64,000 nt of DNA, taken from assembly GCF_019357415.1 (NCBI RefSeq), contig NZ_CP048410.1:1364001-1428000 (forward strand). Reading direction: 5' to 3'. This stretch comes from Gramella sp. MT6 (GTDB taxonomy: Bacteria; Bacteroidota; Bacteroidia; Flavobacteriales; Flavobacteriaceae). A program made the translations under genes and the position numbers. Shown here piece by piece: positions 1 to 64,000 of the stretch. The number at the start of each line of letters is the position of its first letter. Positions within the stretch are counted from its first letter, which is position 1. Under the pieces are notes generated by a model. That model did not search any database. It saw only the letters and a program-made list of their open reading frames with translations, and was not told where the DNA came from.

Positions 1-166
1 ACGAATTACCCGGGTAATCTAGATCGTTGTATTCAGGAAAACTTAAGTTAAGCTGAAACCTGAAATTCACATCGGGTAAATTAGGGTTATTTTGATAATT
101 ATCATCAGAACTTGAACACGCGAGAATTAGTAAAAATAAAGGGAAAAAGAAGAGTATTTTTTTCAT
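1..166 (-). CDS. Partial lipoprotein (N-terminus only)
   Basis: The reading frame begins at an ATG at 164-166 on the minus strand and runs off the window edge. The first residues are MKKILFFFPLFLLILACSSS: a short basic start, a hydrophobic stretch and a lipobox ending in Cys, followed by Ser and Asp. This is a Bacteroidota lipoprotein signal peptide, so the product should be lipidated and sit in the envelope. Only about 55 residues are visible. From memory, small Rieske-like lipoproteins with an 'NPxLPxVxFxFxxN' start are common next to greA in flavobacteria, and residues 27-40 resemble that. This is inference, because the iron-sulfur motifs would lie outside the window. Confidence 0.7.
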   Translation of the reverse strand, partial: MKKILFFFPLFLLILACSSSDDNYQNNPNLPDVNFRFQLNLSFPEYNDLDYPGNS

Positions 167-419
167 AAAAAATTGAGTTACAACGAAAATAATATAATTG
201 TATCGAAAGATTAAATTTCTTACATTTGTTTAAAGAAATCCCGCTAAAAATGGGATTTTTTCTATTAATGATACAATAGTTTGAACCCGGAAAGCTAAAA
301 CCTTTTAGATCCGGGCAATTCCGCACCCAGGGATTTGTTTTATTACTAAAATCATTATAAGGTATGTTTTCCGGTTTCGGGAGTAATTTCCTGTCCGCGA
401 TTAATTAAACGATAAAGTT

Positions 420-896
420 ATGAGCAAAGTATCTTATTATACCCCAGAAGGGTTAAAAAAGCTAAGGGATGAGCTTAATCAACTCAAAGACGTAGAAAGA
501 CCAAAGGCTTCTCAGGCAATTGCCGAAGCCAGAGATAAAGGAGATCTAAGTGAGAATGCTGAATATGATGCAGCCAAGGAAGCTCAGGGGTTATTGGAAA
601 TGAAGATCTCGAAATTAGAGGAGGTAGTGGCTAATGCCAGAGTGATAGATGAGTCTCAATTGGATACTTCAAAAGTATTGGTACATTCTCATGTGAAGAT
701 CAAGAATAAAACCAACGGGGCCGAAATGAAATATAAACTGGTGGCCCAGAGTGAAGCCGATCTTAAATCGGGTAAGATATCTGTAGATTCCCCAATTGGA
801 AAAGGCCTATTGGGCAAGAAAGTAGGAGATACCGCAGAAATTGAGGTGCCTAATGGAACCGTTAAGTTCGAAGTTATAGAGATCTGGAGAGAATAA
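420..896 (+). CDS. greA: Transcription elongation factor GreA
   Basis: This 158-aa protein has the GreA layout. An N-terminal antiparallel coiled coil (about residues 1-75) carries 'SENAEYDAAKEAQ', whose acidic tip residues reach the RNA polymerase secondary channel. A C-terminal FKBP-like domain (about 80-158) carries 'DSPIGKGLLGKKVGD' near its end. GreA rescues backtracked elongation complexes by stimulating cleavage of the 3' end of the transcript. The length is normal for the family, and the ATG at 420 is followed directly by the typical start 'MSKVSYYTPEGLKKL'. The HIT gene lies 97 nt downstream on the same strand. Confidence 0.97.
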   Translation: MSKVSYYTPEGLKKLRDELNQLKDVERPKASQAIAEARDKGDLSENAEYDAAKEAQGLLEMKISKLEEVVANARVIDESQLDTSKVLVHSHVKIKNKTNGAEMKYKLVAQSEADLKSGKISVDSPIGKGLLGKKVGDTAEIEVPNGTVKFEVIEIWRE

Positions 897-993
897 TCCT
901 TTCCATTTCAGTTAAAATTAAATCCTTTTCTTTCATCTGTAATTTCGGATTTGAGGAAAGGATTCTTTATTTTTATTAAAAACCAACTTAATC

Positions 994-1389
994 ATGTCAA
1001 CACTATTTACCAAGATCGTAAAAGGAGAAGTGCCTGCCTATAAAGTAGCTGAAAACAGTCAGTTTCTGGCTTTTTTAGATATCAGGCCGAATGCGAAAGG
1101 GCACGTTCTATGTATCCCTAAAAAAGAGATCGATAAGATCTGGGACCTAGAAGAGGAAATGTTTCAGGAGTTGATGCGATTTACCAGAAGGGTCTCTATT
1201 GCATTAGAAAAAACAGTTCCTTGTAAAAGGGTAGGTATGGCCGTTGTTGGTCTTGAAGTGCCTCATACCCACGTTCATCTTATTCCGTTGAATAGTATGA
1301 AGGATATGGACTTTTCTAATAATGTGGAAATGAGCGAGCAGGAATTTAAAGATCTGGCTGCCGCAATCGAATCGAACATTGAACTGTGA
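994..1389 (+). CDS. HIT family nucleotide hydrolase
   Basis: This 131-aa protein is a histidine-triad hydrolase. The signature 'HTHVHLIPL' (about residues 90-98) gives the H-x-H-x-H pattern, and the N-terminal 'FTKIVKGEVPAYKVAE' is typical of HINT-like members. Such proteins hydrolyse nucleoside phosphoramidates or dinucleotide substrates through a nucleotidylated His. The true substrate cannot be read from the sequence. Its stop codon overlaps the GTG start of the next gene by 4 nt, which suggests translational coupling with the thioesterase. greA-HIT-thioesterase is a plausible short transcription unit. Confidence 0.93.
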   Translation: MSTLFTKIVKGEVPAYKVAENSQFLAFLDIRPNAKGHVLCIPKKEIDKIWDLEEEMFQELMRFTRRVSIALEKTVPCKRVGMAVVGLEVPHTHVHLIPLNSMKDMDFSNNVEMSEQEFKDLAAAIESNIEL

Positions 1390-1799
1390 CAGATTTTTCA
1401 GATTACAAGTTAAGTCTTGAGTTGCGTATAGACTGGGGCGATCTGGACATGTATGAGCATGTGAACAACGTTTCATATATGCAATATTTGCAAAGCGGAA
1501 GGGTGAATTTCTGGGAAGCTTCTGGTATCCATGAATATTATCGCAATTCGAGCCAGGGGACGATGCTAGTCTCTACGAAATGTGATTTCCGGAAATCACT
1601 TCATTACCCCGGAAAAGCGATCATTAAAACTAAACTGGATTTTATAGGAAATAAAAGTTTCGGTCTGAAACATGTGATCCTGAATGAAAAAGGAGAATTA
1701 TGTGCTGAAGGCACAGATGTGGTGGTTTGTTTCGATTTTCAAAAGAATAAGACCATCCCGGTTCCAGACTGGATGCGAGATAAGATCTCTGAACTTTAA
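1386..1799 (+). CDS. Acyl-CoA thioesterase, 4HBT hotdog fold
   Basis: This 137-aa protein starts at a GTG in a GTGA overlap with the HIT gene. 'LRIDWGDLDMYEHVNNVSY' (about residues 12-30) is the hallmark of the 4-hydroxybenzoyl-CoA thioesterase/YbgC family: an Asp in the D-x-x-x-H-V-N-N motif acts in hydrolysis of an acyl-CoA thioester. The length matches a single hotdog domain, and such proteins work as dimers or tetramers in the cytoplasm. The physiological acyl group is unknown. The gene converges with the histidine kinase gene, with a 4-nt overlap of the stops. Confidence 0.9.
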   Translation: MTDFSDYKLSLELRIDWGDLDMYEHVNNVSYMQYLQSGRVNFWEASGIHEYYRNSSQGTMLVSTKCDFRKSLHYPGKAIIKTKLDFIGNKSFGLKHVILNEKGELCAEGTDVVVCFDFQKNKTIPVPDWMRDKISEL

Positions 1800-2944
1800 A
1801 CTTTTTTAAGACTAATCTGGAAAGTAGTTCCTTTATTTATTTCACTTTGCGCCACCTTGATCTTGCCGCGGTGATATTCTTCAATGATCCTTTTGGCTAA
1901 AGAAAGTCCCAGACCCCAGCCACGCTTTTTTGTGGTTTGTCCTGGTTCAAAAATCAGTCTGAATTTATTTTTGTCTATTCCTTTTCCGGTATCGGTGATA
2001 TAGATATGTGCCTGTTTCAGGTCTTGTTTTATCTCAATTAACAGTTCCCCCTTACCTCGCATGGCATCTATCGCATTTTTCACCAGGTTTTCTATGGTCC
2101 AGCTATAAAGCTGTTCGTTCAACATAACATTAATTGGTTGACGCGGTGCTCTAATACTGAAATTGATAAGATTCGAGCTTCTTGCTTTCAGGTATTCATA
2201 ACTGTCTCTGGTAGCTGCAACAATATCGGTCTGCTGTAAATTGGGAGAAGATCCTATTTTAGAAAAACGTTCTGTGATGGTTCTCAAGCGATCAATATCC
2301 TTCTCCATCTCTTCCACATAAGTGGGATTTACATTTTCGGTCTTTAAAATTTCAGCCCAGCCAATAAGGGAACTTAGCGGAGTACCAATTTGATGGGCGG
2401 TTTCTTTGGCCATACCGGCCCATAATTTATTCTGTTCGCTATTCTTGGTAGTGGTATAGAAAAAATAGACTACTCCAATAAAAAGAAAACCTATCAGGGT
2501 AAGACCTATGGGGTAATACTTCAATTTATTCAGGGCTGGGGAGTTTCCGTAATACAAATACTGTATTTGGTTGTCGCCGAGATCTACAGCAATAGGTTCA
2601 TTTTCCTCCTTAAGATCTTCAAGATAATCTTTTGTGCGTTCGGGGTCTTCAAGTATAGTCGGGTCTAAATTAGTGGTATAAACGATCTCACCATTTTCAT
2701 CTGTATGAATTATTGGGATGGTTGTGTTATTATTTAAGATCTCTAGAATAAGGGAAAGATCGGCATCTTCAGGGGCGTTGCTAAGCTCTTCCTGAGCCTG
2801 GGCCCAGATATTCATTTTTGCCCGTTCGTCCTCTTTTAGTCGCTGGAAGAAAATACTCGTATTCCAGAGCACCAGCACGATGACCACCAGGCAGGAAATA
2901 ATGATAAACCAGCGATTAAAGCTGCGTTCGTCGGGTAAATTCAT
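1796..2944 (-). CDS. Membrane sensor histidine kinase
   Basis: This 382-aa protein has a transmembrane segment at about residues 12-32, a periplasmic sensor region to about residue 145, a second transmembrane segment near 147-165, a HisKA dimerization domain and a HATPase domain. The H-box is 'KETAHQIGTPLSSLIGW', a form usual in Bacteroidota. The ATP-lid region includes 'NLVKNAIDAM' (N box), 'DTGKGID' (G1) and 'GWGLGLSLAKRI' (G2). It should autophosphorylate the H-box His and pass phosphate to a response regulator. No regulator gene is adjacent, so this is an orphan kinase and its signal is unknown. Confidence 0.93.
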   Translation of the reverse strand: MNLPDERSFNRWFIIISCLVVIVLVLWNTSIFFQRLKEDERAKMNIWAQAQEELSNAPEDADLSLILEILNNNTTIPIIHTDENGEIVYTTNLDPTILEDPERTKDYLEDLKEENEPIAVDLGDNQIQYLYYGNSPALNKLKYYPIGLTLIGFLFIGVVYFFYTTTKNSEQNKLWAGMAKETAHQIGTPLSSLIGWAEILKTENVNPTYVEEMEKDIDRLRTITERFSKIGSSPNLQQTDIVAATRDSYEYLKARSSNLINFSIRAPRQPINVMLNEQLYSWTIENLVKNAIDAMRGKGELLIEIKQDLKQAHIYITDTGKGIDKNKFRLIFEPGQTTKKRGWGLGLSLAKRIIEEYHRGKIKVAQSEINKGTTFQISLKKV

Positions 2945-3036
2945 GTATGTTTCCGGCTTTTAATCAAAAATAAATATAAGCGTTTTAAAACTATTTATAT
3001 TGTAATGCATTGCTTTTCATTCCCTGTTCGATTCTT

Positions 3037-3044
3037 TATCTTTG
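3037..3044 (+). promoter_or_regulatory. Candidate -7 box for the flavin reductase gene
   Basis: TATCTTTG matches the Bacteroidota -7 consensus TAnnTTTG and lies 14 nt before the ATG at 3059. The upstream -33 region is only weakly TTTG-like (TTTT near 3014). Confidence 0.45.
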
Positions 3045-3058
3045 GCAAAAATTAATCT

Positions 3059-3931
3059 ATGTTCAGTCTAGAACCCAAGGACGTAAGTGTCGGGAAATTA
3101 CACCAGTATCTGCTTGGTGCGGTAGGTCCAAGACCAATTGCTTTTGCAAGTACTATTGATGCTGAGGGAAATCCCAATCTTTCACCTTTTAGTTTTTTCA
3201 ATGTTTTTGGCGCAAATCCGCCGGTTTTGATCTTTTCACCTGCGAGACGGGGAAGGGATAATACCACGAAACATACTTTTGAAAACGCGAAAAAGGTAGA
3301 TGAGGTAGTGATCAATATTGTGAATTATGATATTGTTCAGCAAATGTCACTTTCCAGCACTGAGTATGCTGAAGGGGTAAACGAATTTGAAAAGGCGGGT
3401 CTAAACATGCTTAAATCAGATCTTGTAAAGCCATTTCGCGTAGCGGAATCTCCGGTTCAGTTTGAGTGTAAAATTCAGGATATAATTGAAACCGGGACTG
3501 AAGGAGGTGCAGGAAACCTGGTGATCTGTCACGTGGTTAAAATGCATATTAAGGAAGATATCCTTGACGAGGACGGGTATATAGATCAATACAAAATAGA
3601 CCAGGTAGCTCGTATGGGCGGTAACTGGTACACGCGTGCCAGAACAGGAATGTTTGAAGTTCCAAAGCCTCTTTCCACTTTGGGAATTGGTGTAGATGCT
3701 ATGCCTGAAGATGTTAGGACCAGTAAGGTGCTAACGGGAAATGATCTTGGAATTTTAGGCAATGTAGAATCTCTGCCAGAAAACGGTGAGATCGAAGCAT
3801 TCCTAGGAGAAAATTCAGAAGACGCCGAACTTGTAAAAAGCGGTGATACAGAAAAAATTCATAAACAGGCGAAGGTATATCTTGAAAAAGGGAAACCGGA
3901 AGATGCCTGGAAAATATTATTAGCAAAATAA
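3059..3931 (+). CDS. Flavin reductase family protein
   Basis: This 290-aa protein has an FMN-binding split-barrel domain (flavin reductase-like) in its first ~200 residues. 'LGAVGPRPIAFASTIDAEGNPNLSPFSFF' spans positions 3112-3199 and is the family hallmark, with the P-R-P-I-A-x-x-S core and the N-L-x-P-x-S-F motif. Proteins of this type bind FMN and often reduce flavin with NAD(P)H. The last ~60 residues are a helical, TPR-like tail ('KQAKVYLEKGKPEDAWKILL'), common in flavobacterial members. The DUF3127 gene follows 8 nt later, so the two are probably co-transcribed. Confidence 0.88.
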   Translation: MFSLEPKDVSVGKLHQYLLGAVGPRPIAFASTIDAEGNPNLSPFSFFNVFGANPPVLIFSPARRGRDNTTKHTFENAKKVDEVVINIVNYDIVQQMSLSSTEYAEGVNEFEKAGLNMLKSDLVKPFRVAESPVQFECKIQDIIETGTEGGAGNLVICHVVKMHIKEDILDEDGYIDQYKIDQVARMGGNWYTRARTGMFEVPKPLSTLGIGVDAMPEDVRTSKVLTGNDLGILGNVESLPENGEIEAFLGENSEDAELVKSGDTEKIHKQAKVYLEKGKPEDAWKILLAK

Positions 3932-3939
3932 AGGAAACA

Positions 3940-4314
3940 ATGGAAGTACAGGGAAAAATTAAGCTTATTGGCGAAACCAAGACATTCGGTAGCAACGGAT
4001 TTCAGAAGAGAGAGATGGTTGTGACTACAGAGGAGCAATATCCTCAACATATCATGATTGAATTTGTACAGGATAAATGTAGCTTGCTGGATGCTTTTCA
4101 GGTAGGACAACCGGTGAAGATTGGTGTAAACCTTAGGGGTCGCGAATGGGTAAGCCCACAGGGTGAAACAAAATATTTCAATTCTATCCAGGGATGGAGA
4201 ATAGAGAATCTTGCTGCTCAACAGCCTTCAGGTGGTTCTAATGTACCGCCACCAGACCAGTTCGAGCCTGCTAGCGATTTGAATGAAGAGGATTATGACG
4301 ATCTTCCATTCTAA
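3940..4314 (+). CDS. DUF3127 OB-fold protein
   Basis: This 124-aa protein matches DUF3127, a Bacteroidota family with an OB-like fold related to single-stranded-DNA-binding proteins. The start 'MEVQGKIKLIGETKTFGSNGF' (21 residues at 3940-4002) and 'QKREMVVTTEEQYPQ' are family features. An acidic C-terminal tail ending in '...NEEDYDDLPF' closely resembles the SSB tip that recruits repair and replication proteins. A role in DNA metabolism is inferred; no specific function is established to my knowledge. Confidence 0.85.
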   Translation: MEVQGKIKLIGETKTFGSNGFQKREMVVTTEEQYPQHIMIEFVQDKCSLLDAFQVGQPVKIGVNLRGREWVSPQGETKYFNSIQGWRIENLAAQQPSGGSNVPPPDQFEPASDLNEEDYDDLPF

Positions 4315-4410
4315 TCTTGTAAAAGACACTTTTCCAAACATATCTTTCCTTAGTCTGTCCCGAATTTCGGGAGTTCCAGGTTCTTAAAAAAGGAATAGCT
4401 ATTTGTTATA

Positions 4411-4434
4411 TTCTGAAATAAATTCAGAATGATG
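4411..4434 (+). repeat. Dispersed palindromic repeat, degenerate copy
   Basis: TTCTGAA-ATAAA-TTCAGAA followed by TGATG forms a 7-bp hairpin. It resembles the second half of the repeats at 11686-11748 and 22335-22396 (CTGAA, 5 nt, TTCAG, then GGTGATG or GATAACG). It appears to be a diverged member of the same intergenic family. Confidence 0.5.
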
Positions 4435-4467
4435 TTTTGGAAAATTTGTATCAATAAAAATAAAATC

Positions 4468-4502
4468 AAAAGTCCGGTTAGAATTTTCACCGGACTTTTT
4501 TA
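4468..4502 (+). terminator. Intrinsic terminator after DUF3127 gene
   Basis: AAAGTCCGGT and ACCGGACTTT form a 10-bp stem around a ~12-nt loop, and the stem runs into a T-rich end. It lies between DUF3127 and aat and would separate their transcripts. Confidence 0.8.
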
Positions 4503-4527
4503 ATTTCAGACTTTAAACCAAACCGAT

Positions 4528-5166
4528 TTGTATTTCATTCAACCACATGAGAAGCTTCCTCCTGTATCTTATGCAGATTCAGAGGGATTGCTAGCAGTTG
4601 GACGGGATCTAAGTCCAGAGCGTCTTAAAGAAGCTTATTATAAGGGTGTTTTCCCTTGGTATAATGAAGGTCAGCCGGTACTTTGGTGGTCGCCAGATCC
4701 AAGAATGGTCCTTTTTCCGGAAAATTTGAAAATTGCTAGAAGCATGAGGCCTTTTATTAATCAGGATAAATTTCAGGTGACCTTTAATCAGGAATTTGAA
4801 ATGGTGATCGAGAATTGCGGGAATGTAGATAGGAAAGGGCAGGACGGTACATGGATCACTCCCGAGATAAAAGAGAATTATCTTCAGTTACACCAGGAGG
4901 GAATTGCTTTTTCTACTGAGGTCTGGGATAAAACTGAATTGGTTGGAGGCTTATACGGTATTTATTTAAGGGACAGGAAAATGTTTTGCGGAGAAAGCAT
5001 GTTTGCGAAAGCTAGCAATGCTTCTAAATTCGGTTTTATAAAACTGGTAGAAAAGCTTAAAACTGAAGGAATAGAGATCATAGATTGCCAGGTGTATACC
5101 AGTCATCTTGAAAGTCTGGGAGCTGAAGAGATCCCAAGAGAAGAATTCTTAAAATTTCTAAGTTAA
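4528..5166 (+). CDS. aat: Leucyl/phenylalanyl-tRNA-protein transferase
   Basis: This 212-aa protein is Aat, which adds Leu or Phe from aminoacyl-tRNA to proteins with N-terminal Arg or Lys and so marks them for the ClpS/ClpAP N-end rule pathway. Family motifs are 'GLLAVGRDLSPERLKEAYYKGVFPWY', located at 4585-4662, 'WWSPDPRMVLFP' and 'GGLYGIYLRDRKMFCGESMF' (20 residues). The start is a TTG at 4528; no ATG or GTG lies upstream before the in-frame stop at 4501, and the next residues 'YFIQPHEKLPPV' match the family N-terminus. The use of TTG suggests low expression. Confidence 0.95.
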   Translation: MYFIQPHEKLPPVSYADSEGLLAVGRDLSPERLKEAYYKGVFPWYNEGQPVLWWSPDPRMVLFPENLKIARSMRPFINQDKFQVTFNQEFEMVIENCGNVDRKGQDGTWITPEIKENYLQLHQEGIAFSTEVWDKTELVGGLYGIYLRDRKMFCGESMFAKASNASKFGFIKLVEKLKTEGIEIIDCQVYTSHLESLGAEEIPREEFLKFLS

Positions 5167-5853
5167 TTAAATAGATAGCGTGAGGCCGAGTACAAAAAAG
5201 AGTTCATGGGCTGGATCAAGATTATAATCATCCAATCTGTATTCGGTACCAAAATCTGCTGTTATAGATTCATTTAACTCTCGGCCCAGGGCCAGTCCAA
5301 ATCTATGTGAAAGCCCAGGTTTATTTGCTTTTGAAAAGTTATAAAGTGCCTCGGTATCTGCCTTTACGAAAAATTCTTTTTGATCTACGCGCTCTCCATT
5401 TAGAGGGATCTGTACCGAAAACTGGTATCTTGTCCTGTATATGGTATTACTTCTTAATCTTTGCTCAAACCGAAAACGATGAGCTATTTTCAGGGCATTG
5501 TAGTTTCTGGAACGGCTGTATTGCTGGGTAATTCGTATTTCGTCATGGGCTCTTTCATTGAACATTTCATTGAAACGATATCTAATCCCCAAACTCAACT
5601 TGCCGTAAAAACCTACTTCATAACTGCTGAAGTGGCTGAGTTCAATAAACTCGGTATCAAACTCGGTTTCCTGACCGGAATAAACGCCATTTCTATTGGC
5701 CAGTCCAAAGTTGAAGGACCAGCGATTTGGCCTGTCCAGGTTAATGGAAATATCCGGTTCTAAAAAGGAACTGAAATTATCCTGGGCAGCAATATTATTA
5801 GCAAATAGTAAGAGAAGGAATGATAAGAATAATTTAGAAAATGAGGTAGTCAT
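5167..5853 (-). CDS. DUF2490-type outer-membrane beta-barrel protein
   Basis: This 228-aa protein has a signal peptide with the Ala-Ala-Gln cleavage region 'LLLFANNIAAQDNF'. The rest is a run of alternating hydrophobic and polar strands with many Tyr, Phe and Arg ('YEVGFYGKLSLGIRYRF', 'HRFRFEQRLRSNTIYRTRYQF'), ending in 'FFVLGLTLSI' like a barrel C-terminal strand. This fits the DUF2490 family of Bacteroidota. Its function is unknown. It overlaps the upstream PepSY-like gene by 20 nt, so the two are likely translated from one mRNA. Confidence 0.75.
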   Translation of the reverse strand: MTTSFSKLFLSFLLLLFANNIAAQDNFSSFLEPDISINLDRPNRWSFNFGLANRNGVYSGQETEFDTEFIELSHFSSYEVGFYGKLSLGIRYRFNEMFNERAHDEIRITQQYSRSRNYNALKIAHRFRFEQRLRSNTIYRTRYQFSVQIPLNGERVDQKEFFVKADTEALYNFSKANKPGLSHRFGLALGRELNESITADFGTEYRLDDYNLDPAHELFFVLGLTLSI

Positions 5854-6412
5854 ATGAATTTCTTAAAATTTCTCGCTCACTTTTAAAATTTGCTTCTGCA
5901 TCGAACAACATCTCGAATTTTTTAAGTTTACCCGCATTTTTTGTCGCTACAATCAATTCATAATTGTCTGGAGTAAGCTCTTTTTTTATCCCGCCCGGAA
6001 GTAATTCTTCAGTATTATTACCACCGGCAATATATTGTGCCTGGATCTTTTCAATCCTGTACCTGTCATTTTCCATTTCAAGGTAAGCATCGATCTTTTT
6101 TCGTAGGGCTCTATCAAGATTTTCTTTTTTGATCACTACTTCAATATCTTCAAGAATTCCTCTTTCATTAAATTCTACACTGTAGCGGTTTTTCCTGAAT
6201 TTGAACTTCGCTTCGTAACTTTCCTTATCTCCATCGGTCTCGTAATAAAACCTGATTTTTCGGGATTTTTCCGGAATATTATCCTGCAGATATTTCTGTG
6301 CATTTTCAGGCATATTATTACGCTTGATATCCTCTTCTTTCTCTATTTTTTTTTCCTGCGAGTGTGCAAAAGTGCTTAGAAGAACGAATATGCCAAGTAA
6401 CAAATGTTTCAT
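5834..6412 (-). CDS. Secreted PepSY-like protein of unknown function
   Basis: Starting at the ATG at 6412 gives a clean signal peptide, 'MKHLLLGIFVLLSTFAHSQ'; a start 21 nt upstream would place charged residues before it and would overlap tag. The mature part is Lys/Glu-rich and has the look of PepSY-like periplasmic domains ('YETDGDKESYEAKFKFRKNR', 'VEFNERGILEDIEVVIKKE'). Such proteins are thought to bind or inhibit other envelope proteins. The gene follows tag by 1 nt and overlaps the barrel gene, so secreted protein and barrel may act together. This functional link is inferred. Confidence 0.65.
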   Translation of the reverse strand: MKHLLLGIFVLLSTFAHSQEKKIEKEEDIKRNNMPENAQKYLQDNIPEKSRKIRFYYETDGDKESYEAKFKFRKNRYSVEFNERGILEDIEVVIKKENLDRALRKKIDAYLEMENDRYRIEKIQAQYIAGGNNTEELLPGGIKKELTPDNYELIVATKNAGKLKKFEMLFDAEANFKSEREILRNSYDYLIF

Positions 6413-6413
6413 T

Positions 6414-7004
6414 TTAAAAAAATTTATCCCCAAGTTTCTTTACTTCCTCATACCTGAAACAATCTACCTGGTGATCGTTCACCATCCCTGTTGCCTGCAT
6501 GTGGGCATAAATGACGGTAGAACCCACGAATTTAAAACCTCTTTTCTTAAGAACTTTGCTTAGCTTATCACTGATCTCTGTAGTTGCAGGAGCTTTCTTA
6601 TAATCTTCAATTTCATTTTGAATAGGTTCTCCTTCCACGAATTGCCAGATATATTTACCGAAACTTCCAAATTCATCCTGAACCTTCATGAATTCCCGAG
6701 CATTTGTAACTGTAGCCCGTATTTTCATCTGGTTTCTAATAATACCGGCATTCTTCATCAATTCAGTGATCTTGGCGTCTTTGTATTGTGCGATCTTACG
6801 GTAGTCGAAATTGTCAAAGGCCTCTCTAAAATTGTTCCTTTTTCTAAGTACCGTGATCCAGCTTAAACCTGCCTGAAAAGTTTCAAGAGTTAGAAATTCA
6901 AATAAGGTCTCATCATCAAGTACAGGAACTCCCCATTCATGATCATGATAGGCTTCATATAAAGGGTCGCCTTCGCACCATCCGCAACGTTTGATTTCAG
7001 CCAT
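6414..7004 (-). CDS. tag: DNA-3-methyladenine glycosylase I
   Basis: This 196-aa protein starts at the ATG at 7004 ('MAEIKRCGWCEGDPLYEAYH', 20 residues); longer in-frame extensions upstream lie inside the TonB-like gene and are not family-like. It is Tag, which removes 3-methyladenine from alkylated DNA. 'RCGWC' carries the first Cys of the zinc snap; 'HDHEWGVPVLDDETLFEFL' and 'FQAGLSWITVLRKR' form the base-binding pocket; 'GMVNDHQVDC' gives the distal His and Cys zinc ligands. The gene lies 4 nt after the TonB-like gene in a minus-strand operon. Confidence 0.95.
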   Translation of the reverse strand: MAEIKRCGWCEGDPLYEAYHDHEWGVPVLDDETLFEFLTLETFQAGLSWITVLRKRNNFREAFDNFDYRKIAQYKDAKITELMKNAGIIRNQMKIRATVTNAREFMKVQDEFGSFGKYIWQFVEGEPIQNEIEDYKKAPATTEISDKLSKVLKKRGFKFVGSTVIYAHMQATGMVNDHQVDCFRYEEVKKLGDKFF

Positions 7005-7008
7005 AATT

Positions 7009-7737
7009 TTAAGATCTAAAATGATAAGTGATCGTCCCAGGCTGTGAATTTCTGCCTGCAAGTTTGCTAAATCTGGCGCCCGCAGAATATTCCAGGGCAC
7101 GATCTGTTAAACACTCGTTGGTTGATGTTGAACTGGCTTTATTTACCGACGAATCAATAACGTAACCGTTCGCATCCACGCTTATATTGATGACGATCTT
7201 TCCGGCCGTATCACAGGTATAGACCGGATTCGGGATTTTCACCGCGCGCCTTCCTTTTAAGGAAAAAGAAATAGAACTGTAATCGTAAACGGCAGATTTT
7301 TGAGAGGCTTCCTCAGCCGAATCATCACCATCTGACCGATCTTTTTTATCCTCCGAGTTCTTTTTATTTACGGAATAGTTGCCTTCAGAGCCGTCTGTAT
7401 CTTCATTTTCGGCTTCTTCCTGGTCAGCACTATTCTTTTCAAATATCTTGTCTAGTTGACTTTTAAAATCTGCTTCGCGGGTTTCTTTGTCCTGGTTATA
7501 AGCCTGGTGAGTTTGTACGTCCCTGGGGTTTCTCTTTGGAGTTTCCTCTGGCTTCTCAGGTTCGATCTCTTTTTTCTCTTCTACTTTGAATTGTTCAAGG
7601 TCTACGAGCATTTCTGCTGTTTCCTTGTTTGCGTTGGCAAGATTGAAATTATACAATGCCAGCATAAGGACAGCAAATAAAAGCGTAGTAATGATAAGTG
7701 CTTTATGCTTATCGAAAAATTCCTCGAAAAACTCCAT
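7009..7737 (-). CDS. TonB-like energy transducer
   Basis: This 242-aa protein has one N-terminal membrane segment (about residues 15-35), an acidic, Glu/Lys/Pro-rich periplasmic spacer (about 45-155) and a TonB C-terminal-like domain (about 165-242) with 'GKIVINISVDANGYV' and 'ALEYSAGARFSKL'. This is the usual layout of Bacteroidota TonB paralogues, which carry energy from ExbB/ExbD to outer-membrane receptors. The proline content of the spacer is lower than in classical TonB. No exbBD is adjacent. It sits between truB and tag in the same orientation. Confidence 0.8.
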   Translation of the reverse strand: MEFFEEFFDKHKALIITTLLFAVLMLALYNFNLANANKETAEMLVDLEQFKVEEKKEIEPEKPEETPKRNPRDVQTHQAYNQDKETREADFKSQLDKIFEKNSADQEEAENEDTDGSEGNYSVNKKNSEDKKDRSDGDDSAEEASQKSAVYDYSSISFSLKGRRAVKIPNPVYTCDTAGKIVINISVDANGYVIDSSVNKASSTSTNECLTDRALEYSAGARFSKLAGRNSQPGTITYHFRS

Positions 7738-7759
7738 ATTTAATTAAACGTCAGTAGAC

Positions 7760-8476
7760 TTACTTATTCTCCTGTGAAGGTAATAAATTTTCAAAATACT
7801 CGAGATCCATCGCTTTTTCTACAGAATATTCTCCAATTCCGGTACGTCTTAATTCAGAAAGATGCGCGCCGCTATTCAACGCTTGCCCGTATTCATGAGC
7901 CAGACTTCTAATATAAGTTCCCTTGCTGCACACTACTCTGAAATGAACTTTCGGAAATTCTTCCGTATCGATCTCGAATTCAGAAATTTCAACCTTCCTT
8001 GACTTTACTTCAACTTCCTTGCCTTCTCTGGCATATTCGTAAAGTCTTTTTCCGTCTTTCTTTAAAGCTGAGAAAACCGGGGGGGTCTGGTCAATTTCGC
8101 CAAGAAATTTTTTTGTGGTTTTCTGAAGCAATTCTTCAGTTATATGGTCTGTGGGGAATTTTTCGTCAATTTCAGTCTCCAGGTCAAAAGATGGGGTAGT
8201 GCTACCTATGGTAAAAGTGCCCGTGTATTCCTTTATCTGTCCCTGTAGATCAGGGATCGTTTTAGTGAATTTTCCGGTGCAAATGATCAGAAGTCCGGTA
8301 GCCAGCGGATCTAAAGTTCCCGCATGACCAACCTTGATCTTTTTGATCTTGCAGCTTTTTCTAATAAGCCATCTCACTTTGTTCACCAGTTGAAATGATG
8401 TCCAGTTCAGCGGTTTATCAAAGAGAAGTACCTGGCCTGTTTTGAATTCTTCGGGGGTAAATTCGTTATTGCGCAT
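7760..8476 (-). CDS. truB: tRNA pseudouridine(55) synthase TruB
   Basis: Starting at the ATG at 8476 gives 238 aa beginning 'MRNNEFTPEEFKTGQVLLFD' (20 residues). TruB converts U55 of tRNA T-loops to pseudouridine. 'VGHAGTLDPLATGLLIICTG' (20 residues) holds the catalytic Asp in the G-T-L-D-P motif, and 'LPxxQG...YxG' and 'SKGTYIRSLAHEYGQ' are other family motifs. The start overlaps the end of uppP by 11 nt. The order ftsX, DUF3098, uppP, truB is conserved in flavobacteria, from established knowledge. Confidence 0.96.
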   Translation of the reverse strand: MRNNEFTPEEFKTGQVLLFDKPLNWTSFQLVNKVRWLIRKSCKIKKIKVGHAGTLDPLATGLLIICTGKFTKTIPDLQGQIKEYTGTFTIGSTTPSFDLETEIDEKFPTDHITEELLQKTTKKFLGEIDQTPPVFSALKKDGKRLYEYAREGKEVEVKSRKVEISEFEIDTEEFPKVHFRVVCSKGTYIRSLAHEYGQALNSGAHLSELRRTGIGEYSVEKAMDLEYFENLLPSQENK

Positions 8477-9260
8477 ATGCAAAAGTAATAGCCGCAAGTC
8501 CCACCACAAAACAATAGACAGCAAACCATGAAAGTTTACTTTTCTTTACCAGGGCGATCATCCAGGTACAGGCTACCAGACCGGCAATAAATGCTGCGAC
8601 GAAACCTACTGCCAGAATAGAAAAATCTGCTGTGCTCTCCATTAGTTCTCCGCTTAAAAGATCTTTAGCGATCTTTCCGAAGATCAAAGGCACGACCATT
8701 AAGAAAGAGAATCTCGCAGCTTTGGTCTTATCATTTCCTAATAGAACTGAAGTTGATATGGTAGCTCCACTTCGGGAAATTCCGGGAAGCATGGCTATCG
8801 CCTGGGAAATCCCGATGACGAAGGCGTTGCTGTAACTAACCTTTTTTCCGGTATTCTTGGCTTTATCAGCAAGCCAGAGTAGTAAGGCTGTAATTAGAAG
8901 CATAAACCCAACAAAAAGAATATTTCCGCCAAATAAAGCTTCCAGTTGTTCTTCAAAAAGCAATCCTACAATGACTGCGGGAATCATTGAAACTATGATC
9001 TTTAAGGAGAACTGGGTTTCTTCGTTCCATTTAAAACTTAGTAAGCCACCAATGATCTCAAAAACATCTTTTCTGAAAACAACGAGCGTACTCAAAGCTG
9101 TGGCAAAGTGGAGTACAACGGTAAATAATAATGACTCTTCAGGAACACTGGTATCTCCTAAAATAGCTTTTCCTAACTCTAAATGCCCACTGGAAGAAAC
9201 TGGTAAAAATTCGGTAAGTCCCTGGATGATACCAAGGATCACGGCGTCTAATACGTCCAA
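8466..9260 (-). CDS. uppP: Undecaprenyl-diphosphatase UppP (BacA)
   Basis: This 264-aa protein has about eight transmembrane segments and both UppP signatures: 'GLTEFLPVSSSGHLELG' near the N-terminus, with the acidic and Ser/His residues of the active site, and 'GISRSGATIS' (about residues 160-170) with the catalytic Arg-Ser. It dephosphorylates undecaprenyl pyrophosphate at the inner membrane, recycling the lipid carrier for peptidoglycan synthesis and giving some bacitracin resistance. It lies 5 nt downstream of the DUF3098 gene in a compact operon. Confidence 0.97.
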   Translation of the reverse strand: MDVLDAVILGIIQGLTEFLPVSSSGHLELGKAILGDTSVPEESLLFTVVLHFATALSTLVVFRKDVFEIIGGLLSFKWNEETQFSLKIIVSMIPAVIVGLLFEEQLEALFGGNILFVGFMLLITALLLWLADKAKNTGKKVSYSNAFVIGISQAIAMLPGISRSGATISTSVLLGNDKTKAARFSFLMVVPLIFGKIAKDLLSGELMESTADFSILAVGFVAAFIAGLVACTWMIALVKKSKLSWFAVYCFVVGLAAITFAYAQ

Positions 9261-9265
9261 ACTTA

Positions 9266-9529
9266 TTATTTTTTATGGGGATTCAACAATATGGCATATA
9301 CTTCTATCGCAAAGCCAATCAGCACCAAAGCGGGTGCAAGCCGAATTCTTTGAAAGTTATAGATAGCGTCATTAAATTCATTTGGATCTTCGCTACCACC
9401 ACCAGACATTAAAATAAAGCCCAGAACGATCACGCCAATCCCAATAAACATGAAGGTGTAGTTCTTCTTTCCGAAAACAAACCCGGTATTAAAACTTCCT
9501 CCGTTATGTATTTCTTTATCCTTTTTCAT
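9266..9529 (-). CDS. DUF3098 small membrane protein
   Basis: This 87-aa protein has two predicted membrane helices ('YTFMFIGIGVIVLGFILMSGG' region, 9380-9450, and 'LAPALVLIGFAIEVYAILL') joined by an acidic loop with 'GGGSEDPNEFN'. It ends in Lys residues. It belongs to DUF3098, a family usually found between ftsX and uppP in Bacteroidota. Its function is unknown; the fixed neighbourhood suggests a role in cell division or envelope synthesis. It is 3 nt from ftsX. Confidence 0.85.
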   Translation of the reverse strand: MKKDKEIHNGGSFNTGFVFGKKNYTFMFIGIGVIVLGFILMSGGGSEDPNEFNDAIYNFQRIRLAPALVLIGFAIEVYAILLNPHKK

Positions 9530-9532
9530 CTT

Positions 9533-10411
9533 CTAATAATAAAGTTCGTCTGTTTTCAGATTTAGAAAACGCGAGGTCGCAAAATACGTACTTATCCATG
9601 TAATTACAATTCCCATCAGGAAAATCCCTGAGAATAGAATTACCAGCATTTTAATATCACCTAAAAGATTGAGCTCGGTAAAACTATTGTTCAGGTAATA
9701 AAGTACTGCAGCCATCCCAATGAGTGCCAGAATCGCACCTATTAGTCCAAGTTTTACGCTTTGCCAGATAAAAGGCCTTCTAATAAAGCCTTTGGTTGCT
9801 CCAACCATCTGCATCGTCTTTATGATAAATCTCTTTGAATATACTGCCAGTCTAATGCTGCTATTGATAAGTAATACTGCGATAAATGTAAAAACAGAGC
9901 TCGCAATTAAAACCCAGAAACTTATTTTTTTAACGTTGTCGTTCAGCAATGCGATAAGAGGTTTGTCATAAACGACCTCGTCTACAAAATTCTTGGAAGT
10001 AAGATCATCAGCAATTTTGTCCACTTGCTCCGAAGAAACAAAATCTGCATTCATATATACGTCGATGGAATTCTGAAGTGGGTTATACCCAAGGAATTCC
10101 ATGAAATCTTCACCAATTTCTTCACTATGGGCCTCTGCGGCTTCCTCTTTGGAAACAAAAGTCGTTGACTTGGTATAATCTGCCATAGCCAGGCTTTTCT
10201 TCAACTGCTCGATCTCAACCTCTTTCGCGTTATCCTTCAGATAAACCGTAAGGGCGATCTGCTCCTTGAAATGATCGGCTACCTTCTTAGTATTTAAAAC
10301 CAGAAGGCCAAGCATTCCTAAAAGGAATAATACCAGGGAAATACTGATAACTACTGAAAAATAGGAAGATATGAGTCGGCGTTTCTGATACCTTTCAAAA
10401 GATGTGGTCAT
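9533..10411 (-). CDS. ftsX: Cell division protein FtsX
   Basis: This 292-aa protein has the FtsX layout: a cytoplasmic N-terminus, one membrane helix (about residues 20-42), a large extracytoplasmic domain, and three C-terminal helices. 'ISFWVLIASSVFTFIAVLLI' (20 residues) and 'RFIIKTMQMVGATKGFIRRPF', positions 9768-9830, mark the permease part. FtsX pairs with the ATPase FtsE and controls peptidoglycan hydrolases during division. ftsE is not in the window. It is the first gene of the minus-strand cluster. Confidence 0.95.
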   Translation of the reverse strand: MTTSFERYQKRRLISSYFSVVISISLVLFLLGMLGLLVLNTKKVADHFKEQIALTVYLKDNAKEVEIEQLKKSLAMADYTKSTTFVSKEEAAEAHSEEIGEDFMEFLGYNPLQNSIDVYMNADFVSSEQVDKIADDLTSKNFVDEVVYDKPLIALLNDNVKKISFWVLIASSVFTFIAVLLINSSIRLAVYSKRFIIKTMQMVGATKGFIRRPFIWQSVKLGLIGAILALIGMAAVLYYLNNSFTELNLLGDIKMLVILFSGIFLMGIVITWISTYFATSRFLNLKTDELYY

Positions 10412-10518
10412 AAATTGACTTCAGATTTTTTGTAAAAATAAGAAAGTTAAGTTTTCCTAATCTTTAAAACGTTTAAACTTTTGAAAATATTGGGAAAGAC
10501 AAATTTTTTGCTTTTTGG

Positions 10519-10656
10519 TCCTGCTGAACGGAGTCTTAGCATACCTTCAAAGAATGACGCCCAAGCTCAATGCAACAAAAGCCTTTCACGCTTGCCGCAA
10601 GCCAGGGGGAGTTGGTTGTGAAATGTTTGAGACCCCGAAACAAGTTCAGGGTGACG
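10519..10656 (+). repeat. Intergenic repeat remnants before panE
   Basis: The gap between ftsX and panE (divergent genes) holds two repeat-like pieces. At 10519-10560 'CTGCTGAACGGAGTC' runs to 'AAGAATGACGCC'. At 10630-10656 a hairpin CCCGAAA-CAAG-TTCAGGG is followed by TGACG. The second matches the 3' half of the repeats at 11686 and 22335. Confidence 0.55.
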
Positions 10657-10693
10657 TTCGATTTAAGTTTCCTAAATTTGAGAAAACTCAATT

Positions 10694-11626
10694 ATGGAAA
10701 TACTGGTTTATGGAATCGGCGGCGTTGGAGGATATTTTGGCGGAAAACTCGCCAATGCAGGTCTTAATGTAAGTATGATCGCTAGAGGTGAGCACCTTAA
10801 AGCGATCCAGAAACACGGACTCGAGGTGGAAAGTATAAACGGAAATTTTAAAGTAAAACCTAAAGTTGCTACTTCTGATGTTTCTGATGTTCCAAAACCA
10901 GACCTTATTATCCTTGGAATTAAATCCTGGCAGATCCCTTCAGTTGCGGCAGAATTAAAACCCATAATTGGGGAAAATACCATAGTGCTTCCATTGCAGA
11001 ACGGAGCCGATAATTATGAAAAACTAATTGAAGTTCTTCCGAAGAAAAATGTGCTTGCCGGACTTTGCTTTATCGTGAGTTTCGTGGAAAAACCTGGAAA
11101 GATCAAGCATGCCTCATATGAACCGAAAATCGTTTTTGGTGAAACCGATAATTCTCAGTCAGATCGGGTGAAGAAAATTCATGATATCCTGGATGAAGCT
11201 GGAATAGAAAATAATATTCCTGAAAATATCCAGCTAGAAATCTGGAAAAAGTTCCTTTTTATCTGTACCGTCAGCGGCATTGGTGGACTTACCAGGGTGC
11301 CGATAGATAAGATCAGAGATAGCGATTATCTTAATGAAATGATGAGAAATTCGGCCAGGGAGATCATCGAAGTCGGAAAAGCCAAAGGTGTTCCGCTAAC
11401 TGAAAAACACCTGGAGATGGTCTTTGAGATCATAAATTCCCAACCTGAAGGCACCACTGCTTCTACCCAGCGCGATATCATGAACGGCAAGCCTTCAGAA
11501 TTGGAGAATTTCAACGGTTTTATTGTAAAAGAAGGAGAGAGGCTTGGTGTCAAAACTCCTGTGAATCGCTATATCTATGAATGCCTGAAACCTATGGAAG
11601 AAGCCGCGCGAAAAAGCCGGGAATAA
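10694..11626 (+). CDS. panE: 2-dehydropantoate 2-reductase (ketopantoate reductase)
   Basis: This 310-aa protein starts 'MEILVYGIGGVGGYFGGKLA' (20 residues), a Rossmann GxGGxGxxxG motif for NADPH. 'LPLQNGADNYEKL' and the central catalytic helix 'LEIWKKFLFICTVSGIGGLT' (20 residues, with the Lys that contacts ketopantoate) fit the ApbA/PanE family. It reduces 2-dehydropantoate to pantoate on the way to coenzyme A. Several paralogues in this family act on other 2-oxo acids, so the substrate is likely rather than certain. Confidence 0.85.
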   Translation: MEILVYGIGGVGGYFGGKLANAGLNVSMIARGEHLKAIQKHGLEVESINGNFKVKPKVATSDVSDVPKPDLIILGIKSWQIPSVAAELKPIIGENTIVLPLQNGADNYEKLIEVLPKKNVLAGLCFIVSFVEKPGKIKHASYEPKIVFGETDNSQSDRVKKIHDILDEAGIENNIPENIQLEIWKKFLFICTVSGIGGLTRVPIDKIRDSDYLNEMMRNSAREIIEVGKAKGVPLTEKHLEMVFEIINSQPEGTTASTQRDIMNGKPSELENFNGFIVKEGERLGVKTPVNRYIYECLKPMEEAARKSRE

Positions 11627-11685
11627 GCTTTCCAATCATTCCGCATAAGTCCTTTAAAATTGTATTTTTGCGGTTCAGAAATTAA

Positions 11686-11748
11686 TCGTCAAGCTGAACT
11701 TGTTTCAGCTTCTCATTTTTAGACTCTGAAGTAAATTCAGGGTGATGA
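11686..11748 (+). repeat. Dispersed double-hairpin repeat upstream of leuS
   Basis: Two hairpins lie in tandem: AAGCTGAA-CTTG-TTCAGCTT, then CTGAA-GTAAA-TTCAG followed by GGTGATG. The same unit is found at 22335-22396. It sits between a possible leuS promoter (TATTTTTG at 11663-11670) and the leuS start, so it would be in the 5' untranslated region. Confidence 0.7.
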
Positions 11749-11774
11749 CAAGAATAAGACAAGAAAGACAGAAG

Positions 11775-14588
11775 ATGAGTTACCACTTTAATAAGATCGA
11801 AGAGAAATGGCAGAAATACTGGGCCGAAAATCAGACTTTCAAAGCCTCAAACCATTCTGATAAACCAAAGTATTATGTACTGGACATGTTTCCTTATCCA
11901 TCTGGAGCAGGACTGCATGTGGGGCACCCGCTGGGCTATATTGCCAGTGATATCTATGCCCGTTTTAAGAGGCATAAAGGTTTTAACGTGTTGCATCCCC
12001 AGGGATATGACAGTTTTGGTCTTCCGGCAGAGCAGTACGCGATACAGACCGGTCAGCACCCTGCGGTAACTACAGAGAATAATATTGCTCGTTATCGCGA
12101 GCAACTGGATAAGATCGGGTTTTCTTTGGACTGGAGTCGTGAGGTGCGAACCAGTGAGCCAGATTATTATAAATGGACGCAGTGGATCTTTATCCAGCTT
12201 TTTGAAAGCTGGTATGATCAGGAAGTGGAAAAATCCCGTCCAATTTCTGAACTTGACGAAATATTTGCTTCTGAAGGTAACTCAAGAGTAAATGCAGCTT
12301 GTGATGATAATGTTGAAGAATTTTCTGCCGAAGAATGGAATAAATATTCTGCAGATGAGAAGGAGCAGATTCTTTTAAAATACCGTCTTACTTATTTAGC
12401 GGAAGCTGAAGTTAACTGGTGTCCGCAACTTGGAACCGTCCTGGCAAACGACGAGATCGTGAATGGAGTTTCTGAACGTGGCGGTTATCCGGTAATCAGA
12501 AAGAAAATGACCCAATGGAGCATGCGAATTTCAGCTTTTGCTGAAAGATTGCTTCAGGATCTTAATAAAATTGACTGGACCGAAAGTTTAAAAGAGAGTC
12601 AGCGTAACTGGATCGGGAAATCGGTTGGGGCGCACGTAGACTTTAAGATCAAGGATACAGATCATAAAGTCGGGGTTTTCACCACGCGACCCGATACCAT
12701 TTTTGGCGTTAGCTTTATGACGCTTGCACCGGAGCATGATCTGGTAAAAGAGATCACTACAGAAGCTCACCGTGAAGAAGTTGAGGCTTATATCGAGGCC
12801 AGTGCCAAGAGAAGTGAGCGTGAACGAATGGCAGATGTGAAAAGCATTACCGGTGTTTTTACTGGGGCTTATGCCGAACATCCATTTACCGGGGAAACTA
12901 TCCCGATCTGGATAGGAGATTATGTACTTGCGGGTTACGGGACCGGGGCGGTTATGGCTGTTCCTTGCGGTGACCAGCGTGACCATGATTTCGCGAGACA
13001 TTTCGATCTTCCAATTCCTAATATTTTTGAAAATATAGATGTTTCCCAGGAAGCTTATGCAGGGAAAGAAGGTACGGTGATCGCGAATTCAGATTTCCTT
13101 AGCGGACTTGAATATAAAGAGGCATTAAATAAAGTAATTCTTGAATTGGAGAAAACAGGTCAGGGTTACGGAAAGACGAATTACAGGCTTAGAGACGCGG
13201 TGTTCAGTCGTCAGAGATACTGGGGAGAACCATTCCCTGTTTATTATGTGAACGGTTTGCCGAAAATGATCAATCGGGAGCATCTTCCTTTAAGATTGCC
13301 TGAAGTTGAAAAATATCTCCCAACCGAAACCGGTGAGCCACCGTTAGGAAATGCCACCGATTGGGCCTGGGATACTAAGAATAATAAAGTGGTTTCCAAT
13401 TCTGAAATAGACGACGAAACTGTTTTTCCTTTAGAATTGAATACAATGCCGGGATGGGCAGGAAGCAGCTGGTATCTTTTCAGATATATGGACGCTGGGA
13501 ATCCTGATCGTTTTGTTTCGGAAGAAGCTCAGAAGTACTGGGAAAATGTAGATCTATATATTGGAGGTAGCGAGCACGCTACTGGTCACTTGTTATATTC
13601 AAGGTTCTGGACTAAATTCTTACACGATCTTGGATGGCTTACGGTTGAAGAGCCCTTCAAAAAACTGATCAACCAGGGAATGATCCTTGGAACCAGTGCT
13701 TTCGTTTATAGATTGGAGGGAGAGAATGTATTTGTTTCCAAGAACCAGATCAAAGGCAATAGTGTGCAGCCAATTCATGCAGATGTTTCTTTGGTAAACG
13801 CTTCAGATGAGTTGGATATTGAAGGCTTTAAAAAATGGCGTCCGGAATTTGCTGACGCTAAATTCCTTACCGAAGATGGAAAATACATCGTAGGTAGAGA
13901 AGTGGAGAAAATGTCCAAGTCCAAGTACAATGTGGTTAACCCAGATGAGATCTGTAAAGATTACGGGGCAGATACCTTAAGAATGTATGAAATGTTCCTT
14001 GGGCCGCTGGATCAGGCGAAACCGTGGAATACTGCCGGGATAACGGGAGTACACAACTTCCTAAAAAAACTCTGGAAGCTATACCATGATGGAGAGGAGT
14101 TCTCTGTTTCAGATGAAAAACCTTCAGCAGATTCATTAAAGACCCTGCATAAGACCATCAAAAAAGTAACGGAAGATATTGAGGAGTTCAGCTTTAATAC
14201 TTCCGTATCAACTTTTATGATCTGCGTGAACGAGCTAACTGCGCAAAAGTGCAATAGCCGTGAAATCCTTGAGCCTTTAGCAGTGCTAATTGCTCCTTAT
14301 GCTCCTCATATCGCCGAAGAGCTTTGGGAAAAGCTAGGGAATTCAGAGTCTGTCACCACTGCAAAATATCCTGAATTCGAAGAGAAGTATTTAGTGGAAA
14401 GCAAAAAGAACTATCCGGTTTCTTTCAATGGAAAAATGAGGTTTACGATGGAACTTCCTGTAGATATGGGTAAGGATGAAATTGAGAAAAATGTTCTGGA
14501 AGACGAAAGAACAAAAAATCAATTAGACGGATTAACCCCTAAAAAAGTAATAGTGGTTCCGGGTAAAATTGTAAATATTGTAATTTAA
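11775..14588 (+). CDS. leuS: Leucyl-tRNA synthetase
   Basis: This 937-aa class I synthetase charges tRNA-Leu. I chose the ATG at 11775 ('MSYHFNKIEEKWQKYWAEN', 19 residues) because the 11 residues upstream are unlike the family and fall in repeat sequence. 'PYPSGAGLHVGHPLGY' carries the HIGH-type signature (H-V-G-H). 'KMSKSKYNVV' is the KMSKS loop. The editing domain (about residues 230-430) includes 'VFTTRPDTIFGVSF'. A strong hairpin terminator follows. The gene is monocistronic as far as can be seen. Confidence 0.97.
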   Translation: MSYHFNKIEEKWQKYWAENQTFKASNHSDKPKYYVLDMFPYPSGAGLHVGHPLGYIASDIYARFKRHKGFNVLHPQGYDSFGLPAEQYAIQTGQHPAVTTENNIARYREQLDKIGFSLDWSREVRTSEPDYYKWTQWIFIQLFESWYDQEVEKSRPISELDEIFASEGNSRVNAACDDNVEEFSAEEWNKYSADEKEQILLKYRLTYLAEAEVNWCPQLGTVLANDEIVNGVSERGGYPVIRKKMTQWSMRISAFAERLLQDLNKIDWTESLKESQRNWIGKSVGAHVDFKIKDTDHKVGVFTTRPDTIFGVSFMTLAPEHDLVKEITTEAHREEVEAYIEASAKRSERERMADVKSITGVFTGAYAEHPFTGETIPIWIGDYVLAGYGTGAVMAVPCGDQRDHDFARHFDLPIPNIFENIDVSQEAYAGKEGTVIANSDFLSGLEYKEALNKVILELEKTGQGYGKTNYRLRDAVFSRQRYWGEPFPVYYVNGLPKMINREHLPLRLPEVEKYLPTETGEPPLGNATDWAWDTKNNKVVSNSEIDDETVFPLELNTMPGWAGSSWYLFRYMDAGNPDRFVSEEAQKYWENVDLYIGGSEHATGHLLYSRFWTKFLHDLGWLTVEEPFKKLINQGMILGTSAFVYRLEGENVFVSKNQIKGNSVQPIHADVSLVNASDELDIEGFKKWRPEFADAKFLTEDGKYIVGREVEKMSKSKYNVVNPDEICKDYGADTLRMYEMFLGPLDQAKPWNTAGITGVHNFLKKLWKLYHDGEEFSVSDEKPSADSLKTLHKTIKKVTEDIEEFSFNTSVSTFMICVNELTAQKCNSREILEPLAVLIAPYAPHIAEELWEKLGNSESVTTAKYPEFEEKYLVESKKNYPVSFNGKMRFTMELPVDMGKDEIEKNVLEDERTKNQLDGLTPKKVIVVPGKIVNIVI

Positions 14589-14606
14589 CCCCCTTAAAAA
14601 TATAAA

Positions 14607-14648
14607 ATAGGGGTGTCAAATGTTATTTTTTATATTTGACACCCCTAT
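14607..14648 (+). terminator. Strong intrinsic terminator of leuS
   Basis: A perfect 15-bp inverted repeat (ATAGGGGTGTCAAAT at 14607-14621 and its complement at 14634-14648) with a 12-nt AT-rich loop is followed by a T-rich stretch. It could act on either strand, but only the leuS transcript enters it. Confidence 0.9.
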
Positions 14649-14690
14649 CTTTATTTTCTTTACTATTTTTCGGAATCTAAAACTTCTACT

Positions 14691-15791
14691 ATGAAAATTG
14701 GGATTCCAAAAGAGATCAAAAACAATGAAAACAGGGTGGGGATGACTCCCGCCGGAGTACTTGAACTTTCTAAATTAGGTCATGAGGTTCTGGTTCAATC
14801 TACCGCTGGCGATTGCAGTGGTTTTGATGATAAAGATTATCACGCTGCAGGTGCAACCATTTTGCCGTCTATAGACCGGGTTTATCAGCAAAGTGATATG
14901 ATCGTAAAGGTGAAAGAGCCTATTGAACAGGAGTATGATCTCATTAAAGAAGATCAGATCGTTTTTACCTATTTTCACTTCGCTTCCAACCAAAATCTTA
15001 CTGAAGCAATGATAAATAGTAAGTCTATTTGCATTGCTTATGAAACTGTAGAAGATGATGACGGTACCCTGCCTTTATTGACGCCTATGAGTGAAGTCGC
15101 GGGGAGAATGGCTATACAGCAGGGAGCTAAATATCTGGAAAAGCCCGTTAAAGGTAAAGGTCTTTTATTAGGTGGAGTTCCTGGAGTACCTCCCGGTAAA
15201 GTACTTGTATTGGGTGCAGGTACAGTCGGGATCCAGGCAGCTAAAATGGCTGCAGGTCTTGGAGCTCAGGTGACCGTTCTCGATGTGAACATGAACAAAT
15301 TACGTCACGTGAACGATATCATGCCCAGTCATGTGGTAACTGAATTTTCTAATGAATATAATATAAGAAAGCATCTTCAAACCACAGATCTTGTGGTGGG
15401 AGGAATACTCATAACCGGTGCAAAAGCTCCAAAGCTTATTACTCGCGATATGCTTAAATTGATGCAGCCCGGGGCGGTGATCGTGGATGTTGCTGTAGAT
15501 CAGGGTGGTTGTGTAGAAACTACGAGGCCTACTACGCACGAAGATCCGGCTTACATTATAGATGACGTGGTACATTATTGTGTGGCCAATATGCCGGGAG
15601 CAGTGCCTTATACTTCAACCCTGGCTCTCACTAATGTGACTTTGCCTTATGTGTTGAAGCTGGCGGAAAATGGCTGGGAAAAGGCTTGTGAAAATGACAG
15701 GTCTCTTGCCAAAGGTTTGAATATTATTAACGGGAAAGTGGTCTTTGAGCCAATTCTGGAGGCTTTCGACTGGAATAAATCCTTTGCCTAA
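14691..15791 (+). CDS. ald: Alanine dehydrogenase
   Basis: This 366-aa protein is an NAD-dependent alanine dehydrogenase that interconverts L-alanine with pyruvate and ammonia. 'MKIGIPKEIKNNENRVGMTP' (20 residues) is the family N-terminus with catalytic Arg and Lys regions. 'VLVLGAGTVGIQAAKMAAGL' (20 residues) is the NAD-binding Rossmann motif, followed by 'VTVLDVN' at the end of beta-2. 'VDVAVDQGGCVET' is also family-typical. The length is normal. It overlaps the end of the convergent rimM by 4 nt. Confidence 0.96.
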   Translation: MKIGIPKEIKNNENRVGMTPAGVLELSKLGHEVLVQSTAGDCSGFDDKDYHAAGATILPSIDRVYQQSDMIVKVKEPIEQEYDLIKEDQIVFTYFHFASNQNLTEAMINSKSICIAYETVEDDDGTLPLLTPMSEVAGRMAIQQGAKYLEKPVKGKGLLLGGVPGVPPGKVLVLGAGTVGIQAAKMAAGLGAQVTVLDVNMNKLRHVNDIMPSHVVTEFSNEYNIRKHLQTTDLVVGGILITGAKAPKLITRDMLKLMQPGAVIVDVAVDQGGCVETTRPTTHEDPAYIIDDVVHYCVANMPGAVPYTSTLALTNVTLPYVLKLAENGWEKACENDRSLAKGLNIINGKVVFEPILEAFDWNKSFA

Positions 15792-16315
15792 CCTAAATAC
15801 AGATCTACGAGGCCTTCGGGGGTAATTACTCTTACGGTTCTATTTTTCTTATCCACCTTTTCTATGAATTCATCATTCATGGGGATAAGGATCTGTTTGC
15901 CGTCTTTTTCAATTTCGAATAATGCCTGTGAGGTGGTATCGTTGATGGAAACGATCTTGCCGATATTTCCGTGTTCGGCATCAACCACGTCGAAACCAAT
16001 AATTTCGTGGAAGTAGAATTTGTCTTCTGGTAATTCCGGAAGCATGCTAAGTGGGAGATAGACTTGAGTGCCTATCATATCTTCGGCATCATCCTCGGTG
16101 TCTAAATCTTCAAATTTCACCCTGAGCAGGGTGCTTTTGTGCAGGTAGGAGCGTTCAATAAAAAATGGAACCAGATTATCGTTGTATTCAACGAGAACTG
16201 ATTCCATTTCTGTGTAAGTTTCAGGCTCATCGGTGTCAAGTTTTATGAGCACCTCGCCTTTAAAGCTAAATTTTGCAACGATTTTTCCCAGGTAGAAGCA
16301 TTCTTCCTTTGTCAT
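15788..16315 (-). CDS. rimM: Ribosome maturation factor RimM
   Basis: This 175-aa protein starts at the ATG at 16315 ('MTKEECFYLGKIVAKFSFKG', 20 residues). The longer frame upstream is a Lys/Leu-rich artefact of the Ala-rich rpsP tail read out of frame. It has an N-terminal beta-barrel with 'GKIVAKFSFKGEVLI' and a C-terminal PRC-barrel with 'FYFHEIIGFDVVD' and 'ILIPMNDEFIEKVD'. RimM binds S19 and helps mature the 30S head. It follows rpsP by 13 nt, the classical rpsP-rimM order. Confidence 0.95.
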   Translation of the reverse strand: MTKEECFYLGKIVAKFSFKGEVLIKLDTDEPETYTEMESVLVEYNDNLVPFFIERSYLHKSTLLRVKFEDLDTEDDAEDMIGTQVYLPLSMLPELPEDKFYFHEIIGFDVVDAEHGNIGKIVSINDTTSQALFEIEKDGKQILIPMNDEFIEKVDKKNRTVRVITPEGLVDLYLG

Positions 16316-16328
16316 TGCAGTTTGCTGT

Positions 16329-16925
16329 TTAAGCGTCTTTTTTGTCTTCAGTTTTAGCTTCTTCTGCAGTTGCAGCTTCCACTTCTTCTTCAGCTTTTTC
16401 AACGGTAGCTTCATCTGTAGCCTCTGCAGTTGCAGCAGCTTCAGCTTCAGCAGCAGCTTTTGCCTCAGCCTCTTCAGCTTCTTTGAATTCAGCTTCACGC
16501 TTAGCGTTAGCTTCTTTCTCAGCCTCTAGTGCTTTAGCTTTTTCAGCTTCCTGAGCTTTGCTCAAAGATTCTTTTTTAGCTCCGATCTTTCCTTCTTTTT
16601 CTTCTAACCATGCTTTGAATTTCTCCTCAGCCTGCTCTTCAGTTAAAGCTCCTTTTTTCACACCTACTGCTAAGTGTTTCTTAAGTAAAGCTCCTTTGTA
16701 AGAAAGGATAGCACGAGCGGTATCTGTTGGTTGAGCACCATTTTCTAACCACTTAACAGCTCCGTCTACATCTAATTCGATAGTAGCAGGATTCGTGTTA
16801 GGGTTATAGATTCCCAATTTATCCAAAAATTTACCGTCTCTTTTTGCGCGGGTATCCGCAGCAACAATCCAGAAAAAAGGTTTTCCTTTTTTACCGTGTC
16901 TTTGTAATCTTATTTTTACTGGCAT
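16329..16925 (-). CDS. rpsP: 30S ribosomal protein S16 with long Ala/Glu tail
   Basis: The first ~85 residues are S16: '[20 protein letters not shown]' (20 residues), 'KLGIYNPN' and '[18 protein letters not shown]'. The protein is 198 aa against about 80-90 in E. coli. The extra ~110 residues are a Lys/Glu/Ala helix-forming tail with a low-complexity end rich in 'EAEAAA' and 'ATAE' units. C-terminal extensions of S16 are common in Bacteroidota; their role is unknown. It is co-transcribed with rimM on the minus strand. Confidence 0.95.
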
Positions 16926-17198
16926 AAAAATTAAATTTTGGGGTTCTCGACCCCGGTTATTAATAAGTGCGCAAAGATACTACATTTTTCTAATTTTCAA
17001 GTCTTTCTGATTAGATTTTATAAATCCTCCATAAAACGGGAATGGCTCTTCGATTTTTTGAATTTAGGAAGAATTTTAGTTAAAAAATAGCCTTGCTGTT
17101 AAAAGAGGTTAATTAGTGCTAAACCCTGTTAAAGAGGTTGTTGGGGAGGTTCTCTGACCTTATCTTTACTCGAAAGAAAAACAGAAAAAATTAAAGCT

Positions 17199-17645
17199 AT
17201 GAGTTATTCAAGTGAAGTTTCTAAGAAACTAAATGAATTGTTAGAGAAGAATTATGATGCTGAAAAAGGATACAAATTGGCAGCTGAAAAAGTTAAAGAT
17301 GAGCGTTTGAAGAATTTCTTTTCAGAACGTGCACAGGAAAGATATGATTTTGGACATGAATTGAAGTCTGAGATCAGAAATTTCGGTGAGAATCCAGATA
17401 AAGGAACTAGCATTAAAGGTGATGTACACAGATCCTGGATGAACCTGAAGACAAGTCTTTCTAATGATAAGGATGAGGCAGTTCTGGAAGAAGCTGTTAG
17501 AGGAGAAAAAGCTGCCGTTGAAGAATATGAAGCCATTCTTAAAGAGTCTGATATTCCTGCATCTACAGGTAATATCTTAATGAAGCAAAAAAATGCGATC
17601 GTAGCATCGCTTAATGAAGTAAAGACACTGGAGAAACAGGCTTAG
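17199..17645 (+). CDS. DUF2383 four-helix-bundle protein
   Basis: This 148-aa protein belongs to the PA2169/DUF2383 family, a ferritin-like four-helix bundle. 'LNELLEKNYDAEKGYKLAAE' (20 residues) and 'EAVRGEKAAVEEYEAIL' are typical, with conserved Glu residues in helices that may bind metal. The family is often induced by stress; its function is not settled. A terminator lies about 120 nt downstream. No operon partners are visible. Confidence 0.85.
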   Translation: MSYSSEVSKKLNELLEKNYDAEKGYKLAAEKVKDERLKNFFSERAQERYDFGHELKSEIRNFGENPDKGTSIKGDVHRSWMNLKTSLSNDKDEAVLEEAVRGEKAAVEEYEAILKESDIPASTGNILMKQKNAIVASLNEVKTLEKQA

Positions 17646-17768
17646 TAATGCTACTATTTAAAGTCTTTCGGGAAAATCACCCCAATGACACGATACTGAA
17701 GGATTGTAAACCCAAAGATGCGAGCAATGTTTGATTGAAGTAGTAGTAGTTTTTAGTGTTCGTATCAG

Positions 17769-17814
17769 GCCTCACAAATCAACTGAATTTTCGGTTTTTT
17801 GTGAGGCTTTTTTT
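17769..17814 (+). terminator. Intrinsic terminator
   Basis: GCCTCACAAA and TTTGTGAGGC form a 10-bp stem around a ~19-nt loop, followed by seven T. It ends the DUF2383 transcript before dnaE. Confidence 0.88.
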
Positions 17815-17935
17815 ATGGTTGATAATTCCTGAAAACTTAGTTTTTATTTCAGGGATAAAGTTCCTTATTTTAGCCCGGATGGTTTAATTTTGCGAACCAC
17901 TAATTATTCTTCATAAAGGCATAAAATACTAAGGA

Positions 17936-20900
17936 ATGTACCTCATTTTTGATACCGAAACCACCGGTCTTCCCAAGCGCTGGGATGCCCCTTTAACCGA
18001 TTCAGACAACTGGCCTCGATGTATACAGATTGCCTGGCAGTTGCATGATGAGATGGGGAACCTGATCGAAAATCAGGATTACCTTGTTCAACCCGAAGGT
18101 TTCGATATTCCTTATGATTCTGAGCGTATTCATGGTATTTCCACTGATCTCGCAAAAGAACAGGGGATTCCACTGGATGAAGTTCTTGAAAAATTTAATG
18201 AGGCCTTAAAAAGATCTAAGTTCGTAGTAGGACAGAATGTTGGATTCGACCTAAATATCATGGGGGCCGAATTCATAAGAAGGGATTTTGAAAACTCTCT
18301 ACAGGAAATGCCTGTTCTGGATACCTGTACCGAAAAAACGGCCGAGCTTTGTAAGATTCCCGGGGGAAGGGGAGGAAAGTTCAAGCTGCCTACACTTACT
18401 GAATTACACGAATTTCTATTTGACGAGGCTTTCGCGGAAGCGCACAATGCAACTGCCGATGTGGAAGCAACCACGCGTTGTTTTCTGGAGTTAATCCGTC
18501 AGAGAATATATACTGTGGAGGAGCTTGATGTTCCTTCAGATTATTTTGAAAACTTTTCCGAAGAGAATCCGCAAAGGATAGAATTGATAGGACTGAAGCA
18601 TATTAATCTTAAAAAGGCTTCAGATAAGATAAGAAAGAGGCTGGAAAAACAACAGCCTACAGACGATATTTCTCATGAAGAGATCCAGGAAAACCTGGAG
18701 ATGCTGGATGAGGTTCCTTTCGCTCACCTGCATAATCACTCTCAGTTTTCGGTATTGCAATCTACCATCAGTATTCCAGATCTTGTTGCTGCTGCGGCAG
18801 AAGAAGATATGAATGCGGTGGCACTGACCGATCATGCGAATATGATGGGTGCCTTTCACTTTGTAAAGGAAGTGGGAACCTATAATAAGAGTGTAAAGGA
18901 GCATAATGCAACTGCCGAGGAAAATGGAGAAGACCTGAAGAAACCTTTAAAGGCAATTGTGGGTTGTGAATTCTTTGTTTGTGAGAACCATGCCGATAAA
19001 AGCCGGAAAGATAATGGTTACCAGGTGGTGATGCTGGCCAAGAATAAGAAAGGATATCATAACCTTGCAAAAATGTCTTCTAAAGCTTATACCGATGGGT
19101 TCTATTATGTGCCTCGTATAGATAAGGAGGTCATTAAACAATATAAGGAGGATGTGATCGTCCTTACCGGTAACCTCTACGGTGAGGTGCCTAGTAAGAT
19201 CCTTAATGTTGGTGAAAAGCAAGCTGAAGAAGCCTTGCTGTGGTGGAAAGAAGAATTTGGCGAAGATTTGTATATCGAGATCATGCGCCACGATCAGGAA
19301 GATGAAAACAGGGTGAATCCTGTTCTGGTTGAGTTTTCGAAAAAACACGATATAAAATTAATAGCGACCAATAATACCTATTACTGGAAACAGGAAGATG
19401 CCAATGCGCACGATATTTTACTTTGTGTAAAAGACGGTGAAAAGCAGGCAACACCAATTGGACGTGGAAGAGGCTATCGCTACGGACTTCCGAATGAAGA
19501 ATACTACTTCAAGTCGTCCAGTGAAATGAAGAAACTCTTCAAAGATCTACCGGATGCCATTAGTAATATCCAGGAGATCGTTGATAAAATAGAACCTTTT
19601 GAACTTGCCAGGGATGTGTTGCTTCCTGCTTTTGAAATTCCAGAGGAATTCCGGAGTGAAGAAGATCTTGTTGATGGAGGAAAAAGAGGTGAAAATGCAT
19701 TTTTAAAGCATATCACTTTTGAAGGAGCGAAGAAACGTTATCCCGAGATCACTCCGGATATTGAGGAGAGATTGAACTTCGAATTATCGGTTATTGAGAA
19801 TACTGGTTATCCCGGGTATTTCCTTATTGTGGAAGATTTTATTCGCGCCGCAAGGGAAATGGGAGTTTCGGTAGGTCCGGGTCGTGGTTCTGCTGCAGGA
19901 TCTGTGGTAGCATATTGCCTCTGGATCACCAATATTGATCCTATTAAATATGATCTGCTTTTTGAGAGATTCCTGAATCCGGATCGTGTAAGCATGCCCG
20001 ATATTGATATCGACTTTGATGATGAGGGTCGAAGCCGGGTAATGGATTATGTGATCAAGAAATACGGGGCTAACCAGGTAGCACAGATCATCACCTACGG
20101 TACCATGGCGGCGAAGTCATCTATTCGTGATACTGCAAGGGTTCTGGATCTTCCACTTATGGAAGCTGACAGGATCGCGAAGTTGATCCCGAATACCAAG
20201 CTTGGAAAACTTTTCGCCATGGATGACAAGACGATCAAGTCTAAATTCCGTGGAGATGAAATTGAAAAAATAAACGAACTCTTTAATATTGCTGAGGGCG
20301 ATGACCTGGAAGCCGAAACGGTTAACCAGGCACGAATTCTTGAAGGTTCAGTTAGAAATACAGGTATTCACGCTTGCGGAGTTATCATTACTCCCGGTGA
20401 TATTACCAATTATGTACCGGTATCGGTAGCTAAGGATTCAGATCTTTATGTGACTCAGTTCGATAACTCGGTCGTGGAAAGTGCAGGTCTGCTAAAAATG
20501 GACTTCCTGGGTCTTAAAACACTGACCTTAATTAAGGACACTGTAAAAATCGTAAAGGGAAGACATGATATAGACCTTGATCCGGATAATTTCCCGTTGG
20601 ATGATGAAGAGACCTATAAGTTGTTCCAGAGAGGTGAAACGATCGGGATCTTCCAGTATGAATCTCCCGGGATGCAAAAGCACATGCAGGCATTAAAACC
20701 TACGGTTTTTGATGACCTTATCGCCATGAACGCCTTGTATCGCCCGGGGCCAATGGAATATATTCCAAGTTTTATTGCCCGTAAGCATGGTGATGAAGAA
20801 ATTGCCTATGACCTTCCGGAAATGGAAGAATACCTGGAAGAAACCTACGGTATTACGGTTTACCAGGAGCAGGTGATGCTTCTGTCACAAAAGCTGGCAG

Positions 20901-22321
20901 GTTTCACTAAGGGTGAAGCCGATATGCTTCGTAAAGCTATGGGTAAAAAGATCGCCTCTTTACTTGCAGAATTAAAGCCGAAATTTATTGGCGGGGGAGA
21001 AGAGAAAGGACATCCAACCGAAGTCCTGGAGAAAATCTGGAAAGACTGGGAAGCGTTTGCATCCTATGCCTTTAATAAGTCTCACTCTACCTGTTACGCC
21101 TGGATCGCCTACCAAACAGCCTATTTAAAAGCGCATTACCCTGCGGAATATATGGCGGCGGTACTTTCTAATAACATGAATGATATTAAGCAGGTTACTT
21201 TCTTTATGGAAGAATGTAAGCGTATGAAGCTGAATGTTCTTGGGCCAGATGTAAATGAATCTTACTATAAATTCTCGGTAAATAAAGATAACGCGGTTCG
21301 ATTTGGAATGGGAGCGATCAAAGGTGTTGGAGCCGGAGCTGTAGCTACCATAGTAGAAAATAGAAAAACAAAAGAAGGACCATATCGATCTATATTTGAT
21401 ATGGCCAAAAGAATAGACCTTCGAGCAGCCAATAAAAAGGCTTTTGAAAACCTTGCGTTGGCAGGTGGTTTCGACGGATTTGGGACCACTCACCGCGCAC
21501 AGTATTTCCATGATGACGGGAACGGAATGAGTTTCCTTGAAAAGGTAGTAAAATATGCGCAGAAGTTCCAGGAGAGTCAGAATTCTTCACAGGTTAGCCT
21601 CTTTGGAGAAGCCAGTGATGTGCAGATACCCGAACCTGAAGTTCCCGGATGTGAGGAGTGGGGAACTATGGAAAAATTACGTCGTGAAAAAGAGGTGGTT
21701 GGGATCTATATTTCAGGTCACCCTCTGGATGATTTTAAGATAGAAATGAATTATTTCTGTAATGGGAAATTATCAGATTGCAGAAACCTCGAGTCTATCG
21801 TGAACAGAGAACTTACCATGGGATGCGTGGTGGTAGATGTGCAGCATCGTGTTTCCAAGAATGGTAAAGGCTGGGCGATATTTACTGTAGAGGATTACGA
21901 TGAATCTTATGAGTTCAAGATCTTTGGAGAGGAGTACTTGAGAATGAAACATTTCTTTGTTCCGAATAATTTCATACACCTGAAAATCTTTGTGAAAGAA
22001 GGATGGACTAATAAGGATACCGGCAAAAAAGGAGAGCCTAGAATACAGTTCAGGGAGATTGGTCTTTTACACGATGTGATGGACAAAAATGCCAAGAAAC
22101 TCACCATTCAGTTGAATATCGATGATCTTAAGAATGAAAAGATTGAGTGGCTGAAGGATACTTTTATGTCTCATAAAGGAGATTGTCATTTGAACTTCGT
22201 GGTCTATGAAATGAAAGAGCAGGTGAAACTGCGAATGCCGAGTAGAAAACATAAGATCAAAATTTCTCAGGAGTTGATCGAAGCTTTGGAAGCCGAGCAG
22301 TTTATGTATAAGTTGAACTAA
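17936..22321 (+). CDS. dnaE: DNA polymerase III alpha subunit with fused exonuclease
   Basis: This 1461-aa replicative polymerase starts with a DnaQ-like 3'-5' exonuclease (about residues 1-190: 'FDTETTG' with the catalytic D-x-E, and 'HNATADVEAT' with late His/Asp). A PHP domain ('FAHLHNHSQFSVLQSTISI', 19 residues), the Pol III palm with 'PDIDIDFDDEGR' (catalytic Asp residues) and 'GPGRGSAAGS', helix-hairpin-helix and OB-fold regions follow. The fusion is the usual flavobacterial arrangement. A TAATTTTG box at 17885-17892 is a candidate -7 element. Confidence 0.97.
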   Translation: MYLIFDTETTGLPKRWDAPLTDSDNWPRCIQIAWQLHDEMGNLIENQDYLVQPEGFDIPYDSERIHGISTDLAKEQGIPLDEVLEKFNEALKRSKFVVGQNVGFDLNIMGAEFIRRDFENSLQEMPVLDTCTEKTAELCKIPGGRGGKFKLPTLTELHEFLFDEAFAEAHNATADVEATTRCFLELIRQRIYTVEELDVPSDYFENFSEENPQRIELIGLKHINLKKASDKIRKRLEKQQPTDDISHEEIQENLEMLDEVPFAHLHNHSQFSVLQSTISIPDLVAAAAEEDMNAVALTDHANMMGAFHFVKEVGTYNKSVKEHNATAEENGEDLKKPLKAIVGCEFFVCENHADKSRKDNGYQVVMLAKNKKGYHNLAKMSSKAYTDGFYYVPRIDKEVIKQYKEDVIVLTGNLYGEVPSKILNVGEKQAEEALLWWKEEFGEDLYIEIMRHDQEDENRVNPVLVEFSKKHDIKLIATNNTYYWKQEDANAHDILLCVKDGEKQATPIGRGRGYRYGLPNEEYYFKSSSEMKKLFKDLPDAISNIQEIVDKIEPFELARDVLLPAFEIPEEFRSEEDLVDGGKRGENAFLKHITFEGAKKRYPEITPDIEERLNFELSVIENTGYPGYFLIVEDFIRAAREMGVSVGPGRGSAAGSVVAYCLWITNIDPIKYDLLFERFLNPDRVSMPDIDIDFDDEGRSRVMDYVIKKYGANQVAQIITYGTMAAKSSIRDTARVLDLPLMEADRIAKLIPNTKLGKLFAMDDKTIKSKFRGDEIEKINELFNIAEGDDLEAETVNQARILEGSVRNTGIHACGVIITPGDITNYVPVSVAKDSDLYVTQFDNSVVESAGLLKMDFLGLKTLTLIKDTVKIVKGRHDIDLDPDNFPLDDEETYKLFQRGETIGIFQYESPGMQKHMQALKPTVFDDLIAMNALYRPGPMEYIPSFIARKHGDEEIAYDLPEMEEYLEETYGITVYQEQVMLLSQKLAGFTKGEADMLRKAMGKKIASLLAELKPKFIGGGEEKGHPTEVLEKIWKDWEAFASYAFNKSHSTCYAWIAYQTAYLKAHYPAEYMAAVLSNNMNDIKQVTFFMEECKRMKLNVLGPDVNESYYKFSVNKDNAVRFGMGAIKGVGAGAVATIVENRKTKEGPYRSIFDMAKRIDLRAANKKAFENLALAGGFDGFGTTHRAQYFHDDGNGMSFLEKVVKYAQKFQESQNSSQVSLFGEASDVQIPEPEVPGCEEWGTMEKLRREKEVVGIYISGHPLDDFKIEMNYFCNGKLSDCRNLESIVNRELTMGCVVVDVQHRVSKNGKGWAIFTVEDYDESYEFKIFGEEYLRMKHFFVPNNFIHLKIFVKEGWTNKDTGKKGEPRIQFREIGLLHDVMDKNAKKLTIQLNIDDLKNEKIEWLKDTFMSHKGDCHLNFVVYEMKEQVKLRMPSRKHKIKISQELIEALEAEQFMYKLN

Positions 22322-22334
22322 GCCACTTATTAAA

Positions 22335-22396
22335 TCGTCAAGCTGAACTTGTTTCAGCTTCTCTTTGTGAGATCCTGAAACAAGTTCAGGATAACG
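22335..22396 (+). repeat. Dispersed double-hairpin repeat downstream of dnaE
   Basis: This is the second clear copy of the 62-63-nt unit seen at 11686-11748: AAGCTGAA-CTTG-TTCAGCTT, then CCTGAA-ACAAG-TTCAGG followed by ATAACG. The first ~28 nt are identical between copies. Confidence 0.75.
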
Positions 22397-22403
22397 GGTA
22401 AAT

Positions 22404-22490
22404 AGAGGACCTGGGCCAGGGATTGAGGCGAGCTACCGTGTAGCGCCGAAAGCCCGGTCACCCGGAGCTGAAGCGCAGGGTGGGGACCTC
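22404..22490 (+). ncRNA. Candidate structured RNA, possibly flavo-1-like
   Basis: A GC-rich ~87-nt island stands out in an AT-rich gap between dnaE and trxA. It contains a GCTAC-CGT-GTAGC hairpin, then CGAAAGCCCGG, then a CACCC...GGGTG stem, with GAGG/CCTC pairing at the ends. The GGGATTG...GCGCCGAAAGCCCGG layout resembles what I remember of a flavobacterial structured RNA (flavo-1), but I cannot confirm this. It could instead be another intergenic repeat. Confidence 0.45.
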
Positions 22491-22605
22491 AAATAAAACT
22501 AACCAATATGCTCATAGTCAAATGCAATATTGGTAGTGTAAGGAATATTTATTTTATTGACTACTTTTACGAATCAAATTAGAAACATTAAAAAAATAAC
22601 ATATT

Positions 22606-22923
22606 ATGGCTGTTGAAATAACTGACGCGAATTTTGAAGAACAGGTGCTTAAAAGTGATAAGCCTGTAATGGTAGATTTTTGGGCTGCATGGTGTGGACC
22701 TTGTAGAATGGTAGGACCGATCATCGATGAAATTAGTACTGAGTATGACGGGAAAGCTGTTGTAGGTAAACTAGACGTTGATGCGAACCAGGAATTTGCT
22801 GCAAAATACGGCGTTAGAAACATTCCTACAGTGCTTATTTTCCAAAATGGAGAAGTTGTAGGACGTCAGGTTGGAGTAGCTCCAAAACAAACTTATGCAG
22901 ATGCAATTGATCAGTTATTGTAA
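22606..22923 (+). CDS. trxA: Thioredoxin
   Basis: This 105-aa protein is a classical thioredoxin. The active site 'WAAWCGPCRMV' has the redox C-G-P-C, 'KPVMVDFWA' precedes it, and 'VRNIPTVLIFQNGE' holds the conserved cis-Pro. It reduces disulfides in cytoplasmic proteins using electrons from thioredoxin reductase. A terminator follows at once. A degenerate TACTTTTA box near 22560 may be its -7 element. Confidence 0.97.
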   Translation: MAVEITDANFEEQVLKSDKPVMVDFWAAWCGPCRMVGPIIDEISTEYDGKAVVGKLDVDANQEFAAKYGVRNIPTVLIFQNGEVVGRQVGVAPKQTYADAIDQLL

Positions 22924-22945
22924 GAACTGATTTTAAATAATATTG

Positions 22946-22972
22946 AGCCTCGCTTTTAGCGGGGCTTTTTTT
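22946..22972 (+). terminator. Intrinsic terminator of trxA
   Basis: AGCCTCGC-TTTTA-GCGGGGCT (one T-G pair) is followed by a run of seven T. Confidence 0.9.
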
Positions 22973-23004
22973 ATTCATAAAGTATCGGTAATTTCATACG
23001 AACT

Positions 23005-23934
23005 ATGAATATTGAAAAAGAACTTCACGAAACCGGCGGATTTTTGAACCTCGACCTCCTGGCAAAACAGGTGGTGGAAGGTTATATTTCAGGAATTCAT
23101 AAGAGTCCGTTTCACGGTTTTTCTGCAGAATTCGCCGAACATAAGATCTACAACAATGGAGAAAGCACGCGGCATATCGACTGGAAGCTTTTTGCCAAGA
23201 CCGATAAACTGTATACCCGAAGGTATGAGGAGGAAACCAATTTAAGGTGTCATTTGATCTTGGACAACTCAGCTTCCATGCATTATCCCGCCATGAAGGA
23301 TCAAAATTTAGGTTCTTTGAACAAGATAGGTTTTTCAGTTCTTGCCTCGGCCTGTCTAATGGAGATCTTAAAGCGACAGAGAGATGCGGTGGGGGTAAGC
23401 ATATATAGTGATGAATTTGAGTTTTACGCTCCAGAGAAGTCCAGTGAACGGCATCATCATATGCTCTTGCATAAATTGAACGAGATTTTAACCAGTTCTG
23501 CCAAAAGAAAGAATACAGATACCTATACTTATCTGCATCAGATCGCCGAAAAACTAAAACGACGCTCCCTTATATTTCTTTTTACAGATATGTTCCAGGC
23601 CGATGCAGATGAAGGAAAATTGTTCGAGGCTTTGAGGCATTTGAAATATAACCGGCATGAGGTTATTCTTTTTCATGTGATGGATGAGAAAAGGGAACTT
23701 GATTTTAATTTTGAGAACACTCCACGGAGATTCACAGATGTTGAAACCGGAGCTGAGGTGAATCTATATTCAGAAAATATAAAAGAAAACTATAAAAAAG
23801 CTGTTGAAGATTACCTGGCAGATCTCAAGATGCAGTGTGCAAAGTACCGGATTAAATATGTGGAGGCTGATATCAATAAAAATTTTGATAAAATAATGAC
23901 CGCTTATTTACTTGAAAAACAAAAGTTTGGATAG
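23005..23934 (+). CDS. DUF58 domain protein
   Basis: This 309-aa protein matches the DUF58/vWA-like family. 'GESTRHIDWKLFAKTDKLYT' (20 residues) is the DUF58 hallmark; 'CHLILDNSASMHYP' resembles the D-x-S-x-S metal-ion site of von Willebrand A domains; 'LIFLFTDMF' is the later strand with Asp. Members usually pair with a MoxR AAA+ ATPase in envelope or aerotolerance (Bat) operons. No MoxR gene is adjacent, so the partner is outside the window or absent. It has no signal peptide and is likely cytoplasmic. Confidence 0.9.
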   Translation: MNIEKELHETGGFLNLDLLAKQVVEGYISGIHKSPFHGFSAEFAEHKIYNNGESTRHIDWKLFAKTDKLYTRRYEEETNLRCHLILDNSASMHYPAMKDQNLGSLNKIGFSVLASACLMEILKRQRDAVGVSIYSDEFEFYAPEKSSERHHHMLLHKLNEILTSSAKRKNTDTYTYLHQIAEKLKRRSLIFLFTDMFQADADEGKLFEALRHLKYNRHEVILFHVMDEKRELDFNFENTPRRFTDVETGAEVNLYSENIKENYKKAVEDYLADLKMQCAKYRIKYVEADINKNFDKIMTAYLLEKQKFG

Positions 23935-23971
23935 AGGCTCAAAAATTAGTTTGAAAAATTTTAAAAAAAGG

Positions 23972-24002
23972 TTTGGTGAATCTAAAAAGGGGCGTATATT
24001 TG
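23972..24002 (+). promoter_or_regulatory. Promoter of tRNA-Asp
   Basis: TTTG at 23972-23975, a 19-nt spacer and TATATTTG at 23995-24002 match the Bacteroidota -33/-7 consensus exactly. The mature tRNA starts 18 nt later. Confidence 0.88.
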
Positions 24003-24020
24003 CCCTCGCAATAAAGCAAC

Positions 24021-24094
24021 GGTCTGGTAGTTCAGTTGGTTAGAATACCTGCCTGTCACGCAGGGGGTCGCGAGTTCGAGTCTCGTCCAGACCG
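24021..24094 (+). tRNA. tRNA-Asp (GTC)
   Basis: Cloverleaf of 74 nt: acceptor GGTCTGG/CCAGACC with discriminator G; D-loop AGTTGGTTAGA; anticodon stem-loop CCTGC-CTGTCAC-GCAGG with anticodon GTC; T-arm GTTCGAG in a GCGAG/CTCGT-type stem. It is the insertion target of the mobile element: the last 21 nt plus one more base are repeated at 61816-61837. The element's sequence restores the tRNA 3' end, so the gene is intact. Confidence 0.97.
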
Positions 24095-24095
24095 C
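24074..24095 (+). other. attL, in the tRNA-Asp 3' end
   Basis: This 22-nt sequence (GTTCGAGTCTCGTCCAGACC plus GC) is repeated exactly at 61816-61837. It spans the T-arm and acceptor strand of tRNA-Asp, a standard target for tyrosine integrases. Confidence 0.93.
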
Positions 24096-24123
24096 TTTTA
24101 ACAAAGCAAAACAATACTAAAAG

Positions 24124-24152
24124 CCTCTAAATCAATGATTTAGGGGTTTTTT
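24124..24152 (+). terminator. Terminator of tRNA-Asp on the element side
   Basis: CTAAATC-AAT-GATTTAG with an outer CCT/GGG extension is followed by TTTTTT. It replaces the host terminator that was displaced to 61848-61877. Confidence 0.75.
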
Positions 24153-24229
24153 CTTTTTATTTGATGTCATTTGAAGGCAAATAAATGCAACTAATTGGTG
24201 CTCAATTCGGTGCCTCTTTTTATTGGTGA

Positions 24230-24334
24230 AAAATGCTCACCAGAATAATCGTAAAATACTGTTAATAAAAGGTTTGCGGATTTTTTTTAACATTTTCAGT
24301 ACACCTCTTTTTGTACCTTTCTGGTGAGCATTTT
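24230..24334. repeat. 15-bp perfect inverted repeat flanking the int promoter region
   Basis: AAAATGCTCACCAGA at 24230-24244 is the exact complement of TCTGGTGAGCATTTT at 24320-24334, 75 nt apart and just upstream of the integrase start at 24347. A nearby 10-mer, AATTCGGTGC at 24204-24213, recurs in the same orientation inside the right end at 61753-61762. These are good candidates for integrase arm sites or for sites that control int. Confidence 0.75.
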
Positions 24335-24346
24335 AAAACTGTCACC

Positions 24347-25576
24347 ATGTCAAAACCATTTTCAATTCTCTTTTATCCAAAGCATAGAGCCTCCGATACG
24401 GAAGATTCAGCTGTGCTATACACAAGACTTACCTATGTAGGTAAACGTTCGGAATTCAGCACCAGCCGGCGGATAGATCTTAAATATTGGGATTCTCGTA
24501 GCAGCAAAGCCAGAGGTAATTCTGATGAATCTAGAGCTATTAATAGATATCTTGATTCCATACGTTCCAAACTTTATGATATCCACGATAGGTTAATAAG
24601 AGATAATCAACCCATTTCAGCTAAAATTATAAAGGATATTTATTTTGGGAAAGGGGATGAGAAGGAACGGATGCTGATTGAAATTTTTCAGGAGCATAAC
24701 GATGGGATGGAAAAACTAATTGGTAAAGGCTATACTAAAGGCACTATGCAACGTTATAACGCCTGTAAGAAACATATTGAGGACTATCTTTTATTTTCTT
24801 ATAAGAAGAAAGATATTCCTGTTCAGGATGTCGATCATAAATTTATCACCGGCCTTGACCATTATTTAAAATCACAAAAGGACTGTGCACACAATACAGC
24901 ATTGAAATACATTGTAAATTTCAAAAAGATTATTCGCATAGCTTATGCCAATCAATGGATAGACAGGGATCCATTCTTCCATTGGAAGGGAACTTGGAAA
25001 TCCGCAGAACGGGAATATTTGACTGATTTAGAACTTAAGAAAATGGTGGAAGCAAAATTTGATTTGCCGCGTTTGGATTTGGTAAGGGATATCTTTTTGT
25101 TTTGTTGTTATACCGGATTAGCTTTTGCTGATGTAAAAAAGCTTTCAGAAGATGATATGGTCCTAGGTATGAATGGTAAGAAATGGATCAAAACTAAACG
25201 CCAAAAAACAAAATCATTAAGTAGTATTCCTCTGCTAGAAGTTCCGGAGTCCATAATTGAAAAGTATAAAGATCATCCTCAAGTGAAAGCTAAGAATATA
25301 ATCCTTCCGGTTCTTACCAACCAAAAATCTAATGCCTATTTAAAGGAAATAGCTGACTTGTGCGGAATTAAAAAGAATTTAACTACCCATTTAGCCCGCC
25401 ATACATTTGCAACCACGGTAACGCTTTCAAAGGGAGTTCCAATTGAGTCGGTCGGGAAGATGCTCGGTCACAGATCTCTTAAAACCACTCAGATCTATGC
25501 AAAGGTATTAGATGAGAAAGTGGGTAGGGATATGGAGGTTTTAGAAAAGCAACTTAAGAAAGTAAAGAAAATTTAA
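24347..25576 (+). CDS. Tyrosine recombinase (integrase)
   Basis: This 409-aa protein starts best at the ATG at 24347 ('MSKPFSILFYPKHRASDTED', 20 residues). It has an N-terminal arm-binding domain, a SAM-like core-binding domain (about residues 95-195) and a C-terminal catalytic domain. Visible catalytic residues are H-L-A-R-H ('THLARHTFATT'), G-H ('KMLGHRSLKTTQIYAKV') and the Tyr nucleophile in that stretch. The first catalytic Arg is not in its usual place: the region reads 'CCYTGLAFADVKKLS', the Ala variant common in Bacteroidota integrases. It should integrate and excise the element at tRNA-Asp. Confidence 0.93.
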   Translation: MSKPFSILFYPKHRASDTEDSAVLYTRLTYVGKRSEFSTSRRIDLKYWDSRSSKARGNSDESRAINRYLDSIRSKLYDIHDRLIRDNQPISAKIIKDIYFGKGDEKERMLIEIFQEHNDGMEKLIGKGYTKGTMQRYNACKKHIEDYLLFSYKKKDIPVQDVDHKFITGLDHYLKSQKDCAHNTALKYIVNFKKIIRIAYANQWIDRDPFFHWKGTWKSAEREYLTDLELKKMVEAKFDLPRLDLVRDIFLFCCYTGLAFADVKKLSEDDMVLGMNGKKWIKTKRQKTKSLSSIPLLEVPESIIEKYKDHPQVKAKNIILPVLTNQKSNAYLKEIADLCGIKKNLTTHLARHTFATTVTLSKGVPIESVGKMLGHRSLKTTQIYAKVLDEKVGRDMEVLEKQLKKVKKI

Positions 25577-25969
25577 ATATCGGCCGTCTAAATTCGCTCA
25601 AAAATGATTATTTTTTAAATGCTGTTGATAGAAAACATATTAAACTTTTCAGCAAATTTCAGCGAAAGGTTTTCACTTTAAATATCAAAACTTTCTTGGT
25701 TCTTTAAAAACGCCCATTATATAAATACTTATCATAACTATGAATTGCTTAAAATAGAAGAATTAGTATTTTTTCTTCAAAGGCCCCTAGCGTAAATTCC
25801 CATATCACATGCATTAGGGTATTTTAAAGATTCACCTTTATTATTTCATTAACATTTTCTTTTTACTAAATTGTCCCAAATAAGACAGTACCCTACACCT
25901 GTGTATAATTGCATTATAACCAACTTCTTAAGTTATTATAGTGCTTAGAATTTTCAGCCAAATTTATAT
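25577..25969. other. Non-coding gap between int and hsdM
   Basis: About 390 nt of AT-rich sequence without a credible gene. An imperfect inverted repeat lies at 25911-25945 (GCATTATAAC and GTTATTATAGTGC). No clear TTTG/TAnnTTTG promoter was found. Confidence 0.5.
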
Positions 25970-28069
25970 ATGAACAAAAATATTCTGCAATACGAATCTA
26001 AAGTTTGGTCTACCGCCGACCTTTTGATTGCTTCTGGAATTAAACAATCCGATTTTCCTAAATATATGATGCCTTATTTTGCTCTCATTATGCTGGAGAG
26101 TAGATTAAAGAGGCATTACAATGACTTACTCCAGGATTTCGGAGTTGAATCTTTTAAAGACCTCGATAATCAAGAGGACTTTATAGAAGAGTTCAAGGAT
26201 TACAATATTGGATATAACGATCTTGTAATCAGGAAACAGAAAACTTTAGCTGAAATTTGCAGAAACGATACTACCTTTGATAATGATTTCAGTGCTTACT
26301 TGAATGCCTTTGATGCTGAAACCAGAGAATTATTGGGAGTTGACAGGGCTAATACAGAGGAGAAATATCTTGATATTTCTGGTATTAGCGGGCAATTAAG
26401 AAAGAAAGATGTATTATTTGATTCTGTTAAAAAATGGAGTGAGATAGATTTGACTCCATTTAATAACTCTGAAATTACCACTCTTGAAGAGCACATAAAA
26501 AGGAAATGGGCGGATATTTCTGCAGAAACGGCCGGAGAGCAGTATACCCCTGATGATATTATTTCTCTTATTTCCGAAATTATCCTTTCTAAAACCGAAG
26601 ACAATGACCAGTTCCTAACCATCTATGACCCGACCTGTGGGGGAGGAAACCTGTTATTTGGTGTTGAGGATAAGATTAAAGAAAAATATAACAGGCCTAC
26701 TAAAACTTACGGGGAGGATTGGAGCGATAGTTTATATGCATTGGCGAAAATTGAGAGTCGCTTTCGTACAGATTCTGAAATTAAATATGGGAACACATTA
26801 ACTAACAGAACCTTTAGTGAGAAAGAATTCTCTCTAGTAGTAGCCAATCCTCCTTATGGAGTGGATTGGAAAGGTTACCAAAAAGATATAAGGAACGACC
26901 AGACAGGGCGCTTTTACGATTTACCTTCCATTAGCGACGGGCAGTTCTTATTTACACAACATATAATTTCCCAGTTAGCTGGAGATGGATTATCTATTGT
27001 AGTTCATAATGGTTCCACCTTATTTAGTGGGGATGCCGGAAGTGGTGAAAGCAATATTCGAAAATACTTTTTTGATGAGGATATTGTAGAGGCTATTATC
27101 CAGTTACCAACAGATGAATTCTTCAATACCGGCATATATACTTATCTCTGGATCTTTAATAAAAATAAAGCTAAAGACAGAGAGGATAAAGTGATTCTAA
27201 TAAACGCCAGTGAATTCTATGAACCATTAAAAAAGAGCAAAGGAAAAAAGCGAAAAGAAATGACTCCTTCTAAGCGGGACATTATTGTAAATGCTCTTTC
27301 AGAATTCAAGGATACAGATTACGCCAGGGTTTTTGACAAATGGCATTTTTATTATAACAAACAAGCAATAATGCTTACCAATGTAGATAATGAAGGTAAG
27401 GCCGTAGAGATGCCAGATATTGTACAAAGAAATGGGGAGATCAACGAGGCAACTTCTATTAAATTAAAAGTGAAGTCTGTTTTTCATATGGACACCTTGA
27501 ATAAGGAGAATATGAAAAAACTTACTGAAACAAATATTACCGAATATCCTGCTGAGTATAAAAACCTAAAGGAGTATTACGATGAATACTTTAAATCTTT
27601 CATTAAAGAATTTGACTATAGGGATCCCTCTTTTAGCCTCCATACGAAGGACGGCTTTTGCTATACTTTTGATGATGGTAAGGAGAGCCTGGTAAAAATT
27701 GGGAAGAACCAGGAGAAGACTTTTCTGGGTAATGGGAAGATAGATATTAAGGCCAGTTACAAAAAGATAACCAAATCTAAGCCTGAGCATATATTGGTGA
27801 CGGCAGAGATCAAAAAAGACCTGGGGAAAGATTATGAGGTCATTCCTTATTCCCCCGATGAAAAAGAAAACCGGAAGAATATTGCCGTGTTTATGGCAAA
27901 ATATATCACCAAACCTTTTGAGTATTTAGACAATACAATTGGCGTGGAAATCAATTTCAATAAAGTGTTCTATAAACCTAAAAAACTAAGACCTGTATCA
28001 AAAATTTTAGAAGATCTGGAAAAACTGGAAGGTGATTTATCTACTTTGGAAAACCAATTAGCTTTATAA
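25970..28069 (+). CDS. hsdM: Type I restriction system methyltransferase HsdM
   Basis: This 699-aa protein is an N6-adenine DNA methylase. 'TCGGGNLLFGV' (about residue 220) is the SAM-binding motif I region, and 'VVANPPYGVDW' (about 290-300) is the catalytic N-P-P-Y motif IV. An N-terminal helical domain (about 1-150) resembles HsdM_N. The C-terminal ~200 residues are Lys/Glu-rich and longer than in classical HsdM (~500 aa). It should modify host DNA in a complex with HsdS. Its stop overlaps the hsdS start by 1 nt. Confidence 0.92.
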   Translation: MNKNILQYESKVWSTADLLIASGIKQSDFPKYMMPYFALIMLESRLKRHYNDLLQDFGVESFKDLDNQEDFIEEFKDYNIGYNDLVIRKQKTLAEICRNDTTFDNDFSAYLNAFDAETRELLGVDRANTEEKYLDISGISGQLRKKDVLFDSVKKWSEIDLTPFNNSEITTLEEHIKRKWADISAETAGEQYTPDDIISLISEIILSKTEDNDQFLTIYDPTCGGGNLLFGVEDKIKEKYNRPTKTYGEDWSDSLYALAKIESRFRTDSEIKYGNTLTNRTFSEKEFSLVVANPPYGVDWKGYQKDIRNDQTGRFYDLPSISDGQFLFTQHIISQLAGDGLSIVVHNGSTLFSGDAGSGESNIRKYFFDEDIVEAIIQLPTDEFFNTGIYTYLWIFNKNKAKDREDKVILINASEFYEPLKKSKGKKRKEMTPSKRDIIVNALSEFKDTDYARVFDKWHFYYNKQAIMLTNVDNEGKAVEMPDIVQRNGEINEATSIKLKVKSVFHMDTLNKENMKKLTETNITEYPAEYKNLKEYYDEYFKSFIKEFDYRDPSFSLHTKDGFCYTFDDGKESLVKIGKNQEKTFLGNGKIDIKASYKKITKSKPEHILVTAEIKKDLGKDYEVIPYSPDEKENRKNIAVFMAKYITKPFEYLDNTIGVEINFNKVFYKPKKLRPVSKILEDLEKLEGDLSTLENQLAL

Positions 28070-29391
28070 TGAATAAGTTGAAAATTGATAAAAACATAGA
28101 GGGTAGCTGGCTGAGGAATGTTCCTGAAGGCTGGAGAATAGAAAGGTTAAAGGACTTAGGACCATTACAAAACGGAGTAAGTAAAGGGAAAGAATATTTT
28201 GGGTCAGGTAATCCTTTCGTTAGTTACGGGAATGTATATAATGATTCAATAGAATTAAATAGAATTAAAAAATTAGCAAATTCAAATAAAGGGGAACAAA
28301 AGCAATATTCCGTTGTAGAAGGTGATATATTCTTTACAAGAACTTCTGAGACCATCGATGAAATAGGTATTTCGGCAACCGCAATGGAGACAATCCCAAA
28401 AGCAACTTTTTCTGGATTTGTTATTCGCCTTCGCCCTAAGAAATTCAAAATTGAAAAAGGATTTTCAAAATACTATTTTCAATCAGTTTTAAACCGGCAA
28501 TTATTAAGTAAAGAAATAAATTTAGTTACCAGAGCTTCCCTAAGTCAGGGAATATTGAATAGTACTCCTGTACTCTTACCACCCAAAGAGGTTCAACAAA
28601 AAATTGCTCGATACCTTAACATTAGAACTCAGGCAATTGATAAAAAAATCAAACTCCTTCAAGAGAAAATAGCCATTTATAAAGAGTATAGAAATTCACT
28701 CATCAATGAAACCGTTACCAAGGGTTTAAACAAAAAAGTCAGTTTAAAGGATAGCGGGATTGAATGGATAGGTGAAATTCCAATGCACTGGAAAGTTTCC
28801 CGTATTAAAGATAATTGTAATAGTATAACGGGGAATAGTATTTCTGATAAGAGCCAATATGAAAATGTAGAGGATTCGATCTCATACATTGCCACAAAAG
28901 ATATAAATATTGAAAATAACTCTATTCATTATGACAATGGAATTTACATTCCTAAAAAGGATAAAAATTTCAAGATTTCAAAAAGGAATTCAACTTTATT
29001 GTGCTTAGAAGGTGCTAACGCCGGGAAAAAAGTTGCTTTTTCAAACCGCAATATTGCATTTGTCAATAAGCTAGCATCCATTAAAAGTTCTAGTAAAGAT
29101 TTAGATGATAAATATCTTTTCTACGTAATACAGTCAGGTTTATTCAAAAATCAATTTTTTGCTGAAATGAGCGGTTTAATTGGTGGGGTATCACTCGGTA
29201 TCATTAGATATTTTAATATAATAATTCCTCCAAAAAAAGATCAAATTGAAATCGTTGAATTCCTTGATTTAAATACAGAGACTATCAATAAAATTGTTGG
29301 CAATATTAAAAAACAGATCAAGACCTTAAAAGAACTGCGCAAAACCCTGATTAATGATGTGGTAACGGGTAAAATAAAAGTAACCGGTTAA
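28069..29391 (+). CDS. hsdS: Type I restriction system specificity subunit HsdS
   Basis: This 440-aa protein has the two-repeat HsdS plan. TRD1 ends in 'VLLPPKEVQQKIARYLNIRT' (20 residues) with a helical spacer (about 180-230), TRD2 starts near 'WIGEIPMHWKVSRIKDNCNS' (20 residues), and a second conserved helix contains 'EIVEFLDLNTETINKIV'. It reads the bipartite target sequence for methylation and cleavage. The target cannot be predicted from the sequence. It lies between hsdM (1-nt overlap) and the methylase-like gene (2-nt gap). Confidence 0.93.
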   Translation: MNKLKIDKNIEGSWLRNVPEGWRIERLKDLGPLQNGVSKGKEYFGSGNPFVSYGNVYNDSIELNRIKKLANSNKGEQKQYSVVEGDIFFTRTSETIDEIGISATAMETIPKATFSGFVIRLRPKKFKIEKGFSKYYFQSVLNRQLLSKEINLVTRASLSQGILNSTPVLLPPKEVQQKIARYLNIRTQAIDKKIKLLQEKIAIYKEYRNSLINETVTKGLNKKVSLKDSGIEWIGEIPMHWKVSRIKDNCNSITGNSISDKSQYENVEDSISYIATKDINIENNSIHYDNGIYIPKKDKNFKISKRNSTLLCLEGANAGKKVAFSNRNIAFVNKLASIKSSSKDLDDKYLFYVIQSGLFKNQFFAEMSGLIGGVSLGIIRYFNIIIPPKKDQIEIVEFLDLNTETINKIVGNIKKQIKTLKELRKTLINDVVTGKIKVTG

Positions 29392-29393
29392 AT

Positions 29394-31655
29394 ATGGAAA
29401 TTAAAGAGCTAAAATCAATTATAGAACAGAATAGAGGAAAAACAAGATCCTATAGATTCTTAGATAATACCTCTTTAAAAATTTTAGCCCAATTAATTTC
29501 AGACCCAGAAAAGGCAAAATCTATAACTGAATCGGGTTTATTAAAACTGGATAATTTGCCTTTTTCAGAAACCTATATAACAGACTTTCTTAAAGAACTT
29601 ATTTCTGATTATCAAATCCATAAGGTCCTGGATCCCTGGGCAAATGTAGGTCAGTTCTTAAAAATCATTGATTTACCTCCCGAAAGCAAGAAAGGATATG
29701 TCATTAGTAATGAATTACTCCATCTAAATGAAGCCATAGGTACAAAGGCTAATATAATCTACGGTGACCCACAGGATTTAATAGAAAAAGAAAGTGAAAT
29801 TTTCGACCTGATAATATCTAATCTGCCAATAGGCCTTTCCACGAGCCATAAAAAATTTGGCTTAGCCAGAAATGATCTTAGCTTTCAGCTAATTCTCCAA
29901 AGCTTGAGTAGGCTAAATGAGGATGGGATATTAATTTCAAGTGTAGGTGGAACTATTTTTAGTTCAAGTAATGGAAAGAACTTTATAGATAAAGTTAATG
30001 AGTTAGGATACAGGGTAAAAGCAATTTTTGAAACTCCGTCTAGTGCCTTAAACAATCTCTCCAGAGTTTCTTTCTTTCTGGTAGTAATTGAAAAAGGTGA
30101 GCAGAATGAGGTTTTTATATCTGAAATATTAGATGATTCAGAGCAACAAACTGAAACTCTGAAAAATTTCAGATCTCATAAAAGCGACAGGAACCTGTCA
30201 TATGGCACCTGGAAGCAGCCTTCTGAAATAAATTCTCTTTCCAAGTTAAAACTGTACAAGGAGGTAGATATTCTTATAAAGCGTACAGGAATAGCCCCAA
30301 GTTCTTTATCGAATTTGGGTGAATTTGTAAAGACGCAGGATATTTCACCAGAAGATATCGTGGTGAAGATTCCTACTTTTTTATCTGCTAAAGTGCGATT
30401 GGTAGATACTGACCAAGAATTAAAAGAAAACGCTTATCATTTTTTAAAACTTGATATTAATAAAGCTAATCCATTATATCTAGTTAATTTTCTTAATAGT
30501 GAACTTGGTAAAAAGATTTTATCTAAGTATGCCTCCGGTGTAGCCATTCCCTCAATTAACAAATCAGTTTTAAATAATATAGAAATACCCATTCCAGAAT
30601 TTAAAGTACAAAATGAAGCAGTTTCCCTGGATAAAAAAATCCAAGACCTACAGGATTATCTCTCTTCTCAAACAAACTTATTGTGGAAAAATCCTAAATC
30701 CTTACTGGAAGTTCAGAATAACCTGGATAAGAAAATTAAAAAATCAGATAATATCGAATGGTTGGAGGAACTTCCCTTTCCGCTGGCTTCCATTTATTGG
30801 GGATATCTTTCCGAAACTGATACATCCAAAAAGGTAGAATATTTATTATTGTTTTTTGAAGGGTTCTGTGAATTCCTGGATACTCTTATAATAAGTGCTA
30901 TAAGCTCTGATAAATCTTTCTACCAGAATACTGCGAAAGAATGGCTAACCAACGAAAAAGAAAAACTATGGCACGAAAGAGCTACGTTTGGGAACTGGCA
31001 ACAGCTTTATGCGGTATTGAGAAAAAATATTAGGAAATTACTTGATAGTAATCAAAAAGGAGATAAAGAGGTAATTGAGAATCTATTCGCTAATGCAAAT
31101 TCTGATTTTTTTGAATTAATCACTTCAAAAGATTTAAATAGAATATTTGATCAGGTTGTTACTATTAGGAATAGCTATAAGGGACACGGAGGGATAACAT
31201 CTGAAGCAAGAAATAAAGAGGTGCTTATCCAGTTAGAGAAGAAATTCGATTCAATAAAAGATCTTATTATCAGAGCCTTTAGAAATGTTAATTTGTTTAC
31301 GGTAGTTCCTAAAACAATGGATTGGGATGAGGAAGAAAACTTATTCGAAACTACCTGTAAAATTCTGAAAGGCACACGATCAAAATTTAAACAAGAAGAA
31401 ATAAGAACTTCGCGGAAACTGTCTTCTGGTAAGTTGTACCTGTTACCGGAAAACCAGTTCAAGCCAATCGAACTCCTTCCGTTTGTACAAATGAGGGAGG
31501 CTCCAATAACACAGCAAAATGCCTGCTACTTTTATAACAGAATAGAGGGAGATAAAGTTAGACTTGTATCTTATCACTATGATAAAGAAGAAGAGGTATT
31601 TATTGAACGTGAAAATATGGCCTCTTTTATCCAATTATTGAACCCATCAGACTAA
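29394..31655 (+). CDS. Degenerate N6-methylase-like protein with HsdS-like and HEPN-like parts
   Basis: This 753-aa protein is unusual. Residues ~1-250 resemble an HsdM Rossmann fold: 'VLDPWANVGQFL' in place of motif I, and 'DLIISNLPIGLS' where N-P-P-[YF] should be. The catalytic motif is therefore altered to N-L-P-I and methylation is doubtful. Residues ~290-420 look like an HsdS target-recognition half ('SGVAIPSINKSVLNNIEIPI', 20 residues). Near residue 592 'RNSYKGHGG' fits the R-x(4-6)-H pattern of HEPN nucleases, which may be chance. It sits inside the hsdMS-hsdR operon, so it probably belongs to the same defence complex. I know no named family for the whole. Confidence 0.6.
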   Translation: MEIKELKSIIEQNRGKTRSYRFLDNTSLKILAQLISDPEKAKSITESGLLKLDNLPFSETYITDFLKELISDYQIHKVLDPWANVGQFLKIIDLPPESKKGYVISNELLHLNEAIGTKANIIYGDPQDLIEKESEIFDLIISNLPIGLSTSHKKFGLARNDLSFQLILQSLSRLNEDGILISSVGGTIFSSSNGKNFIDKVNELGYRVKAIFETPSSALNNLSRVSFFLVVIEKGEQNEVFISEILDDSEQQTETLKNFRSHKSDRNLSYGTWKQPSEINSLSKLKLYKEVDILIKRTGIAPSSLSNLGEFVKTQDISPEDIVVKIPTFLSAKVRLVDTDQELKENAYHFLKLDINKANPLYLVNFLNSELGKKILSKYASGVAIPSINKSVLNNIEIPIPEFKVQNEAVSLDKKIQDLQDYLSSQTNLLWKNPKSLLEVQNNLDKKIKKSDNIEWLEELPFPLASIYWGYLSETDTSKKVEYLLLFFEGFCEFLDTLIISAISSDKSFYQNTAKEWLTNEKEKLWHERATFGNWQQLYAVLRKNIRKLLDSNQKGDKEVIENLFANANSDFFELITSKDLNRIFDQVVTIRNSYKGHGGITSEARNKEVLIQLEKKFDSIKDLIIRAFRNVNLFTVVPKTMDWDEEENLFETTCKILKGTRSKFKQEEIRTSRKLSSGKLYLLPENQFKPIELLPFVQMREAPITQQNACYFYNRIEGDKVRLVSYHYDKEEEVFIERENMASFIQLLNPSD

Positions 31656-31658
31656 CCT

Positions 31659-34600
31659 ATGGACGAACTACTACTTCAGGATAAATACTTAATGAACTTT
31701 CTTACCCAACGTACGGATGGGTTGAGATATAAAGAAGTCAAAGCTAATACCGTATCTCCTCAACATTTTATTATTGATGATCTTAGATATCTACTAAGTG
31801 AAACTTCACTGAACAAGAAGAATTATAAAAAGCTATTGAAGAAATTCGGGAATGATGAAGATCAACTTTTGAAAAAATTTATTGAAACTCTCAATAAACG
31901 AATTGGTGAATCAATGAATATGGCTTTGTTTTTTAATAATAATAAGTCAATTACCTTCGAAGGAGTTAAGATAAATCTGTTTTACCCCGGAGGAACTGTA
32001 ACAAGTGGAGACAAATTATTTGAAGAAAATCAGTTCTCGGTAGTTCAGGAGCTGCCCTATATTTTTAAACACCAAGGTAAAAAGATCTTTACATTTCGTC
32101 CTGATATCACTTTTTTTCTTAATGGGATTTATATCGGCTATTCAGAATTAAAGAGTAATTATAATAACCAGAGTGCTCATAGAGATGGGAAAAGTAAAAT
32201 TGCAAATGATTATCAAAAAGCTGTAGCGGCTTACCTTGAAATTGCAGACGGCAATGATATTTCCCAAAGTATAAGAAAGGATATGCTTAGAATTTTTGAA
32301 AAAGCAATCCATATTACTACCACAGATGTTCAGGATACTTTTGTAATAAGGACAATTTCCAATCATTTTGAAGAAATTAAAGCTAAGGTTATTGATAAGA
32401 CCTATGATTTTAAGGAATACAAGAAGAATATAGCTCACCAGTTAAAGCCTTATCCCGTTCCATTTGAAAAGCAGAAAAGAACTGAACGTTTTGAAGAAGT
32501 GTTTAAAACTCTTTACAGTAAAAAAATGATAGAGAAAGAAATACTCTATTATAATTTCATTGAAAGGGAACTAGTAAAATCTAAGAACGGAAAAACGAAA
32601 GATTATAAACATAATGACGGTCGTTTAATTGCTCCAAGACCTAAACAAAAATTTGGAACAGATAAGATTATTAATAAGATTGATGAATTTTTAATTCACG
32701 AAGACGAACCGGAATATTTGATAAATAAGCTTCGTGAAGAATTAAAGGCTAAAGGCATAGGAGCTGCTCAGATTGAAGAACTTATTCATAAGCGACAGAA
32801 GTACCAGAATAACAAAAATGTCTATTCTCTCTTGTTACAATACGCAGCAGGATTTGGGAAAAGTAATATTATTGGTTGGTCTGCCTTGCAATTAAAAGAC
32901 CTCAGGAAAAATGAAGAGTTTGTCTATGATAAAATTATGCTTATTGTAGACCGGGTACAGTTGCGCGATCAACTTGATACCAAAATGTACAATATGAACA
33001 TAGCTAATAGTATGTTCATAGAAGCAAGTAGTAAAAAATCGTTTTTAGAAGCTTTAAAAACCGATAAACGGATTGTTGTAGTTAACCTTCAGAAATTCAA
33101 TTCTATTCGGGATTTTCTGGATGATCAGGTATTAAAGCAGTTGGCAGAAATGCGAATTGCATTCCTTATTGATGAAATCCATAGATCTAATAGCGGCTTA
33201 CAGCATGAAGAAATGGTTTCATTATTTGATGAACTCCAAAACAGCTTTGATTCAGATAAAGGTTATAAGTCCAATTATAAAAAGAAGAACCTAATTATTG
33301 GATTTACCGCTACCCCAAGCGATATAACCCTGGCACGGTTTGGAGAGTTTAATAAATATGCTGAAGCAGAAAAAATCTGGGTACCCTTTGATAGTTACAC
33401 TATGAAGGAAGCTATCGAAGATGGATATATTTTAAATCCAATAAAGGGGATTGTTCCGGTATCAGCAAAAATGTATTTCGAAAAACCTGATGATGCAACC
33501 GAAGGTTTTGAGGAAGATTACGGCTATGGCCTACCCGATAATCCGGATGAAGGAGAAGATGGAAATGGTAAGAAATACAGGATTAGTAAAAAAAGGATTT
33601 ATGAAAATGAGGAGCGAATAGAAGCCATAGCAAAATTTGTTGCTAAACGATTAGTGACTGCTGTATATCATAATATTAGAGGTACGGCAAAAGCTATGTT
33701 AGCCGCTTCATCTATTAATGCCGCTATAAAATATAAGGGATTGATTGAAAAGCATTTTGAACAGCTCACAAAGGAAAAAAAATATGAAAGGTTTGCGGAT
33801 GCGCCTATTTATATTGTGTACAGTTCAGATGGTCAAAAATATGTTAGTAGTTCTAATTTAAATGGCAACCTATCTGAAGCGAAGGTTTTACAGAATTTTG
33901 CAAATGAAAAGAACGGTCTCATTATCGTGGTTGATAAATTACAAACAGGTTTTGACGAACCGAAACTTCATACTTTATTTCTGGATAAGGAGATAAGTGG
34001 TATAAATGCGATTCAAACCATTTCACGGGTTAACAGAACTACTAAGTACAAAAAGGATTGTAAGATAATTGACCTTTCTTATAAAAATGTAAATGTCAAG
34101 AATATTAAACAGGCATTTGAGCATTTCAGTAATGTTGTGGTTAGTGATTTTGATCCTTTAGGTCAGGAGGAAATGCTGAAGGAAATATTTAAGGAATTGC
34201 AGGCTCATCCTTTATTTGAAAGTAATTTCCCTGCTTTTCTTAGATATCAAAGAGGTGAGGCTGAGGTCCAAACAGTATTAGATATTGAGAATAATATTAC
34301 CAATTATATATATAAACATAAAGAGGAGGCAAAAACCCTGAAATTTAGGGTAAATACCTATTTTAAAATTTTAAACCTAATCCAATTTGTCATTGAAACA
34401 GATGATAAATATTCAGAAGAAAATTTTCTTCACTTCTGGCAAAAATTCAACAATATCTATAATACCCTCCTGGGGACTACTGAGTTGATAGACGAGGTAG
34501 AAGTCTATTTTGACAATAGGATTGGAATAGTCTCTCCTAAGGAAATAGAAGAGCCTCCAAAGCGAGGAAATGGAGGTGTAAATGAGCCTTCTCCAACCTA

Positions 34601-34946
34601 TGGAAAGCAATACAAGTTCGATATTTTAGCGGTAATCGAAAAAAGGAATGAGGAAGAGGAGGAAATTGAGGAGTTGATTCTCGATTTTGAGAATAAAATA
34701 GAGCAGTTCTTTGATTATGTAACGCTACCTGCAAACGGCAAGTATATAATTGCCAAAATGAAAGATGAACATTCCACATTTGATGATGAGGAAATTTATG
34801 ATGATTTCGAAAAGATATATAAAAAGTTCATTCGTCGAAACCGTAAGTCTTTAGGAGAGTTTTTTATTAAGGAAACTAAAGATATGATCAATCAACTTTG
34901 CGATGACTTTGAGAAAAGTATAAACGGCAAATTTCAAGAAAATTAA
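31659..34946 (+). CDS. hsdR: Type I restriction endonuclease subunit HsdR
   Basis: This 1095-aa protein combines an N-terminal PD-(D/E)xK nuclease ('RPDITFFLNGIYIGYSELKS', 20 residues, with Asp and E-L-K) with a superfamily 2 helicase: Walker A 'AAGFGKSN' near residue 397, 'LIDEIHRSNSG' as the DExH box near 503, 'GFTATPSD' as motif III, and 'TISRVNRT' as motif VI. It translocates DNA and cuts unmodified DNA far from the site. It is separated by only 3 nt from the methylase-like gene, in a continuous operon. Confidence 0.93.
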   Translation: MDELLLQDKYLMNFLTQRTDGLRYKEVKANTVSPQHFIIDDLRYLLSETSLNKKNYKKLLKKFGNDEDQLLKKFIETLNKRIGESMNMALFFNNNKSITFEGVKINLFYPGGTVTSGDKLFEENQFSVVQELPYIFKHQGKKIFTFRPDITFFLNGIYIGYSELKSNYNNQSAHRDGKSKIANDYQKAVAAYLEIADGNDISQSIRKDMLRIFEKAIHITTTDVQDTFVIRTISNHFEEIKAKVIDKTYDFKEYKKNIAHQLKPYPVPFEKQKRTERFEEVFKTLYSKKMIEKEILYYNFIERELVKSKNGKTKDYKHNDGRLIAPRPKQKFGTDKIINKIDEFLIHEDEPEYLINKLREELKAKGIGAAQIEELIHKRQKYQNNKNVYSLLLQYAAGFGKSNIIGWSALQLKDLRKNEEFVYDKIMLIVDRVQLRDQLDTKMYNMNIANSMFIEASSKKSFLEALKTDKRIVVVNLQKFNSIRDFLDDQVLKQLAEMRIAFLIDEIHRSNSGLQHEEMVSLFDELQNSFDSDKGYKSNYKKKNLIIGFTATPSDITLARFGEFNKYAEAEKIWVPFDSYTMKEAIEDGYILNPIKGIVPVSAKMYFEKPDDATEGFEEDYGYGLPDNPDEGEDGNGKKYRISKKRIYENEERIEAIAKFVAKRLVTAVYHNIRGTAKAMLAASSINAAIKYKGLIEKHFEQLTKEKKYERFADAPIYIVYSSDGQKYVSSSNLNGNLSEAKVLQNFANEKNGLIIVVDKLQTGFDEPKLHTLFLDKEISGINAIQTISRVNRTTKYKKDCKIIDLSYKNVNVKNIKQAFEHFSNVVVSDFDPLGQEEMLKEIFKELQAHPLFESNFPAFLRYQRGEAEVQTVLDIENNITNYIYKHKEEAKTLKFRVNTYFKILNLIQFVIETDDKYSEENFLHFWQKFNNIYNTLLGTTELIDEVEVYFDNRIGIVSPKEIEEPPKRGNGGVNEPSPTYGKQYKFDILAVIEKRNEEEEEIEELILDFENKIEQFFDYVTLPANGKYIIAKMKDEHSTFDDEEIYDDFEKIYKKFIRRNRKSLGEFFIKETKDMINQLCDDFEKSINGKFQEN

Positions 34947-34975
34947 AACTAACCACCTAATTTAAGCTCTAAATT

Positions 34976-36319
34976 TTGATAAACTCTTCAGCCAAAAGTA
35001 AAGTCCTTTCTTTATGGAATGACTATCAAAAAAGTTCAGAACCTATAACAACCCTGAAGGGAAAAGAAATCCCTGAAATTGATAAAAAGCGAATTCTGGC
35101 GATTGAGGATATTAAGAAAATAATCGCAAGCTTTCTTAATGGAGAAACCGATGTGTTTAGCTTTAAGACTTCCTTGGATAGTTACAATAAGCGAAATAAT
35201 TTATGGGGATTTACAGCAGTCAAAGGACAGATGTTCTTTAATCAGCTGGTGCGAACCTATGGGGATGATGGGCAGAAATTCCCTAATTTATTAAAGGAGG
35301 TAATAAGGGAGCCTAAAGATTTAAATGAAGCACTTAATTTTATTGAAAAATTAGAGACCTACATTAGTGATGATTATGATAAAGCATCTGATAAGAGAAA
35401 AGTTCCTAAGCCTTCTTCTGTAGGATACTTTCTATCTTACTTCTGGCAAATTCATAATTATAAAAAATGGCCAATTCTATATTCATCTCTAATCTCAACT
35501 TTCAGTGAAATAGGTATCTGGGAGGAGAAGGAGAATCAAAAAGAAACATATCGTTTCTTTTATCACCTGAATGAAGATATAAAAGCTTTTTTAAGTTCTA
35601 AGACTAACTCCAAAATTGGAAATTGGGGAGTAGAGCATTGTTTTTGGAGTTTACACCTTAATAATCGCGCACCGGAACCCAAGACAAAGCCTAAGATAGA
35701 AAGTGAACCGGTTAATATTGAAGAAGAATCCAAGGTTACTCTTGCAAAACCAAATTTTGATATTCAGGATTATTTGATCCCTCTGCTTTCAAATCTTGTG
35801 GAGCTGGGTGAAGATCAGGAAAATACATCATCTAAAAAAGGACATTTATTCGAAAAGAAAGTTGCCCAAGCTTTTAATCAATTAGACTTTGATGTGGTAG
35901 AATTAGGTCAGGGAAGGGGAAGAAATCCTGATGCAATATTGAAATTCAGAAAGGAAAATATTGCATTTATCGTTGATGCAAAGGCTTATAGTAAAGGATA
36001 TGATTTGGGAATTGATGATAGAGCAATACGGGAGTACATAAATGTTCATTGTCCTAAACTGCAGGATGATGGATTTAAAAAGATCGGTTTTATCATTGTC
36101 AGTAATAGTTTTAAATCTGATTTTGAAACCTTTATTAATGACGTAACCTGGAATACACCCATAAAAAGATTTATTCTCATCACCACCAGTGCCTTGCTCC
36201 ATCTTGTAGCATATAAGGCAAAAGATAAATTGGATATAAATCAAATCACGGAGAGCTTAATTAAGCTGGGAACTTTAATAACTGAAAAAGAAGTTATTGG
36301 TGAATTTGAAGATGTTTAA
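34976..36319 (+). CDS. Protein with FokI-like cleavage domain
   Basis: This 447-aa protein starts at a TTG at 34976. Its C-terminal ~160 residues match the FokI cleavage-domain pattern: 'RNPDAILKFRKEN' then 'AFIVDAKAYSKGYDLGIDDR' (20 residues) parallels the FokI 'KPDGAIY...GVIVDTKAYSGGYNLPIGQ' arrangement, with the PD...D-x-K catalytic set, and 'KIGFIIVSNSFKSDF' follows where FokI has its late strand. The N-terminal ~240 residues include 'SYFWQIHNYKKWPILYSSL', of unknown role, possibly recognition. It follows hsdR by 29 nt. It may be an accessory nuclease of the type I locus or an independent restriction enzyme. Confidence 0.75.
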   Translation: MINSSAKSKVLSLWNDYQKSSEPITTLKGKEIPEIDKKRILAIEDIKKIIASFLNGETDVFSFKTSLDSYNKRNNLWGFTAVKGQMFFNQLVRTYGDDGQKFPNLLKEVIREPKDLNEALNFIEKLETYISDDYDKASDKRKVPKPSSVGYFLSYFWQIHNYKKWPILYSSLISTFSEIGIWEEKENQKETYRFFYHLNEDIKAFLSSKTNSKIGNWGVEHCFWSLHLNNRAPEPKTKPKIESEPVNIEEESKVTLAKPNFDIQDYLIPLLSNLVELGEDQENTSSKKGHLFEKKVAQAFNQLDFDVVELGQGRGRNPDAILKFRKENIAFIVDAKAYSKGYDLGIDDRAIREYINVHCPKLQDDGFKKIGFIIVSNSFKSDFETFINDVTWNTPIKRFILITTSALLHLVAYKAKDKLDINQITESLIKLGTLITEKEVIGEFEDV

Positions 36320-36328
36320 ATATCTCTG

Positions 36329-36730
36329 ATGAAGTTTCTAGAAAAATATAAAGAGTCCGGGAAATTCTTTTTCAGGGCAAATGATAATCTTACCGAGGTC
36401 TGTAGTGCGCCTAGAAACAAAGCCGGGATCTATATTATATTTGCGATTAAGAAAGGAGAACGTAGATTAGTTTATATCGGTCAATCCGGCCGCGTGAAAA
36501 AAGATGGCGAGCTATTCATCAGACAAGACGGGATTAAAGGAAGAATCGTGAGAGGAAAAAGAAATGGGAGGCCAAGAAAGGAATTCTGGCTTGAAGAAAT
36601 CTATAACCAAGAATTGGAAGCTTTAGAGTTTAATTGGTTTGTGACTCATAGCGAACAATTTGTTGACTGTCCTCTGGAATTAGAAAGAATCTTAATTAGT
36701 GACTATAAGCCTATTTGGAATAGAAAATAG
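36329..36730 (+). CDS. GIY-YIG nuclease-like protein
   Basis: This 133-aa protein shows 'AGIYIIFAIKKGERRLVYIGQ', at 36422-36484, which is the GIY...YIG core, followed by an Arg in 'SGRVKK' and 'GIKGRIVRGKRNGRPRKEFW' (20 residues). The C-terminal 'LERILISDYKPIWNR' has the Glu and final Asn expected of the fold. Such domains cut DNA or RNA. It is 9 nt after the FokI-like gene and is likely part of the same operon. A direct role in restriction is inferred. Confidence 0.72.
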   Translation: MKFLEKYKESGKFFFRANDNLTEVCSAPRNKAGIYIIFAIKKGERRLVYIGQSGRVKKDGELFIRQDGIKGRIVRGKRNGRPRKEFWLEEIYNQELEALEFNWFVTHSEQFVDCPLELERILISDYKPIWNRK

Positions 36731-36745
36731 GGAATAAGTGCATAA

Positions 36746-37396
36746 ATGGAAGACATAGCTGCAGAACTCAAAAATATTATACCAAATTATAAGGAGGACA
36801 AGGAGATAAATAATGAAAACTATTTATTGAGCTATCACTCCCTGATTACTGAAAATATTAGGTCTAATAACAAGAAGATTACCCGCAATTCTCTCGGGAT
36901 GATAATTGTCCTTACGGTCTATTTTTTATTGTTCTTTAAAGGTCCCGATGCTTTGAATTTTGAATCTTACTTTGGGATACAAGATCCTGGAATAATATTC
37001 AATTTTTTGCCTGTTGTATTTTCTTTTTTATATCTGCAGAATATCACCATCTGGAATAATAATATCAATCTTATTCCCCTTTTTGAAAATTTGAGTAAAA
37101 AAATGTTCAATTTGGGAGAAATGACTGATACGGTAAATGTAATCAAGCCTTTTTCATTGTTACATCATATTCTTAATTATCAGTATGAGAATAAAAGGGT
37201 TATTGGGATTCTGAAAATTCCCACCGGAATAGCCTTTTTGATAATACTATTTTCCCCTATCATTTTAGACATAATTTTCCTGATTTTACTTCTATACAAT
37301 AATTATTTAGAGATTATACCTGTGGTGTGTTTTAGCATACTTCTGATATTAACCATAACAACCGTTGTTCAGGCTTTAAATTCTCATAAAAATTGA
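36746..37396 (+). CDS. Membrane protein of unknown function
   Basis: This 216-aa protein has a charged N-terminus and about four to five hydrophobic segments: 'MIIVLTVYFLLFF', 'PGIIFNFLPVVFSFLYLQ', and a C-terminal pair from 'AFLIILFSPIILDIIFLILL' (20 residues) through 'VVCFSILLILTITTVV'. I do not recognise a family. It starts 15 nt after the GIY-YIG gene. Small membrane proteins at the end of defence operons sometimes act as abortive effectors, which is only a guess here. Confidence 0.55.
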   Translation: MEDIAAELKNIIPNYKEDKEINNENYLLSYHSLITENIRSNNKKITRNSLGMIIVLTVYFLLFFKGPDALNFESYFGIQDPGIIFNFLPVVFSFLYLQNITIWNNNINLIPLFENLSKKMFNLGEMTDTVNVIKPFSLLHHILNYQYENKRVIGILKIPTGIAFLIILFSPIILDIIFLILLLYNNYLEIIPVVCFSILLILTITTVVQALNSHKN

Positions 37397-37489
37397 ATTA
37401 TTCTTGGGTAGGCGAAAGGATTATGAAAAATCTAGATTTACTCCTTAAGTTGGCCTTTTGATGCATTTCATCGATTATCTGGTACTATA

Positions 37490-37522
37490 TTTGTTTATAA
37501 GTAATTAATATAACTACTTTTG
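37490..37522 (+). promoter_or_regulatory. Promoter of the GNAT toxin-antitoxin pair
   Basis: TTTG at 37490-37493, a 21-nt spacer and TACTTTTG at 37515-37522 fit the Bacteroidota consensus. The antitoxin ATG lies 18 nt downstream. Confidence 0.8.
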
Positions 37523-37540
37523 TAATACATTTAAATGATT

Positions 37541-37696
37541 ATGGCAATAACGATTAAATCAATTCCGGTTTTAAAAAGTAAGGCAGCAGCTAATTTTAGA
37601 AATAAAATAGCTGAAAATGATGCCCGGCGTTCTTCTATTGATTTTTCTAAACAAACTTCTGTTGCCAGCAAAATTTTAGCCAAAGCCAAAATCTAA
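37541..37696 (+). CDS. Small antitoxin-like protein upstream of GNAT
   Basis: A 51-aa frame from ATG 37541 (or 53 aa from 37535) to TAA at 37694. It reads 'MAITIKSIPVLKSKAAANF' (19 residues) and ends in 'IDFSKQTSVASKILAKAKI'. Small basic proteins with a similar 'IDFSKQ' end occur, from memory, directly before GNAT genes in Bacteroidota. This and the tight spacing (10 nt) to the acetyltransferase suggest an antitoxin. Its own promoter at 37490-37522 supports a real gene. Confidence 0.65.
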   Translation: MAITIKSIPVLKSKAAANFRNKIAENDARRSSIDFSKQTSVASKILAKAKI

Positions 37697-37706
37697 ATTT
37701 CTGCTT

Positions 37707-38315
37707 TTGGGCTTTCTCCTAGAAAAATGCACTCTCAAACCTTATAATCAAGAGATAATTGATTCGTGCAAAGCATTTGACTGCGACCACGCTGATTTAA
37801 ATGACTTCTTCAAAAATGATGTGCTGGATTATTCCGATCAACTTCTAGGAAAAACATACTGCTTTACATTAGATGAAGACCCTTCAATAATTGTTTGTGC
37901 TTTTACAATATCAAATGACAGTATTAAAACCACCCATTTACCAAATAGCCGTAAAAAAAAGCTAATTAAGGAAATTCCTAGACCGAAACAAATGCGAAGT
38001 TATCCAGCAGTTTTAATTGGAAGACTTGGTGTTAATAAGGAGTTTAGAACTATTGAAGGTGAGGAAGAGCGAATTAGTAGGCAATTAATGGATTTCATAA
38101 AATCTTGGTTTATAGACGGAGCGAATAAAACAGGCTGTAGATTTATTGTTGTTGACTCCTACAATGAATTTGGTCCTTTGAGGTACTATAAGAATAATGA
38201 TTTTATAGAATTGTTTTCCACAGAAGTTCAGGAAAAAGAATTTACAGGTTTAAGGTCTTCCGATGAATTGAAAACAAGGTTGATGTTTTTTGATTTGATT
38301 CTTTTAAAGGCATAA
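37707..38315 (+). CDS. GNAT acetyltransferase, probable toxin
   Basis: This 202-aa protein starts at a TTG at 37707, the only usable early start. It has GNAT features: 'PAVLIGRLGVNKEFR' (beta-4), 'ISRQLMDFIKSWFIDGA' in the acetyl-CoA pyrophosphate loop region, and 'CRFIVVDSYNEFGPLRYYKN' (20 residues, beta-5/alpha-4, 'A..FY...GF'-like). With the small upstream gene it forms a likely type II toxin-antitoxin pair; such toxins acetylate aminoacyl-tRNA. The substrate is not known. The pair may stabilise the element. Confidence 0.75.
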   Translation: MGFLLEKCTLKPYNQEIIDSCKAFDCDHADLNDFFKNDVLDYSDQLLGKTYCFTLDEDPSIIVCAFTISNDSIKTTHLPNSRKKKLIKEIPRPKQMRSYPAVLIGRLGVNKEFRTIEGEEERISRQLMDFIKSWFIDGANKTGCRFIVVDSYNEFGPLRYYKNNDFIELFSTEVQEKEFTGLRSSDELKTRLMFFDLILLKA

Positions 38316-38525
38316 AACTTTATAGAAATTTTGAGCAGGTAAAGCGTTGTTCATCATGTCGTTGTATAAAACATATCTACAAAGGTTTTTTTGTATTTAA
38401 AATTTCCCTTTATAAATATAGTTTCCAGGAAATTATATGCGAGGGTTTTTATTAAAAGAATAGTAATGATTTTTAACCTCTCTCAGTGGAACTTTAATTA
38501 AAATATATTTCGCTAGAAATTCGAT

Positions 38526-39893
38526 TTAAAATGAGGAATTCCAGATTTCGTTTGCTATTGATGAATAAGATTTATCGTTGCAAAATGCACATTCTAAGTT
38601 AGTTGGTAAAGTTTGCTTAAGTTTAAAATTCATGTTTGACCAAGGACTCAACCGCCAATAATTGAAAGAATCTTTTTTTTGTTGATGCTTATCAACAATT
38701 AAAAGGGTTAAAAAAGCCCCCGCCAAAGCAGATACGAAAGCTAAAGGAGCTAGAACTTGTTTTGTTTCTGAAGTCATTAAATTACCTTCTCCGCATAGTT
38801 GCTTAAAGAGAGTATCATAAGGTAATCCTTCAATTTCATTAGATGAAATTGAGAACTTTTGACCTATTTCTTCAGCAGTTTTTTTGTCAATAAATTGCAT
38901 TTTTACCTTATCTAATGAAACTCCAAAAGTTTCTGCAATATGTTTTTCATGTGCATTTTCCTGATTTTCTTTTACATATACACACCCCATACATGCATTT
39001 TCATTTAATGGTCTCTTATGGTAGTGTACTACTATTTCTTCAACACCTGTAGTTGATGCATCGAAAACTTCAAAAGGTATTTCATATTGCAAACTCCTAC
39101 GGGCTCTCCTGCTGTCAACTGCGACAATTAGTTTTTTTAACCAAGGACCATCTGATTTATCCGGTATATCTTGCAATCTATTATCTAGCCCAATTAAGTT
39201 TAAATTTTTAAAATGATGTTGAGCTTTTTCAGCAAGGATTTCTGCTTTGTTCTTCTTTGCATCTTCCTCATCAAAAAAAAGACACCTGTTTAAATTGCTG
39301 TCACTTACATAATCAGGATCTGAAATACTTAATTCTCCACTTATATTGAAATATTTAAGTCCATATAAAAATGAATTGCCTATAGCACCTGCTCCGGCTA
39401 GATACGCTTTTCCAATATTTATATTATCAATATTATCTGGTAAAATCTTTTCGACATCAAGGATTATAGAATTTGCAACATTTATGGGTAAACTAGATGC
39501 TACATTTTTTAAAACCATAGCAGAAATGTAGCATGAGCCTAAGAAAGCAAAAAAATCGTGCTCTAAATAATCCAGTTTGGACAAATAATTGGAAGATGAT
39601 ATTGTAATTTTACCATTTTGGTTTCTCCCTATAATCACGAAGGGCCCGTTGGTTACTCGTGATTTATAATCTGTGACAATTTCGCAAGAATAATCAACAT
39701 TTCCTTCAAACGTACTATGAACATTTTCAAATGTCTTACTTAAAATAAGGTTTAAGTCATTTTCAAGATTTACAAATTTTTTGTCTACATTAATTAGTAT
39801 TGGAGAATTAATGATTTTTTCACTATTCTCTTCGTTTTTACCAAGCAAGTTTTGCAAGGTTAATTTGTTTTCTTTACGAGCTTCTTTATTCAT
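38526..39893 (-). CDS. E1-like (ThiF fold) activating enzyme of a Ubl operon
   Basis: This 455-aa protein has an E1/ThiF adenylation domain: 'AYLAGAGAIGNSFLYGLKYF' (20 residues) with the GxGxxG loop, 'SNLNRCLFF' like the E1 'NLNRQ' motif, and 'IVAVDSRRARRSLQYE' with the Mg/ATP Asp. Two CxxC pairs ('CMGC' and 'CAFC' near the end) probably bind zinc. A Cys in 'LCGEGNLM' is a candidate thioester residue. An N-terminal ~150-residue region is not typical of ThiF. It should adenylate the C-terminus of the Ubl encoded upstream. It overlaps the JAB gene by 4 nt. Confidence 0.88.
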   Translation of the reverse strand: MNKEARKENKLTLQNLLGKNEENSEKIINSPILINVDKKFVNLENDLNLILSKTFENVHSTFEGNVDYSCEIVTDYKSRVTNGPFVIIGRNQNGKITISSSNYLSKLDYLEHDFFAFLGSCYISAMVLKNVASSLPINVANSIILDVEKILPDNIDNINIGKAYLAGAGAIGNSFLYGLKYFNISGELSISDPDYVSDSNLNRCLFFDEEDAKKNKAEILAEKAQHHFKNLNLIGLDNRLQDIPDKSDGPWLKKLIVAVDSRRARRSLQYEIPFEVFDASTTGVEEIVVHYHKRPLNENACMGCVYVKENQENAHEKHIAETFGVSLDKVKMQFIDKKTAEEIGQKFSISSNEIEGLPYDTLFKQLCGEGNLMTSETKQVLAPLAFVSALAGAFLTLLIVDKHQQKKDSFNYWRLSPWSNMNFKLKQTLPTNLECAFCNDKSYSSIANEIWNSSF

Positions 39894-40333
39894 ATTAATA
39901 ATAGATTGGAATTATTAATTTTCTTCCATTCATTTTTGCTTGTTAAAGAAAAGGAAGCCACATTTTCTAAAAAGTTATCAATCGTGGTGGTTGCACAAAA
40001 GTAGGGTAAAACTAAGGAGAATGCATTTAAGTGTCTGATGATTGCCCATTCATCGTCAGCCTCGGAATGATAGGCTTCAAATGGATGGGTATGTATTTGA
40101 GCAACTATTCTAAATCCGCTTTTTCGCAGTTTTTCCAGAAGCTGAATCATTCCTTCTTCCGGTATTTTGAAATAATGAAGATCACAAATTTGAATAGGAT
40201 CAAATATTTCTGCAACTATGCAATCGCCTCCTTGAAAGTGGCCTAACCATAGCAATACTTTCTCTTTATCTGGAGAAGATTTAAGAAGTTCTAAAGTTTC
40301 AACTACTAGATTTTTTTTTACTTTAAGATCCAT
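39890..40333 (-). CDS. JAB/JAMM metalloprotease of a Ubl operon
   Basis: This 147-aa protein has the JAMM zinc motif H-x-H-P-x(5)-S-x-x-D: 'QIHTHPFEAYHSEADDEWA' with His81, His83, Ser90 and Asp93. It should act as a deubiquitinase-like peptidase, either trimming the Ubl C-terminus before activation or removing Ubl from targets. It overlaps the E2 gene by 11 nt and the E1 gene by 4 nt. Together with E1, E2 and Ubl it makes a full conjugation-deconjugation set. Confidence 0.88.
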   Translation of the reverse strand: MDLKVKKNLVVETLELLKSSPDKEKVLLWLGHFQGGDCIVAEIFDPIQICDLHYFKIPEEGMIQLLEKLRKSGFRIVAQIHTHPFEAYHSEADDEWAIIRHLNAFSLVLPYFCATTTIDNFLENVASFSLTSKNEWKKINNSNLLLI

Positions 40334-40769
40334 CGCGAGTTTTTAACCATGCATTAAAAAATTGAGTAAATAACCCACCAATATTATAGCTAGATTTACC
40401 CCTGTAGTTTTCCCAATTATCATTTAAGTGGCTTTGATGGGTATGATATTCTAAGGAGCCAGGAGAGCAAATAAATGGTCTTCCTGTATTCGGATGCTTA
40501 CCCCGATTAAAAACAGCAGTTCCAATTGGTACCTCAGTGGGATCTAAATATTCCCCATTCTCTTTTAGTAACTCTATTGATGGGGGGTATTCATCAAAAT
40601 CCTTGCAAATAAACCTAAGTCTGAGAGGTCTTCTATTGGTAGAATTGAAAGTGATGTCAATTACAGGGTGCTGAACAGAATTAATAGTCCAATTCCTTAA
40701 TTCTAATAGTTTATTTGGAAAACATGAAGTCTGCTCCTGAAACTTATGTTTCGAAAGATTGATATTCAT
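40323..40769 (-). CDS. E2-like conjugating protein of a Ubl operon
   Basis: This 148-aa protein resembles prokaryotic E2/UBC-fold proteins: 'FDEYPPSIELLKENGEYLDP' (20 residues) parallels the E2 'YP...P' region, and 'GRPFICSPGSLEYHTHQSHL' (20 residues) has Cys101 in the place of the thioester residue, with a following His-rich motif seen in bacterial E2 families. It should take the Ubl from the E1 and pass it to a target without a separate E3. It overlaps the Ubl gene by 4 nt and the JAB gene by 11 nt. Confidence 0.82.
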   Translation of the reverse strand: MNINLSKHKFQEQTSCFPNKLLELRNWTINSVQHPVIDITFNSTNRRPLRLRFICKDFDEYPPSIELLKENGEYLDPTEVPIGTAVFNRGKHPNTGRPFICSPGSLEYHTHQSHLNDNWENYRGKSSYNIGGLFTQFFNAWLKTRDGS

Positions 40770-41035
40770 ATTCCTCCACCACCTTCAATTGGTCCATAAT
40801 CAATAGTTATTTCTTCGGTAAAATTATTCTCCAAAAAAGTTGATTCTGGATTTATAACATTTCCGTTTACTTTAGCTTTCCACTTGTCAGTAGAAACAAT
40901 ATTCAATTCCTTGGCAGCCTTCTGTAAAACTATTTTAATTTTTTGATGCAATGGAATTTCTACAAAATCCTCTCCAGGATATGAACCACTTGTGGTTACA
41001 ACACTTACCTTGATAAAATTTTCTTGATCTTTCAT
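40766..41035 (-). CDS. Ubiquitin-like protein with C-terminal GGGGI
   Basis: This 89-aa protein is a single beta-grasp-like domain: alternating strands ('FIKVSVVTTSGSYPGEDFVE', 20 residues), a central helix ('QKIKIVLQKAAKELNI') and a final strand 'EEITIDYGPIEGGGGI'. The end has four Gly and one Ile. Ubiquitin-like proteins are joined through a C-terminal diGly, so the JAB protease may need to remove the last residue. It is the first gene of the four-gene operon. It is a single domain, unlike the two-domain ISG15-like BilA. Confidence 0.82.
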   Translation of the reverse strand: MKDQENFIKVSVVTTSGSYPGEDFVEIPLHQKIKIVLQKAAKELNIVSTDKWKAKVNGNVINPESTFLENNFTEEITIDYGPIEGGGGI

Positions 41036-41075
41036 GATATATTAATTATTATGAAACAAAGAAAAGGCGATATGA

Positions 41076-41090
41076 CGCAATCTATTTGCG
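41076..41090. promoter_or_regulatory. Inverted repeat upstream of the Ubl operon
   Basis: CGCAA-TCTAT-TTGCG is a perfect 5-bp inverted repeat in the 72-nt gap between the WYL gene and the Ubl start. On the minus strand a CTTTG-containing box follows. It is a candidate operator, perhaps for the adjacent WYL regulator. Confidence 0.5.
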
Positions 41091-41107
41091 CCATGAATTT
41101 TTTTGTG

Positions 41108-42097
41108 CTAGTATTGGTTAAGTGTGTCTTGAAGAATATGCTTGATCTTTAATTTTAAGCTATCCGGTGAAATAACTTTAACTGCATTTCCGTAACTCAA
41201 AATTTTGGAATGAAGTTCATGAAAAGGAATAATTTTTAAGCTGAATCTCATTTTACCATTTTTTTCTTCTATTAACTTTTGGGATTTATGAATAGGAGAT
41301 GTTAAGAGATATTTTCCTCTCCAAGAATCAAATTCTAGAACAACATCTTCTATTTTTCCGTCTGGAACTGAAATACCGAAAACATGATTAAAATAATCCT
41401 CAGGATCAAAATTCTGGACATCTTCTTTTAGTGATGTAGTAATTTTAAAATTGTTTATCCGATCAAGAGCAAATATGGTGATGTATTCCTTTCCCTGAAT
41501 TTTAGCTACAAGGTACCATAGATGATCAAATTCCTTTAAAAGTATTGGAGTTACCGTGTGATTTTTTGACTTTTCCGAAGTATGCTTTAAATAATCAAAA
41601 TTAAATTTAAATCCTGAATCAAAACCTGCAATAATTTCTGGAATCAAATCACTTCCTTTAAACTTGTAAAAATTTTCGGGCTGTATTACTATTTTATGTG
41701 ATGTTTTTCTCTGACTAGTTTCAATTTTTACTGCATCAAAAACTTTATCAATAGCATTTGTAAAGTCTTTGAATATTCCAATATTTTTATAGTGTAATAA
41801 TGTTTTAGTGTAGAATAGCAAAGCATTTAATTCTTCATCTTGTAATTCTATTGCGGGAAAGATTTCATCAATATCTTCTGGATAAAAATATGCCTTCTTT
41901 TTATTACAATATTCAATGGGGGCATGCAGTTCCAACTCCATGTCCCTTAAATCCTTATTAATAGTAGTGGCACCAACGGAGATGTCGTGTCTTTCATATA
42001 ATTTCTCAATTATAAAGCTTGTCTTTACATAATCATTATTCCTTAATAGACTATCAATAAACCTATGTCGTATATAAGCATTTTTATTATTAGGCAT
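41108..42097 (-). CDS. WYL-domain transcriptional regulator
   Basis: This 329-aa protein has an N-terminal winged-helix region ('RHRFIDSLLRNNDYVKTSFI', 20 residues, to 'VGATTINKDLRDME') and a WYL ligand-binding domain in the C-terminal half ('HLWYLVAKIQGKEYITIFAL', 20 residues, with the W-Y-L core, then 'DRINNFKITTS'). WYL regulators often control phage-defence loci by sensing nucleic acids or nucleotides. It overlaps the upstream DUF2779 gene by 8 nt and lies 72 nt before the Ubl operon, so it probably regulates one or both. Confidence 0.85.
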   Translation of the reverse strand: MPNNKNAYIRHRFIDSLLRNNDYVKTSFIIEKLYERHDISVGATTINKDLRDMELELHAPIEYCNKKKAYFYPEDIDEIFPAIELQDEELNALLFYTKTLLHYKNIGIFKDFTNAIDKVFDAVKIETSQRKTSHKIVIQPENFYKFKGSDLIPEIIAGFDSGFKFNFDYLKHTSEKSKNHTVTPILLKEFDHLWYLVAKIQGKEYITIFALDRINNFKITTSLKEDVQNFDPEDYFNHVFGISVPDGKIEDVVLEFDSWRGKYLLTSPIHKSQKLIEEKNGKMRFSLKIIPFHELHSKILSYGNAVKVISPDSLKLKIKHILQDTLNQY

Positions 42098-44063
42098 CTA
42101 CTAATTCTTTAAGATGTTCATAGATCATCACCATCGCAAGGGTGTCCAGTTCGCAATATTTAAGCAATGAGTTTTTAATTTCTAGCCTTTCTTCCTCAGG
42201 CATATCGGTGTACTGTAATTTACCGTAGGCGGTCAATGCTGCTCCCCCATCTGCAATATTTTCTATCTCTGAAACGGTAGCATCCAGTTGCTCCTCGTCC
42301 CAGTCTTCAAATAATGGTGGTAAGGATTTATACGGACTTTGAGTTTCACCATCCTTTTCCTGAAGCCAAATATGGTCACTCTCAAAGTTTCGGGAGCTTA
42401 ACCCGATTTCGGCTATAGGCCGGGAATATTTTTCCTGAAGCAGTTCCGAAGTTTTTAAAGCTGCAGGAAGTACGGTCTTTATTGAATTGGATCCTCCCAT
42501 ATGCAGACTGTAATAAAAATCAATGATCACCTGGCACAAATCGATCATATTGCGATCTCCAGTCTCTTTTCTAACATCATTTTTTCTCGGTTGGGTTATT
42601 GATTCTATGAATTGCATCAATTCTACCCGATCTGTCTCAATAGATTCATTTAACTGATCATAAATTTGATTTAGAACCGAGTTTTCATGATGCGAATATC
42701 TGAAGACACTTCCCTGATTTTGGGATAAAACTTTTTTTAACTCCCTGACTAATTCGAAATTAGGAAACCTTCCTGCTTCAAAATTTATATATTCCGATTC
42801 ATGGTCTATCTTACCATCTGCACTAACGGTGTGATGTGAAAACTGAAATGCGATCTGTTCATATGGCCGTCTACCTTGGTTAAATGGTAGAGCGCTCATG
42901 GAAGTTTCAAAATCTATGAAATTAAGAGGGTATTTCCAGCCAGCCATTTCCCTCTTAAGATCTTCCTTTAAAAGAAAAGGCATGTAATCTGAACTGACTG
43001 TTTTCTGAGTCTGAATCCATTGTCTCTCAGAATTTGAAATTTTCCCCGCTTCCGGTTTTAGCCCTATATCCTTTTCATCTAGATCTTTTAGGAAATACTT
43101 TTTCTCCTTGAAAAACTTCGGACCCTTCGTATAGTGCAGCTTCCAAATTTCCCAGGCCATGGGAATACAAAATTCTTTATCTGACCATCCTTTTTGCGTT
43201 TTCCAGCATTCCTGAAAACCCGATTTCAATCCTTCAGCTTCCTGCTCGGAAGTAGTTCTAAATTCACAGCTTTTACAAGCCCAGGATACCGGATATCCAA
43301 AATATTCATTCCTCTGGTAATGATCGGCAAAAGTCTTAATGGATTCCTCAAAACCCAGTTCCTCATAAACCCTATGTTTTCCGGCCACTATATCGTTCAA
43401 GATTTCATCAACATTGATATCTCCCAGGACCGTTCCGCCCGTTTCCTCTAGGCTGTTTACTTTTCTTACTATTCCGGTTCGATTGTCAGCCTGTTTTGTG
43501 ATCCGGAATAATTGATTTAATCCATCAATTTTTGCCTTTTTGCTTATATCGGCCAGTTTGAGAAAGGATCTGACCTTATATTCAGGATGAGATTTCTGTA
43601 TCACATACCGCTGAAACGCAATATCGAATAAATAGGGTTTCCATTCGCTCTTCATTCCCCCTCTAGAACCTACTAAAAGGTAATCATCATTCGGATCGTA
43701 AGATTTTGCTTTTACTTCTATAAGTTTAATATAATCTCCTTGTTTAACCAGTATATCTGTTCTAATAAAAAGATTTTCATACCTAAAAGCAGCTTCAAAA
43801 ATCACTATATTCTTTTGTTGTAGTAATTTTTGGGTTTGGTCCACCAGTAAATTATAATCCCAATCGTTTTTTTCAATTAAAATTCCGTCTGGGTATTCTA
43901 ATCTCGCCAATTCCTCAACTTGAAATCCACCTTCTGCTAGAGCTTGCAAAAATTTGTCTTCTAATTGCTGATTTGCAAACTCTTTTTTATTAGTATAATG
44001 GAGTTTATTTGGACATTCTAAGGCAAGCTTAAAACGGGATTTGGTTAAATATCTCGGTTTCAA
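42090..44063 (-). CDS. DUF2779 nuclease-like protein
   Basis: This 657-aa protein matches DUF2779. The N-terminal half is Cas4/RecB-like: 'LTKSRFKLALECPNKLHYTN' (20 residues) with the first Cys, 'LIEVKAKSYDPND' as the E-x-K of the PD-(D/E)xK site, and later Cys ('WACKSCEFRTT', 'GFQECW') that could hold an iron-sulfur cluster. The C-terminal half has 'PLNFIDFETSMSALPF', like the D-x-E motif of DEDD exonucleases, and late acidic residues 'KYCELDTLAMVMIYEHL'. It is probably a two-nuclease protein; its biological role is unknown. Confidence 0.82.
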   Translation of the reverse strand: MKPRYLTKSRFKLALECPNKLHYTNKKEFANQQLEDKFLQALAEGGFQVEELARLEYPDGILIEKNDWDYNLLVDQTQKLLQQKNIVIFEAAFRYENLFIRTDILVKQGDYIKLIEVKAKSYDPNDDYLLVGSRGGMKSEWKPYLFDIAFQRYVIQKSHPEYKVRSFLKLADISKKAKIDGLNQLFRITKQADNRTGIVRKVNSLEETGGTVLGDINVDEILNDIVAGKHRVYEELGFEESIKTFADHYQRNEYFGYPVSWACKSCEFRTTSEQEAEGLKSGFQECWKTQKGWSDKEFCIPMAWEIWKLHYTKGPKFFKEKKYFLKDLDEKDIGLKPEAGKISNSERQWIQTQKTVSSDYMPFLLKEDLKREMAGWKYPLNFIDFETSMSALPFNQGRRPYEQIAFQFSHHTVSADGKIDHESEYINFEAGRFPNFELVRELKKVLSQNQGSVFRYSHHENSVLNQIYDQLNESIETDRVELMQFIESITQPRKNDVRKETGDRNMIDLCQVIIDFYYSLHMGGSNSIKTVLPAALKTSELLQEKYSRPIAEIGLSSRNFESDHIWLQEKDGETQSPYKSLPPLFEDWDEEQLDATVSEIENIADGGAALTAYGKLQYTDMPEEERLEIKNSLLKYCELDTLAMVMIYEHLKELVDA

Positions 44064-44527
44064 ATTTTCCGTGGTTAGTGGTGATATAATTATAAGCGGC
44101 TCCTTTATGTAGGGAAGATAGAGCGATCATAAAGATATAAAATCTGTATAAAACCTAATTCTTAGTGGCACATAAACTTCCTAAAACAATTGTAAGATTT
44201 GTGTATTACGAAAGGTAATTTAAAATCCACATCTTGCAAGTGCTACATTTTTCAAGTCAGCGTAATGATACATCTGGTATATTTACCCCCGTAATTCTTC
44301 ACAACGGCTTACAAAAGTTATTTTCTTCAAAATGGCAACTATAGGAGTGGATACCATATATTTTATAAAAGTGCTCAATAAGGGTCATTGGCAGGGATCT
44401 ATAAAAATAAAAATATTGGGATCTTAGTGGCATCAACCAGTTTCGGCGATTGACAAGGGCTCAGCAAAGAAAGCCTTATAGAAAAAGTAATATTCATGCT
44501 ACCGAATGAACAACAAATGTAATTTCA

Positions 44528-44553
44528 TGTACATGTATTTTTAGACATGTACA
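44528..44553. repeat. 9-bp inverted repeat
   Basis: TGTACATGT, 8-nt spacer, ACATGTACA. The left arm is itself part of a CATGTACATG palindrome. Confidence 0.75.
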
Positions 44554-44654
44554 AGAATTCAATTTTAAGTACACGTTCAAAATTATAGTTAAGCTAATAA
44601 TTGGCTTATTTAAGTAACTTATTTCCGCCAGTAATTAGTTCATAAATTTAGATT

Positions 44655-44688
44655 GTTCACGATTCGTGAACAAAGTAAATACGTGAAC
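44655..44688. repeat. GTTCACG palindrome plus extra half-site
   Basis: GTTCACG-ATT-CGTGAAC followed 10 nt later by CGTGAAC. This arrangement of one dyad and one direct half-site is typical of regulator or iteron binding. Confidence 0.75.
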
Positions 44689-44718
44689 AAATGGAAAAAG
44701 AGATTAAAAACGCAATTT

Positions 44719-45399
44719 TCATAGTGGCTCTCCATAGTTTTTATCCTGACTGGTATCCATGTTTTCCCTAATATGGGACGGCGCATTAGGTCTTTGATCA
44801 TTTTTCATTTCATCAGCTTTTATCATCCAGTTTCGGGCACAGGCCTTCCAGTTTGTAATCGGATGTTTATCATTTAATTTCCAGCCTATGGATTCGTAAA
44901 AATTATAGAATTTTTTAGCCTCCAGAGAGCTTCTTTTTTCAGACTTAAAATATGCTATAACTACTTGTTCATTTTTTGGACATGTTTGTTTAAAAGAGTT
45001 TATAAAAGGTTTATTCTTATGTTTATTAAAAGAGACCATTTTTTGGACAGGTACCTGTTCAGAAACTGAACAAGTCCTGTCCATTTTTTGATCAGGTAAT
45101 GTATCAAATCTGAACAGTTCCACGAGTGTCCCAATTTTAGGACTATTGCTTGGACGGTATTGAAGGTACCCCCATATTTTTAGCTCCTGAATTAGTTTAT
45201 GATAGGTCGTCCTGGAACGTATTTTGGCCAGTGCCATCACTTGCTTACTGCTCACCATAATCGTTTTCGGAAAGTGTTTTTGATTCCACAGCTCAAAAAA
45301 AGCCAGGTATAAACTGCGATGAGATGACGATATGTTTTCATCATCAGAAAATTTCCGCAAGACTCCGTTCAGATGGTGTATGTAATTAACCTCCCTCAC
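44719..45399 (-). CDS. Replication-initiator-like/HTH protein
   Basis: This 226-aa protein has a winged-helix-like N-terminal part ('SSHRSLYLAFFELWNQKHFP', 20 residues, and 'ALAKIRSRTTYHKLIQELKI', 20 residues) that looks like a DnaD- or Rep-type DNA-binding module. A C-terminal 'FYNFYESIGWKLNDKHPIT' followed by 'NWKACARNWM' is common in phage and plasmid replication proteins. It overlaps mobC by 4 nt. It could be a replication or transfer regulator; palindromes just upstream of its start are possible binding sites. Confidence 0.6.
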   Translation of the reverse strand: MREVNYIHHLNGVLRKFSDDENISSSHRSLYLAFFELWNQKHFPKTIMVSSKQVMALAKIRSRTTYHKLIQELKIWGYLQYRPSNSPKIGTLVELFRFDTLPDQKMDRTCSVSEQVPVQKMVSFNKHKNKPFINSFKQTCPKNEQVVIAYFKSEKRSSLEAKKFYNFYESIGWKLNDKHPITNWKACARNWMIKADEMKNDQRPNAPSHIRENMDTSQDKNYGEPL

Positions 45400-47000
45400 T
45401 TTTTTCGGTTTTCTGCTTTGTAAATCGCTTTGGCTTCCCGGTATATTTTCTGAAGATTCAATTCCATCTCTTCTGGAGAGAACTCATGTTTAGGGGTCGG
45501 TAATTCTTTAGACCAGTTGGGTGTGGCGAATTTTACTTTTCGGTCCTTACCATCAGCAAAGCTTACGAACTCACCCGGTTTTAATCGAAAGAAAACATCG
45601 GCCCTAACCTTGGCCACTTCCCGTTCACTTTTGGTGGTACGGGTGTCGAAATTCAGGTTGTCACTTTTACTTACGCTGATACTTTTCCGCTTCACAATCT
45701 CGAAGAAACTTTCGTAGTATTTGGCGGTATCGGGGTCATTGACCTTCCCGAAAAACTGATAGGACAGATTGCTAAGGATCGCTTTTCCTTCTTCTCTACC
45801 ATAGAGGATATCATTCTGTATTTTATCCTGGATGACATAAACTGTAGCCATATTATAGCTTCTCAGCGTGGCGGGGATACGATGCATGTTAAGCAGGCGG
45901 ATCGTGGAGGCCTCTTCCATGAGGATAAACGAATTAAGTCGTTCATGTACACACATCTGCTTGGTAATACTATGGATGATGGTCGCTACGATGGGGGAAT
46001 AGGCAGATTCAAACTTAGGATTATTCACCACTGAAATCACCCCGGGATTTTCAGCATTATTAATATCCAGGGGGATCTCATCTTCAGATAACACCATAAA
46101 GATCCGCTGCGTACTTATTTTCTTAAACGCATTGGAGAGCGTACTTTTTACCGAAGCCGTCTGTTTTTCAGAATCCACCCCGTTAATAAAAGCATTGGCC
46201 ATCGCCTGGGAGGTATAGTTGGAACTTAAAAAGTCTACTAATTCATAGGTGGTTAACTGCTGGAATAAAGCGATCAGATGCGGCAGGGTACAATAGCCGG
46301 GATGATCGGTTTTAAGCTTCCAGATGAGCCCTCCAATGATCCCTTCCGCGGCATCGTTAAAAAACTTTGAGCTTCCGGAGGAACTACTTTCCTTTTTCTC
46401 CAATAAATTTTCCAGTAGTACCCGGGAGATCTCATTCACGCTTTCTTCGTCCTGCATATAACGAGGGGCAATGGGATTCACCTTGTGGTAAATCCTATCA
46501 AAGGAAATAATATAGAAAGGCATTTTACTTTCTTTGAATAGGGGATAGGCAATTTTGGAGAGTTCAAAATTTTTATAGTCATGGATAATCCCGCAGAAAG
46601 TTCGCCTGCTAAAATATTTTAGAAACTGTGCCACGACACTCTCGGTCTTTCCACTTCCCGCAGCTCCTATAATGGAAACTCCGCGCCGGATGTCTTTTAA
46701 CTTTATCGACCCGGAAGAGAGTGGCATCCGGAAACCATATTGCCTGGTTACTCGATCCCTTTCCCTCTTCAATAACCATTCGTTAAGTAAAATATTGATG
46801 GTTATAAGGGGAATAAAATAGCGTATAGACAGGACCACAAACAGGTCAAAATCAATACCGAAAGGAAAACTGATCACCAGAAGTAAAAAGAGGATCAGAA
46901 AGTTGATGATAAAACCCCAGGAGGTATTTTTCAGGGTAAAGTAAAATAGGCTACCCATGGCAGCATTTAAAAAGAGGATCAAAAGTAAATTAGAATTCAT
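45396..47000 (-). CDS. mobC: MobC: VirD4-like coupling protein
   Basis: This 534-aa protein has three N-terminal hydrophobic segments and an AAA+ DNA-pump domain: Walker A 'IGAAGSGKTESVVAQF' near residue 112 and Walker B-like 'SFILMEEASTIRLLNM'. It fits the Bacteroidota MobC group, coupling proteins that deliver the relaxase-DNA complex to a secretion channel. Because no channel genes are present, it would hand the DNA to the machinery of a helper element. It lies 11 nt after mobB. Confidence 0.85.
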   Translation of the reverse strand: MNSNLLLILFLNAAMGSLFYFTLKNTSWGFIINFLILFLLLVISFPFGIDFDLFVVLSIRYFIPLITINILLNEWLLKRERDRVTRQYGFRMPLSSGSIKLKDIRRGVSIIGAAGSGKTESVVAQFLKYFSRRTFCGIIHDYKNFELSKIAYPLFKESKMPFYIISFDRIYHKVNPIAPRYMQDEESVNEISRVLLENLLEKKESSSSGSSKFFNDAAEGIIGGLIWKLKTDHPGYCTLPHLIALFQQLTTYELVDFLSSNYTSQAMANAFINGVDSEKQTASVKSTLSNAFKKISTQRIFMVLSEDEIPLDINNAENPGVISVVNNPKFESAYSPIVATIIHSITKQMCVHERLNSFILMEEASTIRLLNMHRIPATLRSYNMATVYVIQDKIQNDILYGREEGKAILSNLSYQFFGKVNDPDTAKYYESFFEIVKRKSISVSKSDNLNFDTRTTKSEREVAKVRADVFFRLKPGEFVSFADGKDRKVKFATPNWSKELPTPKHEFSPEEMELNLQKIYREAKAIYKAENRKK

Positions 47001-47011
47001 AACACATAGTT

Positions 47012-48037
47012 TTAATAACTGATAGAACTTGATTTAATACCAGCTTCAATGATTTTTTTGAGTTGTTTATAAGCAAACCCCACTTTATTTTGGGGCAGGT
47101 GTAATACAGGAAGGTGTAGCCCTGTTTGACGGATCATTTTAAATGCGATCTTTTTCTCGTTGATCCCCAATTTGCTTAAGGATACAAAGTATTGTTTAGG
47201 ATCTTTGGTCAGCAGTTTTCTGGCCGCATAGCTTTCCACATAGTTGCGGTTGTACTGAAACATCTTATCGAAGGCTTTTTCCGAATTCTGAATAAAGAAG
47301 TCCCGTTCAAAACCCCGCTTCACTATTTTTCCATGCATCTTTACTTCCGAGGCTTTGTATTTGCTCCCCGGGGAAAGGCTATAGGAATTGGAAGCATCTT
47401 TTCGGCTTACGATGATATGGATATGACTCTGCAGGCCTTCTTTCTTCATGCCCGGTTCCACCACCTGTCCCCGAATCTTATAAGGAGCATCCCGGACCAG
47501 CTTTCGGATGTCGTTTTCAATTTGGCGGATGTTTCCAGGGACTTCCCCGCGCTCTACTTTACGGAGCTCATTTTTTAAGTGCGCAATTTGATTGCTGTAG
47601 GGCTTGTTTTCCCGAACGGCTACATCATTGCTCTTATAGGTGCGCTCATGTTCCAGTTTGGCGAAATATTTAATATCGTCTACACTAATAGGTTTTCCGT
47701 TAATCTCCCGATGAAAAGAGCTGGCATATTCTTTCATGGCTTCTCGAACAAAACCACGGAGTTTTTCCGGATTGTTGTGAATATGTTTTAATTCGTACTG
47801 GCTGGGATTGATGGTAATAGAATAATACTTGGGTTCCTTGAGTTTTAACTTGGCCGTGTTTCCGTCGATCTCTTTAATTACCTGGTAGGGTTTAATTTTA
47901 TCCTCATACTGATTAAAAAAGTATTCTTTGTCCAGCGGATCCTTTCCCTGGTTTTCCTTTTCCAGGTATGTCACAAAATCTCCAGCACTTTGTGAAAAAG
48001 CGCCGCCTAATTTCTGAGGGGTGATGGTGATATACAT
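47012..48037 (-). CDS. mobB: MobB relaxase
   Basis: This 341-aa protein starts 'MYITITPQKLGGAFSQSAGD' (20 residues). 'LQSHIHIIVSRKDASNSYSL' (20 residues) has the H-x-H metal-binding pattern of relaxases. Helices rich in Lys and Glu follow. It belongs to the Bacteroidota relaxase type annotated as MobB/DUF5712. It should nick the transfer origin and lead the strand into the recipient. mobA lies 1 nt upstream and mobC 11 nt downstream. Confidence 0.82.
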   Translation of the reverse strand: MYITITPQKLGGAFSQSAGDFVTYLEKENQGKDPLDKEYFFNQYEDKIKPYQVIKEIDGNTAKLKLKEPKYYSITINPSQYELKHIHNNPEKLRGFVREAMKEYASSFHREINGKPISVDDIKYFAKLEHERTYKSNDVAVRENKPYSNQIAHLKNELRKVERGEVPGNIRQIENDIRKLVRDAPYKIRGQVVEPGMKKEGLQSHIHIIVSRKDASNSYSLSPGSKYKASEVKMHGKIVKRGFERDFFIQNSEKAFDKMFQYNRNYVESYAARKLLTKDPKQYFVSLSKLGINEKKIAFKMIRQTGLHLPVLHLPQNKVGFAYKQLKKIIEAGIKSSSISY

Positions 48038-48038
48038 G

Positions 48039-48566
48039 TTAAGTTCGGCGTTTGAGGGCTACTTTGAATTGTTCGAATTCTGTTCTGGGGATATTTAATT
48101 TCAGATAATCTGAGCCAAAGGCATTTCCCTTTATTTCTACATGTTCCAGTAGGTATTCCAGATCTTTTTTGGTGGAGTTCAATACATCTTCAAGGCGTGA
48201 GATTTCTAATACCAGTTGTTCCCGGCTCTTTACATCGGAGGAAAGAACCTTATTCTTTTCCACTATAGAAGGTTTGGAAATAGAACGTTCTTCCAGGAGT
48301 AAATTCAGCATGAGTAAACCGGGTTTAGTCTGGGTCTTTTCAATATTTTTAAGGATGGCGATCACGGCATCGATCCTTTTTTTGATGAGTTGCTCGAGGC
48401 TAACTTTGGAGGGCACTAAAGTTTCAAAAGGAGAGAGGTTATTCTTTTCAAAAAAGTCCAACATCAGGTCTAAAGTTTCGGACTGGTTGCTATTGTTTTT
48501 CTTAGAAAACTCCCGAAACCTTTCTGCCGTTTTTAATGATAGCTGAAGTCTTGATTTTGCGGTCAT
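48039..48566 (-). CDS. mobA: MobA: BfmA/BtgA-type mobilization accessory protein
   Basis: This 175-aa protein has a ribbon-helix-helix-like N-terminus ('MTAKSRLQLSLKTAERFREF', 20 residues, then 'NNSNQSETLDLMLDFFEKN') followed by helices with coiled-coil potential ('LVLEISRLEDVLNSTKKDLE', 20 residues). It fits the BfmA/BtgA family that binds the transfer origin and recruits the relaxase. It is the first gene of the mobABC operon, and the non-coding region upstream is the natural place for oriT. Confidence 0.78.
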   Translation of the reverse strand: MTAKSRLQLSLKTAERFREFSKKNNSNQSETLDLMLDFFEKNNLSPFETLVPSKVSLEQLIKKRIDAVIAILKNIEKTQTKPGLLMLNLLLEERSISKPSIVEKNKVLSSDVKSREQLVLEISRLEDVLNSTKKDLEYLLEHVEIKGNAFGSDYLKLNIPRTEFEQFKVALKRRT

Positions 48567-49153
48567 GGATACTATTTTAAAAAATGCTGGTTATAGCCAT
48601 CTCGATTTTACTACTCATTCCAGAGGGGTATATCCACCAGGGTGGATAGTATCTCCGGCTCACTAATTCGAAAAGCCTTTGAAAATGGGGCTTTAAGAAT
48701 TAAATCAATCGAATAACACCGTGTAACGTGTTACCGTCTTGCTCTTCGATTTCGTCCCGCCTGCGGGACAAAATTTTCATACAAGTTGGTTTGCACCAAC
48801 TGCCTTTTTCAGGACTTAAAAAATCCTTGTATTATTTTTTAGGTATTGTAAAAACGAAGATCAAATCAACCGGATTTCTGTAATTCTACGATACAGAAAG
48901 TCAACACTTTAAGTTAGTGTTTCCGCCTATTCCAGTCAACTGAAATATTCATACAGGCTGGTATCAATTAGACCAATTTGATATCAAAATCATTATTTGC
49001 CTCAAATTGAAGATGCGGCGACGGCAGATTTTCAGTTTTTAAGTCTAGAAATTGATCAAAAGTTGAAGGCTTCGGAGGATTGATGGAAAATTAAAAAAAT
49101 TAAAAAAAGGTGATCTACACAGACCACCTTTTAAAGTAAGGGACAAAAAAGGT
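48567..49153. other. Candidate oriT region upstream of mobA
   Basis: 587 nt without a gene, next to mobA. Hairpins include GTAAC-GT-GTTAC at 48723-48734, GTCCCGC-CT-GCGGGAC at 48754-48769 and AGTTGG-TTTGCA-CCAACT at 48784-48801. Three hairpins within 80 nt upstream of a mob operon is the usual look of a transfer origin. The nick site cannot be assigned. Confidence 0.55.
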
Positions 49154-49603
49154 TCATAGCATTCCTTCATCGGCAAAGGAGTAATAGTCACCATCGGGAG
49201 TTAAGATCAGGTGATCGAGGAGTTTGATATCAAAATACCGGCAGGCGGTTTGAATTTTTTCAGTAATTTTCTGGTCTGCCGTACTTGGACGAAGGGTTCC
49301 TGAGGGGTGATTATGGCCAATAATTACTGACACCGTTAAGCTTTTGAGGATGACAGCAAACAGAATTCGGATGTCCACGAGGGTTCCGGTGATTCCGCCT
49401 TTAGAGACCTCATAAATGCCTTTTACCTTATTGGCATTATTCAGGAGTATGACTTTAAAACATTCCTGCAATCCTATCTGGTCCTTATCCCAATTATTAT
49501 ACAGGATAGATGCGGCGCTCTCAGAGGAAGTTATCTTAGGAGCCTGGTTAATTTTAAAATTCCCCTGATATCTTATGGATATTTCGTTAACTTTGGTTTT
49601 CAT
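49154..49603 (-). CDS. radC: Short RadC-like JAB protein
   Basis: This 149-aa protein has the RadC JAB domain: 'HNHPSGTLRPSTADQKITEK' (20 residues) gives H-x-H-P-S-G...S-x-x-D. The N-terminal helix-hairpin-helix of long RadC proteins is missing; short forms like this are typical of mobile elements. The function is uncertain despite the name; a role in processing transferred DNA has been proposed. It is followed on the minus strand by the mob region and preceded by ssb. Confidence 0.88.
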   Translation of the reverse strand: MKTKVNEISIRYQGNFKINQAPKITSSESAASILYNNWDKDQIGLQECFKVILLNNANKVKGIYEVSKGGITGTLVDIRILFAVILKSLTVSVIIGHNHPSGTLRPSTADQKITEKIQTACRYFDIKLLDHLILTPDGDYYSFADEGML

Positions 49604-49680
49604 GTTTTCTAACTTTTAATGTTTAATAGTTTAGAAAAGAATAAGAGGGCGTGAGTGGAGATCATCGCCCTCTTTCTTTT

Positions 49681-50040
49681 TTATGAATTGCCTTCATTTC
49701 CGTTATTCGTATTCCCTAAAAGAAGGATTTCGTTTGCGACTACTTCGGTGACATATCTTTTTTCACCTTCATTAGTTTCATAGGATCGAGAAGTAAGTTT
49801 TCCCTCAATGGCAATTTCTTTTCCTTTGCCTACGTATTGCTCTACGATCTCTGCGGTTTTTCCCCAGGTTACGATATTGTGCCACTGGATATTTTGTACT
49901 TTTTCTCCTTTTGAATTTTTGAAGAATTCATTGGTAGCAATAGAGAAGGATGCTACTTTTTTACCGCTTTCAAGGTTTCTAACTTCGGGAGCATTTCCCA
50001 CATTTCCGATTAATTGAACTTTGTTTCTGATAGTACTCAT
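49681..50040 (-). CDS. ssb: Single-stranded DNA-binding protein
   Basis: This 119-aa protein begins at the ATG at 50040 ('MSTIRNKVQLIGNVGNAPEV', 20 residues); the frame extends upstream but those residues are not SSB-like. It has one OB fold ('VASFSIATNEFFKNSKGEKV', 20 residues, and 'WHNIVTWGKTAEIVEQYVGK', 20 residues). The C-terminus lacks the acidic D-D-x-P-F tip of host SSB and ends 'GNTNNGNEGNS'. Element-borne SSBs protect the transferred strand and can damp SOS induction. Confidence 0.92.
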   Translation of the reverse strand: MSTIRNKVQLIGNVGNAPEVRNLESGKKVASFSIATNEFFKNSKGEKVQNIQWHNIVTWGKTAEIVEQYVGKGKEIAIEGKLTSRSYETNEGEKRYVTEVVANEILLLGNTNNGNEGNS

Positions 50041-50207
50041 AATGTGAAGTATTATGGCCTGTGACCAGACCTGATTAATAAAAATTGATTTACTTTTTAT
50101 ATCCGGAGCTTTTCCTTTTTGATCTTTCGTTCTGATTGCGGATATGTTTCTATGTGGTGAGCTCATGATATTCTTATTTGATTTACTTCTTGCAGAGCCG
50201 TATGCTA

Positions 50208-50340
50208 TTTCCTTTTTTGATGCAGATACAGTTTCAGGATATAGAATTAGAGAGGGATTATAAAAGGGAGTGCGTAGCCGACCGGCTTATGCAGCCCGGC
50301 TAACTTCTATATCCTGGTATTTCGCATATAAAAAAGGAAA
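50208..50340. ncRNA. Long imperfect inverted repeat / structured element
   Basis: About 133 nt fold back on themselves. CAGGATATAGAA at 50235-50246 pairs perfectly with 50305-50316, the stem continues TTAG/CTAA past one bulge, and outer arms TTCCTTTTTT/AAAAAAGGAA close it. The tip holds a smaller GTAGCCG-AC-CGGCTTAT-type hairpin. It lies 168 nt upstream of the ssb start. It could be an RNA, a single-strand origin or a transfer-related structure. Confidence 0.55.
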
Positions 50341-51009
50341 GTATAGGAGCGATTAGAAGTTGAAAAAGGAAAGATGAGTGAATGTGAAACAGGCTAAAAA
50401 TCAGAATATTTCCAAGAGATTGAGATTTTGTGCAGACCCCAATTAATGATTCGTAAAATTAAGTTATACAGGTTTTAATAATTTATCCGACTATTAAATT
50501 CTATTCATACATTAGAGAGCCTTACCTCCATTTCAATCTGAATCCAGCGAACTCCATCCAAAATCTTCGATCTGGAATGGAGCGTTCCAGTTTTTCCTCG
50601 GGTTAGCGGAATGGAAATCGAAATTTTTGAAGGTGTTCAAGATCATTTTTGAGAAGCGCTTTTCCCGGAATGAAGCTTTTGCGAAATGTAGTGGGAATGG
50701 GCTGAACTGATATTAAGTAAGTATAACTAATAGAGGTATTAATTTTGCGTGTATATTATCATTCTCATAACTTAATTCCAAATCTTGGGGTATTGGAAAA
50801 TAAGATTATTACATTCCATTGCAGGCGTTGTTTGGTAAACCTTAACGTACAAAACTCAAAAAATTTTATTAAATGAATTAAAGCTTAATACTATATTCTA
50901 AGGCATTAAGAAATGGGTGAGTTTGATTTGCTATTATTAACCCAAACAGCGTAAAAAATGCGTAATTCGTCGAAAAGTTATACTCACAGTTAATTTTTGT
51001 ATTTAAAAA
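50341..51009. other. Non-coding stretch before the retron
   Basis: About 670 nt without a credible gene. A CTGGAA-N7-TTCCAG hairpin lies near 50575. Nothing else stands out. Confidence 0.45.
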
Positions 51010-51042
51010 TTTGGTCTTAAACTTTGTTTTTCATTATATTTG
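51010..51042 (+). promoter_or_regulatory. Promoter of the retron
   Basis: TTTG at 51010-51013, a 21-nt spacer and TATATTTG at 51035-51042. Transcription would start near 51049, about 23 nt before the a1 repeat of the retron RNA. Confidence 0.8.
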
Positions 51043-51071
51043 GACCATAAGTTCTTTGAAAGTGTGCTCAT

Positions 51072-51396
51072 AAGTAATAATTAGGTTTGGTCCGATTCCA
51101 AAATGTGTACTTGATTACACGGTATCCTACACCTTTTTACTAGAGGAATTCTTAATCGGTCGCGCCGTATCGCTTTTAGCTTATTGCTAAGGTCGAATGC
51201 ATCAATGCTGGAAAGAAAGATGAAGAAGCGGTAACAAGTAGAAAAGTTGGCGAGATTGAAATCACGCGAAGAAAGAGTCGCGAGACAACCCTAGATACCC
51301 CTAGATTAGACTAATTAAAAAGAGTTTTAGAAGTCTTACTTAAAATTAGAAACGGAATGAGCTGTGATAGACACGGCCATTCCTAATTATTAACTT
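51072..51396 (+). ncRNA. Retron msr-msd RNA
   Basis: The boundaries come from inverted repeats: TAATAATTAGG at 51075-51085 (a1) pairs perfectly with CCTAATTATTA at 51382-51392 (a2), and AAG/CTT extends the stem past one bulged A. Directly after a1 come two short hairpins typical of msr: TTTGG-N7-CCAAA (51086-51102) and GTGTA-N6-TACAC (51105-51120). Later hairpins include TTAGC-TTATT-GCTAA, CGCGA-N8-TCGCG and GGAATG...CATTCC at 51354-51383. The branching G and the reverse-transcribed part cannot be fixed by eye. It would template the cDNA made by the reverse transcriptase. Confidence 0.75.
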
Positions 51397-51410
51397 TAAA
51401 TAGTAAGCTT

Positions 51411-51683
51411 ATGAAGCACAGAAATTTAGATTATGAATTTGATGAACTCTCAAAACTATTGGAGATCATCCTTTCAAGGAACCGCAGTTCTTTGTCAATT
51501 ACCGATGTAGCTCGTTTAGAAAGGTGTATAGCCTTGACGGATGAGTTGAAGAAAGAGCCAAGCCAATCGGGTAGGAAAGATATTATGAACAGTATAGTCC
51601 TCAAACTTCTAGAGTTATTTTGTAAACCTGAAGTGATGGAGCAAATACAAAATGTCTTGAATCAGCTTGGAAACTTAGATTGA
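51411..51683 (+). CDS. Small retron-associated protein of unknown function
   Basis: This 90-aa, mostly helical protein ('MKHRNLDYEFDELSKLLEII', 20 residues, and 'IMNSIVLKLLELFCKPEVME', 20 residues) matches no family I recognise. It starts 14 nt after the end of the retron RNA and is 20 nt upstream of the XRE gene, so it is part of the retron transcript. It could be an effector, or an accessory protein needed for toxicity or immunity. Confidence 0.65.
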   Translation: MKHRNLDYEFDELSKLLEIILSRNRSSLSITDVARLERCIALTDELKKEPSQSGRKDIMNSIVLKLLELFCKPEVMEQIQNVLNQLGNLD

Positions 51684-51703
51684 CCCGTTTTTAATTTATT
51701 ATT

Positions 51704-52012
51704 ATGGATATGAACTTAGGTGAAGCCATACGAAACCAGAGGAAAACATTAAAGATTACACAGAGTGATTTAGCTAAAGCATGCAAAATCACTCCGTCAT
51801 ACCTTTCTATGATTGAAAAAAACAAAAAGGAACCTAATTTATCTACTTTGAAAAAATTAAGTGAAAAACTGGAATTGCCATTACCAGTCCTATTCTTCAA
51901 GTCCCTAGATTCATCTGATATTCCAAAGGAAAAAAGAGATGCTTACAACCTGGTCAGTGATTCGGTAAATAACCTTATAAATAATATTTTTCTAAAGCCC
52001 GATAGTAAGTAA
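51704..52012 (+). CDS. XRE-family HTH protein of the retron
   Basis: This 102-aa protein has a helix-turn-helix of the XRE/Cro type: 'LGEAIRNQRKTLKITQSDLA' (20 residues) and 'KACKITPSYLSMIEKNKKEP' (20 residues). The C-terminal ~40 residues have no known domain. Its stop overlaps the RT start by 1 nt. HTH proteins form part of one described retron class, where they act as the effector or as a DNA-binding partner of the RT-cDNA complex. A pure repressor role is also possible. Confidence 0.85.
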   Translation: MDMNLGEAIRNQRKTLKITQSDLAKACKITPSYLSMIEKNKKEPNLSTLKKLSEKLELPLPVLFFKSLDSSDIPKEKRDAYNLVSDSVNNLINNIFLKPDSK

Positions 52013-52863
52013 TGATCTACTCTGAAAAAGAGTTAGCTTACACTCTAGGCTTTGATCCTGGTGATCTACGTAAGGTCATTAAAAATATTCATTCTTATTA
52101 TAAAGGATTTTCAGAAATTAAATATGATAAGAATGGTAAACCCAAGGTGCGCAAAGGTCAAATTCAGAAAAGATATTTCAAATCTAGTCAAGGTGATTTA
52201 AGAAAACTACAGGATAGACTTCTTAATAGAATACTTGTAAAAGTGCCTCTTCTTCCAAATCTAAAGGGAGGAATGAAAGGTGAAAGTGGAGTAATAAACG
52301 CTAAAGTTCATAAGGGTAATGAATTCATCTTTCAAACAGATATACAAAGTTTCTACCCGTCAATATCAAGAAAAATGGTATATCAGGCGTTGAGAAGCAA
52401 GGGCTTTTCAAAACAAGTAGCTAACTTAATTACTGATTTAACAGTTATTGAATCTGGAGATTCACTAAAAGGAGAAACCTTGCCACAAGGTACTCCAACT
52501 AGCCCAGTTCTCTCAAATATAGTATTTGAAAGAACTGTAAAGCAGATATTTAAAATTTTTAAGGACCAAAAAGTGGAATTGACAACTTGGATAGATGATT
52601 TAACGATTTCCTCGAACGAGGATTTTCAAGCTTCCATTCTTGATGTAATTAAAATTATTGGTAATGACGGATTTAAGATCAGTAGAAAGAAAACTACCTA
52701 TAGGCACGGTAAAACTATCATCACTGGGGTTCTAATTGGGCATTCAACGATGAAAGTGACGAATGACTTTAGAAATAGGGAAAGAGGATATTTGACTGAT
52801 ATTCAATTAAATGGAATGCAGGCTTATAAGGATTACATCTACAGAATAGATAAAAATCTTTAA
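52012..52863 (+). CDS. Retron-type reverse transcriptase
   Basis: This 283-aa protein has reverse transcriptase motifs in order: the retron-specific N-A-x-x-H at residues 96-100 ('GVINAKVHKGNEF'), catalytic Asp in 'TDIQSFYPSIS' (110-118), 'LPQGTPTSPVLSN' (158-169), and 'TTWIDDLTIS' (191-200), where the usual Y-x-D-D is W-I-D-D. 'IITGVLIGH' matches the late V-T-G motif. It makes cDNA from the upstream msr-msd RNA. The length is short but normal for retron RTs. It is the last gene of the retron. Confidence 0.9.
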   Translation: MIYSEKELAYTLGFDPGDLRKVIKNIHSYYKGFSEIKYDKNGKPKVRKGQIQKRYFKSSQGDLRKLQDRLLNRILVKVPLLPNLKGGMKGESGVINAKVHKGNEFIFQTDIQSFYPSISRKMVYQALRSKGFSKQVANLITDLTVIESGDSLKGETLPQGTPTSPVLSNIVFERTVKQIFKIFKDQKVELTTWIDDLTISSNEDFQASILDVIKIIGNDGFKISRKKTTYRHGKTIITGVLIGHSTMKVTNDFRNRERGYLTDIQLNGMQAYKDYIYRIDKNL

Positions 52864-52980
52864 TAGAAAAGCCTCAAAGAGATTATTATGTATACTCCAA
52901 TCAAATTCTGTTTAAACAACAAACTTAGAGTATGTGATAATTTTGTTTTTAAATTCAAACAGCCCATACCTTTAATTAAG

Positions 52981-53060
52981 TGAGCCCACGCGCTGTATAT
53001 ACTATTTGCATTCAGTGAGTGTATCCTTGACCTCACCTTGCGGGTGTACAGGCACCCTCA
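52981..53060 (-). ncRNA. Guide-like RNA unit B (distal)
   Basis: On the minus strand this ~80-nt unit reads GGGTG-N6-CACCC, then CACC-CGCAA-GGTG, then a CACTCAC...GTGGGC stem enclosing an ATGC-AAATA-GTAT hairpin, ending in GCGCGTGGGCTCAC. It is about 80% identical to unit A at 53114-53196. Two stems use G-U pairs on the minus strand that would be A-C mismatches on the plus strand. The 3' flank (from 52980 downward, starting TTAATTAAAGGTATGG) is the presumed guide. Confidence 0.72.
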
Positions 53061-53113
53061 TTTTATTCTGTAAATCTGTTTTTGAGTTCTAGCCTAGAAA
53101 ATCTTAATTATAA

Positions 53114-53196
53114 GTGTCACTCACGCGTTGTATATGCTTAGGGCATTCAGTGAGTGCCATGGTAGACCTCACCTTTCGGGTGTACAAGCACCCTCA
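53114..53196 (-). ncRNA. Guide-like RNA unit A (proximal)
   Basis: This 83-nt unit starts 10 nt after the dCas12f stop codon on the same strand. It reads GGGTG-N6-CACCC, CACC-CGAAA-GGTG, and a 7-bp CACTCAC/GTGAGTG stem around an ATGC-CCTA-AGCAT-type hairpin. The sequence 3' of it (53113 downward, starting TTATAATTAAGATTTTC) is the presumed guide. Position, strand and structure fit a guide RNA read through from, or processed out of, the sigma-dCas12f transcript. Confidence 0.75.
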
Positions 53197-53206
53197 ATAA
53201 TTAATT

Positions 53207-54304
53207 TCAATCTATAATAAGTTCAATGCCTGCTTTCTCTGCCTTGTATTTTATTTTAGTCATTAGTTCAAAGTAACTCCAGTTTCTCACTATAAATTCT
53301 TCCTCCCTGGCTATTTCTGATTTTTCATTTTGATTCAATAATAGAAGAGTTCCCGCCTGATGTTTAACGCAGAAATCTATGAGTCTCCTACTATAAACAT
53401 GAAGGCGATTATGAACATAATTTCTCTCGGTATCACGAAACCTGGTCAGAGCTTTTGTTTTTCTTTTACGTCCTTTGCCAGATCTGGCATATGTAACTCC
53501 CTGTCTGGTTCTTTTTATAGCAGCTTGTATAGCAAGTCGTCGGTATAAAAATTCTTCCCGGTTACCAATGATGTGCTTCTTACTACCAATTTTTACTACG
53601 ATAGGATATTCAAGGGACAAAGTAGCCTCGGCGATCACTTCCGGTTTAAGCTGGTGATTTTCTTTTTTAATTTCGAACACCGGCAGCCAGAAAATCTTGC
53701 CATCCTTAAGTTTAATATGAGAGGTACATAATTTGAGTTCTCCCTTCATAACTCTTTCCAGTAAAACTCGCTTATCAGAAAAGTCTTTTCCCAAATAGGT
53801 CTTTAAGGGTATTTTGAATAACCGAAAACAGAAAGCTCTATTCTCTTCATTATAGGTTATTTTACTCATGCCTTCTATATCGAATGGAAAAGCCATATCC
53901 CTCCTAAAATTTTTTAAAGAACGCTCACCCTTCCAGTATTCGAGTTTTTCCTTATTAAAAGAGCTATATAAGCTACTTTTTAGATTAGTTAAAATATTGG
54001 TAGGGATTTCACCTTTAAACCGGTTGGATACCACCCGATAAGTGGTATGGATTCGGGAACCATTTAAAATGCCGAGATCGTCCTTTTTTTCATCTGCCAG
54101 TTTATACTTAACCTTTTCTGATAAATAGAGAAAGTCCTTGATCATTTCCTGAACGTATAGATGAGTGATCATAAAATTAGCTGCCCGATAAGCCCTGTTT
54201 TGCCATTGGTAGAGTGTATCCAGCGCTTCCTTTCGCTCTTCTTTCGAAGGCAGGTCTATCAGCACCTGGATTTTCCGCGTCAATTTCATCGTTTCCTTTG
54301 CCAT
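53207..54304 (-). CDS. Nuclease-dead Cas12f/TnpB-like protein
   Basis: This 365-aa protein has the TnpB/Cas12f order: an N-terminal helical/REC and OB-like part (1-220) and a RuvC-like part. 'ALTRFRDTERNYVHNRLHVY' (285-304) and 'FELMTKIKYKAEKAGIELII' (345-364) are the RuvC bridge and post-RuvC-II helices. All three catalytic sites are gone: the G-I-D-x-G site reads 'VVKIGSKK' (237-243), the E-D-L site reads 'LLLLNQNE' (320-327), and the protein stops before the zinc finger and RuvC-III Asp. It should bind DNA under RNA guidance without cutting. It begins 1 nt after the sigma factor gene and is followed by two structured RNA units. Confidence 0.82.
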   Translation of the reverse strand: MAKETMKLTRKIQVLIDLPSKEERKEALDTLYQWQNRAYRAANFMITHLYVQEMIKDFLYLSEKVKYKLADEKKDDLGILNGSRIHTTYRVVSNRFKGEIPTNILTNLKSSLYSSFNKEKLEYWKGERSLKNFRRDMAFPFDIEGMSKITYNEENRAFCFRLFKIPLKTYLGKDFSDKRVLLERVMKGELKLCTSHIKLKDGKIFWLPVFEIKKENHQLKPEVIAEATLSLEYPIVVKIGSKKHIIGNREEFLYRRLAIQAAIKRTRQGVTYARSGKGRKRKTKALTRFRDTERNYVHNRLHVYSRRLIDFCVKHQAGTLLLLNQNEKSEIAREEEFIVRNWSYFELMTKIKYKAEKAGIELIID

Positions 54305-54305
54305 A

Positions 54306-55091
54306 TCAAGCCAGTTCTAATTTATCACTGTGTTTCTCCTGCATTAACTTATAAGCCGCTGCAAATGCAGCATGTACTTGCTTGTGAGATAGATTAAGTT
54401 CAGTGGCAATGACTTCAAAGGAATATTTCTTTGTACATCGCAGCTCCATTACTTTTTGTTGTTCAGTTAAAATTTCATCCTGAACTTTTCCTTTCACAAT
54501 AGATTGCGGCTTAGATTCTGGTTTACTATCATGGTTGAGAATATTTTTAAGATCCTGAATGGCTTGCTTTACCTCATTACTGGCTTCGGTTATACTTATT
54601 CCCATTATCCTGGCAATCACCTTATACCGAAACCCATATTTCAAACAGAGTTCAATAAGTCTTTTTCGTTCTGGGATTAATAAGGGTAATACTTTTTGTA
54701 CGAGTTCAAAATCTTCCTGTTGAGATTCATGGTCCTTCTGGTTCTGGATATCTTCTTTGGGATCATACCCTGCAAGATAATCCTGATAGTTCTCATAGCT
54801 TTCTAAAGAATTTATCTTCTGAAAGAACTTACGCTTAGGGCTGGTATAATAAGTATAACATTCTCTTTTCATCACCATTCTCAAAAAGAAGAAAAGATGT
54901 TTCTCTGATTCGATCTTATCCCGGTTCGACCATAATTTTAAAAAAGTATCCTGGACTAAACATTCTACAACGAAATCATCATTGATAATTCCTTTGCCCA
55001 ACCGGTAAACCATACGGCTGTATCGGTTATGTATAAATTTTAAAGCGGCAGGATGATCCTGTGATAGTAATTTATAATAATCATGTGACAT
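54306..55091 (-). CDS. ECF-like sigma factor paired with dCas12f
   Basis: This 261-aa protein has sigma region 2 (about residues 10-85: 'RYSRMVYRLGKGIINDDFVV', 20 residues, and 'VQDTFLKLWSNRDKIESEKH', 20 residues) and a region 4-like HTH (about 135-185: 'LLIPERKRLIELCLKYGFRY', 20 residues, with 'IARIMGISITEASNEVKQAI'). Unlike usual ECF factors (~180-200 aa), a second C-terminal HTH follows (about 207-255: 'EQQKVMELRCTKKYSFEVIA', 20 residues). Sigma factors of this kind co-occur with nuclease-dead Cas12f in flavobacteria, where the RNA-guided complex recruits RNA polymerase. No anti-sigma gene is present, so control may be by the guide. Confidence 0.82.
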   Translation of the reverse strand: MSHDYYKLLSQDHPAALKFIHNRYSRMVYRLGKGIINDDFVVECLVQDTFLKLWSNRDKIESEKHLFFFLRMVMKRECYTYYTSPKRKFFQKINSLESYENYQDYLAGYDPKEDIQNQKDHESQQEDFELVQKVLPLLIPERKRLIELCLKYGFRYKVIARIMGISITEASNEVKQAIQDLKNILNHDSKPESKPQSIVKGKVQDEILTEQQKVMELRCTKKYSFEVIATELNLSHKQVHAAFAAAYKLMQEKHSDKLELA

Positions 55092-55171
55092 AAAAACATT
55101 CTTTTGTTGAGTTATTTAACCAGATCGATGTATTCCTGACGGAGGTACCTATTTTTAAAAATTCTAAAACC

Positions 55172-55353
55172 TTACTTCCCGAACTTCAGGGCTTTTTCCA
55201 CTTGTTCTAACATTTTATGATATTCTGCAATTAATTCATCTGCATATACCGGAGTTCTATCACCGCTAAGACAATATCTTATATAACGAGGAGTCACTTT
55301 GTATTTACAAGCAAGGGCTTTTACTACACCCGTGTTATAAGTTTTCTTCATAA
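55172..55353 (-). pseudogene. Small HTH-like ORF with A AAA AAG frameshift site
   Basis: From ATG 55353 the frame reads MKKTYNTGVVKK and stops after 19 codons. A -1 shift at the zero-frame heptamer A AAA AAG (codons GTA AAA AAG) opens a frame that continues 'ALACKYKVTPRYIRYCLSGD' (20 residues) to a stop at 55172, giving about 60 aa. The joined product resembles small flavobacterial HTH proteins of the 'GVVKALxxKYxVxxRxIRxxLxGDR' type (from memory). It is either a pseudogene with two extra A, a sequencing error, or programmed -1 frameshifting. It lies 80 nt upstream of the sigma gene, same strand. Confidence 0.6.
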
Positions 55354-55381
55354 ATTACGTAAGTTTGCCTGTTCGGTGTTT

Positions 55382-55458
55382 TGTTCCTTTATTCGGAACA
55401 GAACCAAATATAGTTGATAATTTTCAACTAAACTAACTTTTTGAAGATAATTATCTTC
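55382..55458. promoter_or_regulatory. Divergent control region with three inverted repeats
   Basis: Between the sigma-dCas12f unit and the divergent HTH gene lie TGTTCC-N7-GGAACA (55382-55400), TAGTTGA-N6-TCAACTA (55411-55430) and the perfect palindrome GAAGATAATTATCTTC (55443-55458). On the minus strand TATATTTG (55412-55405) is a -7 box for the sigma side and overlaps the second repeat. Confidence 0.7.
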
Positions 55459-55461
55459 TAT

Positions 55462-55872
55462 ATGAGAAATATTTTACAAGTTTTTATAGATATTGCCCAC
55501 AATGAAGGGGTTACTATTACCAGTTTAGAAAAGACAATTGGTGCTAGTAAAGGTGTTTTATCTCGGGCAATTAGTAAAGGCACAGATATTCAGGCAAAGT
55601 GGTTATTAGCATTAGTTGATAATTATCCCCGTTATAGTGCAGAATGGATTTTAACAGGAAATGGTCCTATGCTTCAAATGGATTCCAAAGAATCAATTTT
55701 TAATGAAACTGATCCAAGTGTTCTGCGCGAGAAATTGGTTAACCTCCAGAACCAAATAGATGCCCTGGAAAAAGCAAATAATGCTTTAGAAGATGCCAAT
55801 GATTCTTTGAAGGAAACGAAAGCAATTCTTCAGAAACGTATTGCAGAACTTGAAAACAGTTCAAAAAACTAA
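55462..55872 (+). CDS. Phage-repressor-like HTH protein with coiled coil
   Basis: Starting at ATG 55462 gives 136 aa. An N-terminal HTH ('ITSLEKTIGASKGVLSRAIS', 20 residues) and 'YSAEWILTGNGPML' match CI-like repressors of Bacteroidota mobile elements. The C-terminal ~55 residues form a heptad coiled coil ('LVNLQNQIDALEKANNALED', 20 residues), which would give dimers. It lies directly downstream of a perfect 16-bp palindrome and diverges from the sigma-dCas12f unit, so it probably represses itself and that unit. Confidence 0.82.
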   Translation: MRNILQVFIDIAHNEGVTITSLEKTIGASKGVLSRAISKGTDIQAKWLLALVDNYPRYSAEWILTGNGPMLQMDSKESIFNETDPSVLREKLVNLQNQIDALEKANNALEDANDSLKETKAILQKRIAELENSSKN

Positions 55873-56106
55873 GTTTATAACTTAAATTTTAAGCGTAATT
55901 AGCCCGCGAGGTTTATTACGTTAAATATTTTCTCTAAAATTACTGCCAGAATAAAAATCCATCACTTTCAAAATTTGAACTGTCGTTTCTCTACCTCTCT
56001 CTTTTTTAACCACCTTCTTTATATGTTTTATTATTTTTAGAAATATCTTTTCTTAACCCTCAAAATTATTTACAAAAGGATTATATTTTAATAGATATAA
56101 TGAGTT

Positions 56107-57051
56107 GTGCATAATATGTTTGAAGAGCCGAACTTTTTTTGGAAAAATTTCAGATTAGGAACTGAATTACAAAGTTCAGGAACCTTCATTTATAATGCTC
56201 TTTATTTTCTTGATAAACTAGAATACCTCAGATTTGAAGAAGATATATTTGAATTTCTTTATAATACTTCTCAAGGAATAGAAAGGATACAGAAAATTGC
56301 AATAATCTTATTGGATCATAACGATGATACTAATCAGGAAAAATTTGAGAAAGATCTCATAACTCATAACCACATAAATCTTCACGAAAGAATAATTGCT
56401 AAAAAGGAACTCAATTTAAGCAGACTACATAAAAGATTTTTAGATCTCCTTTCAAAATTTTACAATTCCTATCGATATAACAGGTTCAATAAATCATCTG
56501 TTTATCACAAAAATTTTGATAAGTATGAATTTCTAAACTTTGTTAGTAGTGAACTAAAGATTGAAATTGATCCAAGATATGACTGTCTAGAAAATACAAT
56601 TCAGGTAAAAAAGTTTCTTGGCAAATGCGTAGGTAAAATTGTTTGCAAATTATACGAATTGATAAGAAATAGGGCTTACGACATTGGAACTTTTACTTAT
56701 GAGATTCGTTATCAATCAAAAGCCTTTAAAATATTCACTAAAAAGCAATACACCTTTGAATCTGAAAATAATTTCAAAAAAGAAATAATAGTAAGTCTGA
56801 TAAATAACAGTTTAAAAGACGATTTCACTGATTATATAAAAACATTAAAATCTCTAAATTTTGAAAATCACAACTCTTCATATTATATAAAATATTTATT
56901 GAATGACATTGAAGATATAAGTGTCTTGAGTGAATATGAATATCTTTTATATGACAAACAAGTACCAAAAACCCGAAATGAAGAAATTGAGAGAATTGGA
57001 GAAGCTCAATATTTAAATAATGATTGGGATGGGATGGACGAAGAAGAGTAG
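56107..57051 (+). CDS. Hypothetical protein of the cassette-like run
   Basis: This 314-aa protein starts at GTG 56107 or ATG 56116. It is AT-rich and mostly helical ('FIYNALYFLDKLEYLRFEED', 20 residues, then 'TSQGIERIQKIAIIL'). I do not recognise a family. The 'GIERIQKIAI' helix and nearby His residues recall HEPN-like proteins, but no clear R-x(4-6)-H motif is present. It ends in an acidic 'WDGMDEEE' tail. A GC-richer spacer follows. Confidence 0.55.
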   Translation: MHNMFEEPNFFWKNFRLGTELQSSGTFIYNALYFLDKLEYLRFEEDIFEFLYNTSQGIERIQKIAIILLDHNDDTNQEKFEKDLITHNHINLHERIIAKKELNLSRLHKRFLDLLSKFYNSYRYNRFNKSSVYHKNFDKYEFLNFVSSELKIEIDPRYDCLENTIQVKKFLGKCVGKIVCKLYELIRNRAYDIGTFTYEIRYQSKAFKIFTKKQYTFESENNFKKEIIVSLINNSLKDDFTDYIKTLKSLNFENHNSSYYIKYLLNDIEDISVLSEYEYLLYDKQVPKTRNEEIERIGEAQYLNNDWDGMDEEE

Positions 57052-57087
57052 TTTAGCATACTATGCACAACCACGCATACTGCAAAT

Positions 57088-57196
57088 GGCGGGTTTCAGA
57101 GAAAAGAACTAAATTAGTTTCCATAATTAAACAAACCGTTAAGCCCAAAACTCCGTGTGCTAATCTGCGCACACTGGTTAATCGCGGCCGTTGGGC
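57088..57196. repeat. Cassette-type spacer 1
   Basis: A GC-richer ~110-nt spacer with GCGGGTTTCAG, CCGTTAAGCCC, a GTGTGC/GCGCAC pair and a terminal CGTTGGGC (GTTRRRY-like). Its layout parallels the spacers at 58003 and 59172. Confidence 0.55.
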
Positions 57197-57217
57197 ATCA
57201 TTAATTAGATAGATTCA

Positions 57218-57976
57218 GTGAAACAAGAAGTTGAAATTATTGGACATCCATTTTTATTTAGATTTCGACCTGATAATGAGAATACCTTAGATGAAATTGA
57301 AAATTCTTATATATTCTTTCCAGATAGAAACTTATTAAATAATCCATTTGATTCGAGCCCTGATCTAATAAATTTAATTTCAGATAAAATAGATTCAACT
57401 GAATATTTTAATTTTTACAATAAAAGGTTGCCTTTAGATATTGATAAAAGATTTCTGAAAAGAAATTTTACACCAAAACAACTAATGGAATTGACAAAGG
57501 AGAATATTCCAAAATATTTAGATTCATTTGGAATTGCCTGTTTTTCAATGACACCATATATCAACATGACTTTATGGGCCAATTATGCAAATAATCATCA
57601 AGGTATTTGTATTCAATATAGATCAGATTACGATGAAGGGTTTTTCAACAATATGAGGGTGGTTAAATATTATGAGAAACTTGAAAAGATAGATTTCAAT
57701 CCATTGGAAAATGAATTCAAAATCCAAGATGTTTTCTTTATAAAAGATAAAAGTTGGGATTACGAAAAGGAACTTAGAATTGTAAAATTTAAGAAAGGAA
57801 AAAAACCAATACAGAATAAAGCTATAAGAAATATCGTATGCGGTTATAAAGCCAAAGATGAGTTTATTGAAAAACTTGTAAAACTTGTAGATAGAGCGCA
57901 AATGGATATCGGAATATATATAATGGATAAACCTAAAAAGCAATATGGAGTTTCTCTAACTAGAAGGAATAAATGA
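57218..57976 (+). CDS. DUF2971 protein
   Basis: This 252-aa protein starts at a GTG. 'CFSMTPYINMTLWANYANNH' (20 residues), 'QGICIQYRSD' and 'KSWDYEKELRIVKF' are the hallmarks of DUF2971, a family often found in defence and mobile-element contexts. Conserved Trp, His and Glu residues suggest an enzyme, but no activity is established. Spacers of cassette type lie on both sides. Confidence 0.8.
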   Translation: MKQEVEIIGHPFLFRFRPDNENTLDEIENSYIFFPDRNLLNNPFDSSPDLINLISDKIDSTEYFNFYNKRLPLDIDKRFLKRNFTPKQLMELTKENIPKYLDSFGIACFSMTPYINMTLWANYANNHQGICIQYRSDYDEGFFNNMRVVKYYEKLEKIDFNPLENEFKIQDVFFIKDKSWDYEKELRIVKFKKGKKPIQNKAIRNIVCGYKAKDEFIEKLVKLVDRAQMDIGIYIMDKPKKQYGVSLTRRNK

Positions 57977-58002
57977 TGCTCAATATCATTTCATCGCCAA
58001 TA

Positions 58003-58112
58003 GCCGGCAGCGTTAGAAAGAAAATAATTAACTTGACTCGCGAACCAAAACTAAGCCGGCAAATCCGCGTCCTTACTCCCGCAACTTGTGAACCGCAAAC
58101 TGGTAGCTGCAA
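58003..58112. repeat. Cassette-type spacer 2
   Basis: GCCGGCAGCGTTAGA, AGAAAATAATTA, CTAAGCCGGC, CGCGTCCTTACTC and ACTTGT occur in the same order as in the spacer at 59172-59280, which shows the two are homologous. Confidence 0.65.
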
Positions 58113-58133
58113 CCCGAAACCAAAATTCTAATT

Positions 58134-58352
58134 ATGGAACAATTTGACGATTTTGAAGAATATAAAAAATTTCAAACTGAGTGGGCTCTCTTAAATTTGG
58201 TTAGAGAATTAAGAGGCATCTCCAATAAAGGTGCAACGCCTACATATTATAGTTCAATTAAACTTGCTCAACAGGTTATACCTGAAATCTTTAATGATAA
58301 ATCGTTGATCGTTGAGAGACATCACGAACCCATTTGGTTGACAAAAGGATGA
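58134..58352 (+). CDS. Small protein paired with nuclease-like gene
   Basis: This 72-aa protein ('MEQFDDFEEYKKFQTEWALL', 20 residues) has no recognisable domain. Its stop overlaps the ATG of the next gene (ATGA at 58349), so the two are translationally coupled and may form a toxin/antitoxin-like or effector/sensor pair. Confidence 0.6.
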   Translation: MEQFDDFEEYKKFQTEWALLNLVRELRGISNKGATPTYYSSIKLAQQVIPEIFNDKSLIVERHHEPIWLTKG

Positions 58353-59140
58353 ATGTTTTAAATCAACAATTGGCAACAGACATCCAAAATAAAGATCTTT
58401 TAAAGAAAGAATTAAATAAGCTTCAAATAGTTCGTTCAATGTTGTTGCCAAGAAGTATCCAAGAAGATTACATTTTGGAACACGATGTAAAATCAATGAA
58501 GTTCGGAGTTCAACCAATGGATATTAAAGCGAAATCAACAGATTATAAAGTCTCAGAAAATAGAGTTATAAGAGTACGATTGATTCATCCAAATGAAGGT
58601 GAACAATCAATGGGGGCGGATTTAATTTATGAGCAATACGATCCAGAAAAAAAGAAAGTCCGCTTTATAATGATCCAATACAAAATATGGGATGGAGAAT
58701 TTTTATATTGGTCTCAGGCAAAAAATTTAGATCCTCAAATTAAAAAATTGGAAGACAATCTTTGTAAGAAAGGATTTTGTCATTGTGAGTTGGGACGAAA
58801 TCATTCAACAGATTATAGATATCCGTTTTGTTCCGCATTCCTAAGACCTACAGATAAATTACAATTTAAGGATAGTCCTTTTACTTCTTCCGGTATGCAC
58901 ATCCCAATTTGTAGAATTAATGGTGTAGCTGTAGAGTCTAAAGAAGGAAATAAAATACTAAGGAAACAGAATATGAAGCATACTTCTTTATCTCATAAAG
59001 TTTTTGAAGAAAGCTTCAATTATAATCAAATTGGTAGTCGTTGGATGACCTATGAAGAAGCTGAAAAATTGTACAAAGAGCATAAAATTCTTGAAAATGA
59101 TGAGAGAATTATAGTTCACGTACAAGAACTAGAAATGTAA
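58349..59140 (+). CDS. Possible PD-(D/E)xK-type nuclease
   Basis: This 263-aa protein starts at ATG 58349. 'SMGADLIYEQYDPEKKKVRF' (20 residues) followed by 'IMIQYKIWDGEFLYW' shows G-A-D...Q-x-K, as in nucleases of the Cap4/DUF4297 and Mrr-like type. A Cys/His cluster follows ('CKKGFCHCELGRNHS', 'YPFCSAF'), perhaps binding zinc. It may be the effector of a two-gene defence unit with the coupled 72-aa protein. The family is not certain. Confidence 0.5.
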   Translation: MNVLNQQLATDIQNKDLLKKELNKLQIVRSMLLPRSIQEDYILEHDVKSMKFGVQPMDIKAKSTDYKVSENRVIRVRLIHPNEGEQSMGADLIYEQYDPEKKKVRFIMIQYKIWDGEFLYWSQAKNLDPQIKKLEDNLCKKGFCHCELGRNHSTDYRYPFCSAFLRPTDKLQFKDSPFTSSGMHIPICRINGVAVESKEGNKILRKQNMKHTSLSHKVFEESFNYNQIGSRWMTYEEAEKLYKEHKILENDERIIVHVQELEM

Positions 59141-59171
59141 TCAGGCTGCAGCTAACAACTAACTTAAATAT

Positions 59172-59280
59172 GCGGTACCGTTAGATAGAAAATAATTATA
59201 TTTCCCAAGAAACTAGGTCTTAAGCCGACAACGTCGCGTACCTACTCCGCAAACTTGTATAATGCGAGAGCGCTAGCGCT
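59172..59280. repeat. Cassette-type spacer 3
   Basis: Homologous to the spacer at 58003: CGTTAGA, AGAAAATAATTA, CTTAAGCCGAC, CGCGTACCTACTCCGC, ACTTGT. It is preceded by GCTAACAACTAAC and ends in AGCGCTAGCGCT, a palindrome. Confidence 0.65.
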
Positions 59281-59303
59281 GATTTCTTATAAAAAACGTT
59301 CGA

Positions 59304-61475
59304 ATGAAACAGATTAAAATTGATTTTGAAAATTGCTTTGGAATTGGAAAATTAAAACATCAATTTGATTTTGAGAAAAGTAGTACTCACATAGTTTATG
59401 CGCCAAATGGGACAATGAAAACTTCTTTCGCAAAAACATTCCAGTTAGTTTCAAAAGATGATCCTAGAAATAAACCCTGCGATCGAATATACAAATCAAG
59501 AGTTTCTAAATATGAGATTCAAAATGGGGAATCCGAATTAATTCCAGATGACATTTTGGTTGTAAATGCCGAAGATGACAGTTTTGATGCATCAAGCAAG
59601 ATCAGTAGTTTTCTTGCACGCAAAGAACTAAAAGATGAATATGACAATATTTATCAGGAATTAAATGAATTAAAGGTTGAATTCATTAAAAAATTGAAAG
59701 GCATATCGCAAAGTACTGATTGCGAAACTGAATTCATAAATACATTTTCAGAAAAGGAGAATTCTGAATTTTTTGAAGTTCTTTCTAAACAAATTAATCA
59801 TCTCAAAGATGAATATGAGGAATATGATTTTCGTTACAATGATATATTTGATAAAAAAGGGAATGTGAAAAAATTTCTTGATAAGAATCAAGCAATTTTA
59901 GATCAATACGTTAGCAATTACAAAAATATAATATCGAAGTCGAAATTCTTTAAAGAATCAGCCAATAATACATTCGGCACTTATCAGGCAAATAATATAA
60001 TAAGATCAATAGAGGATAATTCTTTTTTTGAAGCTGGGCATAAATTTATTTTAGAGGATGGAACTGAAATTGATAATGCTGAAAATTTAAAGGCTATAGT
60101 TAAGGAAGAAATCGAAAAAATTTTAAATGATGAAAAACTAAAAAAATCATTTGAGAAAGTGGATAAAGCTATTGGTTCAAATGCAGAATTAAGGGCCTTT
60201 AAAAAAGTTATTGAAAAAAATAATTTGATATTAGTAAAACTGAAAGATTACGAAAAGTTTAAACAAGAAGTTTGGTTTAATTACTTTTCTGAAATTAAAA
60301 AAGAAGCAGAAGAATTAGTAGTTCACTACAAAGGGAAAAAAAGTAGATTAGAAGAGATTATTAAAGAATCAAAAAAAGAATTTGAAGTATGGATCAAAAT
60401 CATAGAAACTTTCAATTCTAGATTCCATGTTCCCTTCAAAGTTAATATTGTTAATCAAGAGGATATTATTTTAAAAGAAGAAACTGCTAATTTAAATTTT
60501 GATTATTCCGATAGAGAAGAAGACCCTGTAAAACAAAATCGAGAAAATTTATTGACGATTTTGAGTAAGGGTGAGCAAAGAGCATATTTTATTCTTCATT
60601 TTTTATTCGAAATTGAATCTAGAAAATTAAGGCCTAATAAGAATCTTTTGATTTTTGATGATGTAGCAGATTCATTTGATTACAAAAATAAGTTCGCCAT
60701 AATTGAGTACATAAAAGAAATTCACGAACAAGATCATTTTAAAATAATTGTATTAACACATAATTTTGACTTTTATAGAACCGTTGCTTCAAGATTACAT
60801 TTGGATAGAGATGTAATTTATATGACAACCAAAAATGCTCAAAATGAAATAACTTTTCATCCAGGTCAATATATAAATGACGTCTTTAGTTACCTTATCA
60901 GAAATTATCAAAATCCGAAGTTCTTTATAAGTCTAATTGCGTTCGTACGAAATTTAATTGAATACAGTGAATCTAAGAGTAATGCCGACTATTTAACTCT
61001 TACAAGTTGTCTACACAGAAAAGAAGAAACGGGCGACTTAATAGTAGATCAAATTTTTGAGATATTTAAAACTAGGTTGGTCAAACTGCAAGATAAAGCT
61101 ATAGCTTTTGGAGAAAAAAATTTAATTGACTTTATAATTGAAACAGCAGATTCAATTTCGGATGAAGATGCCGATGAAATAGCTCTTGAAAATAAAATCT
61201 GCCTGGCAATAGCTATTAGATTACAAGCAGAAAAATATTTAATTGATAAACTTCCAGAGGTAGATCTATCAGATATTAAGAAAAATCAAACTCAAGTTTT
61301 ATATAGAGAATATAGTTCTAATTATCCCGATAGTGAAGCTATAATTACATTAGATAAAGTTAATTTAATGACACCAGAAAACATCCATATGAATGCCTTT
61401 ATGTTTGAACCATTAATTGATATGTCTATAAATCATTTGAAACTTTTGTATAGAGCCGTAAGTAATTTAAACTAA
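59304..61475 (+). CDS. ABC/AAA-type ATPase, RloC/PrrC-like
   Basis: This 723-aa protein has an SMC/Rad50-like ATPase head split by a coiled coil: Walker A 'VYAPNGTMKTSFAKTF' at the N-terminus, a Lys/Glu-rich helical region (about 100-370), signature 'ILSKGEQRAYFILHFLF', Walker B 'LLIFDDVADSFDYKNKF' and the H-loop 'IIVLTHNFDFYR'. This plan is shared with AAA_13 proteins such as RloC and PrrC. The ~200-residue C-terminus may be the effector; its motif is not clear. It is the last gene before attR. Confidence 0.72.
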   Translation: MKQIKIDFENCFGIGKLKHQFDFEKSSTHIVYAPNGTMKTSFAKTFQLVSKDDPRNKPCDRIYKSRVSKYEIQNGESELIPDDILVVNAEDDSFDASSKISSFLARKELKDEYDNIYQELNELKVEFIKKLKGISQSTDCETEFINTFSEKENSEFFEVLSKQINHLKDEYEEYDFRYNDIFDKKGNVKKFLDKNQAILDQYVSNYKNIISKSKFFKESANNTFGTYQANNIIRSIEDNSFFEAGHKFILEDGTEIDNAENLKAIVKEEIEKILNDEKLKKSFEKVDKAIGSNAELRAFKKVIEKNNLILVKLKDYEKFKQEVWFNYFSEIKKEAEELVVHYKGKKSRLEEIIKESKKEFEVWIKIIETFNSRFHVPFKVNIVNQEDIILKEETANLNFDYSDREEDPVKQNRENLLTILSKGEQRAYFILHFLFEIESRKLRPNKNLLIFDDVADSFDYKNKFAIIEYIKEIHEQDHFKIIVLTHNFDFYRTVASRLHLDRDVIYMTTKNAQNEITFHPGQYINDVFSYLIRNYQNPKFFISLIAFVRNLIEYSESKSNADYLTLTSCLHRKEETGDLIVDQIFEIFKTRLVKLQDKAIAFGEKNLIDFIIETADSISDEDADEIALENKICLAIAIRLQAEKYLIDKLPEVDLSDIKKNQTQVLYREYSSNYPDSEAIITLDKVNLMTPENIHMNAFMFEPLIDMSINHLKLLYRAVSNLN

Positions 61476-61815
61476 AGAAACTATTGCTAACAGTTCATCG
61501 CAATAGGCGACACGATTAGGTTTAGCATTTAGATTGAAATCCTTAAGGTGAATAATGGATAACATATGTTTTATAAATGAAATGAAATTTTATTTGTCTA
61601 GTCGAAATAAGATATTGTATATTTGCCAGCCCTCTTTGAAAATTGAGGTTGTTCTTTAAAAAATAGATTCGTAATAGCATCGTTTGCATTTAAATGTCAC
61701 CATTAGGATATTTCCTACTTTTAATAATGTTAAAATTTGTTAAAAGGTGACGAATTCGGTGCTCCTAAAATATAGGTCCTTGGAGGGGCCTATAAATAAA
61801 GACATTGGGCGATTC
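61476..61815. other. Right-end non-coding region of the element
   Basis: 340 nt without a gene. It contains AATTCGGTGC (61753-61762), also present near the left end, and GTCACC (61696) facing GGTGAC (61746). These may be integrase arm sites. Confidence 0.6.
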
Positions 61816-61837
61816 GTTCGAGTCTCGTCCAGACCGC
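61816..61837 (+). other. attR
   Basis: Exact copy of the 22 nt at 24074-24095, from the tRNA-Asp 3' end. The rest of the tRNA is absent here, so this is the displaced end left by integration. Confidence 0.92.
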
Positions 61838-62470
61838 AAAATTGCAGAAAGAAGCTCCTCTACACGGGGGGCTTTTTTTGGCACTAATGATTAGTTGTGT
61901 TGTTTGTCCCAAGAGATTGGGATGTGTAGTTAACCGAGTTATAATCCTATGTTGTGAGGATTTTGGTTAACCAATGAAAAGCTTTTTTCCATTTGATGGA
62001 AGAAGGCTTTTTTGTTTTTAGGGCCAGTCGTTAAATTCTCATCATTGCTAAATACCATTAAAGAGGTATTTTAATCTGAAATTATAGCTAATATTTTGGA
62101 TGATAAATATCCGACATTGAAATCTTTAGCTAAAGAGGTAGGTTATCATCTTTTACCAATATGTATTTTTTAGAAAGGGTGAATAGCGAATGGTTAATAG
62201 TCGAGTCCAAATCTTTGAATCGATTCTAACTTAAATTCTAAAAATTTTCTACTAATTCAATTTATTTCTGAGAGCCAATATTCCTTGCTCTCATCATCTG
62301 CTTATCCTTTTATTTATACAAGTCTAGCTAACTATCATATTGATAATAAAAGTTTGCTGAAAAAACATGATTGTAAATCAGGTTAATAGACTTAAAATTA
62401 TATTTTTGCCGACCAGAAATGTTAAGGAAAACCAAAATTGTTTTTAATAAGCCCTACTAAATTTTAAACA
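61838..62470. other. Host intergenic region after attR, 633 nt
   Basis: It holds the displaced tRNA-Asp terminator, a nested inverted repeat at 61929-61971 (GTTAACC/GGTTAAC with inner AATCCT/AGGATT), a terminator-like hairpin at 61979-62014, and a ~70-nt reading frame near 62070-62160 ('YPTLKSLAKEVGY') that may be a remnant of an AraC-type regulator. A TATTTTTG box at 62401-62408 is a candidate promoter for the next gene. Confidence 0.5.
61848..61877 (+). terminator. Displaced terminator of tRNA-Asp
   Basis: An AAGCTCC...GGGGGGCTTTTTTT hairpin with a T tract follows attR. Before integration it would have ended the tRNA transcript. Confidence 0.7.
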
Positions 62471-64000
62471 ATGAAAAAGATTATTCCCTTTTTAATCTTT
62501 ATAAGCGTTTTTGGGCCGGTTAAGGCTCAGAAAATGGCCACTACGGATAGCCTTTTCTTTTCAGAGATCTATAAAAAAGCCCAGGAATTAAGAGAAACTA
62601 ACCTGGATTCTGCCCTGTTCTATTTTCAGCAACTGGACACTTTTCTGGCAGATAAGGAGTATTCTAAAAAACGGTACCGGGTAATGCTTGATATAGGGAA
62701 TGTTTACCTCACCCAGGGCCAGTCTGACCTTGCTCTTGAAACTTACCTGCAGATTTCTGAAGCTTCCCAACTGGATGATGATGCACAGTTCAAGTTATAT
62801 GCCGAGATAAGTATTGCAAATATTTACCTGGATTCAGAAGAATATAGAAAGGCCCTTGAAAGATTTCAGAATATTAGAAAGAAGTATGCGGTTACAGATT
62901 CTACCCAGGCCAACCTGGTAGCTTACTGTGTAATCTATAGCAATGAAGGTATTGCAAACGAAAATCTTGGATTTTATGAATCTGCTGAAGAGTTATATAA
63001 AAAAGCCATTAATCTTTCTCAAAAAGTTGAAGAGAAATATTACCTGGCTAATGTATATAGCAATATGGGTTCGCTGGAAGTAAAACGGAAGAATTATAAA
63101 AAGGCACTTTCATGGCACAAAAAGGCGCTTGCCATAAGGAATAAGGGCAATTATACGCTTGGGATCTCACAGTCACAAACACATACAGGTTTAATCTATC
63201 TGAAACTTAACGAAGTTCAGGAAGGAGAGGAGTACTTACAAAAATCCCTGGAAAGTGCCCTGAAAATGGGATATGAAAAGCAAATAATAGAAAATTCTGA
63301 TGCCTTAAAAAAGGTTTATGAAGGAAAAGGGGAATTCGAGAAAGCTTACGAGATGCAGAAACTCGAAATGGAATCGAGGGCTGAGGTTTTCAATGAAGAG
63401 AGTATCAAGAACCAGGAGCGACTAAAAGCGAAATATGAATATGAGTTGCAAAAACAGATCGAGGAAAAGAAAAGGGAATTCAGGGAAACGGTCTTTAAAT
63501 TCATTTTCGGAATTTTACTGCTATTGCTAATAATAGCATTCATCCTGTTCCGGCTTCAAAAGATCAAGACCAGGCAAACCGAGCTTCAGAATGAAAATAT
63601 TAAGAAAGAAAAACACTTATTGCATCAAGAATTAGATTACAAGAATAAAAAGTTAATGTCTAACCTGATGTTTCTTTTGCAGAAGAACGAGATGATCTCT
63701 GGTCTTATCGAAAAACTTCGGGATGCAAAGAAACTTACAAAAGCTCAGTGCGATAAAGCCCTTTCAGAAATGATACGGCAATTAAAGTATAGCCACAATA
63801 ACGAGTCCTGGGAAGAATTTGACCTTTATTTCCAGGAAGTACATTCAGAATTCTACGAAAAGCTGTCTTCAAATTACCAGCTTACTACCAATGAAATGAA
63901 ACTTGCCGCTTTCACCAAACTCAAACTTTCCTCTAAAGAAATCTCTTCTTTAACCGGTCAGAGCATTCGTACCATTGATGTGGGCAGGTACCGTTTACGC
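62471..64000 (+). CDS. TPR sensor with LuxR-fold output (3' truncated)
   Basis: The frame is open from ATG 62471 to the window end (510 codons). It has a signal peptide ('MKKIIPFLIFISVFGPVKAQ', 20 residues), several TPR repeats (about residues 40-300: 'LGFYESAEELYKKAINLSQK', 20 residues; 'ALSWHKKALAIRNKGNYTLG'), one membrane helix near 345 ('FKFIFGILLLLLIIAFILF'), a coiled coil, and a LuxR-like HTH at the end ('KLAAFTKLKLSSKEISSLTG', 20 residues, then 'SIRTIDVGRYRLR'). This is a common Bacteroidota one-component regulator. Only its last residues are missing. Confidence 0.85.
   Translation, partial: MKKIIPFLIFISVFGPVKAQKMATTDSLFFSEIYKKAQELRETNLDSALFYFQQLDTFLADKEYSKKRYRVMLDIGNVYLTQGQSDLALETYLQISEASQLDDDAQFKLYAEISIANIYLDSEEYRKALERFQNIRKKYAVTDSTQANLVAYCVIYSNEGIANENLGFYESAEELYKKAINLSQKVEEKYYLANVYSNMGSLEVKRKNYKKALSWHKKALAIRNKGNYTLGISQSQTHTGLIYLKLNEVQEGEEYLQKSLESALKMGYEKQIIENSDALKKVYEGKGEFEKAYEMQKLEMESRAEVFNEESIKNQERLKAKYEYELQKQIEEKKREFRETVFKFIFGILLLLLIIAFILFRLQKIKTRQTELQNENIKKEKHLLHQELDYKNKKLMSNLMFLLQKNEMISGLIEKLRDAKKLTKAQCDKALSEMIRQLKYSHNNESWEEFDLYFQEVHSEFYEKLSSNYQLTTNEMKLAAFTKLKLSSKEISSLTGQSIRTIDVGRYRLR

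Follow-up and report, generated by a model that had tools for sequence, protein, structure and literature searches.

The closest described counterparts of the locus reported here are the dCas12f-RpoE systems, the published representative of which presumably comes from Allomuricauda (Flagellimonas) taeanensis (locus L036 in our comparison). In these systems a nuclease-dead Cas12f (dCas12f) is found together with a sigma factor and a guide RNA, and they are represented by PDB entries 9n9c, 9n9m, 9n9o and 9n9q. The unit of Gramella sp. MT6 resembles them in having the sigma factor, dCas12f and guide RNA in this order on one strand, in the homology of both proteins almost from end to end, and in a scaffold family common to this unit and A. 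taeanensis. Judged by this homology, it belongs to the known dCas12f-sigmaE RNA-guided transcription systems. It differs in carrying two guides, one of which has an exact host target in a leader-RNA gene before SusC/SusD genes, and in that the sigma gene is preceded not by the leader RNA but by a small HTH-like ORF and by a divergent one. What is new here is the target, the single perfect site of guide 2 in a leader-RNA gene before SusC/SusD.

Two other groups of proteins are related more distantly. TldR proteins are RNA-guided repressors according to PMC13418256. They share with this unit a dead RuvC domain, a guide RNA and carriage on mobile DNA, whereas the unit described here co-encodes a sigma factor and its protein is nearer to Cas12f. 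To our knowledge, TldR acts without a sigma partner, and an assignment of the unit to TldR repressors was rejected, as the sigma partner is present in 80 of 80 relatives (the best 80 of 116). The Cas12f nucleases (9nzo, 7wju) are homologous in sequence, but in dCas12f none of their three RuvC positions is kept and the zinc finger is missing; with no intact RuvC, a classification as CRISPR type V-F Cas12f was also discarded.

Sigma factor and nuclease-dead Cas12f

The unit lies in the window, by which we mean the whole 64,000-nt stretch that was analysed. Its protein-coding genes and the ORFs upstream are as follows.

54306..55091, minus strand: sigma-E/ECF sigma factor (RpoE homologue), 261 aa, by TIGR02937, Pfam and PDB 9n9q_C
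53207..54304, minus strand: nuclease-dead Cas12f (dCas12f), 365 aa, by PDB 9n9c (E 1e-176 over residues 1-364)
55172..55351, minus strand: small HTH-like ORF (by eye), 59 aa, upstream of the sigma gene, at the position of the leader RNA in many relatives
55441..55872, plus strand: divergent ORF of 143 aa, predicted regulator, with a close homologue in L010, L012, L032, L035, L038 and L046

The stop codon of the sigma ORF lies 1 nt before the ATG of dCas12f, both on the minus strand, in agreement with the preliminary description of an ECF-like sigma gene 1 nt ahead of a 365-aa Cas12f-like gene. The searches suggested there, of 54306-55091 against sigmaE sets and of 53207-54304 against Cas12f/TnpB, gave clear matches for both proteins. 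The sigma factor matched TIGR02937 (3e-21, NCBIfam profiles) and, over residues 5-259, RpoE of PDB 9n9q (9n9q_C; E 6e-81, 275 bits). Its domains, Pfam Sigma70_r2 and two Sigma70_r4-type stretches, correspond to region 2, region 4 and a second C-terminal region-4-like HTH. Matches to the sigma factors of relatives reach residue 249-261 of the 261-aa query, so that a sigma factor with two HTH motifs is the norm in this family.

Residues 1-364 of the Cas12f-like protein match 'Nuclease-deactivated Cas12f' of 9n9c, 9n9m, 9n9o and 9n9q (590 bits and E 1e-176 for 9n9c), so that the solved homologue spans 364 of the 365 residues. Pfam gave no match at E<=1, and the NCBIfam profiles of TnpB (7.6e-14) and Cas12f2 (1.3e-5) matched below their curated cut-offs. 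Active Cas12f nucleases were also found to be homologous in the PDB search (9nzo, 164 bits; 7wju, 59 bits). The first RuvC Asp (VGVDLG in 9nzo) aligns with Thr (EATLSL), the RuvC Glu (MERL in 9nzo) falls in LLLL, and dCas12f stops at residue 365, while the 9nzo chain (506 aa) continues, so that dCas12f lacks the third Asp as well as the zinc finger. The earlier claim that the zinc finger and every RuvC catalytic position are lost was thereby confirmed, and the protein is called nuclease-dead by the positions and roles of the catalytic residues in 9nzo.

One genome per species was scanned for relatives; 139 pattern matches were obtained, 116 were confirmed and the best 80 were kept. A sigma homologue is located within 0.5 kb upstream of dCas12f in all 80 of these best 80 of 116. 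Both ORFs of the present unit are intact and 92% identical to those of relative L010. The 59-aa ORF has a homologue in 6 of the 80 relatives (best 80 of 116), namely L010, L012, L032, L035, L038 and L046, and neither this ORF (55172..55351) nor the 143-aa ORF (55441..55872) had a Pfam match.

Guide RNA genes

Two related units follow the dCas12f gene on the same strand.

53127..53196, minus strand: guide RNA 1 scaffold, covariance model R2, E 4e-18 in the Gramella genome (the unit is a seed of the model)
53103..53126, minus strand: guide 1, GCGTGAGTGACACTTATAATTAAG, presumed length, of the GCGTG...CTTAT form of the leader-RNA strand
52992..53060, minus strand: guide RNA 2 scaffold, covariance model R2, E 8e-17 (the unit is a seed of the model)
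52968..52991, minus strand: guide 2, GCGTGGGCTCACTTAATTAAAGGT, presumed length, whose first 15 nt match a chromosomal site behind a 5' G

The scaffold has the form GAGGGTGCTTGTACACCC...CACTCACTAAATGC...GCATATACAAC and is kept in 40 aligned units, with 16 pairs, four of which are changed on both sides (n=40). At E<=1 the scaffold covariance model finds three copies in the Gramella genome. Two belong to the unit and the third accompanies a relic dCas12f gene (G000:C1:2658599-2659306); all three are among the seeds of the model. Single-sequence folds of the guide units are weak in comparison with shuffled sequences (z -1.7 to +0.2), and the evidence for guide RNA units is therefore comparative. 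By the covariation over 40 units and the covariance model, the two structured units noticed earlier belong to a real RNA family. The extent first given for the whole unit, 52981..55091, holds for the ORFs and falls slightly short at the other end, since guide 2 would reach approximately 52968.

A guide could be parsed after the scaffold in 78 of 81 loci (the best 80 of 116 relatives and the window). It starts with (G)GCGTG or CGTG, as the matching strand of the leader RNA does, in 64 of the 81, mostly as GCGTGGGCT, and 14 of the 78 loci with a parsed guide, including that of A. taeanensis, have no guide of the GCGTG type.

The chromosomal site of guide 2

In a scan of the 3.77-Mb genome, the first 15 nt of guide 2 together with a 5' G matched at 16 of 16 positions at G000:C1:3174845-3174860 (+). 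The putative guide is therefore identical over 15 nt to a site behind a 5' G, and the match is oriented towards susC; beyond 15 nt the guide and the site diverge. There is no second perfect site in this genome and a control with the reversed pattern gave 0 matches. At up to 2 mismatches the other matches were the gene of guide 2 itself and the guide of the relic locus. The G beside the site agrees with the 5'-G adjacent motif that the published dCas12f-RpoE work reportedly describes, and a genomic target with this motif was found for guide 2 only.

The site is located inside the gene of a 161-nt structured leader RNA (G000:C1:3174762-3174922), and a 30-mer of the leader RNA also matches at this chromosomal site. 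With a covariance model of the leader, this is the single copy in the genome, none being found elsewhere at E<=1, and the sigma locus itself is without a leader RNA. On the same strand, 470 bp downstream of the leader, Pfam identifies SusC (993 aa), SusD (467 aa) and an M16 peptidase. Upstream of the leader, an HTH_3 regulator of 86 aa is encoded divergently. Type I restriction-modification-like genes (by eye) are also present upstream of the target operon (L094:5390-8072, minus strand).

For guide 1, searches of the same genome (19-mer, up to 3 mismatches; 15-mer, up to 2) gave its own gene and one 2-mismatch match without the G, and the best match among 121 leader sequences, some of them repeated between sets, had 3 mismatches of 16. 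Guide 1 shares the GCGTG...CTTAT form with the leader strands and therefore likely addresses a leader variant that is missing here and belongs to another host.

A leader RNA family upstream of SusC

Sequences of the guide type (up to 2 of 14 mismatches) were first met approximately 170-250 bp upstream of the sigma gene in 17 relatives, inside a structured RNA. Among 39 aligned copies of this leader, 34 pairs are predicted and 15 of them are changed on both sides, a number reached by 0 of 500 shuffles; pairing holds in 98.6% of cells, compared with 32-39% for slid controls, the structure being predicted from the same alignment that was used for the covariation test. In an alternative fold, the guide-matching strand and the 3' tail form a terminator-like hairpin, followed by a T run in most copies. 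Its 17 pairs are kept in 96.7% of cells (slid controls 34-57%). Both sides have changed in 6 of them, a count that 4 of 500 shuffles attained, and 0 of 500 attained the covariation score. The two pairings are mutually exclusive, an attenuator layout.

The leader was found in 33 of 149 sampled genomes of the family, with up to 7 copies in a genome and 61 model matches. For a census of neighbouring genes, 40 regions from the list of 149 genomes were taken together with L094, the copies located at sigma loci and some weak copies being excluded; two short partial matches were dropped, and the profile search then scored 41 leader copies. SusC is among the next three larger genes in 27 of the 41, 13 are without it and 1 is at a contig end. 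The guide 2 site thus belongs to a covarying RNA family that precedes SusC in most copies examined. A divergent ORF is located 60-220 bp upstream in 32 of the 41 copies, many of these ORFs being XRE-like by eye.

Two of the 27 SusC-linked leaders have ECF-sigma-like and FecR-like genes in between. This order, leader, ECF-sigma-like and FecR-like genes (by eye) and then SusC, is seen in L158 and L165, and the leader may therefore also regulate classical sigma/anti-sigma uptake operons. Region L171 had no match in the profile search. In five regions of one genome, G019 (L136, L140, L146, L154 and L161), the leader is followed not by SusC but by proteins of 110-122 aa that seem related by eye; this genome had no dCas12f match at E<=1e-40.

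Two assumptions on the leader were abandoned. It is not a riboswitch or 6S-type RNA of Rfam 15: the leader region of L094 (8700-8960) had no Rfam 15 match at E<=5, and six leader-carrying loci (L011, L030, L036, L039, L047 and L064) gave nothing but tRNAs at gathering scores. Neither is it confined to sigma-dCas12f loci, as copies occur elsewhere in genomes of the family. No description of a leader RNA before susC, or of one as a shared address, was met in our literature searches; the primary dCas12f-sigma papers may contain it. Being present in 33 of 149 sampled genomes and before SusC in 27 of 41 scored copies, this RNA family merits a study of its own.

Guides and leaders across genomes

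dCas12f (E<=1e-40) is encoded in 8 of the 149 sampled genomes, and the leader is present in 8 of these 8 versus 25 of the 141 without dCas12f (Fisher 2.8e-6, uncorrected for relatedness). Among 33 other dCas12f genomes, reached via 36 of the 80 loci, 32 carry the leader, about a third of the 33 being already known to have it at the sigma gene. In a set of 64 leader copies from dCas12f genomes, from which most copies at sigma loci were left out, SusC lies within 3.5 kb in 40, a sigma gene in 8 and neither in 16.

The guides of these genomes were compared with their SusC-linked leaders in the 25 of 32 genomes that have both a parsed guide and such a leader. The best guide of the same genome matches with up to 2 of 14 mismatches in 18 of the 25, up to 1 in 16 and 0 in 4, and in 7 of the 25 no guide comes as close as 2 of 14. 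In the background, up to 2 of 14 mismatches were reached in 2 of 1419 flanking 165-nt windows, those near scaffolds being left out; an earlier count with guide genes kept in gave 1 of 438 windows at up to 2. A variant guide of L037 (GGCGTGTCATCC) fits a variant SusC-linked leader of its own genome (L211) with 1 of 14 mismatches. The guide of L058 has 0 of 14 mismatches to a SusC leader in trans and 2 of 14 to the leader at its own sigma gene. Guides of Chryseobacterium match approximately 10-12 nt before a T run. At the 43 loci with a leader before the sigma gene and a parsed guide, the two agree within 2 of 14 in 17 and do not in 26.

It is possible, with a probability that we would put slightly below even, that one address is common to the RNA-guided sigma factors of flavobacteria. 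Their guides would reproduce a single strand of a switch-like leader, itself undescribed, that precedes SusC/SusD operons and in many cases the sigma-dCas12f operon as well, so that a mobile element could start transcription past the terminator and command the uptake operons of its host. If the leader is such a general address, sequence data could reveal the regulons of dCas12f-sigma systems with this type of guide, and RNA would be shown to be the means by which a mobile element reprograms the nutrient uptake of its host.

The same resemblance might arise if the guide pairs with the leader RNA, or was copied from the leader, without targeting the DNA of its gene. Two parts of the leader, an arm in its 5' hairpin and one in its terminator, are indeed complementary to the guide strand, and a permutation test revealed no genome-specific tuning of guides to leaders (mismatch 2.14 in the own genome versus 2.31 with shuffled genomes; 21 genomes, p 0.18). 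Against this, the homologue of known structure belongs, as a nuclease-dead Cas12f, to a DNA-targeting family, and unrelated guides occur in the same slot. In units parsed with up to 1 scaffold mismatch, moreover, G never precedes the guide, while a G is present at 20 of 24 sites matched with up to 2 of 14 mismatches, as would be required for the guide gene to be spared; for the sites of Chryseobacterium, this rule holds only with the guide read one base later. The leader is also found in genomes that lack dCas12f; the conservation of its strand thus has reasons at the RNA level, and the 5' G cannot be counted as independent evidence. On balance, RNA pairing or copying appears very improbable, and targeting of the leader gene is retained as the preferred reading.

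Proposed mechanism

The sigma factor and dCas12f, homologous to the solved dCas12f-RpoE complex, probably act together with the two predicted guides. Through guide 2, RNA polymerase would be directed to one leader-RNA site before SusC/SusD, which would likely switch this operon on. Complex formation, DNA binding and activation are proposed by homology with the solved complex and from the literature. On the same grounds, the guide would pair with the template strand of DNA and the sigma factor would place RNA polymerase downstream. The target of the guide would be the 5' arm of the terminator hairpin of the leader, with the new start past that arm; judging from the position of the site, transcripts starting there might escape termination and enter susCD. 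Guide 1 would address a leader variant of another host in the same way.

The site is within the leader gene, where an R-loop would stop elongation, and dead TnpB relatives (TldR) act as RNA-guided repressors according to PMC13418256. dCas12f might accordingly be a roadblock, in the manner of TldR or CRISPRi, that silences the leader RNA and changes susCD indirectly, the sigma factor serving other promoters or its own operon only. We consider this unlikely, since 80 of 80 relatives (best 80 of 116) encode the sigma factor together with dCas12f, homologues of both are found together in one PDB entry (9n9q), and the match of the guide is directed towards susC, as activation would require.

Activation through guide 2 would turn the vague notion of an RNA-guided transcription system, put forward in the preliminary description, into a testable circuit of one guide, one exact site and one operon. 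That notion is favoured by the homology of both proteins to the 9n9q complex, by the adjacent guide genes and by the match of one guide before a host uptake operon; for guide 1, no target was found.

The mobile element and its cargo

The following features belong to the element that carries the unit.

24074..24095: att repeat (22-bp direct repeat) at the 3' end of tRNA-Asp (tRNA at 24021-24095), left end of the element
24311..25576, plus strand: tyrosine integrase of the element, beside the tRNA, Pfam Phage_integrase
45396..47000, minus strand: type IV coupling protein, Pfam TrwB_AAD_bind and TraG-D_C
47012..48037, minus strand: DUF5712 protein, putative relaxase, Pfam PF18976 (1.7e-108)
61816..61837: att repeat (22-bp direct repeat), right end of the element

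The 22-bp repeats of the tRNA-Asp 3' end bound 37.8 kb, which enclose the sigma-dCas12f unit; the sigma gene, dCas12f and the two predicted guide genes thus lie in one orientation on a tRNA-Asp element. With these repeats, the integrase, the coupling protein and the likely relaxase, carriage by an integrated mobile element, as supposed at the outset, is supported. The view that such carriage is unusual was not supported. A homologue of the DUF5712 protein is encoded in the flanks (at most 8 kb fetched a side) of 14 of 80 relatives (best 80 of 116), including A. taeanensis L036, and a relic copy of dCas12f in the same genome has relaxase-like and integrase-like ORFs close to it (by eye).

This relic (G000:C1:2658599-2659396; L004:8600-9397) is 64% identical to dCas12f and has two stop codons; no sigma gene was found beside it, and the genome has no second close sigma gene. 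An intact-looking guide RNA is present at the locus, and its guide, GCGTGGGCTTTCTTATT, nearly fits the leader site of guide 2. The relic at G000:C1:2658599, with its two stops and no second close sigma gene, could be taken as a sign that the unit in the window is likewise decaying cargo, intact in sequence and with no working target that benefits host or element, as could the fact that one of the two guides has no target found. Both ORFs are intact, however, with 92% identity to L010, and the first 15 nt of guide 2 match their site without a mismatch, so that decay is hardly probable at all.

Type I restriction-like genes are also located inside the element. A type VI retron-like set of reverse transcriptase, HTH and small protein (padloc RT_VI, SP_VI) at 51411-52863 (plus strand) stands tail to tail with the guide RNAs. 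Candidate defence genes, PDC-S31 (57218-57976) and PDC-S46 (59304-61475, 846 bits), are found at 56107-61475 (plus strand), inside the right end of the element.
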